Positions 1 to 37,393 of a stretch of DNA of 37,393 bases are shown here, piece by piece. The stretch is from Candidatus Ozemibacteraceae bacterium (GTDB lineage: Bacteria; Muiribacteriota; Ozemobacteria; Ozemobacterales; Ozemobacteraceae), in NCBI GenBank assembly GCA_937998695.1, contig CALLCO010000204.1:1-37393 (forward strand), in the 5' to 3' direction. Numbering within the stretch: the stretch's first letter is position 1; the number at the start of each line of letters is the position of its first letter. The translations under genes were made by a program, and so were the position numbers. The notes below the pieces were generated by a model. That model saw only the letters and a list, made by a program, of their open reading frames with translations, ran no database searches and was not told the DNA's origin.

Positions 1-146
1 CACGGATGGCGCTCCTCCGCAGACCCGACCGACACGAGGTCGGAAGTGGGCCGCGGGCGCCACGGATGGCGCTCCTCCGCGGACCCGACCGACACGAGGT
101 CGGAAGTGGGCCGCGGGCGCCACGGATGGCGCTCCTCCGCGGACCC
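1..146. repeat. 60-bp tandem repeat, about 2.4 copies (dispersed family 1)
   Basis: cacggatggcgctcctccgc[a/g]gacccgaccgacacgaggtcggaagtgggccgcgggcgc repeats with exact 60-bp period at 1, 61 and 121. Contains hairpins GCGCCA-CGGA-TGGCGC and CCGACC-GACACGA-GGTCGG. Confidence 0.95.
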
Positions 147-638
147 ACCGGTTGCCCTGGGCGAGAACGTGACTCCCGGCCCGGGAGGGGCGGCCGGGGT
201 TCCATCCGAGATGCCGCCCGGTACCCGAAAGACCCAGAGTTCATGCCGAGGAAAGGGGGGGCGGAAGATCCGGCCGGCCAGGGCCGCCCAGTCTGCCCCC
301 TGCGTCGCGCCTTCGCGAAACTCGTAGCCCAACCGGCCCAGTTGGTCGGCGAACGACCAGCTCTGAGCCAGGGTTTCGAGCGCCTGCCGGGCGCGGTCCT
401 CCTCCTGGCGGAGGTCCCATTCCTGCCGCCGCTGCCGCCGCCAGGCATCTCCGAGCTCGAGGGCGGCCAACGGAATCAGCGCCGCCAGGGCCATGACCAG
501 CGGCCGGACGACCGCCGCCCACCCCGACCTGGCCTGCCCTGAGGCATCGGCCAGGGAACCAGCCGAACCCAATGGACCCATTCGGGTCTGCGGTGACTCT
601 TTCCCAGAGCCAGGGGGCCCGGGCGTCCCTGTCTCCAT
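1..638 (-). CDS. Partial membrane sensor protein (3' end beyond left edge), possible third paralog of the SpoIIE-type sensor phosphatases; contains in-frame 20-aa repeats SAEERHPWRPRPTSDLVSVG
   Basis: Manual minus-strand translation from ATG at 638 is open to base 1: METGTPGPPGSGKESPQTRMGPLGSAGSLADASGQARSGWAAVVRPLVMALAALIPLAALELGDAWRRQRRQEWDLRQEEDRARQALETLAQSWSFADQLGRLGYEFREGATQGADWAALAGRIFRPPFPRHELWVFRVPGG... One TM helix then a coiled-coil region, as in the other two SpoIIE proteins. Absent from ORF track because no stop lies in the window. Confidence 0.6.
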   Translation of the reverse strand, partial: METGTPGPPGSGKESPQTRMGPLGSAGSLADASGQARSGWAAVVRPLVMALAALIPLAALELGDAWRRQRRQEWDLRQEEDRARQALETLAQSWSFADQLGRLGYEFREGATQGADWAALAGRIFRPPFPRHELWVFRVPGGISDGTPAAPPGPGVTFSPRATGGSAEERHPWRPRPTSDLVSVGSAEERHPWRPRPTSDLVSVGSAEERHP

Positions 639-813
639 TTTCAGACTCCGAGGGTGAAGAGGCCGGCCCTTCTTGGTGTCACGCCCGCTGCTCCGCATGA
701 TGGTTCATTATACCCGTCGCAGGACAGGGAACGCGAACTGTTGCTGGCCTCGAGGGAGTTCTGGGACCGCCTCCACCGCGCCCGCTGATTCCCTCGGTTG
801 CCCGGGCCCGGTA

Positions 814-1880
814 TCAGTCGGGCACCGGATAGTCGAGGGGCAGGAAGCCCTTCTCCCCGCGGATGCGCAGCGGGGGGCGGGCTCGTTCGAGATCGGGATG
901 GCGGCAGGCCCCGAACAGGTGCAGGGCGTTGGTGCGCCCCACCGCCTCGGCCGCCTCGTATGGCAGATAGACCAGGAACCGGCGCCAGGCGGACACCGTG
1001 GCGTCGGCCTCCCCGGCGAGGCTGCCCGGCTCGCCGAGGTCGAGCCCGAGCAGGAACCGGCGCGGGAAGCGTTTGATCAGTTCGAGCAGCTCATTCCCGA
1101 AGCGAGAAAGCCGGCCCTCGGCATCGTAGAGGTCGCGGTGCAACCCGGCCAGATCGACCCGGAGGTTGCGGTACCGCTGCAGCAGATGGTCGAGCACCGC
1201 GAAATGGTTCTCGCGATGCGGGGCCGGCCCACGGCCCAGGTGGGCGAGAATGAAGGTGGTGCCGGGATGGGCCCCCAGCACCCGCTTCAGCGCCTGGAAC
1301 CCCTCGCGCGTGCCGGCCTCGCGCTCGGCCCGCGAGCCGATCGTCCAGTGCAGCAGCACCGGCACCCGATATTCGCCGGCCAAGCGGTAGATCTCCATCA
1401 GCACGGGGTGGTCGCCCGGCGTGTGGTGCCCGTGGCCGTTGACGAACAGTTCGCCGATACCCTTGAATCGCCCGGTCGCCAACCGGTTGCGCACGTAGTC
1501 GATCGAGGTGCCGCGGTCGAGCTCGAATCCGCGCAGGAAGGGAAAGAACCGGTCGGGTTCGGCGAACCCCGCCCCCGCCACCAGCCGGTCGGCATCGTGC
1601 CAGACGAGGGCCGACACCCCCATCGCCTGGATCCGGTGCCGGTCCATGATCGCCAGCAGTTCGGCAAAGTCGGCCGCGCCGCGCCAGACGTGGGAGTGCA
1701 CATCCACCAGCCACAGGTCGGGCAGACACATCGCCGCCCCAGGACGCTGGCGGGCCTGGCCGCCCGAGCTGGCTCCCACCCCAGCCAGCTCTCCACCCAC
1801 GACCACCATCATCAGCGCTCCCACGAGGGCTACCGCCCAAGGCCACCTCCTAGGCGGCAAGATTGCAGCGACGGAAGCCA
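814..1880 (-). CDS. Amidohydrolase-like (TIM-barrel metal-dependent hydrolase) protein with N-terminal signal/TM segment
   Basis: LWLVDVHSHVWRG (HxH-like), GIGELFVNGHGHH, VLLHWTIG, TTFILAHLGRG, FLLGLDLG are typical of amidohydrolase-2-like proteins. N-terminal hydrophobic RRWPWAVALVGALMMVVVGG. Start codon uncertain. Confidence 0.7.
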
Positions 1881-2442
1881 CCCCTGACGGAAGAGACAGC
1901 CTTCGCAAGGCACCTCTCTGGGGAAGAATGGAGCGAACCACAACGGTCGGTGGTCGTCTCCCGCGCAGCTCCCATGGCGCACCCGCATGCCGGTTGCCCC
2001 GTCGGAGCGGCCCCACCTTCCGGCACGCCAAGAACTGTTCTGACAGCTCCCCCGCCCCGCTTCGCCCCGTCCCTTGGGGTAGCCGATCTGTTTTCGGAAT
2101 TTGGCCACCTTGGACCGTTGACCACGTTCCTTTTTCACCCATTTTCCATTCCCTCTCCGCTCTCGACCCCGCATGCCCGGCCTGAGGCGGCACCTTCCTC
2201 CCTCGGCCATCACCGAAGATTTGTTGAGCATTACCCCCGTCATCCCTCCCTCACCGGGCAATCGCATTTGGATTTCTGCTCTGGCAGCCTGCCCCTCTGC
2301 AGCGCCCATTATACGCTTGAAAATTTGTTTGATGCGGCCTCTCAAGAGAGGCGGGTTACGACAGTCGGCGGCAAACGCCCGAACAGGCGAATCCCAGAAC
2401 TGTACCGTTTAACGCGATTGCGCTGACCACCTCATGGCGAAA

Positions 2443-2471
2443 TTGACAAACACCCCAGAAAGTGGTATGCA
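2443..2471 (+). promoter_or_regulatory. Candidate sigma70-type promoter for the lipoprotein gene
   Basis: TTGACA-17 nt-TATGCA with upstream TGG (extended -10 character), ~100 nt upstream of the start at 2570. Confidence 0.45.
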
Positions 2472-2569
2472 TTTCGGCGGCGGTTAGACCTGGTCTGGCT
2501 CCCAGTCTAGCCTGTCATTAGGGTTCTAACGCTAAGTCACGTCACTTCGAAACAAAAAGGGAGGAACTG

Positions 2570-5302
2570 ATGCGCATCCGATTTCTAGGAATTCTGGTGC
2601 TTGCCCTGCTCGTGACAGGGCTGACGGGTTGTCGCCTGATCAACGGCGGCAGCAGCGATGGTCCAAACGTGGTGAAGGCTCCCACTTCCAATACCGTCGT
2701 CTCGACCATCGTCAGGCGCCCCGTGGCTGGCGGCAGTTCGGTACGCGGCGTGAACGGCTCTATCCGCGCCGTTGCACAGACGGAAGTCGTCAAAGGCGCC
2801 CGCGTCACCCTCACCCTGTCCGATGGCACGCGCTACACCATGACCGACGACGGCAACGGCAAATATACCGCCACGGTCAGCAACATCGAGGGTGCCAAAG
2901 GGTTCGTCATCGAAGCCCACAAAGGCGACCTGGTGGTGCAGAACCTGGTCACCGACCTGAAGAATACCGACCTGGCCAACCTCGAAACCAACCACCTGAC
3001 CACCGCCTTCACTCAGATCGCCCTCGCTTTCGCCAAGAACGAAGGAACCATCCAGCTTGCCTCGGTCGAAGATCTGATCAAGAACGTCACCGCCATCAAC
3101 ATCGACCTGACCACCTTGCGCAAGGAAGTCACCGATGAAACCAACGTCACCTATGACCTGCAACGCCAGTTCTTCACCGTCGGCCTGACCAGCGCCAAAC
3201 TCGACGCGGCCGAAGGAACTCCGACCCTTCTCGACAAACTCGCCAGCGGGGAGCTGAAACCGACCATCGGCGGCACCCAGCAGACCTGGACGGACGTCAT
3301 CGTCAAGCCCATCGACGACGGCACCATCACCCCGCCGGTCGTGCCCCCCGCCGATGATGAAACCGCCCTCAAGGAGTTGGCCACTTCCTTCCTGAATCTC
3401 TTCGCCAAGGCCATGAGCGGCACCGCCATCACGCCCTCCGATCGGGAACAGCTCACGGCCATGCTCGGCGAAGATTTCATCATGAATGGTCAGACCAAGA
3501 ACACCCTGCTAGCCAATCTCGACTCGATCCAGGATGCCGAGGATCAATACCAGTTCGTCAGTTTCAGCGGCCAACCCGTCTTCCGCAAAATCGACGCGAC
3601 CACCTACCTCGTCGGGTTCCAGGGGACGGTCACCGAAAAGAACAAGACCACCAACGTCAACCATACCTTCTCGGTCGATTCGTTCAAAGACGGGTATGCG
3701 TTCGACTCTTCCTTCGCCACGTACCGGCGGACTACCCTGGATGCCGACGACCTGTTCCCGATGATCGCCAAGAAGTTCACCGACGGCAAATGGCGCCTGC
3801 TGGGCAACGGCATCAAGGTCAGCCAAGTCAACATGAATCTGCACTTCGCCCGCTGGAATAACCTCCCCAACTCCTCCTCCAACGACAACACCTACTTCTG
3901 GTTCGAGGTCAAAGATACCACGGCCTTCCCGGTCACCAAGATCGAGATCAGCGGCGGCAAGATCACCGAGACCATCACCCTGTCGAAGGTCCCTGACCAG
4001 GATGACTCCAATAAGTGGCGGTATTGGGGAAACGGGACCACTGGTTCCGACAAGCATCCGACCAACTATCCTGTGAACGGATGGCCCCTGACCGGGAATG
4101 GGTCGGTGACCCACGCCAACGGGGATGAATACACCTTCGTCGTCACCTACCAGGGCGAAGCCAAGCAGACCTTTAAGTTCCAGGTCGCCGGCCTGACCTC
4201 TAACTACCAGCCGTTGGCCGCCACCGTCACCCCCGGAGATACCGGGGTCACCGTGGCCTGGCCGAAGAACACCTTCGCCGACTTCGAAAATTACGAAGTT
4301 GCCGTTGATGCCCCCCAGGAGAGCGGCTTCAACCGTATCCTCAAGCAGGAAATCCGCAATCCCGACCAGTTGAACGTGTCCTTCAACTACCAGACCAGCG
4401 CCTACCAACTGGTTCCGGGCAGCCAGATCAACGTCATGATCCACAGCTGGCGCAAGGTCGGCATCGCCCAGAGCTTCAGCCAAACCCTCACTGTCCCCTT
4501 GTTCGGTGGCCCCGCCAACGCCCTCAAGGGCATCGCCGAAGCAGTCAAGGCTCTCGGCTTTGGCTCGGCCCGCCTGCCGTCCTTCGCCGCTCCCCCCGCC
4601 AATCCCTCCCCGTCCATCCGGGCTTTCGTCAATCCCGTTCCGAAGAGCACCGTGTGGCCCTATACAGGGTGGAGTTTCTTCATGGCGAGCGATCCAAGTG
4701 ACACCGACAGCTTCACCGCGATCGGCAACGAAACCAACTGCTTCGCCTATACCAGTGGGACATACGACAGCAACGGCATCTATCCCATCCTCAGGCTTTT
4801 CACCAGTGATGGTCAGATTGTGGCGTATGATGAGGCAAGCCTATCTCCCTGGCAGGGCATCCCCGCCAAGTTGTGGCTTCGCGCCCTCTTCAACAAACAG
4901 GTGAACGGCGGCCAGGTCACGGGTGACCTGAAAACCTTCCAGAATAATCAGGAAACCATCCCCTTGCAGAACGGTTTTACCCCGCTGTTCTTGACCGGCA
5001 ATGCCACCTTCACCGGGTCGATCGGCGGCACCAACCGCTCCGTCAGCCTCGGGGTTCAGGTCAGTGTCGAAAAGCCCGAAACCACCCAGATCGCCAACGG
5101 CTGGTTCAATGCCTCGATCTCCATCGGCAATGACACCTACGAAGTCCGCCAGGGAGAGTTTGACACCAACGGCTTGAAAAACAGGCAAAGCGAGACCAGC
5201 AACGCCGTCTACAAGAACGACGCGAAGATCGGCCGCCTGGGCGTCAACTCCCAAGGGCAGGTCACCTTCACCATGACGGGCGGTGCCCCGCAGGTGCTCT
5301 GA
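2570..5302 (+). CDS. Large secreted lipoprotein of unknown function (910 aa)
   Basis: Signal peptide with lipobox LVTGLTGC; SD gggaggaact before ATG. Confidence 0.9.
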   Translation: MRIRFLGILVLALLVTGLTGCRLINGGSSDGPNVVKAPTSNTVVSTIVRRPVAGGSSVRGVNGSIRAVAQTEVVKGARVTLTLSDGTRYTMTDDGNGKYTATVSNIEGAKGFVIEAHKGDLVVQNLVTDLKNTDLANLETNHLTTAFTQIALAFAKNEGTIQLASVEDLIKNVTAINIDLTTLRKEVTDETNVTYDLQRQFFTVGLTSAKLDAAEGTPTLLDKLASGELKPTIGGTQQTWTDVIVKPIDDGTITPPVVPPADDETALKELATSFLNLFAKAMSGTAITPSDREQLTAMLGEDFIMNGQTKNTLLANLDSIQDAEDQYQFVSFSGQPVFRKIDATTYLVGFQGTVTEKNKTTNVNHTFSVDSFKDGYAFDSSFATYRRTTLDADDLFPMIAKKFTDGKWRLLGNGIKVSQVNMNLHFARWNNLPNSSSNDNTYFWFEVKDTTAFPVTKIEISGGKITETITLSKVPDQDDSNKWRYWGNGTTGSDKHPTNYPVNGWPLTGNGSVTHANGDEYTFVVTYQGEAKQTFKFQVAGLTSNYQPLAATVTPGDTGVTVAWPKNTFADFENYEVAVDAPQESGFNRILKQEIRNPDQLNVSFNYQTSAYQLVPGSQINVMIHSWRKVGIAQSFSQTLTVPLFGGPANALKGIAEAVKALGFGSARLPSFAAPPANPSPSIRAFVNPVPKSTVWPYTGWSFFMASDPSDTDSFTAIGNETNCFAYTSGTYDSNGIYPILRLFTSDGQIVAYDEASLSPWQGIPAKLWLRALFNKQVNGGQVTGDLKTFQNNQETIPLQNGFTPLFLTGNATFTGSIGGTNRSVSLGVQVSVEKPETTQIANGWFNASISIGNDTYEVRQGEFDTNGLKNRQSETSNAVYKNDAKIGRLGVNSQGQVTFTMTGGAPQVL

Positions 5303-5347
5303 CGAAGCCAGGGCGCGCCCGCGCCTGAGCTTCCCTCCAGCCCTCTG

Positions 5348-5380
5348 ACCGGGCCGGCCCCCACAGGCCGGCCCGGTTTG
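5348..5380 (+). terminator. Rho-independent terminator-like hairpin
   Basis: ACCGGGCCGGCC-CCCACA-GGCCGGCCCGGT followed by TTG; 46 nt after the lipoprotein stop. Short T-tract. Confidence 0.6.
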
Positions 5381-5730
5381 CTGACAGCCGAATTGAGTCC
5401 GGCCCGCGAGATGAACACCGATATCGCCCCCCCCGCTGGCGCGGCCGAACCGATGCTGCCGAGATTTTTTTCTGCACGGAACACCGCTCTGAGAAGCGGC
5501 TTTCACAGCATCCAGGCCCGATGTCGAACCCGATTCGAGAAATTTCGTACAAATCCCCCCGGTTTGTGATATACTGAATGCACTTCGAGTGTGCCGCCCT
5601 TTGGGTGTTCTGCGTTGAAGCGTAGTGGGTGTCCACGGTTCGGCGTGTTGCCCCCAGTGACAGAGCGAGACGGTAGGATTCCAGGTGGTTGGTGATATCG
5701 GAGAATATTTTTCAGGAGTGTTTTCGTTAC

Positions 5731-5934
5731 ATGGAACGCGGTAAGGTCAAATGGTTCAACGAGTCCAAGGGGTACGGCTTCATCGTTCGCGACAACGGCG
5801 GGAAAGACACCTTCGTGCATCATCGTTCGATCCTCGGCACCGGCTTCAAGACCCTCGAAGAGGGTCAGGCCGTCGAGTTCGACGTCGAGGAAGGCCCCAA
5901 GGGCCCCCAGGCCGTCAACGTTCGCAAGATCTGA
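5731..5934 (+). CDS. Cold-shock domain protein
   Basis: [34 protein letters not shown]: canonical RNP1 (KGYGFI) and RNP2 (FVHH). Confidence 0.95.
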
Positions 5935-6000
5935 GCGAGTCGGCCCCGGCGGCCCCGCCCCTCGGGTCGGGGAACCCGCCAGGCTGAAAACGCCCCCTCC

Positions 6001-6036
6001 ACCGGCCCGTCCGTCAGGACGGGCCGGTGTGTTTTT
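6001..6036 (+). terminator. Intrinsic terminator of the cold-shock gene
   Basis: ACCGGCCCGTCC-GTCA-GGACGGGCCGGT then GTGTTTTT; perfect 12-bp stem. Confidence 0.9.
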
Positions 6037-6292
6037 CGGCCCATTCCCCCTGCTGCATCGGCTGCCACCGGGGGCATCCCAGGGAAAGCCCAGACCGGCC
6101 ATCGGCGTTGGCCTCAGCCTTCTGTCCCATCGCGTCACTTCACGCTCCGACCTGCCGATCGCCGGTAGCTCCTCACCAGGATTCCCTGCCACTCGAAGGG
6201 AACCCCTCATTCCCTCTTGGCAAACCCCTCGGGGTTGTCGTACATTACCTACCATGGGGGCGGTTCCAAAATCCCCGCCCCAGGAGGAAAGG

Positions 6293-7783
6293 ATGAGTCA
6301 CCCCATGTTTGCCCGGTTACGCAGCATCCGCAACGCCGCGGGCCCCGTCCGCACCAGGGGTCTCGACGACGAGACCGTCGAACGGTTCCTCGACAGTCAT
6401 CCTCAACTGGGCCAGGCCATCGATGCGGCCGCCCGGCAACGCGAGGAGCTGGGCCGGGAATATGGCGATTGGTTCAAACTCGAAGAGGGTGCTTTGTGCG
6501 CCCTCCTGCAGGAACGCCTGTTGAATTTCTATCCCACCTACGGCATCAACCCCTACGTGCCGCTGGCCGCCGTCGGTCCCTGGATCGTCACCACGCACGG
6601 CGCTGTGCTGCACGACTCCGGCGGGTACGGCATGCTCGGCCTCGGCCACGCCCCGGCCAAGGTGCTCGAGGCGATGGCCCGCCCCTACGTCATGGCCAAC
6701 GTCATGACCCCCGCCTTCAGCCAGAAGCGGCTCACCGACCGCCTGCGCCGCGAGATCGGCCACACCCGCCGCACCGGCTGCCCCTACGACAAATTCGTCT
6801 GCCTGAACAGTGGGTCAGAGGCAGTCACTTTTACGTGCCGCGTCACCGACATTCACGCCAAGCGGATGACCGACCCCGGTGCCCGTCATGCGGGCCGCAC
6901 GCCCGCCAAGCTGGCTGCCATCGAAGGCTTCCACGGTCGCACCGAGGGGCCCGCCCGCCTATCGCATAGCACCCGCGGAATGTATCTGAAACACCTGGCC
7001 TCGTTCCGAAACCCCGACCGCATCAACTACATCCCCTTCAACGACCTTGCCGCCCTGCGCCACGCCTTCGCCCAGGCCGAGCGCGACAGCCTCTTCTACG
7101 AGGCCGTCTTCCTCGAACCCGTGATGGGGGAAGGCATCCCCGGCCTCGCCCTCACCCGCGCCTTCTACGACGAGGCCCGCCGCCTCAGCCGCGAGATGGG
7201 CAGCTTGCTCGTCGTCGACTCCATCCAGGCCGCCCTGCGCGCCCAGGGGTGCCTCAGCCTCGTCGACTACCCCGGCTTCGAGGACTGTGACCCACCTGAC
7301 ATGGAGACCTATTCCAAAGCCCTCAACGCCGGTCAGTATCCGCTGTCGGTCATCGCCCTCCGCCAGGAGGTCGCCGACATCTACGTGCAGGGCCTGTACG
7401 GCAACACCATGACCACCAACCCCCGCGCCCTCGAAGTAGCGTGCGAGGTGCTCGACAGCATCACTCCAGAACTGCGCCAGAATATCCGCGACCGTGGCCT
7501 CGAATTCGTCCGGAAGTTCCTAGCCCTGGCCGGGGAGTTCCCCGGCGCTGTCGACCAGGTGGTCGGCACCGGCCTGATGGTCAGCGTCATGCTCAACCCC
7601 CAGAAATACAAGGTCACAGGCAAGGCCGGGTTCGAGGAATGGCTCCGGATCAACGGCATCGAGATGATCCATGGCGGCGAGTATGGCCTGCGGTTCACCC
7701 CATCGTTCGACATCACCTCGGCCGAAGTCGACCTGATCGTCGAGATGGTCCGCCGCGGCCTGCGCGACCTCGGTTCCCGCTAG
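6293..7783 (+). CDS. Class-III PLP-dependent aminotransferase family protein
   Basis: GGYGMLGLGHAPAKVLEAM, NSGSEAVTFTCRV, AIEGFHGRTEG, EPVMGEG, VVDSIQAALRAQG, METYSKALNAGQYPLSVIAL (PLP-Lys region). SD caggaggaaagg before ATG at 6293. Confidence 0.85.
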   Translation: MSHPMFARLRSIRNAAGPVRTRGLDDETVERFLDSHPQLGQAIDAAARQREELGREYGDWFKLEEGALCALLQERLLNFYPTYGINPYVPLAAVGPWIVTTHGAVLHDSGGYGMLGLGHAPAKVLEAMARPYVMANVMTPAFSQKRLTDRLRREIGHTRRTGCPYDKFVCLNSGSEAVTFTCRVTDIHAKRMTDPGARHAGRTPAKLAAIEGFHGRTEGPARLSHSTRGMYLKHLASFRNPDRINYIPFNDLAALRHAFAQAERDSLFYEAVFLEPVMGEGIPGLALTRAFYDEARRLSREMGSLLVVDSIQAALRAQGCLSLVDYPGFEDCDPPDMETYSKALNAGQYPLSVIALRQEVADIYVQGLYGNTMTTNPRALEVACEVLDSITPELRQNIRDRGLEFVRKFLALAGEFPGAVDQVVGTGLMVSVMLNPQKYKVTGKAGFEEWLRINGIEMIHGGEYGLRFTPSFDITSAEVDLIVEMVRRGLRDLGSR

Positions 7784-7796
7784 ACCGACGATCGAT

Positions 7797-7944
7797 GCCG
7801 CCCGCCAAGCCCAAGGGGGCCGCTCCGTCCCCTGCCCGCCGGGACATAGTCGCTCGCCATCCGGATGCCCTCACCGTCCGGATCGCCATTCCTAAAGGCG
7901 CGTCCCTGCTGGAGATCGAAGAGATCTGCACCAGTCTCGTATGA
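7797..7944 (+). pseudogene. Truncated ORF resembling the run-in to a Fis-type HTH domain; stop supplied by the family-2 element end
   Basis: MPPAKPKGAAPSPARRDIVARHPDALTVRIAIPKGASLLEIEEICTSLV*; 'IPKGASLLEIEEI' resembles the segment preceding Fis/NtrC-type HTH. TGA lies inside TATGACTACCG. Confidence 0.4.
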
Positions 7945-8205
7945 CTACCGTAGTTTCTCAACCCCCGGGGCCGGGTTCGCCTCCAGACACCATTCCGCAG
8001 GCTCGGATCGGTGGTCTCGGGTTCGGCTCGATTCGTCGTCCGAACCTCGCAGAATCGCTAGCCATGGCGATCTGCGAGGCGTGAGGTCATCCAGGCCTCG
8101 CGGGACGTCGAAGCGGCCTCTCCCTCGGACCGATCCGGCCTGCTCCATGTGTGTCTTCCGGCGAATCCGGCCCCAGGGCGGATGTTTCAAATACGGTAGT
8201 CATAC
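7939..8205. mobile_element. Foldback/MITE-like element (dispersed family 2), complete copy
   Basis: 14-bp perfect terminal inverted repeats GTATGACTACCGTA (7939-7952 / 8192-8205). Further paired blocks: GGGGCCGGGTTCGCC (7967-7981) vs ggcgaatccggcccc (8160-8174); AGACAC vs GTGTCT; GCAGGCTCGGATCGGT (7997-8012) vs accgatccggcctgc (8129-8143); central hairpin CCTCGCAGAATCGC-TAGCCATG-GCGATCTGCGAGG (8045-8079). Confidence 0.8.
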
Positions 8206-8456
8206 TAGGCCCACCGTTTCAGGCGGTGCTGCCCCCGCAGAGTTCTGGCAAGTGCGTTGGCGGTTCACCCGCCTGTTGGCTGTTCTTCGCCTTGGGCAAC
8301 TCGTGCCCAGCCTCGTCGCCCGGGCCGATCAACAACCATTGACCGCCAGGAAGCCTTTGGCGGGACTGCCACCGCCTTTCATCCAGGGGGCCCACAACCG
8401 TCGTCTCACGGGGCCGGACCCTGGGTGACGACGGCCTTTCGTGCAGAGACGTCCCG

Positions 8457-9005
8457 TCAGGAGGCAGGTTTGGTCACGCGGCCGAGGAAGAGGACCGCCC
8501 CCGTCGGCTCGTGGACGATGCAGAACAGGAAGGGGTGATCGGCGCGGAACTCCTGGGGGGGAAGCCGCATCGACCTGGTGCCCATCACCACCGCGGTGGC
8601 CGCCGCCGCTTCGGTGCCTTCCTCGTCGACGACCACGAAGGCCTTGTGAAAGGCCGCGGTGATGAACAGGCCGGCTTCCCCCTTCCCCTTCACCGGGTCT
8701 ATCATGCGGGAGAAGTCGGCCAGCTTCTCGTTGAAGGCCTGCCCAACTCCCAACGCGTGCAGTGGTGCGACGAGGGAGAAAGCCGTTTCCATCTTGAACC
8801 GGGGCAGGTAGACCTGCACCTCCTGTTCGGGCAGGCGGGCCCACCATTCGGACAACGGCTTGGCAGCGAGGGTTTTCTCGAGATCGGGAAGACCGGTCTT
8901 CTTCCGGGGCAGAAAGACGACCATGGCCAGGTCACCACCTTGGTACGGCAGACGGAGGGTCTGGGCATCCTCGGCCTCGGCATAGCCGAAGCGCTCGGGA
9001 AACTG
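8457..9005 (-). pseudogene. Serpin family protein, C-terminal portion only
   Basis: FPERFGYAEAEDAQTLRLPYQGGDLAMVVFLPRKKTGLPDLEKTL...VYLPRFKMETAFSLVAPLHALGVGQAFNEKLADFSRM...LFITAAFHKAFVVVDEEGTEAAAATAVVMGTRSMRLPPQEFRADHPFLFCIVHEPTGAVLFLGRV: s5A/s4A, hinge, RCL and C-terminal serpin signatures. N-terminal half not found; junction position approximate. Confidence 0.75.
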
Positions 9006-9009
9006 GCAC

Positions 9010-9374
9010 GGGAAGAGGACGGGCACGCCAGCCTGTTCGCCAACATCCAGGATGACCTGGCCACCCACCCGGACCGCTGGCGCCCCGGCCCCGGACGCGT
9101 CACCCCCGAGACCCTCGATGGGTTGCAGGCTCGCAGCCGGGCCCTTTTGGCCGAGGTCCGGGGAGGAAGGGTCGCCCTCCGCTACCTGCTGACCTCGCTG
9201 GCCAGCCTCGAACAGGGCATGGCCGAACGTGAGGTCCACCATCTGCTCGCCACCGACGAGACCCGCCTCGCGGACGCCCTCCGCCACATCGCCCAGGGCT
9301 TCGCCGATCATTTCAAGCGGCTACAACAGCTCGAAACCCGCCTCTTCCCCCCGACCCAGCCCTCGCTGTTCTGA
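9010..9374 (+). pseudogene. C-terminal fragment of an unidentified protein, 5' end lost at the serpin junction
   Basis: Protein-like EEDGHASLFANIQDDLATHPDRW...LQARSRALLAEVRGGRVALRYLLTSLASLEQGMAEREVHHLLATDETRLADALRHIAQGFADHFKRLQQLETRLFPPTQPSLF*; upstream it becomes antisense serpin. Confidence 0.4.
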
Positions 9375-9474
9375 CCGGGAGCACCGCGAGTGCCCCCACT
9401 CGCTTCGCAAGAGCATCTCCTCTGACGGGGACACCAAGAACCCCGCGAACCCGCTTCTCAGGGGCATCTGAAAA

Positions 9475-12400
9475 TTAGGTTTGTGGAACGGATACGTCCC
9501 ACCACCCGGTCACCTTCTCGCCTATCTCGATCGCCAGATCATATAAGGCGGGGATGAGAACCAGCGTCAGCACCGTGCCGAACGTCAGGCCGAAGCTGGC
9601 GACAATGCCGAGGGGGGACATCCGTTCGAGGCCGACCGCCTGCTCGAAGACGAGCGGCAGCAGGCCCAGCACGGTCGAGGCGGTGGTGATCAGGATCGGC
9701 CGCAGGCGGATGCGCACCGCCTGGAACAGGGCTTCCCGGCGCGGCATTCCTTCCTGCCGGGCCTGGTCGATGAAATCGATCAGGATGATGGCGTTGTTGA
9801 CGATGGTGCCGCCCAGCAGGATCAACCCCATCATGGCGGGCTGGCACATGGGTTTGTCGAAGAAGACCAGTCCCCACAGGGCCCCAATCAGCGACAGGGG
9901 AATGGACACCATCACCAGCAGCGGCCGCCACCAGCTTTCGAACAGCACCCACAGCACGATGAACAAGAAGACGATGCCGATGACCAGCGCTCTCCCCAGG
10001 CGCCGCGCCGTATCGGCGATGTCGCTCATGCTGCCGGTCAACCTGATCTCATAGCCCTCGGGCACCGCCAGCCCCTCGAGCACCTTCTGCACGTCGGCGG
10101 CGACCAGTGAGAGGGGCCGGCCGAGGTTGACTCCGAGGATATCGCTGGTCTGACGAAGATCCTCGCGGGTCAGCGAGGTCGGGGCCAGCGTGGGTCGCGT
10201 TTCGGCGATGGCCGAGAGGAACAGATCACCCGCGCCGTGGGGAATGACGAGATCGAGCAGGCCATCCTGCCAACGGGCACCTTCCTGGCCGATATCGACG
10301 CGGATCGGCAGGTCGAGAAAGCCCTGCATCTTCAGACGGGTGGGCACCCGCCCCGTCAGGGTCACGCCGAGAAACTCCCCAAGCCCGCGGGGGGTCAGCC
10401 CATATCTGGCGACCAGGTCGGCGAACGGGCGCAGGTGGGTCTCGGGCTTGGTCATGGTCCAGGCGGGGCGCAGATCGCCCAGTCCCTGCACCCCACGCAA
10501 GGCGGCCAACGTGCGCTCGGTGAGGGCGGCCAGCACCACGGGATCGCGGCCGACGATCTGCACGTCGATCGGCGCCCGCGTGGTCGACATCGGGGTGGCC
10601 CCGTATTCGGTCACCGACACCGCGGTCGGCCCGGGAATGGCAGCGAAGGCGCGGCGCCAATCCCCCATGATCTCCCAGATCGTCGCGGTGCGCAGGTCAC
10701 GGGTGGTCAACCGCACCTGGATCTCGGCCTGTTGCAAAAGTTGCCCGCCGGCCCCGAAGCTGACCTGCCCGGGCTCGGCCCCGATCACGGTCGAGATCGA
10801 GATGACCTGCGGGTGCTGGCGCATGACCCGCTCGAACCGGGAGACGGTCTCTTCGACCGCCGGCAACGGCATGGCCGGCGGCAGGTCGAGCCTGACGGTC
10901 AGCATGCCCGTGTCCATACGCGGCATCAGTTCGCGACCCACCACGGGGATGACCGTCCGTACGGTGGCAGCCAGGGCCACAAACCCCGCCAGCAGCACCA
11001 GGACTCTGGCCCGGAGAGCTCCCTCCAGGAGGGTGAGATAGACGTCGGCCACCGCCCCGAGCAGCCGGTCCATGTGGCGAGCGGCCCAGGCCTGCAGGCC
11101 GGTGGCGGCGGGTCGGGCGGCGGCGGGCGGCCCGCCGCGGAAGACCCAGCCCAGCGCCAGCGGGACGATGGTCACGGCCGCCGCGAACGACCCGACCAGC
11201 GTAGCCGAGATGGTCATCGTCAGTGGTCGCAGCACCTGCTGGGCATACCCGCCCACGAACATGATGGGCAACATGACGACGATGGTGGTCAGCATGCCGC
11301 CCAGGATGGAGAAGATCACCTCGCCGGTTCCCCGGGCGACCAGATCGATAGACGGTTCCCCCGCCTGCAGGTGCCGAAAGACGTTCTCCACGACGACGAT
11401 CGACGCATCGACCACCATGCCGACGGCGATGATCAGGCCCGACAGGGTCACCATGTTGAGGGTGAAGGGCGTGAACCAGAGGAACGCGAAGGCCGACAGG
11501 AACGACAGGGGAATGGAGATGCCGATGACCAGGGAGGTGCGCAGTTCGAGCAGCATCACCAGAACGACCAGCATGGTCAGCCAGACGGCCGAGACCAGGG
11601 CGCCTTTCATGCCGGCCACGTTGCGATCGATGATCGGCTGCTGATCGGTGGTCACCTCGAAGACGAGCCAGGGAAACATCCGTTCGAAGCGGGGCAGGGC
11701 TTCCTTGACGGACTGCAGGGCGGCCATCGCATACCCGCCCTCCGGCTTGAGCACGTTGAGGGCGATGGCCGGCGAGGCGTTGCCGTGGTAGAGGCTCCGC
11801 GGTTCCGCAGGCCGCAGGCTGATCGAGGCGACGTCGCCGACCGTGACGATGCCCCCCTGGCGGATGCGCAGCGGCAGCGCGGACAGATCGGCGGGCTGGC
11901 GGGCTTCCTGCATCGTCTTAACCAGGGATTCCCGCCCCTGATTCACCCAATAGCCACCGGGCAACGAGAGGTTGTTGGCACCGAGAGCCGCCAACACCAC
12001 CTCGGGCGTCAGGTCATAGCGACGCAACCGCTCGTGGTCGAGCCGCACCAGCACCTCGAGCTGGTTGGCCCCGAAGACATCGACCTTGCCGACCCCGGGC
12101 AGGGCCAGCAGTTCCTCGCGCAGGTCGTTGTCGGCCAGCAGCCGCACCGCGGGCAGATCGAGCCCAGAGCCGGGCCGCGGGGTCACCGCCAGGGTCAGGA
12201 CCGGGCGATTGGCGTCGGTGATGCGGAAGAACTGGGGCTCCTGAGCCCCCGCCGGAAACTGGCCCTTGATGCGGTTCACCGCGTTGATGACATCGTTCAT
12301 GGCCAGGCCGATATCGCGGTCGTAGTCGAACTGAGCGTTGACGGACGAGATTTCGTCACGGGAAGTGGCCGTGACGCGGGTCAGGCCCGTGATGCCTTTG

Positions 12401-12612
12401 ATCTCGCGGTCGATCAGGGAGGAGACCAGACGGTTGACGTCCTCGGCTGGCGCTCCGCGCACCACCGTCATCACCACGATCTGGGGCGGCACGGTGTCGG
12501 GGAACAGGTCGATGGGCATGGTCAGGAAGGCCCGCCCGCCCAGAACTCCCACGATCAGCCAGAGGGCGATCACCGCGGTCGGGCGCGGCAAGAGCCGGGC
12601 AACGAGGCTCAC
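9475..12612 (-). CDS. RND efflux transporter permease (AcrB/HAE1-like)
   Basis: SLVARLLPRPTAVIALWLIVGVLGGRAFLTMPIDLFPDTVPPQIVV..., GMVVDASIVVVENVFRHL, GGTIVNNAIILIDFIDQARQEG, RLRPILITTASTVLGLLPL. GTG start overlaps adaptor stop (GTGA). Confidence 0.95.
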   Translation of the reverse strand: MSLVARLLPRPTAVIALWLIVGVLGGRAFLTMPIDLFPDTVPPQIVVMTVVRGAPAEDVNRLVSSLIDREIKGITGLTRVTATSRDEISSVNAQFDYDRDIGLAMNDVINAVNRIKGQFPAGAQEPQFFRITDANRPVLTLAVTPRPGSGLDLPAVRLLADNDLREELLALPGVGKVDVFGANQLEVLVRLDHERLRRYDLTPEVVLAALGANNLSLPGGYWVNQGRESLVKTMQEARQPADLSALPLRIRQGGIVTVGDVASISLRPAEPRSLYHGNASPAIALNVLKPEGGYAMAALQSVKEALPRFERMFPWLVFEVTTDQQPIIDRNVAGMKGALVSAVWLTMLVVLVMLLELRTSLVIGISIPLSFLSAFAFLWFTPFTLNMVTLSGLIIAVGMVVDASIVVVENVFRHLQAGEPSIDLVARGTGEVIFSILGGMLTTIVVMLPIMFVGGYAQQVLRPLTMTISATLVGSFAAAVTIVPLALGWVFRGGPPAAARPAATGLQAWAARHMDRLLGAVADVYLTLLEGALRARVLVLLAGFVALAATVRTVIPVVGRELMPRMDTGMLTVRLDLPPAMPLPAVEETVSRFERVMRQHPQVISISTVIGAEPGQVSFGAGGQLLQQAEIQVRLTTRDLRTATIWEIMGDWRRAFAAIPGPTAVSVTEYGATPMSTTRAPIDVQIVGRDPVVLAALTERTLAALRGVQGLGDLRPAWTMTKPETHLRPFADLVARYGLTPRGLGEFLGVTLTGRVPTRLKMQGFLDLPIRVDIGQEGARWQDGLLDLVIPHGAGDLFLSAIAETRPTLAPTSLTREDLRQTSDILGVNLGRPLSLVAADVQKVLEGLAVPEGYEIRLTGSMSDIADTARRLGRALVIGIVFLFIVLWVLFESWWRPLLVMVSIPLSLIGALWGLVFFDKPMCQPAMMGLILLGGTIVNNAIILIDFIDQARQEGMPRREALFQAVRIRLRPILITTASTVLGLLPLVFEQAVGLERMSPLGIVASFGLTFGTVLTLVLIPALYDLAIEIGEKVTGWWDVSVPQT

Positions 12613-13931
12613 GGCATGACCTCCACGGCACAACTGGCGGGCCAGCGCACCATGCCAAGGAAGCCATCGGCCACCAGCCGGGCATCGGTCGCCAGGGCCC
12701 CCTCAGCCACCAGCACCTCGCCCTGATCGCCGATCAGAAGAGGCTCGATCGGACGCCGGCGCGCCTGGCTGTCTCGCACCTCGAAGACACTGACGGTCGG
12801 GCTCCCCGCCGGGGTGGCTTCCCCCATCGTGGAGACAAGATCTGGACCCAGCACCAGGCCCGCACCACGGGCCGTAACGATGCGGGCGACACACTGCCGG
12901 TCATAGACGAGGCCAGGCACGGGCCCTTCCGCCGCCGCTTCGACCGTCACCTGACGCCACTCGTTGAGGGAAGGATGGATGCGAACGACGCGAAAACCCG
13001 GACAGGCGGTCGTTCCGCCGCGCGGTGGATCGACCAGCACCTCCTGGCCCGTCTGCACCTCGGCGGCCCGCTCCTGGGGCACCTGCAGGAGCAGGCGGGG
13101 GCGGCTCTCGTCCTCGAGGACGTAGACGGGGGTGCCGGGGCCGACGAACTGTCCCTCCTCCTGCAGCCGGGCCGAAATCACCCCCGCCACGGGCGCGACC
13201 AGAGTGGAATACCCTTCCCTGACCTTCCAGAGGGCGGCGGTCCGGTCGGCGGAGTCGCGCTGGGCCGAGAGAGCGGCCTGCTGCGCCCGCAGGGACTCGA
13301 TCTGGGCATCGAGCGCCTGCCGCTTGCTCTGGGCCTCGGCTTGGCGGTTGTTCATCTCGTCGAGCTGGCTGCGGGCGATCGCCCCTTTCTGGAAGAGGTT
13401 GTCGAAACGCCGGGCCTCGGTCTGCCAGAAGGTCTCGTTGATGAGGGCAGCTTCACGCTGCGCCAGGAGGGCCTTCAGGTTGGCAGCCAGGGCCGCGGCC
13501 TGTTCGGTGACCGACCGGGTCTGGGCGGTGGCGGCCTGGACCTGGGTGCGGGCCTCGCTCGGATCGATGGTGGCCAAGACTGTGCCAGAGGCCACGCGAT
13601 CGCCTTCCCGATAGGGCAGGGAGATCAGGCGGCCGGCCATCTCGGCGGGCAACCGGATGGTCGCCGCGCTCTTGACCGTGGCGATGGCGGGCACGGTCCG
13701 ACGCACCTCGCCCACCACGGGCCGGCCGACCCGCACCAGTCGGGGCCGTTCGACATCGAAGGGCGCGGCCGCCAACCGGGACCGCAGGACAGCCACCTGC
13801 CGGGCTCCCAGGCCGACCAGGCCGGCGATCAGGGCGAGACATCCGAGCCAGACGACGGTTTTCCACCACCGGGAAGAGGGCGGTTGCAGGGATGGTGAGA
13901 GAGGGTTGGCAGGTGGTTCCGTGGTGGTCAT
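12609..13931 (-). CDS. RND efflux periplasmic adaptor (HlyD/MFP family)
   Basis: N-terminal TM; RLISLPYREGDRVASGTVLATIDPSE biotinyl-lipoyl-like half; long coiled coil; YSTLVAPVAGVISARLQEEGQFVGPGTPVYVL. Confidence 0.9.
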   Translation of the reverse strand: MTTTEPPANPLSPSLQPPSSRWWKTVVWLGCLALIAGLVGLGARQVAVLRSRLAAAPFDVERPRLVRVGRPVVGEVRRTVPAIATVKSAATIRLPAEMAGRLISLPYREGDRVASGTVLATIDPSEARTQVQAATAQTRSVTEQAAALAANLKALLAQREAALINETFWQTEARRFDNLFQKGAIARSQLDEMNNRQAEAQSKRQALDAQIESLRAQQAALSAQRDSADRTAALWKVREGYSTLVAPVAGVISARLQEEGQFVGPGTPVYVLEDESRPRLLLQVPQERAAEVQTGQEVLVDPPRGGTTACPGFRVVRIHPSLNEWRQVTVEAAAEGPVPGLVYDRQCVARIVTARGAGLVLGPDLVSTMGEATPAGSPTVSVFEVRDSQARRRPIEPLLIGDQGEVLVAEGALATDARLVADGFLGMVRWPASCAVEVMP

Positions 13932-13980
13932 GAGGGTTTCTCCCGGGGCGTCTCGTGAGGCGGGTGATGCCGGGCTGGGC

Positions 13981-14628
13981 TCAGTCCCCGCTTCCTTCGC
14001 AGATCTGCGACAAAGGCAGGGGCTTGCCGAGGGGAGCCGAGGCGCCGCAACCGGTCACCAGCAGGCGCAGGCTGCGATCGACCTGCGGGCGCAGCCCGGT
14101 AGCGCGACCGGTCAGGGTCCAGCGGATGACCGCCCCCTGCAGCAGGCCCAGGATGCACCGAGCCGCGGCCGCGACGTCGAGGTCGGCCGCCAGACTGCCC
14201 TCGCTCACCCCCTGCTGCACGATGGTACGGATGGAGGTGCGGAAGAGCCCCATCTGGCGGGTGAGGGCCGCCCGCAAGCGGGTCTGCCCGGGGTCGATCG
14301 CGTCGGACAGCAGCAGGGCGGGGTTGATGCGCGACTTCAGCAGCAGGTCGAGGTGTAACCGGCCCAAAGTCAACAGCCGCACGGGTGCGGGCGCGGAGTG
14401 GCGGACGAGAGCCGAGAACCGCCGGCGCATGCGGTCGAACAGCCGCTCGAGGAGGGCCAGCAGCAGCTCCTCCTTCCCCGAGAAATGGCGATAGACCGCC
14501 CCTTCGGTGATGCCCACCCGCTGGGCCAGGCGGCGCATGGTGAACCGAGCGGCGCCCTCGGTGAAGATCAGGTCGCGGGCGGCGTCGAGCAGGCCGCTCC
14601 GTCGTTGCCTCGAAATCAAACGTCCCAT
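13981..14628 (-). CDS. TetR/AcrR family transcriptional regulator
   Basis: MGRLISRQRRSGLLDAARDLIFTEGAARFTMRRLAQRVGITEGAVYRHFSGKEELLLALL: classic TetR HTH. Confidence 0.95.
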   Translation of the reverse strand: MGRLISRQRRSGLLDAARDLIFTEGAARFTMRRLAQRVGITEGAVYRHFSGKEELLLALLERLFDRMRRRFSALVRHSAPAPVRLLTLGRLHLDLLLKSRINPALLLSDAIDPGQTRLRAALTRQMGLFRTSIRTIVQQGVSEGSLAADLDVAAAARCILGLLQGAVIRWTLTGRATGLRPQVDRSLRLLVTGCGASAPLGKPLPLSQICEGSGD

Positions 14629-14646
14629 GCGCACCGCTTTCGTCGA

Positions 14647-14662
14647 AAGTAAACGTTTACTT
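14647..14662. promoter_or_regulatory. Putative TetR-type operator
   Basis: Perfect 16-bp palindrome AAGTAAACGTTTACTT 18 bp upstream of the regulator start. Confidence 0.75.
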
Positions 14663-14736
14663 ACATAAAGGATAGGCGAATTCGGTTGGGATGTCAAGCC
14701 GGATCCTCTGCCCCAGCCCTTCGCCCGCCGTCGATC

Positions 14737-14790
14737 GCGACGAGGTCAGAAATCGGTCGCGGGCGCACGGAGGATGCCCTTCCATGAGCC
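14737..14790. repeat. Degenerate copy of dispersed family 1
   Basis: GACGAGGTCAGAAATCGGTCGCGGGCGCACGGAGGATGCCCTTCC vs unit GACACGAGGTCGGAAGTGGGCCGCGGGCGCCACGGATGGCGCTCC. Confidence 0.6.
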
Positions 14791-14835
14791 CGCGGGGGAA
14801 CGAATCGCCTACAAAGAAGGGGCCGCCCAGAAACG

Positions 14836-15567
14836 TCAGGGTTTGGCGCCAACCGATGCCGGATTCCCGAGGGTGGGGACCCCGCCCCAATATTCGCGGG
14901 TATCCAACCGTTCGATCGGGTCGAACTTTTTGGGATTGGTGCTGGGAGCCTTGCTCATCCAGGGATCGGCATACATGCGAACCCCATCCGGTAAATCGAT
15001 GACCACGAAGGAGTGCCACAGCCCAGGAGCCCGGGCAACATAGACCTTCGCGTCAGGGATGGCGATCTGCAATTGGTCAGCCAGATACGGGGCCTGGTCT
15101 TCGCACTTCCAGCGCAGGCTGTCCTCCCCATGCCGCTCGAGGATATTGTCCTGGATATTGCCCAAGGCACCGCCTAAGGTGCCGCCGGGAATCTTGTGCT
15201 CATATCGGACCATGTCCTTGATGGCCTGGTTATACACCGACTTGACAATGGCCGCATACTTGGAGGTGGGAAAGGCGCCGAGTTTCCCGCCCCAAGCTCC
15301 ACTTTTTACACTCGACCCTGGCGTTTTGACGGTGGGGGAGGCTAGGGTTGACTGGCCCTGAGTTCCGAGACCGAGGCGTTGGAAGACATTTTTGACCGAC
15401 TTCACACCGACAGAAGATTTTGCAGAAGGGGCCGTGGAACCACTGGAGGGATTGTTGCGACCCGACTTTTTTTCATCGGCCAGACAGGGGTGGAGGGAGA
15501 GTGTCAGACAGGTCAAGCCCATAACTACGAGCAAAGCACGTTTGAACGCCCTGTACCATCGAGCCAT
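14836..15567 (-). CDS. Secreted protein with possible transglutaminase-like Cys-His-Asp arrangement
   Basis: Signal peptide MARWYRAFKRALLVVMGLTCLTLSLHPCLA; ordered WKCEDQAPYLADQL ... LWHSFVVIDLPDG ... YADPWMS. Confidence 0.7.
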   Translation of the reverse strand: MARWYRAFKRALLVVMGLTCLTLSLHPCLADEKKSGRNNPSSGSTAPSAKSSVGVKSVKNVFQRLGLGTQGQSTLASPTVKTPGSSVKSGAWGGKLGAFPTSKYAAIVKSVYNQAIKDMVRYEHKIPGGTLGGALGNIQDNILERHGEDSLRWKCEDQAPYLADQLQIAIPDAKVYVARAPGLWHSFVVIDLPDGVRMYADPWMSKAPSTNPKKFDPIERLDTREYWGGVPTLGNPASVGAKP

Positions 15568-15689
15568 GATCGTTTCCCTCATTTCGTTTTGAAGTCATGC
15601 CCCCTGTAAAAGGCCCCAACGGAACCTTTTACCGAACGGCAATACCGACCATCACCACAGTGCCATTTTCCTCAAGCCAAAGCAAGACC

Positions 15690-15782
15690 TCACGCCAAGG
15701 TCGCCCCAAACAACAGCCCGATCCAGAGTCCATAGACGCCCAGCAGTCCGCACAGAAGCGCCTGCCGTTCTAGTGTGGTCAT
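15690..15782 (-). CDS. Small (30 aa) predicted membrane protein
   Basis: MTTLERQALLCGLLGVYGLWIGLLFGATLA* preceded by AGGAGG-TTGTCC-ATG; single TM helix. Confidence 0.55.
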   Translation of the reverse strand: MTTLERQALLCGLLGVYGLWIGLLFGATLA

Positions 15783-15938
15783 GGACAACCTCCTCATTCC
15801 CGTCGTTTCCGGAGTCTCCTGAAGGACGAACCACCCCCGTGAACCATTACAAAAATTTCCGCAAGAGGCTGGCCCGTGCAGCGAAACCCTGATCAAAGCC
15901 GGAAACGCATTTTTCGGAAGGCGAAGAAGGGTCCATGG

Positions 15939-18900
15939 ATGGTATCATGCAAGCCGATCATGAACCAACCGCCACCTGCCTTCGCCCGCCACCCCCCCCT
16001 CCCGGCAGGCGGGCCGTGGCCTCCGGCCAACCCCGACGGCTCCCGGCGACCCGTCGGCTTTTTCTGGTTTCCGTGGGGCAAGTGGCTGATCGCCATGGTC
16101 GTCTTCTTCCACCTCCCGTTCCTGTTGCTCAATTTCGGCATGGGAACGCTGTGGACCCGCCGCGAAACCCAGGCCCGGGAACAGGCCATGAACCAGCTCG
16201 AAATCCATGTCTCCGATTTGGCGGTCCAGGGGAACACACGAGGGTTTATTTCTCGTTCTCTGCAGCGCGTCCATGACGAGGCCTCGGCTTTTCCGGCCCG
16301 GCGACCAGCCATTTTGCGGCGCTGGCAACGTCTTCTCGATCGCGAGTTTCCCAGGTTCTTCCATTGGTATGTCACCGACCGAAATGGCGATCTGATCGCC
16401 GAATGCTCTTCTCCCCAGGCGCCACGCCGGGTCATCCGCGAGTTGTATCAGGTGGCGGTGTCGAAGTGGCGCAACGACCCACAGCATGATGACCTGCGCC
16501 GACGATTCCAGGAGCGAATCTGGCCGTTCATCGGGCCCCAGGCCCGCAGGGATTTCCTGGCCCCGCTGGGTCCGGGACAGTCGACCATCATGGCGGAAAC
16601 CCGGTTCGGGGAAGAGAAGACCTTCTTCTTCATCCACCTCACCGCTGAGGGAGCGCTGTTCGCCCACATCAACCAACGGCCCGACTGGGCTCGACGAGCG
16701 CTCGACGTTCTGGTGCGACGCTTGAACCGGCGACGCGGGCCGATGGGCTGGCGGGCCGGGACACTCATCCCCAGCGAAACCAAACCGCTTCATCCCGAGG
16801 TGGCCGCGGCCCACCTCGCTTTCGAGCGCACCGGGCAGGCCCGGTATTTCGGCCGGACAAGCCTGGTCATCTTCCGCCGTATCCATCCAGGACTGCTGCT
16901 GTGGCTGCAGCGTCCCGCCCCCAGCGACAAGATCGCACAGCAAGCCCGGTGGTGGCTCGTTCTCGGCGGAGCCCTCCTCGGGTTCCTGATCCACGTGGGG
17001 AGTTTCCGGGTATTCAGCGGGCGCTGGCCGCTCACCCTGTCGATCCGACATCGCCTGATCCTGTTGTTTCTGTTCATGGCCGGGCTTCCCCTGCTGGCGG
17101 TGTGGTTGTTGGGGGTCGATTACCTTTCCCGCCAGGAGGGCATCCTGCGGGCCCGCGCCGAAACCGAGATCCAGGATACCTTGCGCGGCTTCGACCAGCA
17201 GTTTCTGCGCGAACTGTCCCTGTTGAACGACCGCCTGCGCGAGGCCATCGACCTGTCCTTCGGCTGGGGGGGGAAACGGCCGCCCGTGCCCCAGCGGAGG
17301 AGTCGCTGGTTCCGTCGACAGTTCCAGGTCGAGAAACTCTACCTGTTCGATCAAGCGGGCCAGGTCGTCTATTCCCACCCCCCGCCCGGGGATGAAGGGA
17401 CCGAAAGCGAACGGCGGTTTATCGGCAAGCTTTCGGCCAAAGCGTTGCGCGATCTCAATCAGGAACCCCCCACCGAGGCGGGCCAGGCAACCGACCTCGT
17501 CTGGTCGGCCATCGGGGGCGACGAGGAGAGTTGGAAAGGGATCCTGCGCGACCTGGGCAAAATCGTGTATTTCGATCTTTCGGGCGAACAGACCTACGCC
17601 TTCATGCACGCCATCAAGGATCGCTCGGGAATCAGTCGCCGGTTTATCGTGCTCACCTGGCAACGGCAGCACTTGCACACCCAGTTCGTCCGCAAGCACC
17701 TCCTTGAGCAGCAACGCCTTATTCCCGGCGGACGGCTGTGGGCAACCACCCCGACGGGGGGGATCGTGGCCGCCCCAACAGAGCTCGACCGGCTAAACCC
17801 GCGGTTGTTCCAGCGGTTGGCCCCGCTGCTGAACGCGCGTCAGAGCACATCATTCCGGGTGGGGAAAGGTGACGCCCCCCGATTGCTGGTCGGGTTCGCC
17901 GCCCGGGAAATGAATGGCCTGATCCTGTGGGGGGCGCGAACCGAGAGCGACATCCAGCGCGACCTTCACCAGTTCAGGTTCGGACTGGGACTATTCCTGG
18001 CCGGCATCGCCCTGCTCGCCCTGGGGCTCGGTGGCCACCTGTCCGAGGGTTTCCTGGTGCCGGTGGCGGACGTGTCGCGGGGGGTGGAAGCCATCCAGCG
18101 ACGCGACTTCCGGCACCGGGTGCCGGTCGGCCCACCCGACGAACTGGGGCGCCTAGCCGCCACCTTCAACCAGGTCATGGAGGGGCTCGCCGACCTCGAG
18201 GTCGGCCGGTTCGTCCAGGAGAACCTGATGCCGCGCGAGGAGATCGTCTGGGGCGAGTATCGGGTGTTTGGGCGCAGCCGGTTCCTGACCGCCCTGTCGG
18301 GCGACTATTTCGATCTGAAAGTGCTGCCCGGGAACCGACTGTTCTTTTTGGTCGGCGACGTGGCGGGGCACGGGGTGGGCGCGGCGCTGGTCATGGCGAT
18401 GGCCAAGGCGCTGGTCGAGCGGGAGATCCCGCGCGGGACGACGGCGTCCGGCTTCCTGACGATCCTCAACCAAGTGCTGCGGGCCACGTTGCGCCGGGGC
18501 AGCATGATGACGTGCGCGGTGGGCCTCCTGGACATGCGGACGCACCGACTCAGCTTTGCCAACGCCGGCCAATGCCCGGCGGTGCAGCTCACCGGGCCGG
18601 ACACGTGGCAGGAGGTGGCGCTTCCTTCCAAGCCCCTGGGGGTCAGCAGCTCATGGCAGGGGAAGGAGCTGATCGAGGAGTTCAGCCCTGGTCACCGCTG
18701 GCTGCTGTTCACCGACGGTCTGATCGAAGCCAGGACTCCCGGCGGGATGCTGGGCTTCGCCCCCTTCCAGGCTGCCGCCGCCCGCCTGGTCGGCAGCAAC
18801 CCCCGGGCCGGCTGGGAGGCCTTGATGGCTTGGCACGACGCCGCACGCCAGGGCATTCCCCCCACCGATGACATGACCCTGCTCATCATTGCCCGGCACG

Positions 18901-18947
18901 GGGAAGCAGACTCGACCTCCGAGGCCACCGGAGCCTTCCGGGCTTGA
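15939..18947 (+). CDS. Membrane-anchored SpoIIE-type PP2C phosphatase with two TM regions and HAMP-like linker
   Basis: TMs LIAMVVFFHLPFLLLNFG and LILLFLFMAGLPLLAVWLLG; HAMP-like PVADVSRGVEAIQRRDFRHRVPVGPPDELGRLAATFNQVM; PP2C LSGDYFDLKVLPGNRLFFLVGDVAGHGVGAALVMAMAKAL ... RWLLFTDGLIEAR ... PTDDMTLLII. Start uncertain (ORF opens at 15876). Confidence 0.9.
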   Translation: MVSCKPIMNQPPPAFARHPPLPAGGPWPPANPDGSRRPVGFFWFPWGKWLIAMVVFFHLPFLLLNFGMGTLWTRRETQAREQAMNQLEIHVSDLAVQGNTRGFISRSLQRVHDEASAFPARRPAILRRWQRLLDREFPRFFHWYVTDRNGDLIAECSSPQAPRRVIRELYQVAVSKWRNDPQHDDLRRRFQERIWPFIGPQARRDFLAPLGPGQSTIMAETRFGEEKTFFFIHLTAEGALFAHINQRPDWARRALDVLVRRLNRRRGPMGWRAGTLIPSETKPLHPEVAAAHLAFERTGQARYFGRTSLVIFRRIHPGLLLWLQRPAPSDKIAQQARWWLVLGGALLGFLIHVGSFRVFSGRWPLTLSIRHRLILLFLFMAGLPLLAVWLLGVDYLSRQEGILRARAETEIQDTLRGFDQQFLRELSLLNDRLREAIDLSFGWGGKRPPVPQRRSRWFRRQFQVEKLYLFDQAGQVVYSHPPPGDEGTESERRFIGKLSAKALRDLNQEPPTEAGQATDLVWSAIGGDEESWKGILRDLGKIVYFDLSGEQTYAFMHAIKDRSGISRRFIVLTWQRQHLHTQFVRKHLLEQQRLIPGGRLWATTPTGGIVAAPTELDRLNPRLFQRLAPLLNARQSTSFRVGKGDAPRLLVGFAAREMNGLILWGARTESDIQRDLHQFRFGLGLFLAGIALLALGLGGHLSEGFLVPVADVSRGVEAIQRRDFRHRVPVGPPDELGRLAATFNQVMEGLADLEVGRFVQENLMPREEIVWGEYRVFGRSRFLTALSGDYFDLKVLPGNRLFFLVGDVAGHGVGAALVMAMAKALVEREIPRGTTASGFLTILNQVLRATLRRGSMMTCAVGLLDMRTHRLSFANAGQCPAVQLTGPDTWQEVALPSKPLGVSSSWQGKELIEEFSPGHRWLLFTDGLIEARTPGGMLGFAPFQAAAARLVGSNPRAGWEALMAWHDAARQGIPPTDDMTLLIIARHGEADSTSEATGAFRA

Positions 18948-18953
18948 CCGCGG

Positions 18954-19192
18954 ATGATCCGGTCGCTGCATCGCGAGAAAGGCCTCGATCAACGCGAGAT
19001 CGCGGTCATGGTGGGAATGAACCAGCTCATAATCAATGTCTCCGACCTGGCGGTCCCCAGGGGAACGCCCGGGGATTCTTCTATCGCGCCCTCCCGCGCG
19101 CCCCTAATATGACTACCGCAGTTTCTCAACCCCTGGGAGGTCACTGACCGGAACGGGGAGCCGATCCCCGATGGCCGGCACGGCCGACTGAG
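18954..19192 (+). pseudogene. Composite remnant: transposase-like HTH fragment joined to a SpoIIE-sensor N-terminal fragment, split by a family-2 terminus
   Basis: MIRSLHREKGLDQREIAVMVGMNQLIINVSDLAVPRGTPGDSS... (cf. MNQLEIHVSDLAVQGNTRGFIS in the 15939 gene), then tatgactaccgcagtttctcaacccctggga, then VTDRNGEPIPDGRHGRLS* (cf. VTDRNGDLIAE). Confidence 0.75.
19108..19138. repeat. Solo left terminus of family-2 element
   Basis: TATGACTACCGCAGTTTCTCAACCCCTGGGA vs 7940-7970 TATGACTACCGTAGTTTCTCAACCCCCGGGG. Confidence 0.8.
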
Positions 19193-19984
19193 TCAGAAGG
19201 CGGGGCCGACGATCGGAGCGTGCCAGACATAGTTCATGTGGGGATGGTTCCACACCGCGTTGAAAAACTCGGAATAGACCACGTCGGAAACATCGATGAT
19301 CTGCGGCCCGGGACCGGGGCCTGTCCTTGGGCCCGTCCCGGCCGCCGGCTTTCCCAGTTGCAGCGTGATATGAAAACAGAACAACCGGCCTGTCGCCGCC
19401 GCCCCCAGCTCGACGGGCTGGATGGCCAGGAAGTTCACCTGGGACGACAACACCTGCGTGCGCACCCGTCCCTCCGGCAGGCCGGGAGGTGGCACTTCGG
19501 TGCGGACCAACTGCCAGAAGGGGCCTGGCCGGGTGGGAGCGGCCTGCAACCGGTAGGTGACGCGCACTGCGAACCGCGGAGCGGGGCCGGTGCGGATGGC
19601 GGTCGAGCAGGCGGCGGTCACTTCCCCCTCGTGTGGGAACCGCAGGAACGACCAGGTCATGCCCTCGAGCGGGTGGGAACCGGATCCCGGACGCACCTGC
19701 ACCAGCCGGGCGAAATCCTGCACAAACCCCTCGGGGCCGCGCTCGAAGCAGGACATCTTCAGATCCTGATGGATCTGCTGGATGACCCGCCGGGCCTCGA
19801 GCGTCAGATCGACCTGTCTGATGCCATGGAGAGAACTGTCGAGGTTGGCCCGCAACACCCGCCAGGCAACCCCGAGCAGGAGGATGGCCAGGGTCACCGC
19901 GACCAGGATCTCGACGAGGGTGTATCCGCCTGCCCGGCGCGTTTCACGCAGGGAAGGCAAGACACCAGCGAAGCGTCGGCTCAT
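19193..19984 (-). CDS. Minor (pseudo)pilin, PilW/GspJ-like
   Basis: RRAGG^YTLVEILVAVTLAILLLGVAWRVL prepilin site; ATG overlaps upstream stop (ATGA). Confidence 0.85.
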   Translation of the reverse strand: MSRRFAGVLPSLRETRRAGGYTLVEILVAVTLAILLLGVAWRVLRANLDSSLHGIRQVDLTLEARRVIQQIHQDLKMSCFERGPEGFVQDFARLVQVRPGSGSHPLEGMTWSFLRFPHEGEVTAACSTAIRTGPAPRFAVRVTYRLQAAPTRPGPFWQLVRTEVPPPGLPEGRVRTQVLSSQVNFLAIQPVELGAAATGRLFCFHITLQLGKPAAGTGPRTGPGPGPQIIDVSDVVYSEFFNAVWNHPHMNYVWHAPIVGPAF

Positions 19985-20544
19985 CGCGGTTGCTCCACCA
20001 GCAGGGCGGTCATCGCCACCTCCTCGCGCCGCAGCCAGACCTGGGCCCGGGTGGCCCCCCGGGGCCTCACCCGTACTTCGACCAGCACTCCGGCGACCGG
20101 CGCGGAGACGGGAGTCAGGGTGATCTCGCGCTCGAACAGGGCGCAGTCGACCGGCCGGTGCAAGACGCCGCGCCCCGGTTCGATCACGTTGGTGCCCAGC
20201 GGAAACTCGGGCAGCGGGTGGGCATGGTAGTCCTTCACCCAGGCCGCCCCCAAGCCCCGGAAGACCTCGATGGGCTCCAGGGCCATCTGGACGGCGAGGA
20301 ACTCGAACTGGGCATCCATGGCCCCCAACCGAGAGCGGCTCACCATCACCAGCGCCCCGATCAGCACCAGCGACAGGATCAACAGCGAGATCAGCACCTC
20401 GACCAGGGTGAACCCGCGCCGGGCATCTCGGCATCGCGCGGGCGGGCGAAGGTGGCCTGCAGATGTTCGGGCCGAAAGAACGCCTCGATTTTCCCAGACA
20501 TCCTGCCTGTTCCGCGGGCCATTGTCCATTTTCCGACAGGTCAT
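19981..20544 (-). CDS. Minor (pseudo)pilin, PilV/GspI-like
   Basis: DARRG^FTLVEVLISLLILSLVLIGALVMV; ATGA overlap with upstream gene. Confidence 0.85.
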   Translation of the reverse strand: MTCRKMDNGPRNRQDVWENRGVLSARTSAGHLRPPARCRDARRGFTLVEVLISLLILSLVLIGALVMVSRSRLGAMDAQFEFLAVQMALEPIEVFRGLGAAWVKDYHAHPLPEFPLGTNVIEPGRGVLHRPVDCALFEREITLTPVSAPVAGVLVEVRVRPRGATRAQVWLRREEVAMTALLVEQPR

Positions 20545-22610
20545 GGGGCACCCTCCGGAGCATCAGGGATCCATCGATGAAAGCTGACCCAGCGCGACAG
20601 GTTGACCACATAGCTGGCACGATCGGGCGACTTCAGCGCCGGATCGTAGGCCAGCCGGTGGGCCACCCCGATCGCCCAGCGCTCGGTGGCCAGTCGGTCG
20701 ACGACAATCGCCCCCCGCAGGTCAAGGGCGCGGCGCGCCAGCACAGCCCCGGTCTTGGCGTCGTTGACCGCGACGAGGGCGGCCTCGATGCGGCGGTCGG
20801 TCTCGACCACGATTGGACCGCGCCGGGCGAAGAGCACGCACAGGTCATCGGGCCGCGCCTTGACCAGGCTTCCCCGCACGGTGATGGCCGGAGCGACCAG
20901 CACGCCCTGGCCTTCGACCGTCCACGGGCTCTCCGGATCGCCCAATGACAGATCACCCGCCACGTGAACAATGCCGTTCAGCCGCACCACCCGACGCCGG
21001 GAATCGAGCAGGCCCAAGCCCTCGAGGGTCGCAGGGTCGGCGGGGCACTGCCGGCGATGCCACAGGCTGAAGTGCCCCCAGGGCCGGAACCCGGTGGGGC
21101 CGGTCGTCGCCTCATCGATCGCCAGCCCCGTCCGATCGAAAAACCGGGGAAGGGGAAACTGGTCGGCGACGGGCGGGTGGGCCGGATCGCCGCTCGTCGT
21201 GCCGTATTTGAACGAGGCTTCGGCTTTCGAAGTGAGCAGCGGCGGGTGCCGGCCATCGACCTCGGGCAGGGCGGTCAGGAAAGCAACCTGTTCGCTGGTC
21301 ATGTCGGGAGGCGGCACCGACGGCAACGGCACACAGGGTGTCCGATAGGCCAGGTCTTTCAGCTGATCGGCCTCGGCGGCCAGATCGGCGCGGCTGCGGA
21401 TCGCGGTCCAGGCCCCGTCGAGGAAGAGGCTCGCCTTGTCGAGATCGACATAGAAATGACTGAACACATGGAACCGCTGGCGGATGGCACCTTCAAGGAT
21501 CGAACCAACGAAGCCGGGATCGGCCGCCCTCCCGGGATCGCCCGAGACGATGGCCAACCCGGGGTCGAGATTGGCGGCGGCGCCCTCGAGGGTGAGAGCC
21601 AGCAAGTCCCGGTTCTTCTCCCAGAACCGGTCTTCAGACGTAACGGGTGCGGCGTGGAACAGCGGTCGATGGGCGAAGGGGAAGACGCCCTCGATGCCCT
21701 GCCAATCGCCCGGCGAATCCCAGCTCGGAACGAGCGTCAGCACATCATCTTGGGGGATGCGGTATTCCGTCATGAGCGGCGGGGGAATGAGCCGCTCGAA
21801 TGGGGGGGCGAGGTTCAGGAAGACGTAGTTCTCGCGCGGCAGCTGCCCCGCCGCGGCCGTCGACGGCTTCGTGCTGTCGGTGCCGCCGAAGAAGACCTTC
21901 CCCCGGCGACCGGCCGGCAGGTCGTCTTGGGTGATCGTGAAGGTGAAGGCGGCCGTGTTCAGCGACCGCCCCCCGCTTTCGCGGAACTCGGCCAGCCCAT
22001 CCCGCACCAACAGCACGTGGTCAAGGGCGAAATTGTGGGCATAGGCGGCGCGTGGGCGGGTATTGTCCCGCGGGGTGACCATGCTGACCACCCAGAGGTC
22101 GTGGTGCCGAATCAGGTGGCCGGTGGCGAGGCGGGTACGGCCGAGCAGGCCGCGCTGCCAGAGGGTGGCGGTGATCCGGCATTCGAGAGTGCCGACCCCC
22201 TCGCCCGGCGAACCGTCTGCCGGGCGGAAGAAGGGAGCACCGTCGTGATCGTTGGAGCGGAAGTCAACCAGTCGGGCCTCGGCCGCCAGTTCCACAAACT
22301 GGCCCCCCCGCAACTCGGTCGGCAACAGCCGCCGGACGGCCGGAAGGGGGATGGTGAGCGACTTCGCAGGGCGTTCCCGCACCCAGGCCGCCGTGGCACT
22401 GCGGAAGTCGGAACATTCGCGGTGCAGCCAGGCGAAGGCTTCCTCCATCGCCGATTCGGCCAATCCGCGCACCGTCTCGGCCTGCTCGAACCGGAAAGAC
22501 ACCAGCTGCCCATGTCGCGACATCTGGAGGTAGATCAGCGCGAAGCCCACCGCCAGGATCGCCAGGGCGAGAAGGATGAGCAGAGTGAGCCCCCGACGCC
22601 CATGCCTCAT
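20541..22610 (-). CDS. PilX/GspK-like pilus assembly protein (~690 aa)
   Basis: MRHGRRG^LTLLILLALAILAVGFALIYLQMSRHGQLVSFRFEQAETVRGLAESAMEEAFAWL; ATGA overlap with the HEAT-repeat gene. Confidence 0.75.
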   Translation of the reverse strand: MRHGRRGLTLLILLALAILAVGFALIYLQMSRHGQLVSFRFEQAETVRGLAESAMEEAFAWLHRECSDFRSATAAWVRERPAKSLTIPLPAVRRLLPTELRGGQFVELAAEARLVDFRSNDHDGAPFFRPADGSPGEGVGTLECRITATLWQRGLLGRTRLATGHLIRHHDLWVVSMVTPRDNTRPRAAYAHNFALDHVLLVRDGLAEFRESGGRSLNTAAFTFTITQDDLPAGRRGKVFFGGTDSTKPSTAAAGQLPRENYVFLNLAPPFERLIPPPLMTEYRIPQDDVLTLVPSWDSPGDWQGIEGVFPFAHRPLFHAAPVTSEDRFWEKNRDLLALTLEGAAANLDPGLAIVSGDPGRAADPGFVGSILEGAIRQRFHVFSHFYVDLDKASLFLDGAWTAIRSRADLAAEADQLKDLAYRTPCVPLPSVPPPDMTSEQVAFLTALPEVDGRHPPLLTSKAEASFKYGTTSGDPAHPPVADQFPLPRFFDRTGLAIDEATTGPTGFRPWGHFSLWHRRQCPADPATLEGLGLLDSRRRVVRLNGIVHVAGDLSLGDPESPWTVEGQGVLVAPAITVRGSLVKARPDDLCVLFARRGPIVVETDRRIEAALVAVNDAKTGAVLARRALDLRGAIVVDRLATERWAIGVAHRLAYDPALKSPDRASYVVNLSRWVSFHRWIPDAPEGAP

Positions 22611-25213
22611 GGGGGGGACTCCCAACGAACGAAGGTGCTGCGGACCAGCCGGTCCCCCTCACGGCGGAACGGCAGAACGGTGAGATCGACAGGCCGCTGG
22701 ACCAGCCCGGGAGAAAAAGAGCTCCCGGGCGGGGCCATGACCTGATGCTCTTCACCGGCGGGGGTGGTGATCCGCAGCCAGTCCGAGGCCGACTCGGTGA
22801 CCACGCCTTGGATGCGGGTCGGCACCGCGGGAAGGGGCCCCCCTGGCGCGGGGGAGGTGGCGGGACGCTCGACCGACGACAGCAGGCCGAACCACGCCAG
22901 ACCGATCAGAACCAGGCCGACGAGGGCCGGTCCACGCCAGATCTGCCCGAGCTGCTGACGGGTCTCCGGGTCGAGATCGCCGCGCAGCAGGTCGAGCCAT
23001 GGTTCCCACCAGCGCCGCCCGCCCGGCCCGTGCAGGCGGGCCGCGCTATACGGCTTGAGAGGGGCCCGCCGACCGGCTTCCGCCTCTTCCCATTCCTGCT
23101 GCAAGCGCGCGAGCAGTGCCTCGAGGCTCGGCGCCGGACGCCGTCCCAGCCGGTCGAGCTGGGCGAACGTCTCGGCCAGCAGTCGATCGGCCTGGGCAGC
23201 CTGCCCGAGATCGGCGCCCCCGGCGGCAAACTCCTGCCGGAGGGCAAACAGCAGCGGGAAGTTCTCGGGACCGGGGTTGTTGGCGAGCAGCAGCCAGGCC
23301 CCGCGCCGGATCTCGTCGCTGCCTCCCCGCCTGATCAGCGTCCCGACCAGCTCGCGCACCACCGCGAACTCGAAATGGATCAGGCACTCCAGACCCATCT
23401 TCTGCTGGACCACCGTCCCCTCGATCATCACCCGCAAGGCGGAGACGGCCTGGGTCTGGTCGATGGCGCGCAGGGCCTTGAGGGCCGCTCGCCGTACCGA
23501 AGAGCGCCCCGATTTGAGGAACCGGCCGAGCGACACGATCAGGCGCTCGGGCTGGAAGGAGCCGAGATATTCGAGCGCCGCCCCCACCACCCGGGGATCG
23601 GCGTGCCCCAGCAAGGCCTCGGCCTCGGCCAGGAAGCCGGCCGAGCCGGTTCGCAGGAGGGTGCGCAACTCGACCGCCAGCACGGCGGGCGGGGTATCGG
23701 CGGCCCGCAGGCGGCGGCGCAGGTCATCGACACGGGCGGCGACCCAGTCGGCATCGAGCGCCGCCAACCACCGAATCAGACCGGAAGTCGCCGGGTCGGC
23801 AGACGCCGGAACCCCGCCGACCGGCTCGCTCCTGAAAACGCGAGAGGAGCCAGGTGCGGAATCGGCGGCGGGACCGGCCGCAGGACCAGCCGCAGGACCA
23901 GCGGCGGGACCGGCCGCAGGACCGTCAAAGAAAGCGGCGGACGGAGCGGCGGAGCCGGCGGAGGGAAGGGCGGGGCTTTCCCTCAAGTCGGGGTTCAACC
24001 AGGTCGTGATCCAGGTGCGGGCGGACGGGTCCAGATCCCAGGTGGGGGCGTCCGCCAGTTGACGGGCGACCACCGGCGAATGGGCGGCGGCCCTGGCCAG
24101 CACTTCGTTCTCTTCAGGCTCGCGGTCGTCGAGCGTGGTCAGGAAGCGATGTACCCAGCGCCGGGCCGCCCGGTCCTCGGCATGCTCCTGCAGGCGGCGA
24201 CGGAATTCGGTTTCGTCGCCCGGCAGCAGACCGGAGGCCGCCAACGCCTGACAGAGATCGAGCACCAGCGGTTGCAGGTGCCGAATTCGCCGGGGTTCGT
24301 CCTCATCGGCCAGTTCGAGGATCTGGAACGGCAAGTCGGGGTCGGGGTTGTTGCGGACGATCAACAGAGCGCGTTCGAGCAGGTCGGGATCGGTCTCGGT
24401 GGCGAGCAGTTCGAGATAAAGAGGCTTGACCCGGTCGAAGGGGAAATGGACGCTGGCCAGCAGAGCCGCCCGTCGATGCTGGGGATCGGCACTATGGAAG
24501 AGGGCGGCCAGATGCGCGAAGGCCTCGGCCGGGTCGAGTCGCAGGAGGCCGCGAATGGCCAGCCCCCGCAACCGCGGCTCGGGATGCACCAACAGCCGGG
24601 GCAGGCTCTGCAGCAACCGGTCGGGCGCTTGCCGAGCCAGCAACTCGAGGGCGGCCAACCGCACCGCCAGACTGTCAGCCCGCAACAGCGACACCGCCAG
24701 GGGCAACGCGGACGCCGGCCATTCCCCCGCCCAGAGACGCAGGACCCGGGCCTGCACCAACGGATGGGCCGCGGCCGCCACCAGCTCCGCCACGTGAGGA
24801 ACGAGCGCGCGCTGGAGGGCCCCCGAAGCCGAAACCAACGAGCTGGCCTGCCGCGCGGGCCCGGCCTCCCGAAAAGCGCCAAGGAAAGCCTCCGCCATCG
24901 CTTCGTGTCGCGCCGTTGTCTGCGCCGCAGATGCGGAAGCGCCACCCCCCGCGTTATCGGGGCCAACCGCCGCGGCTGTCACGCTCGTCCCGGCCGCTCC
25001 GTCCCCCGAACCGCTCACCCGTGTACGCAGGATGTGGAGGGCATGCTCCAGGGCGATCCGGCATTCTTCGTCGTCTTCCCGACCGCGCCGTTCTTCGAGG
25101 ATCGGCACCCAGGGATCGGCCTCGCCGCGCCGGATGATCTCCTCGATCGCCATCAACCGGAACGAGCGGAAGGGAGCTTCCAGGTCACGTCGCAGAAACT
25201 GCTCGCCGCTCAT
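22607..25213 (-). CDS. HEAT-repeat protein with C-terminal TM helix
   Basis: Repeated alpha-helical units (LLVHPEPRLRGLAIRGLLRLDPAEAFAHLAALFHSADPQHRRAALLASV; SGRSSVRRAALKALRAIDQTQAVSALRVMI); TM ALVGLVLIGLAWFGLLSS. Confidence 0.8.
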   Translation of the reverse strand: MSGEQFLRRDLEAPFRSFRLMAIEEIIRRGEADPWVPILEERRGREDDEECRIALEHALHILRTRVSGSGDGAAGTSVTAAAVGPDNAGGGASASAAQTTARHEAMAEAFLGAFREAGPARQASSLVSASGALQRALVPHVAELVAAAAHPLVQARVLRLWAGEWPASALPLAVSLLRADSLAVRLAALELLARQAPDRLLQSLPRLLVHPEPRLRGLAIRGLLRLDPAEAFAHLAALFHSADPQHRRAALLASVHFPFDRVKPLYLELLATETDPDLLERALLIVRNNPDPDLPFQILELADEDEPRRIRHLQPLVLDLCQALAASGLLPGDETEFRRRLQEHAEDRAARRWVHRFLTTLDDREPEENEVLARAAAHSPVVARQLADAPTWDLDPSARTWITTWLNPDLRESPALPSAGSAAPSAAFFDGPAAGPAAGPAAGPAAGPAADSAPGSSRVFRSEPVGGVPASADPATSGLIRWLAALDADWVAARVDDLRRRLRAADTPPAVLAVELRTLLRTGSAGFLAEAEALLGHADPRVVGAALEYLGSFQPERLIVSLGRFLKSGRSSVRRAALKALRAIDQTQAVSALRVMIEGTVVQQKMGLECLIHFEFAVVRELVGTLIRRGGSDEIRRGAWLLLANNPGPENFPLLFALRQEFAAGGADLGQAAQADRLLAETFAQLDRLGRRPAPSLEALLARLQQEWEEAEAGRRAPLKPYSAARLHGPGGRRWWEPWLDLLRGDLDPETRQQLGQIWRGPALVGLVLIGLAWFGLLSSVERPATSPAPGGPLPAVPTRIQGVVTESASDWLRITTPAGEEHQVMAPPGSSFSPGLVQRPVDLTVLPFRREGDRLVRSTFVRWESPP
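23864..23924. repeat. 12-bp in-frame tandem repeat (GPAA)n in the HEAT protein
   Basis: gcaggaccagcc-type units, protein GPAAGPAAGPAAGPAAGPAAD. Confidence 0.9.
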
Positions 25214-25390
25214 TCCCATTCCCCTTTCCCGGCACCCGGCCATCGGTTCGCTCCCCAGGCCCCGAGCTGGATCGGCTCCGCATGGGTGGCATCATCCCGT
25301 CGGGCCCGGTCACCATCTTACCAGTTTCCCAGCGCCCGGTCAGGAAGTGCCTCAGGCCAAACAGGGTCACGTGCTTCGCCGGCCATCGTC

Positions 25391-25655
25391 CTGGCAACCA
25401 GGGCCTGGGGCCGGGTTTGTTTCCGAGCCCATTCTGCCAGCTCGACTCGGCCGAGGGGCGGCCCTGTGGCCTCAGACTCGGCCAGGCTCGAATCTGATTC
25501 CAACCTCGCCGACGCCCTGGGCCGCCCCCGGGCGGGGCGGCCCCGGCCCTCCGAGCTTCGCGGGACGTCGATTCGGCTACGCCTGGCTGGCCCTCGGAGC
25601 GAATGGAGCGGCCTGCCCGCAGAGAGGGCTTCCATGCCCGCCCCCACCTCAAGAA
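25391..25655. repeat. Diverged copy of foldback family 2
   Basis: CTGGGGCCGGGTTTGTTTCCGAGCCCATTCTGCCAGCTCG vs CCGGGGCCGGGTTCGCCTCCAGACACCATTCCGCAGGCTCG; CTTCGCGGGACGTCGATTCGGC vs CCTCGCGGGACGTCGAAGCGGC; central hairpin GGGCCGCCCC-CGGGC-GGGGCGGCCC. Confidence 0.65.
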
Positions 25656-25726
25656 GCAGGCATTGGGCCTGCACTCCGGCCACCAAACCGGAAGCGTTCC
25701 CTCACCTGTGATACCATAGGGGGGTC

Positions 25727-26089
25727 ATGAGTACGACAGGCCACCATTCCATCGAGACTGAGATCATCGACGCGGATACCGCCGTGATCCGGTTCCAGGG
25801 CTATCTGGGCGAAGAGGCAGGAGAAGAACTGATGCGCGTCAGCGAACCCCTCCTGCGGGGCGGGCACGTCCGGCTGGCGCTGGGCATCACCCACTGCCCG
25901 GCCATCGCCAGCCCGGGAGTGGCGTGGCTGATCGAGCTCATGGAGCGGGTGACCGGCGATTTCTCTGGCGACCTCGTGTTCTTCGGGCTCGACAAGAGCC
26001 AGGTCGAGCTGCTGACCTTCATGGAGGTCCTGACCCAGGTGCCGCACGCCCCCAGCGAAACCGACGCGCTCGATCTGCTCCGGAGCTGA
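25727..26089 (+). CDS. STAS-domain (anti-anti-sigma-like) protein
   Basis: ADTAVIRFQGYLGEEAGEEL...RLALGITHCPAIASPGVAWLIELMERVTGDFSGDLVFFGLDKSQVELLTFMEVLTQVPHAPSETDALDLL: STAS pattern with conserved-site Ser. Confidence 0.85.
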   Translation: MSTTGHHSIETEIIDADTAVIRFQGYLGEEAGEELMRVSEPLLRGGHVRLALGITHCPAIASPGVAWLIELMERVTGDFSGDLVFFGLDKSQVELLTFMEVLTQVPHAPSETDALDLLRS

Positions 26090-26510
26090 GGACGCCGTTT
26101 CCGCACCACCACCGGCCGTTCCCCTCTTGGACAAAGATTAGGAGAGGGTCGTCGCGACCCGCCCCAGCCGGAGACCGGCGATGAACGGGTCGCGACGGTG
26201 GTTCGGGGGGAGCTCCGGAACGCTCGAACAAGCTCTGGGCCAGCTTGACCAAGCGCCTCAGGCAGAACTGCAGGTCGCTCTTGGCCTCTTCAAACCGGTC
26301 GAGGGCGGCCGCCACAACGGCGGATTCTCCAGTCAGAGCGGTGAGCGTGCGGCCGCCTTCGCGTTCGAGGTCGGGCAGACCCCGTCCCACGGCCGCCACT
26401 TCCTGGCGCAGCGCTTTCTTCTGATCCTCGTTGGGCAGGAACCCCATCGATTCGCTCGCCAGGCGGCGCAACCGGGCCTGCTCGGCTTCGAGAATCTCCC
26501 GAACGGTCAG
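26019..26510 (-). CDS. Coiled-coil hypothetical protein downstream of the anti-sigma gene; probable non-ATG start
   Basis: LTVREILEAEQARLRRLASESMGFLPNEDQKKALRQEVAAVGRGLPDLEREGG...; frame opens at CTG overlapping the anti-sigma TGA. Confidence 0.55.
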   Translation of the reverse strand: MTVREILEAEQARLRRLASESMGFLPNEDQKKALRQEVAAVGRGLPDLEREGGRTLTALTGESAVVAAALDRFEEAKSDLQFCLRRLVKLAQSLFERSGAPPEPPSRPVHRRSPAGAGRDDPLLIFVQEGNGRWWCGNGVLSSGADRARRFRWGRAAPGSGPP

Positions 26511-27100
26511 TGGCCGGCGTCGACGTCGGCCCCGGGGCCGGCGGCTCCCACGGTGGCGGACGACGGGGCGGACGTGGTGAAGGGGGTGATCGCGCCCGCG
26601 AGGGAGGCGGGGGCGGCGAGGGTGGCGGCGGAGGCGGTCAGGGCGGTGCTTCCCGCCGCACCCGTGGGCCCCACGGGGACACTGACAGCCGGTTTGGGGT
26701 CGGGGCCAGACAACCCGCTCCGTGGCTGGGTCGCCCACCACCCGCCGATGGCCAGGGTCGCCACGACCACCACGGCGGTGCCACCCAGGCCGGCCAGGCC
26801 TCCGGTGGCCCCTGCTCCAGCGGCCGCGCCGGCGCTAAGTCCGGGAGCGGAGCCGGGGCAGGTGCCCCCGCCCCCGTCGCCGGGGAATGGAGTCTGATGG
26901 ATCAAGTTCTTGATGCGCTCGGCCCCGGCGGCAAACGCTGCGGGCCGGTAGAGGGAGCCCAGTCCCTGCAGATCGCCCAGCCGGCTCTGGAACTCCCGGC
27001 AGGACGGGCAGGCGGCCAGGTGCTGCAGGACGGCGGGAACGGTTCCCTTCCCATCGATCAGGGCTTCCTGGATGCGATCGCACTCACCGGACTGGCTCAT
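26507..27100 (-). CDS. Anti-sigma factor with ZAS-type zinc-binding motif and TM helix
   Basis: HLAACPSCREF (HxxxCxxC), TM GGTAVVVVATLAIGGWW; start overlaps sigma gene by 17 nt. Confidence 0.85.
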   Translation of the reverse strand: MSQSGECDRIQEALIDGKGTVPAVLQHLAACPSCREFQSRLGDLQGLGSLYRPAAFAAGAERIKNLIHQTPFPGDGGGGTCPGSAPGLSAGAAAGAGATGGLAGLGGTAVVVVATLAIGGWWATQPRSGLSGPDPKPAVSVPVGPTGAAGSTALTASAATLAAPASLAGAITPFTTSAPSSATVGAAGPGADVDAGH

Positions 27101-27638
27101 GGTCCGCCTCCTTGGCCGTGGGCCCTGTCAGCTTCGCCAGGGCCCGATGGACCTTGACCCGCAGGGCATTTTCGGTCTCGCCGGTCAGTTCGGCCAGATC
27201 GGCGAACGACAAGCCCTTGAACACGCGGGCCTCGATGAGGAACCTCGTCTCCTCGTTCAGGGTGGCCAGGAAATCCTGCATCGCCACCCGTTTGACCGCT
27301 TCAGATTCGGGGTCGGGCAGCTCGGCGGGCGGAATGGCCAGGAGCACGCGCTCCTCGACCCGCCGGCGCCGCACCAGATCGATCAGGGCATTCTTGGCGA
27401 TGGCCGCCACGAAGTTGAAGAACTTGTTCTTGGGATCAAACTGCCGGATGTTGAGAAACGCCTTCAGGAAGGATTCCTGCGCCACATCCTCGGCCACCGG
27501 GGCAGGTGCCCCCCGCGCCCGCAACAACCCCACGAGCAGAGGGAAGTGGCGGTCGACGAGGGTATCGAACCACTGCCGGTCGCCGTTCTGCACGCGGACG
27601 ACCAGTTCGGCATCGGGAAGGTGCGAACCGAGGGTCAT
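27084..27638 (-). CDS. ECF-type RNA polymerase sigma factor
   Basis: LVDRHFPLLVGLLRARGAPAPVAEDVAQESFLKAFLNIRQFDP (region 2) ... LNEETRFLIEARVFKGLSFADLAELTGETENALRVKVHRALAKL (region 4). SD GAGGAG. Confidence 0.95.
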   Translation of the reverse strand: MTLGSHLPDAELVVRVQNGDRQWFDTLVDRHFPLLVGLLRARGAPAPVAEDVAQESFLKAFLNIRQFDPKNKFFNFVAAIAKNALIDLVRRRRVEERVLLAIPPAELPDPESEAVKRVAMQDFLATLNEETRFLIEARVFKGLSFADLAELTGETENALRVKVHRALAKLTGPTAKEADHEPVR

Positions 27639-28264
27639 TGCTCTCCTCTGCGACCTGGGGGAAGGTATCAGTATGGAATGTGGTCTCCCCCGTGGGGGCG
27701 GTGGCAAACCGCCGGTGTTGGATTGATACCATGTTTAGCACCTGATTTCCACCTTTCGCGGGGTGATGCCCCGTCGCCTCATGGGCATCATCGCCTTGTA
27801 GTCACCCCCTGAGACGGATGACCGGGCCGGCACATTACACGGAATTTCCGCTACTGGAACATCTCGGCCAACGGGAACAGCCAGCCCTCTTCTCCTCCCC
27901 CTGGTTTTTTCCTCCAGGGTTCCCTCGCGCACTGCAAGGAAAATGGCCAACGTCCGTCCCGCACAAAGATTGCAGAGGGGCTGAGGAAGCAATCGAGCGG
28001 CAAATAAGGAGAAAGGGAGACTCCAGCATCAGGAATGAGCCCTTGATCCCGGAAGGAGATTGGGGAAGGGGGGGAAGGGGCATAGGGGGCCGTCCGTCGA
28101 TCGTCGAGGGAGGAATCGGGCTGAAACCAGCTTCCAAAGATGATCTGCGTGGTTCCTTCCCGGCGGCGGAATTTTTGTGTAATGCCGGCGGGGGGGGGTG
28201 ATCGTCTTCAGGGTGAAATCGGCCCCGCGATCGAACACACGAAAACGAGGAAGGAGAACGAACG

Positions 28265-28819
28265 ATGACCAGTCAGCACGTGAGCTTCACCCGGTTCCCG
28301 ATCCTCCTGGCGGTCCTGGCGACCCTGGCCCTGACCACCCCCCTGCTGGCCGGCCCCTTCAACGACCAGGCCGTGCGCCTCAGTTCGGGCGATTCCTATG
28401 ACTCGCCCGCCGTCAGCCCCAGCTCCCGGCGTCCCGCCCCTCCCCCCCGCCGGCCCGCCGCCCCCGTGCCGCCTCCTTCCACTGGCGGATATGTCAGTGC
28501 CAACGTCGGCCCCTTCTCGGTGACCGTCTCCGGGAATGGCCGTGATCCGGCGGGTATCTCGTTCGGCGTGAGCGCCTTCGGCGGCAAGGCTTCGATCTCC
28601 ACCAACGGCACCGTCTGCGTCGGCGGTTCCCTCAGCGGCGGGGCCGGCCCTTACGGATCCGTCGGCCAGTCCGTCTGCCGCGACCCCCGCTCCCCCTACC
28701 CCAAGACCACCACCACCGGCGGGGTCGGGATCGGCCTGGGCGGCGACGCGATCTCGGTCTCGGTCACCGGCGGGGCCTACCACTCCCGGTACGTGCCGAT
28801 CGGCGCTCCGATCCGCTGA
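28265..28819 (+). CDS. Secreted Gly/Ser/Pro-rich protein of unknown function
   Basis: Signal peptide FPILLAVLATLALTTPLLAG; SD aaggagaa. Confidence 0.75.
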   Translation: MTSQHVSFTRFPILLAVLATLALTTPLLAGPFNDQAVRLSSGDSYDSPAVSPSSRRPAPPPRRPAAPVPPPSTGGYVSANVGPFSVTVSGNGRDPAGISFGVSAFGGKASISTNGTVCVGGSLSGGAGPYGSVGQSVCRDPRSPYPKTTTTGGVGIGLGGDAISVSVTGGAYHSRYVPIGAPIR

Positions 28820-28826
28820 CCGCCCG

Positions 28827-28975
28827 CCAGCCCTGACCCAGCCTGACCAGCCTGACCAACTCGGCCAGCCTGACCAACTCGACCAGCCTGACCAACTCAA
28901 CCAGCCTGACTAACTCGACCAGCCTGACCAGCCTGACCAGCCGAGACAAGCCTGACCCAATCCGACCAGACCCGG
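28827..28975. repeat. Intergenic GACCAGCCT / GACCAACTC minisatellite
   Basis: Alternating 9-bp units cctgaccaa-ctcgaccag, about 15 imperfect copies. Confidence 0.9.
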
Positions 28976-29067
28976 CCGGTGGCCCCAAAGGCCCTGGCCG
29001 GGTCGCCGCTTTCTTGCTTGTTCTGCACCGGTGCGGTAGAAATGACGTAATCTCAGGAGGTTCCCTC

Positions 29068-30264
29068 ATGATCCACCGCCTGCGGGAACATCTGGCCGGC
29101 AAGACGGACGAATATCTCGAAACTTTGCGGGAACTGGCAGAAACCGAGTCGCCCTCCGCCGACAAGGCGGCCGCCGACCGGTGCGCCGATACCATCGCGG
29201 CTCTCCTCGGCCGATGTGGGTTTCGTGTCGAGCGTCGGACCATGGTCGAGGTGGGCGACATACTCATCGGCAGGTCCCCGGGGCGATCGAAGAGTCAACG
29301 AGGGAGTTCGGGGGAAGGTCCTCCAAAGGAGCCAACCGACGGATCGGCTCCGGGTCCACGCACCCTCCTGCTGGCCCACTACGATACGGTCTGGCCCCGG
29401 GGCACCCTGGCCCAGATGCCGTTCGCCCGCGAGGGTGATGTCATCCGGGGCCCCGGCGTCGCCGACATGAAAGCGGGCATCGTCGCCGGCGCCCTGGCCG
29501 TGGACGCGCTCACCCGCCTGGGCGATGGGCCGGTAGGGCCGGTCACGTTCCTCGTGACCTCAGACGAAGAGACCGGCAGCGACCATTCCCGACCCATCAT
29601 CGAAGACCTGGCCCGCCAGCACGACCGTGTCCTCGTCCTCGAGCCGGCACGCGAGGACGGTGCCCTGAAGATCGGCCGCAAGGGGGTAGGCAATTACGCC
29701 GTCACCTTCCGCGGTCGCAGTGCCCACGCCGGCACCGAGCCGGAAAAGGGAGCCTCGGCCCTGCGCGAGCTGGCCCACTTTCTTTTCGCCGCCGAAGATC
29801 TGAACGCCCCCGACCGCGGCACCACCGTCAACCTGACCGTCGCCCGCGGCGGGTCGGTGACCAACGTCATCGCCGAGGAAGCGGTCGCCTCGCTCGACGT
29901 GCGCGTCCTGGCCATGACCGAGGCGACCAGGGTCGACGGAGCGTTGCGTGGGTACAAACCCCACGATGACCGCGTCACCTTGTCCATCGGCGGCGGACTC
30001 AACCGACCGCCGTTTGAGCCGGGGCCGTTGCATCAGCCGCTGTTCGACAGGTGCCGCGACCTGGGCCACGCGATCGGTCTCACCCTCGAGGGCGCGGTGG
30101 TCGGCGGCGGCTCGGATGGCAACTTCACCGCGGCGCTGGGCGTGCCGACCCTCGACGGCCTCGGCGCGGTCGGCGGCGGTTGTCACGCGCGCCACGAGTA
30201 CATCCGCCTGGCCGATTCCCTCGACCGCATTGCCCTCCTGGCCACCTTCCTGGCGAGTTCCTGA
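29068..30264 (+). CDS. M20-family metallopeptidase (glutamate carboxypeptidase/ArgE-like)
   Basis: LLLAHYDTVWPRGTL, GPGVADMKAGIV, VTSDEETGS, GRKGVGNYAVTFRGRSAHAGTEPEKGASAL, GGGSDGNFTAALGVPTLDGLGAVGGGCHARHEYI. SD AGGAGG. Confidence 0.95.
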   Translation: MIHRLREHLAGKTDEYLETLRELAETESPSADKAAADRCADTIAALLGRCGFRVERRTMVEVGDILIGRSPGRSKSQRGSSGEGPPKEPTDGSAPGPRTLLLAHYDTVWPRGTLAQMPFAREGDVIRGPGVADMKAGIVAGALAVDALTRLGDGPVGPVTFLVTSDEETGSDHSRPIIEDLARQHDRVLVLEPAREDGALKIGRKGVGNYAVTFRGRSAHAGTEPEKGASALRELAHFLFAAEDLNAPDRGTTVNLTVARGGSVTNVIAEEAVASLDVRVLAMTEATRVDGALRGYKPHDDRVTLSIGGGLNRPPFEPGPLHQPLFDRCRDLGHAIGLTLEGAVVGGGSDGNFTAALGVPTLDGLGAVGGGCHARHEYIRLADSLDRIALLATFLASS

Positions 30265-30585
30265 CCAGATCCCGTCCTGCCTGGCCGGTCAGGGCCGATC
30301 CCCTCGAGGCCTGTTCCACCCCGACGGCGGATGGGGGAACCGACACCTAAGGGGTATGCCCCCTCTCCCCCTGGCCAAGGCCACCCATTTGGGAGGCTGG
30401 GGGAAGAATGTAGCGCGCGCTCATCCCAGGCCGCTCCGTTCTCACCGAAGCCTGGTGGCCTGTTACACTTGAGTTTACGCCTAACAGGGGTTGGGGGGGC
30501 CTTTCCCATGCGCGTTCGAACGTGGCAGAGGACCAGCCGATCGAAGCGAGGCAAAGGAAAGGGGGCCTTGGGGATGCCGAGGCCG

Positions 30586-30628
30586 AGAAAAAGTCGACCG
30601 GCCGAACCCCCCGAGGGGGTTCGGCCGG
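30586..30628 (-). terminator. Strong minus-strand terminator-like hairpin
   Basis: CCGGCCGAACCCCC-CGA-GGGGGTTCGGCCGG (30598-30628), perfect 14-bp stem; minus-strand TTTTT at 30588-30592. Confidence 0.6.
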
Positions 30629-30724
30629 CCGGAAAGACGGACAGGAGAGAAGGTCAGCTCTTGAACAGGCTATTGAAGCGGCGGTCCTGCATACTGGCCG
30701 ACCTGCATCAGCACCGTTTCCCAA

Positions 30725-30880
30725 GTGCGCCTTCTGCGCCATCGCCCGCGCCTGGGACAACCGCTACTTCACCAAGCCGGTGGCCACCATCATCGACGAG
30801 GCCAGCCGGCTCGACGGCCCCGAGCTGTGCTTCCTCAAATCAGGGCTTTGGGCCGGGTGTCCAGCATCTGGGTGCCAGGG
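30725..30880 (+). pseudogene. Unidentified protein-like fragment lacking start and normal end
   Basis: CAFCAIARAWDNRYFTKPVATIIDEASRLDGPELCFLKSGLWAGC reads as coherent protein but loses coherence on both sides. Confidence 0.3.
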
Positions 30881-30906
30881 AACCGTCAGACGGGCCGAAC
30901 CGCCGG

Positions 30907-33900
30907 TCAGACCCGGCGTTCGAGGACGACCACCGTGAAGTCGTCGGGGCGCGGCCGGCCGGCCTGGACGCAGGGGTGGCGCTCGACCAGCAGGCGGGGC
31001 ACCTGATCGAGAGGCTCGCCACTCCACCGGATGAAGTGAGGCAGGAGTTCGTCGAACCCTGAAGCTCCCTTGACCCGTGACAGCGATTCCGCCAACCCGT
31101 CGGTGTAGCAGAGCAGACGTTCCCCGGGCTGCAAGATCAGCCGCCGCGGCTCGACCTTGACGGTCGGACGGATGCCGATGGGGAAGCCGCGCGTGGGCTG
31201 CTCGCGCAGGCGCCCATCGACCGTGCGCAGGTGCGGGTAGGTGTGGCCGCAGTTGAAGATCTCGAGCTCGCCGGGGGCGGTGCCGGTCCGCACCAGGGTC
31301 ATGGGCAGGAAGGCCCGTTTCCCCATCGTGGAATAGACGACCTCGTTGAGCGTCGCCAGCAGTTCGGAGGTCGGGACCCGCTGCCGGCGTGCCGCCAGGA
31401 CGGTGGCCTTGGCCATCGCCATGATCAGGGAGGCCGGCACGCCGTGGCCCGAGACGTCACCCAACAGCACGGTCAGGCTGCCATCCTCTTCCGCCACGTA
31501 GTCGAAGTAATCACCACCCAGCTCGGAGGCCGGCAGGGAGAACCCCGCCACGGCCCATTCCCCCGCCGCCAGGAAGGCCGGCGGCCACAGGCGTTCCTGC
31601 ACCGCGCGACCGAGGCCTAACTCCTCGAACCGTTCCAGCAGGCTGTTGAACGCGGTGGCCAGCTCGCCCAGCTCGTCACGATCGCCGGGCGGCAAGCGGC
31701 GATCGTACCGCTTGGCGGCGAGATCGCGCAGACCATCCCCCAAATTGGCCACCGGGCCGAGGACCGCCCCCGCCAGCAGATGGGCCAACAGCGCGGTGAA
31801 CACCACCGCTCCCAGCGCCGACCAGAGCATGCGCGTCCGCAGCGCGCCCAGTGCCGCCTCGAGGGGAGCGGCCGGCACGAACGCCAGCAGCAACCGCCCA
31901 CGCATCTGCTGTCCCGGCCACCCGGCGATCAGGCGCGGCTGCCCTTCGAAGGGGATCATCCCCGTGGTCAGCTGCCCGCGTCGACGCAACGCGTGGAAGA
32001 AGGCCCGCAGGGGCCGGTTGACCCGCAACCAGGGGCGCATGGGAAAAACCGCCCGCACCGTGTCCGGCCGCTCGGGGGTTTGCCCCGCCCCGGTCAGCCG
32101 ATAGACCGGCGTCTCGCGCACCGCCGCCAGACGGGTGCCGTCCTCGAGGGGCCGCACCGGCAGAAAGCGACGCAGATGGAAGTCGACCAGATCCTCGTAG
32201 CGCCAATACAGCACGATCAGGGCGGGTCTCGGCCTGGCCTGGCCGATCAACTCGGAAAAAAGGAAGCCCTGCTCCCGACCCCACCCGAACGGCACGACCC
32301 CACCCGTGGGGAATGGAAATGGGGTGCAACCATACGGCAGCTCCGGGACCGGCACCGCGGCGGGAGGCCCCCCCGCGCGGATCGCTCCTTCCACAGCCGC
32401 CGCCGGGCCGGAAGCCCTTGGCCACCCAGCCGATCCGGCAGGGACGGCACCCGCAAGGTGCGAGGCCAGCATCTCCAGGACGGGGTTGCCGTGGAACGTC
32501 CCACCGATTTCCCGAACCGGTTCCCCCGGGCGCCACAGGAATCCGCCCCGGGCGCGCAGTTCCGGGATCTGCTCGGCAAAGGCCAGGCCTAACCGCTCGA
32601 GGGGGACCGGGGGTACGGAAGCCGCCGGTGGCAGCAGGCGCCGAACACTCGCTTCCGCCTCGATCCGGCCAAGGGCCAGCTTGCCGTCGAAATCGCGGAG
32701 GAGGTCGGCCAGCCGCTGCCAGGTCTCCTGGAAGAGGATCTGCCGGCGCTGGTGCAGGTGGTCCCAGGCCAGGAAACCCAGGATGGTGGCGGGAATGACC
32801 GCGGTCAGCGCGAACAGGGCGAGGATCTTCCAGCGGATCGACACGAACGGGCGCTGCGACGACGCGGTCAGGAAGAACAGCACGGTCGCCAGACCGACCA
32901 GCAGAGCGAGTTCTCCCCACCGGAAGGCGGTCCTCAGCTCGTGATCGGCGGTCCCGCCGTCATCGGGGGCGGCCGCGGCCAGCAGATAGCGGGAATCCAA
33001 CCCCAGAGTCGCCCATAGGTGTCCGCCCTGCCGGAGGCGTGTCCCGGGTTCGTGGGCATAGCGGGCCCCGATGGTGTCGAGGTCGTGGCGTGGACCGCCC
33101 ATCGGCCCGGCCACGAGACGCCGCGCCTGCAGATCGTACAGGAACAACGACCGTTCCGGAGTAGAGCGGGCGAGCAAGGCCCGACGAAGGCCGACCTGGG
33201 GGCCACGGAGGAGCGCCATCGGTGCCACCCCAGGCCCATCCCTGCCGGGCGGCGAGGTGGGTCTGCGGAGGAGCGTCATCCCTGGGGGCCGGGCGACGGA
33301 GGGGAGCCACCCGTCCGCTTCCCCCTGGAGGCCGGGTTGATCGGAATGACGGTGGAAAAAGGCGAGCAACCCCCAGGAAGGGGCGAGATGAAAGAAGACA
33401 CCCGCCTTGCGCGCCCGATCGGGGAAAGCCAGCCAGCCCGGCGCCGTTTCGAGGGCGGCAAGATCGGCAGGCTCACCGCCAAGCAGGTCGGCCACAGCGG
33501 CGGCCCGGGGGGCGAGGCGGCCAGCCACCCGCCCCCGGTCGCGGCGCAGGGCCGCCATCAGGGCTTCGGCGGGGGCAGCGGGTTCCTTCCCCCCCACCTG
33601 CGCGACCAGGCGGTCATCGGCCCCGAACAGGAGGAAGGTCGCCATCCCTGGGAAGCGCCGCGCCTGAGCCCGGGTGCGGGCCTGCAGGAAGCGCATCGGT
33701 TGGGGGTGCCGCAAGGCCCGCCGGACCATCGCCCGCCACGACCGCCGCGCCGCCTCGCCCGGGTCGGCCAGCGGTTGCAGCTCGATCAGCAGGTCGTCCA
33801 GGGCGGCCCAGGTCAGGCTGCGGGCCGCTTCCCGGCGGGCGTCGAGCAGGGCCCCCAGGCCGAAATCGGCCAGCAGCAGGGGGAACCCGCCGACCAAGGT

Positions 33901-33969
33901 CAGCAGGATCCAGGTGCGCAGGGCGGCCGGCCGCCGGTCAGCCGCGGGCGGAAGATGCATCGATGACAT
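30907..33969 (-). CDS. Second membrane-anchored SpoIIE-type PP2C phosphatase (1020 aa)
   Basis: TMs; HAMP-like LGPVANLGDGLRDLAAKRYDRRLPPGDRDELGELATAFNSLL; PP2C LGGDYFDYVAEEDGSLTVLLGDVSGHGVPASLIMAMAKA ... RLLCYTDGLAESL ... DDFTVVVLERRV. Confidence 0.92.
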   Translation of the reverse strand: MSSMHLPPAADRRPAALRTWILLTLVGGFPLLLADFGLGALLDARREAARSLTWAALDDLLIELQPLADPGEAARRSWRAMVRRALRHPQPMRFLQARTRAQARRFPGMATFLLFGADDRLVAQVGGKEPAAPAEALMAALRRDRGRVAGRLAPRAAAVADLLGGEPADLAALETAPGWLAFPDRARKAGVFFHLAPSWGLLAFFHRHSDQPGLQGEADGWLPSVARPPGMTLLRRPTSPPGRDGPGVAPMALLRGPQVGLRRALLARSTPERSLFLYDLQARRLVAGPMGGPRHDLDTIGARYAHEPGTRLRQGGHLWATLGLDSRYLLAAAAPDDGGTADHELRTAFRWGELALLVGLATVLFFLTASSQRPFVSIRWKILALFALTAVIPATILGFLAWDHLHQRRQILFQETWQRLADLLRDFDGKLALGRIEAEASVRRLLPPAASVPPVPLERLGLAFAEQIPELRARGGFLWRPGEPVREIGGTFHGNPVLEMLASHLAGAVPAGSAGWPRASGPAAAVEGAIRAGGPPAAVPVPELPYGCTPFPFPTGGVVPFGWGREQGFLFSELIGQARPRPALIVLYWRYEDLVDFHLRRFLPVRPLEDGTRLAAVRETPVYRLTGAGQTPERPDTVRAVFPMRPWLRVNRPLRAFFHALRRRGQLTTGMIPFEGQPRLIAGWPGQQMRGRLLLAFVPAAPLEAALGALRTRMLWSALGAVVFTALLAHLLAGAVLGPVANLGDGLRDLAAKRYDRRLPPGDRDELGELATAFNSLLERFEELGLGRAVQERLWPPAFLAAGEWAVAGFSLPASELGGDYFDYVAEEDGSLTVLLGDVSGHGVPASLIMAMAKATVLAARRQRVPTSELLATLNEVVYSTMGKRAFLPMTLVRTGTAPGELEIFNCGHTYPHLRTVDGRLREQPTRGFPIGIRPTVKVEPRRLILQPGERLLCYTDGLAESLSRVKGASGFDELLPHFIRWSGEPLDQVPRLLVERHPCVQAGRPRPDDFTVVVLERRV
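33185..33290. repeat. Two diverged 60-bp units of dispersed family 1, in frame within the SpoIIE gene
   Basis: Minus strand ATGACGCTCCTCCGCAGACCC (ATG at 33279) and ATGGCGCTCCTCCGTGGCCCC (ATG at 33219), spaced exactly 60 bp; protein GMTLLRRPTSPPGRDGPGVAPMALLRGPQVG. Confidence 0.8.
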
Positions 33970-33977
33970 GCGGGCCC

Positions 33978-33983
33978 ATTATA
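33978..33983 (-). promoter_or_regulatory. -10 element (TATAAT) directly upstream of the SpoIIE gene start
   Basis: TTGCCG-18-TATAAT on the minus strand, 8 nt before ATG at 33969. Confidence 0.5.
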
Positions 33984-34235
33984 GGCAAGCCCCGCCCGAA
34001 ACGGCAATGCGCTGCGACGATAGCGGGGGCGGGGCACAAATCCGACAGAGGCGCTTTTCCACCGGTTGCCGCTTCCGGGGTTCCCTGGCGTGGGGCCATG
34101 AGTACGAGGCACGAACGCCCAAAAGGCCCCTCTTTCGCATTCCATCGGTTCGCAAATCCGCACCGAACCGAGGCCCGGTTGAATCGGCCGGCACTCGGCT
34201 GGAGGTCTGCACCAGGCTCAGATGAGGGCAGAATG

Positions 34236-34269
34236 AAAAACCGGCCTCCCTCGCGAGAGAAAGGCCGGT
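34236..34269 (-). terminator. Intrinsic terminator after the 34295 lipoprotein gene
   Basis: Minus strand ACCGGCCTTTCTCTCGCGAGGGAGGCCGGTTTTT. Confidence 0.85.
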
Positions 34270-34294
34270 CGATTGGTTGGGCAACTCCCCCCGC

Positions 34295-35245
34295 TCAGGG
34301 GGCAGTGCGGAAGGTGCGGGTGACGTTGGCCGGGAAAGTGACGGTCGGCTTGTCATTCCGGGCGATCGAAGAAGAGGTCAAGGTGACGCGGTAGTTGGTG
34401 TTGCCTTTCAACTGGCGGCCGGCATAGCCATGGACCACCACGGTCATCACCGACTTGCCGCCCATGACGGTGGGGGTGACAATGAAAAGATCGCGATCCG
34501 CGGGGACCCCGCTGTCGAGCTGGAAAGACCTGGTGCTATCGATGTTGGTCACCGTAGCAGTCCAGGTGGTGTGGTTGATGACCTCGGTGTTGAAATAGAG
34601 CTTGAAGGTGGTCCCGCTGGAGGGGACGTCGGTCACCCCGGAGGCCAGGATATATTCCACGTTATTCTTCAGGTAGGTGACTTTTTCGAGGAAGAGAGTG
34701 TCACTGGCCGTGGTGATCACCTGGACCGGAGTTCCCGTGCCCGAGATCAGGGTGATGGTCACCCGATCGGCCGATATGGAAAACTTGGTGACGACCGTGG
34801 CCGGGGTGCCGGTCGAGGTGGTGGCCTGATCGTTTCCCTTGGTGGCATTGATGGTCAGAATGGGCTGCCCGCCTTCGATCAGCTGGATGCCAGTCAGGGT
34901 TTTGTTCGACTCGTTCCAGACCGTACCCAGAGCGTTTTTGTTGAGGGTCAGAGCAAAGGTGAGAGTGACCATGGGGGGCTGGGCGGTGGCATCGATCGTA
35001 TAGGTAGAGGGGGCATAGTCGATCCCGTTGATCCGCAGGGCGAAATCCTGCCACCAGGTCTGACCCCGCAGGCTGCCGTTGGTATTGACGGTGGACTGGG
35101 GCATCACGAAGCTCTGGGTGAACGACACCACGTCGCGGGTGACGGTGGTCGGCACCAGGGTGACAGGCTTGTCATCGCCGTTGCCACAACCGGTGGCGAC
35201 GACCAGGGAGACCACCAACAGGAACAGAAGGCCGGAACGGATCAT
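34295..35245 (-). CDS. Secreted lipoprotein of unknown function
   Basis: MIRSGLLFLLVVSLVVATGC lipobox; SD GAGGAGG. Confidence 0.9.
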   Translation of the reverse strand: MIRSGLLFLLVVSLVVATGCGNGDDKPVTLVPTTVTRDVVSFTQSFVMPQSTVNTNGSLRGQTWWQDFALRINGIDYAPSTYTIDATAQPPMVTLTFALTLNKNALGTVWNESNKTLTGIQLIEGGQPILTINATKGNDQATTSTGTPATVVTKFSISADRVTITLISGTGTPVQVITTASDTLFLEKVTYLKNNVEYILASGVTDVPSSGTTFKLYFNTEVINHTTWTATVTNIDSTRSFQLDSGVPADRDLFIVTPTVMGGKSVMTVVVHGYAGRQLKGNTNYRVTLTSSSIARNDKPTVTFPANVTRTFRTAP

Positions 35246-35472
35246 CGGGAATACCTCCTCGCGCATCTTGGGCATGTCACATGGTACCACAACCACGCGA
35301 GAGGTCAAGACCCGACGGCCCCCCCCTCTCTGTTGCCGTCATCGCCAGGGGCCCCTCCTCAGGCCTGGGAGGAGGCCAGCAGTGAAATACCATCCTCGGT
35401 CGTCAGAACGAACCTTGGACCCTGTGGAGCAGAACCGAATGGGAAAATGGTGCAAGTGGCCGGAGGATCCAC

Positions 35473-36237
35473 TTACCACCGTTGGAGGATGATGAAGCCG
35501 GGACCGCGAATGACCTCGGGGGCAACTCGAGGCGGGATGTACTCCGGCTCACGAGCCCGCGCGGCTGCTTCCGCCAACCACCAGCGGGCCCAGGCCAGGC
35601 CGGTGACGAACCCGCCGATGTGGGCCCAGAAAGCCACCCCGCCAAACCCAGGGGCGGCCAGGGCCAGCGTTCCCGAGAACAACTGCCCGAAAAACCAGAC
35701 CGGCAGATAGAGCGCCGCCGGGATCCGCCAGATGTCGACGAGGAAGAAGATCGGCACCAGCACATGAAGCCGCGCCGCGGGGAACAACACCAGGAAGGCG
35801 CCCATCACTCCAGAAATGGCCCCAGACGCCCCAATCGTCGGTAACGTCGAGTCGGGGAAGAGCCAGACGTGCGTCAAGCCAGCCGCCAGCCCCGTTCCCA
35901 GATACAAGGCCAGGTAGGGCAGATGACCCAGCCGATCCTCGACGTCGTCCCCGAACAGCCACAGTGTCCAGGCATTGGCCAGGAAATGGAACCAGCCGCC
36001 ATGCAGGAACATGCTGGTTAACAGCGTGAGCGTCCCGCTCCCGCGGAACCCGTGCCACCATGCCCATTCCGGGTCGGTCAACCGGGCCGGCACGATGCCC
36101 CACAAGAGGTAGAGCCGCTCGAGCGCCCACTCCGGCAACCCAAGCTGGAACAGGAAGACAGCAGCATTCAAACCCAACAACGCCCAGGTCACATAGGCGG
36201 GCGAGCGGGGCCGCAAGTCATCTCTGATCGGCAGCAT
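35473..36237 (-). CDS. Rhomboid-family intramembrane serine protease
   Basis: LTLLTSMFLHGGWFHFLANAWTLWLFGDDVEDRLG, TIGASGAISGVMGAFLVLFP (GxSG), AHIGGFVTGLAWA (catalytic His). SD AAGGAGGTCC. Confidence 0.95.
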   Translation of the reverse strand: MLPIRDDLRPRSPAYVTWALLGLNAAVFLFQLGLPEWALERLYLLWGIVPARLTDPEWAWWHGFRGSGTLTLLTSMFLHGGWFHFLANAWTLWLFGDDVEDRLGHLPYLALYLGTGLAAGLTHVWLFPDSTLPTIGASGAISGVMGAFLVLFPAARLHVLVPIFFLVDIWRIPAALYLPVWFFGQLFSGTLALAAPGFGGVAFWAHIGGFVTGLAWARWWLAEAAARAREPEYIPPRVAPEVIRGPGFIILQRW

Positions 36238-36424
36238 GGCGGGACCTCCTTCTACTTTACTCGAAGCATATTCCATGCCTGGTTTGCACAAAATTTAGAC
36301 CAGACTAAATCCCGCTGGGTTCCCGCCAGTTGTCTGACAGCCTGCCCTCATTCTATCCGCGAGATTTCTCCCGGCCAGGCCCGCGGACGCAACGTCGCAC
36401 GCGACGCTCTGGTCGGTCTGGGTC

Positions 36425-36901
36425 TTGAAGAACCTGCTTCAGGTGACCAACACCCTGTCCGGTCACACCGCCCTCAAGGGCGAGTTCTCCGGCACCCTCG
36501 GCCGGGCCGGGCGGCTGGCCGAAGAGCTGACGACCGAGCTGGGCCGCCGCAAGGTCTCGACCGAGGAGGTCGGCCTGTTCACGTCGGGCACGACGGGCGG
36601 CGACCTGGTCCCGGTCGTGGTGAACGGCAAGGTCGTGTATCGAGCGGTGACCGATGCCGCCGTCGTGAGCTGGTTCGTCAAAGAGATGGCCCCCACCCTC
36701 GACCTCGCGGGCACCCCTGGCCTGCGGGAGCTCGACGAACGGTTCGTCAAGAACTACGACACGTTCCGCTTCCTGCGCACCTTGAAGCTCGTCGTCGAGG
36801 GCGCCCTGCCCGGCCAGAGCCACGGATTCGTCATGGTCCGTCACCAGGCCAACCCGGCCGTCATCCAGACCCTCGAAATCCCCGCCATCACCTGTCGGTG
36901 A
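36425..36901 (+). CDS. Hypothetical protein, TTG start or 5'-truncated
   Basis: Coherent KNLLQVTNTLSGHTALKGEFSGTLGRAGRLAEELTTELGRRKVSTEEVGLFTSGTTGGDLVPVVVNGKVVYRAVTDAAVVSWFVKEM...; followed by terminator. Confidence 0.55.
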   Translation: MKNLLQVTNTLSGHTALKGEFSGTLGRAGRLAEELTTELGRRKVSTEEVGLFTSGTTGGDLVPVVVNGKVVYRAVTDAAVVSWFVKEMAPTLDLAGTPGLRELDERFVKNYDTFRFLRTLKLVVEGALPGQSHGFVMVRHQANPAVIQTLEIPAITCR

Positions 36902-36918
36902 GGCCCGCCCCGCTTCCT

Positions 36919-36956
36919 CGCCGGAACCACTCGTGCCGGTTCCGGCGGGGATTTTC
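36919..36956 (+). terminator. Intrinsic terminator
   Basis: CGCCGGAACC-ACTCGTGCC-GGTTCCGGCG GGGATTTTC. Confidence 0.8.
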
Positions 36957-37393
36957 TCCGTGGGCGCTTGGTTAATCCCTGCCGGTTTCTGTCGGTATCA
37001 GGCCATGGAAGCGGCTTCCGCCAGGATCCTATCTCGCCCGTCCCTTCCCGGAGGGGGGCGAGCATGAGAAAGCCCTCTCTGGCTGGGCCTCGTCCGGCCG
37101 GGACTGGTCCGGCCGGGACTCATCCGACCCTCCCCCGGGCGCAAACTCGGGATTTCTTCAGAAAGGGGCCAACCGGGATGCCCCCATTGTCTTCATTCTT
37201 CTGAAATCACCCAAAGCCGTGAAATCTGCGGACTCCTCCTTCGGCCCGCACTCCAGGGCAATCGCATTAAATATTTCGCGCTGGAAGCCCGTTTCCCAGT
37301 CTCCCTCTCTGTACGATTGAAAAATGGATGCGGGTTTCCAACGAGGGCGAGGTACGGCAGTGTGCGCGCGGTTTTTGAGCAGCCCCACTTCCA

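Follow-up and report, generated by a model that had tools for sequence, protein, structure and literature searches.

Rickettsia and Wolbachia provide the best-known insertions of palindromic sequence in coding frames, and some REPs give examples in other phyla. Elements derived from IS200/IS605 have hairpin ends, leave no long target duplication and insert 3' of a short motif that is like their right end. A guide model for elements of the IS200/IS605 type has been published (PMC8266576). Rickettsia palindromic elements (RPEs) are 105–146 bp long and form one long stem-loop (PMC2229807), and together with intragenic REPs (PMC3733652) they are the precedents for palindromic insertion in frame. 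REPs lie mostly between genes, and some of their intragenic copies are in frame (PMC3733652), while among bacterial MITEs (Correia/NEMIS, ERIC, YPAL) some are fused in frame to ORFs (PMC2229807). Here we describe a further case from Candidatus Riflebacteria, a 60-bp repeat that most probably belongs with the non-autonomous miniature mobile elements of REP/RPE type, as one family in a small set.

The stretch analysed (the window, 37,393 nucleotides) is the whole of contig C204 in genome G000 (4.53 Mb, 324 contigs, 92% complete), and the contig starts inside an array of the repeat. Sequence and ORF reading placed 2.4 head-to-tail copies of the 60-bp unit at positions 1-146 with the minus-strand frame kept. 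The sequence-only reading of about 2.4 near-identical units in that frame is borne out by a tandem-repeat call at 1-150 (TRF; period 60, 2.5 copies, 97% match), by 98% identity between the two full units and by the open frame from 698 to 3, which reads ...ATG-GSAEERHPWRPRPTSDLVSVG-SAEERHPWRPRPTSDLVSVG-SAEERHP, such that the frame starting at 698 is lengthened by the array as (SAEERHPWRPRPTSDLVSVG)n. The contig start cuts the array, which may therefore be longer than the 2.4 units; contigs C124 and C41 of the same genome likewise end within copies, and assembly breaks at such repeats would explain the cut.

The gene carrying the array had been taken for SpoIIE-like, an identity that we dropped. 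The 232-codon fragment had no match in Pfam, and its orthologues in a 97%-complete congener (G001, 76% identity) and in a sister species of the same genus (G002, JAAYVD01, 66% identity) are both HAMP plus class III adenylate/guanylate cyclase proteins that lack the repeat at the matching variable linker. The host gene is thus identified by orthology as a predicted HAMP/class III cyclase sensor, and a search of the G000 assembly for its remainder with the G001 orthologue as query gave no match. A SpoIIE gene does occur elsewhere in the window and carries its own pair of copies, which is decayed (BLAST 76% identity, E 4e-9; covariance model 24.2 bits for 33199-33252) and contributes the peptide MTLLRRP...MALLRGP.

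Table 1 Positions of element copies and their host genes in the window, and placement of in-frame insertions in other genes (CM, covariance model).
Feature	Position	Strand	Basis or remark
Tandem array, 2.4 units of the 60-bp element, cut by contig start	1..146	- (element reads 146->1)	TRF, BLAST, CM
First full unit (GGGTCC...CGGTC)	87..146	-	CM match 85-146, 92.8 bits; fold; covariation
First full unit, inner parts	hairpin 1 146-108; linker 107-104; hairpin 2 103-89	-	fold, covariation
Second full unit; hairpin 1 86-48, hairpin 2 43-29	27..86	-	CM match 25-86, 92.8 bits
Third unit, shortened by contig end (GGGTCTGCGGAGGAGCGCCATCCGTG)	1..26	-	sequence; 26-bp remnant
Host ORF of array, N-terminal 232 codons only; repeat in variable linker after ...PFPRHELWVFR	3..698	-	ORF reading, orthologue comparison
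1020-aa HAMP-SpoIIE sensor phosphatase gene with degenerate copy pair in frame	30907..33969	-	ORF and domain search
Degenerate element pair, same 60-bp spacing, inside SpoIIE gene, opposite orientation to gene	33199..33284	+	BLAST, CM, inverted repeats I2 and I4
DNA polymerase III delta' of G002, two tandem units			in frame
NadB	between FAD domain and C-terminal domain		in frame
HemC of G004, two units	between the counterparts of residues 251 and 256 in E. coli HemC		in frame
MiaB-like radical-SAM protein	between its two domains		in frame
C11 peptidase	just after signal peptide		in frame

The consensus of the element is GGGTCCGCGGAGGAGCGCCATCCGTGGCGCCCGCGGCCCACTTCCGACCTCGTGTCGGTC(GG), in which a conserved linker, CACTTCC, connects two hairpins. 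The sequence-only reading gave each unit two 6-bp hairpins; their number holds and their sizes do not, since folding yielded a bulged stem of 9+6 bp for hairpin 1 and a stem of 5–7 bp for hairpin 2. Folding of the single DNA strand was 4.3 standard deviations better than that of shuffles (z = −4.3). Among 38 copies from four species, pairing was retained in 84.7% of cells compared to 40–49% with partners slid, two-sided compensatory changes numbered 60 compared to 22.9 ± 3.4 in shuffles, and the covariation score was 0.244 compared to 0.099 (reached by 0 of 500 shuffles), where common ancestry of the copies overstates the shuffle significance and the slid controls are free of that weakness. 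Stems seen in hairpin 2 include GAC/GTC, CCC/GGG, CGC/GCG and AGC/GCT, and at locus L116 hairpin 1 has a wholly different sequence yet pairs perfectly. Letters are conserved in three places, namely the unpaired linker CACTTCC, the TCSTG loop and GGTCGG at the terminus, in which GG follows the right end GGTC. Two variants in the sister species carry 14–15 extra bases within hairpin 1 (L110:2002-2078 and L114:2002-2077).

The element resembles RPEs and the Wolbachia WPE as a palindromic repeat that occurs in intergenic sequence as well as, in frame, within conserved protein-coding genes, with an extra peptide that, as predicted here from the genes, is tolerated. Unlike RPEs it is 60 bp long, folds into two separate hairpins, prefers a GGNY^GG target and occurs in another phylum, and its sequence is not that of RPEs. 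Short hairpins that are dispersed, tandem or paired and mostly intergenic are shared with REPs (GTAG and CGTC super-families) and REPINs, but the element is built of direct two-hairpin units instead of inverted dimers, and neither the GTAG nor the CGTC tag occurs in its conserved columns. The REPtron arrangement, a RAYT flanked by repeat copies, is absent from G000 and G002, where the RAYT-like genes are flanked by unrelated inverted repeats. Hairpin ends recall non-autonomous elements derived from IS200/IS605, and the GGNY^GG bias and one empty site would fit insertion 3' of a right-end-like motif with no long target duplication, except that no autonomous partner with the element's ends was found. 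Like bacterial MITEs the element is small, non-autonomous and in some copies fused in frame to ORFs, whereas it has neither terminal inverted repeats joining both ends nor a TA duplication. It is therefore outside the GTAG/CGTC REPs, whose tags it lacks, and outside the RPEs by size, structure and sequence.

A genome-wide search showed the repeat to be dispersed, so that its restriction to one locus, one of the outcomes that would have counted against the sequence-only reading, is refuted. An 86-base query had 43 BLAST matches in G000, and a 62-nt covariance model built on 24 copies (matches counted at E < 0.1) found 53 in G000, 28 in the sister species, and 6 and 3 in members of two other genera (G004 and G010). 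Searched with the same model, a further 33 relatives had no element, among them the 97%-complete congener. A pattern for the tail alone was present in 4 of 40 genomes of the phylum, the same four that had model matches (12 in G000 and 94 in G002), and its reversed control gave 0 matches in the 40 genomes. Related records bearing the repeat carry the names Candidatus Riflebacteria and Candidatus Ozemobacteraceae, which places the host in that phylum. The majority of copies consist of one unit each, and their flanks are unrelated, which indicates that they are insertions and not segmental duplications.

Bases to the left of the copies were biased, with G at −4 in 41 of 57, G at −3 in 42 and C or T at −1 in 40. 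The preferred target, as read from these flanks, is GGNY^GG, like the last four letters of the element itself, GGTC. The gene for DNA polymerase III delta' in the sister species carries two tandem units, and its orthologues in G000 and G001 provide empty sites that differ from it by exactly 120 bp (CCGAC[120]GGGTCGCCC compared to GAGCGGGGCGCCC). This exact gain excludes a long target duplication, in what is the single clean empty site read at the DNA level and one with GG at both junctions, so that a 2-bp duplication would look like none.

These features suggest that the element would move as a folded single strand, its hairpins recognised by a trans-acting nuclease, probably of the HUH type (Y1), whose cut would fall behind GGTC, the right end, and which would link this end to a similar GGNY site without creating a long target duplication. 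Head-to-tail arrays would follow, since GGTC at the end of one copy and the GG next to it again make a good target. In an inspection by eye for an autonomous element with the same ends, no obvious transposase was seen among the ORFs upstream of seven tails that have unusual heads. That the element is a REP moved by the genome's own RAYT, a TnpA_REP-like gene on contig C123, is unlikely, and we demoted the RAYT from cognate transposase to rival when its flanking inverted repeats proved to differ from the element. The only Y1 transposase in each of the element-rich genomes G000 and G002 is RAYT-like (64% identical to each other; NF047646 64 bits, compared to an NCBIfam cut-off of 80), the congener G001 lacks both the element and such a gene, and hairpins with a GGNY target resembling the right end fit single-strand recognition. 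However, the inverted repeats around these genes are different ones (GAGTTCCGGGGACATGATACCGAATTC in G002), their 1.5-kb flanks contain no copy of the element, RAYT-like genes also occur in relatives without the element, no Y1 gene was detected in the element-bearing G004 and G010 (both incomplete genomes), and the GTAG tag is absent from the element. Across the family, the RAYT also tracks the element poorly. The inverted repeats that bracket the RAYT-like genes are long and of the GAGTTCCGGGGACATGATACCGAATTC type in both species (L060:1016-2250 and L068:1119-2082), a likeness to 'TIRYT' genes (PMC3733652) that amounts to a TIRtron in Riflebacteria.

Copies were depleted in genes called by a codon-usage gene caller trained on element loci, with 17 of 40 in G000 (P = 2 × 10−10) and 13 of 25 in G002 (P = 5 × 10−5) within genes, compared to 86% coding in the flanks. 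A count of in-frame genic against intergenic copies, suggested with the sequence-only reading, thus put 30 of 65 in open frames, where miscalled starts may account for some N-terminal cases, and 35 of 65 between genes. The copies did not gather at gene ends (uni 18, conv 7, div 7), and a 3'-end regulatory role was set aside given this lack of orientation bias. A structured RNA or regulatory element (terminator, mRNA stabiliser or attenuator) spread by ordinary duplication would account for the strong RNA-like covariation and for the many intergenic copies, but we consider it improbable, as the Rfam 15 covariance models gave no match, gene ends are not favoured, copies also lie in coding frames in either orientation, and unrelated flanks mark insertions, not duplicated segments.

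Hosts of in-frame copies with intact downstream domains include delta', NadB, HemC, a MiaB-like enzyme and a C11 peptidase, whose orthologues lack the insert. Genic copies use at least five of the six frames and both orientations, and the repeat peptide is for this reason probably not functional. Selection on proteins for a useful peptide or linker module might be read from the sense frame GSAEERHPWRPRPTSDLVSVG, which genic copies use more often than any other (about 11 of 30), but such an origin is highly improbable where other frames and both orientations are in use, more than half of the copies are intergenic, and base pairing, not codons, governs conservation. Genic copies are probably those that selection tolerated, an insertion in a linker or loop surviving as ~20 extra residues. 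Such survival would follow where stops are few and the inserted length is a multiple of three: among 72 copies, picked by match to the 62-nt model and hence biased toward a 60-bp length, 59 had a unit length divisible by three and 47 were open in all six frames, compared to 28 in shuffles. Insertions in the conserved delta' and HemC make it testable whether mobile hairpins routinely give proteins new loops. An assembly or binning artefact (chimeric contigs, collapsed repeats) could produce contigs that end inside copies (C204, C124 and C41), but is barely credible and in the main refuted by independent assemblies of other species that bear the element family with unique flanks, and by insertions located in orthologous genes.

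The best reading is accordingly that of a new family of REP/RPE-like miniature mobile elements that works like RPEs and intragenic REPs. The original view of an in-frame palindromic insertion that recalls RPEs with a different sequence is upheld by the genome-wide search, the genic count and the empty sites.

A second, 81-bp family in the sister species shares the tail and target of the 60-bp element and has another head (GGCCCCTTTGCGATGCGCGAAACTGGCGTTTCGCGCCGCCATCCGTGGCGGCAAAGGGG plus tail). Its copies number in the dozens (L165, L132, L123, L148 and others), some in tandem at 81-bp spacing and some in coding frames (nadB). Tail matches with hairpins were also found, at 1–3 per genome, in MAGs of other phyla, namely Spirochaetes (L154, L298 and L300) and Bacillota (L128 and L296), and in L184; at this low copy number the matches in other phyla are leads only. 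The Spirochaetes copies have a longer repeat around the tail in common.

The REP/RPE-like family may belong to a wide and as yet undescribed class of modular hairpin transposons with a constant right end, GGNY^GG targeting, exchangeable left hairpins and a dedicated single-strand nuclease unrelated to known RAYTs, a possibility that we raise tentatively and with some doubt. The constant right end would be CACTTCC, a hairpin with a TCSTG loop and GGTC; the left-end hairpins would be those of the 60-bp and 81-bp families, with similar tails in Spirochaetes and Bacillota MAGs. The constancy of the tail under swapped heads, together with the clear target motif, offers a starting point for identifying the mobilising enzyme.

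Two further repeats occur in the window. The sequence TATGACTACCG[TC]AGTTTCTCAACCCC[CT]GGG is present at 7940-7969 and 19108-19137 (93% identical), and its first bases recur in the right flank of L092, perhaps as a second dispersed family. An 18-bp tandem array (GACCAGCCTGACCAACTC) of 5.4 copies spans 28816-28957.

Follow-up and report, generated by a model that had tools for sequence, protein, structure and literature searches.

A foldback MITE with IS701-type ends and a covarying Y-shaped core that recurs between other transposon ends in related genera

Setting and fold of the element

The window analyzed here, the whole stretch of 37,393 nucleotides, corresponds to contig 204 of an assembly that totals 4.53 Mb in 324 contigs (completeness, 92%; broken at repeats). 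A class-III aminotransferase gene ends at position 7783, and the opposite strand carries a serpin gene (9311 to 8457); between these converging genes lies a 265-bp element at positions 7940 to 8204, a whole copy of the foldback MITE family that we term family A. Serpin (protease inhibitor) genes are unusual in bacteria, and this one is a neighbor of the element. A short frame (7795 to 7944) enters the element, whose own end supplies its TGA stop, and may be a gene that the insertion truncated. Family-A elements contain no transposase gene; their open frames vary among copies, and their length of 265 bp lies below 500 bp.

A preliminary description of this DNA regarded nearly all of positions 7939 to 8205 as one imperfect palindrome with perfect 14-bp inverted ends, and both observations hold. 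The region forms one long imperfect hairpin, and GTATGACTACCGTA is present at 7939 to 7952 and again, inverted, at 8192 to 8205; the outermost G/C of these ends is part of a 4-bp target duplication and lies outside the element proper. Folded as RNA, positions 7930 to 8215 yield −179.2 kcal/mol, compared with −108.8 ± 5.1 kcal/mol for shuffled sequences (z = −13.9), and none of 200 shuffles matched the native energy. The single central loop proposed earlier for the apex is replaced in our fold by two adjacent hairpins, at 8045 to 8079 and 8080 to 8102, and the fold is therefore Y-shaped.

Within the element, a conserved core of 190 nt (7976 to 8165), which occurs in five genomes, was delimited using a covariance model (R1) and a 27-copy alignment (A3). 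Its architecture consists of a long stem with two 3-by-3 internal loops and the two hairpins at the apex. On the plus strand, each side of the internal loops reads TCC (loop 1, 7982 to 7984 and 8157 to 8159; loop 2, 7994 to 7996 and 8144 to 8146). Read on the same strand, the first apical hairpin is CAGAATCGC..GGCGATCTG with a single bulged base and the second is CGTGAGGTC-ATCCA-GGCCTCGCG; both rest on the fold and on the 27-copy alignment. Rfam models gave no match at gathering level across the window and, at the element, only two implausible subthreshold matches to animal RNAs (E about 1).

The window also contains other repeats. A 60-bp tandem repeat (CACGGATGGCGCTCCTCCGC...) occupies the contig start (1 to 146), with inverted partial copies at 33199 to 33284. 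At 28828 to 28942, an 18-bp unit (ACCAGCCTGACCAACTCG) is repeated in tandem, and a 40-bp direct repeat that starts ATGAACCAGCTC is found at 16188 to 16227 and 19017 to 19056 (88% identical).

Family A and a matching IS701 element

A DNA search of the source genome retrieved family A at 40 full or partial places, including the window copy, with 87 to 99% identity; further copies thus accompany a folding energy well outside that of shuffled sequence. Adding matches from end-pattern and profile searches and from a family-B query (see below) brings the hand-summed total to ∼59 places, whole or partial. These include truncated and contig-end copies, and a single copy broken up in assembly may in some cases have been counted as two. 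Copies account for 0.38% of the bases in a 1.47-Mb sample but lie at 13 of its 210 contig ends; the assembly therefore breaks at the element, and the copy count is uncertain. The earlier suggestion that related copies within the window indicate a family is right as to the family, which is genome-wide. Apart from the element, the window contains just a 30-bp piece of another family-A copy, truncated to its left end (19108 to 19137, plus strand), and a degenerate relative of the core, described below.

Thirteen full copies show 91 to 98% identity to their own consensus, and family A has spread recently, as a burst, in the source genome. The family-A DNA query gave no match in 56 other genomes, including two of the same genus. 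Two minus-strand copies, each at position 1501 of its locus (L048 and L042), are internal-deletion forms of ∼130 to 150 bp that keep both ends and have lost most of the core.

Oriented copies ending in TATGACTACCG are flanked by 4-bp YTAR-like tetramers, as a target duplication would produce. These direct repeats are perfect in 6 of 16 copies (ATAG, TTAG, CTAT, CTAG, CTAG, and TTAA), compared with 0.93 perfect pairs in shuffled pairings (1 of 2,000 as high), and the mean tetramer match is 3.00 of 4, compared with 2.14 (0 of 2,000 as high). No signal was detected for family-A copies at duplication lengths of 2, 3, 5, 6, 8, or 9 bp. The duplication of the window copy is imperfect, with CTCG on the left (7936 to 7939) and CTAG on the right (8205 to 8208), both read on the plus strand.

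A match for the ends was found in another, related genus. Among 24 host-family genomes searched with an extended end pattern, one (G003) was positive, with eleven ends, two of which face each other 1.4 kb apart. They bound an intact insertion sequence of 1,415 bp (L314) with CTAG on each side, which encodes a 452-amino-acid transposase that matches NCBIfam NF033540 (IS701) at 363 bits (cutoff, 150) and Pfam DDE_5. Family-A ends are identical to those of L314 at 15 of 16 bp on either side: in the window copy, the left end, TATGACTACCGTAGTT (7940 to 7955, plus strand), corresponds to the left end of L314, and the right end, TATGACTACCGTATTTG (8188 to 8204, read inward on the minus strand), matches its right end, TATGACTGCCGTATTTG. 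Only the outer 16 bp are common to the two elements, with no match beyond the ends; the ends are therefore those of IS701, and the interior is not. Derivation of family A from this insertion sequence by internal deletion is ruled out, as the interior has no match to L314. Members of the IS701 family have been reported to generate 4- or 5-bp repeats (PMC8024623), and ISTth8 makes a 4-bp duplication (PMC6352166). The ends, the target duplication, the copy number, and a transposase-bearing IS701 in a related genus together bear out the earlier guess that the element is a MITE.

In the source genome, a decayed homologue of the L314 transposase is present at C35 (72% over 122 amino acids; the wider match contains two stops), and C40 of this fragmented assembly carries a separate DDE_5 fragment. 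The assembly, which is 92% complete and broken at repeats, yielded no intact IS701 bearing these ends; searches with PF01609 and PF13546 gave no locus with TATGACTACCG ends, and no pair of such ends 1 to 2 kb apart occurs within 1.47 Mb of the genome. IS701 itself is decayed in the source genome or missing from its assembly. When GTDB contigs were scanned with the 18-mer CATGGCGATCTGCGAGGC, the only matches were single ones scattered among unrelated taxa, which we took as chance. Movement of family A would proceed in trans, with an IS701 transposase binding the TATGACTACCG ends and inserting the element at YTAR sites, where a 4-bp duplication would result.

One covarying core between different ends

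A profile built from the element detects diverged relatives of its interior (from about base 25 to about base 245) that lie between different ends. In the source genome, a second family, family B, has CAGGGTCATTTGA ends, a 9-bp duplication, and the same core as family A; family B is the older of the two. Its best relative (L212, 3306 to 3677) is bounded by CAGGGTCTTTGG and CAGGGTCATTTGA within a perfect 9-bp duplication, GTCGTGACT, and another copy (L304) shows the pair TTCAATCCG/TTCGATCCG. The degenerate relative in the window (25362 to 25615, plus strand) was detected by nhmmer (E = 8e-9) and by alignment, and it folds with a z of only −1.8; it has a B-like left end, CAGGGTCACGTGC, at 25362 and a core remnant at 25403 to 25615. 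A transposase for the CAGGGTCATTTGA ends was looked for and not found. Small GC-rich inserts, GCCGCCCGCGGCC, adjoin apical hairpin 2 at an identical position in four copies (L017, L018, L212, and L302); they recur in families A and B, as if passed between families.

In G003, the genome that carries the intact IS701, elements with CAGGGTCATTTGA-type ends occur both with and without a core. One of 455 bp (L326) has the duplication GTTGAAGGA and a diverged core inside, and one of 155 bp (L323) has the duplication ATTCAGAAGG and no core. At L358, a unit AAGGTGTGAAAA..TTTTCACACCTT is bounded by CGGCG on either side, and L323 reads GCCCGGCGGTCC across the corresponding point; judged by hand comparison of the two sequences, L323 looks like an empty version of the site occupied at L358. 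Core copies in this genome end in AAGGTGTGAAAA, with CGGCG or CGCCG at each side, and most are nested in CAGGGTCATTTGA elements, so not all are independent insertions.

Core copies in a third genome (G008) have GTGRACTTTCGCAC ends and 5-bp duplications (CGCAT, AGAGT, and TGTTT by automatic search; TTAAA and TTGAA in hand-read flanks), with two more copies, also read by hand, matching at 4 of 5 positions. In a fourth (G016), two further sets of ends, both approximate, lie around AAAATCTTTGGGCAGGTA and GTTGCCCAGAGG. One core-bearing copy of this genome, with other ends, is adjoined on its left flank (L344) by a short core-less derivative with the ends GTTGCCCAGAGG..CCTCTGGGCAAC. Duplications of 4, 5, and 9 bp, lengths that rest on copies from the source genome (G000), G003, and G008, with those of G016 left out, imply different transposases.

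Conservation of the core was gauged using two alignments. In A1, a plain MAFFT alignment of ten cores from which model R1 was derived, 96.2% of cells pair, and two-sided changes occur in 30 of 69 pairs, compared with 2 to 6 when partners are slid. A search with R1 over 40 genomes of the phylum returned core matches in the source genome (at least 47), G003 (at least 13), G008 and G016 (at least 9 each), and G014 (at least 1). All five genomes belong to the same host family, and the core is present in three other genera at no fewer than 9 to 13 copies each; since no more than 65 candidates were scored per genome, whereas high-GC genomes have thousands, absence elsewhere is uncertain. Full-length matches mostly span 189 to 192 nt, with small inserts in some copies. 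In the 27 copies of A3, 91.1% of cells are paired, 53 of 69 pairs show two-sided changes (10 to 24 in slid controls), and covariation is 0.571 (at most 0.144 in slid controls), where the cells are not independent events because copies within one genome are related. As A3 was fitted to the structure of the model, it leans toward that structure; the plain-MAFFT A1 gives the same verdict.

Identity between lineages is higher in unpaired columns (0.680) than in paired columns (0.501; 2 of 10,000 permutations). The two 3-by-3 internal loops (TCC/TTC-like on the plus strand), the bulge of hairpin 1, and both apical loops are kept in place across genera. Conserved loops with covarying stems are what one would expect if a strand is read in its folded state, and covariation combined with unpaired letters that are better conserved than paired ones indicates that the fold is probably under selection and probably outlives the transposon ends that carry it. 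The core is older than the IS701-type ends, and its shape rather than its sequence is conserved in at least four genera. The earlier suggestion of a long structured RNA is partly right, in that the core is a conserved, covarying fold of a single strand, which may be RNA or DNA.

Readings of the fold and relation to known elements

Taken together, we consider it very likely that the element is a foldback MITE with IS701-type ends, moved in trans, whose interior is an older, selected Y-shaped module that reuses transposase ends. Selection on the folded single strand, as hairpin DNA or as a transcript, would keep the shape of the module, which may persist by adopting the ends of any transposase that happens to be available. 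Ends could be exchanged when one element inserts into another and the outer or inner ends are then lost, a route suggested by the nested copies in G003.

Mismatches in the core stems comprise 58 G-T and 42 A-C cells, which is about equal. In 20 of 24 copies, the more stable fold is that of the minus strand, by a mean of 7.6 kcal/mol, a preference that probably reflects purine-rich loops. It is possible, if rather doubtful, that transposons have spread the core as a structured RNA gene or regulator, such as a transcript with GGA loops that binds CsrA. The conserved loops and covarying stems fit such an RNA, as does the better fold of the minus strand, whose loops would read mostly GGA or GAA; CsrA is encoded in 20 of 22 host-family genomes, and its presence together with these loops makes a CsrA-binding transcript a tentative possibility. 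However, neither strand is favored by the wobble pairs, no Rfam model matches the window at gathering level, and GGA is absent from some loops (apical loop 2 reads CGA in G003, and some source-genome copies have GGC).

Near-equal tolerance of G-T and A-C fits a folded site in single-stranded DNA for a recombinase or replication protein, comparable to attC. In the fold of integron attC sites, unpaired bases are conserved and the stem sequence is free to vary, and the core likewise conserves its extrahelical bases while its stem covaries freely; such a protein would also explain the end exchange. We nevertheless hold a site of this kind to be a possible but rather doubtful reading, as no candidate protein has been identified and the 4-, 5-, and 9-bp duplications point to ordinary DDE transposases for movement. 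The likeness to attC is one of function style only: the core is longer, it is accompanied by transposon ends, and no integrase has been identified.

Palindromes are known to self-correct, and the element may instead be an ordinary MITE whose palindrome arose from one inverted duplication, with complementarity kept by mutation (through cruciforms or replication template switching). Two-sided changes would then be products of arm-to-arm correction, and G-T and A-C mismatches would be about as frequent as each other, as expected without selection on an RNA strand. Correction should erase mismatched loops, yet the TCC/TTC loops, bulges, and apical loops are kept across genera, which is hard to obtain from arm-to-arm correction alone. 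Unpaired letters are also more conserved than paired ones, and the core stays near 190 nt in most of the diverged copies, so that we judge this account unlikely. A REP/BIME- or ERIC-type repeat lacking transposon ends would share the intergenic size, the palindrome, and the many copies, but it is very improbable given the clear transposon ends, the 4-bp duplications, the matching IS701, and the length of 265 bp.

The reading of a selected module with exchangeable ends also sets the element apart from described families. It resembles IS701-derived MITEs in its IS701-matching ends, its 4-bp duplication, its short length, and its lack of a transposase. In the usual account, a MITE arises from its insertion sequence by losing the middle (PMC10969869). 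Unlike such a MITE, family A has a middle that is unrelated to the insertion sequence and a conserved fold that is common to elements with other ends. The nearest known small mobile palindromes are the ERIC, Correia, RUP, YPAL, and CIR repeats (PMC2229807 and PMC10969869). ERIC, Correia, RUP, and YPAL elements have many copies and stable stem-loops (PMC2229807). Each of these has a single set of ends and duplicates TA or a variable target, whereas here one fold, strongly covarying across genera, lies between several sets of ends. Membership in ERIC, Correia, or RUP was rejected on the 4-bp YTAR duplication and the lack of a 2-bp signal, a separation based on the duplication rather than on family sequence. 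CIR repeats of Caulobacter and Brucella are two-armed, with a phylogenetically conserved RNA fold (PMC2229807); their arms are joined by a linker, they carry a GANTC motif, and their mobility is unclear. By contrast, the present element has a basal stem, transposon ends, and target duplications, differences that rest on description rather than sequence. The passages on these repeats in PMC2229807 and PMC10969869 do not mention a single covarying core that occurs with more than one kind of end. A literature search likewise retrieved no account of such end exchange with a covarying core, which is weak evidence of absence. Chances are about even, in our estimation, that these elements represent an undescribed class of mobile module, in which a selected, folded core of ∼190 nt takes on the ends of different transposases across genera.

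Bacterial MITE interiors are generally treated as decayed remnants of the parent insertion sequence. In the elements described here, it is the interior that is conserved, whereas the ends can be exchanged. The finding makes it testable whether MITE interiors can be under selection and how a nonautonomous element might survive the loss of its transposase through a switch to a different one. It also contributes a structure without an Rfam match that is strongly supported, with 53 of 69 pairs covarying. If the reading is correct, the core would be a passenger that changes vehicles, having obtained ends of the IS701 type and of types that make 9-bp and 5-bp duplications, and its fold would have some role of its own, either for the element or for the host.
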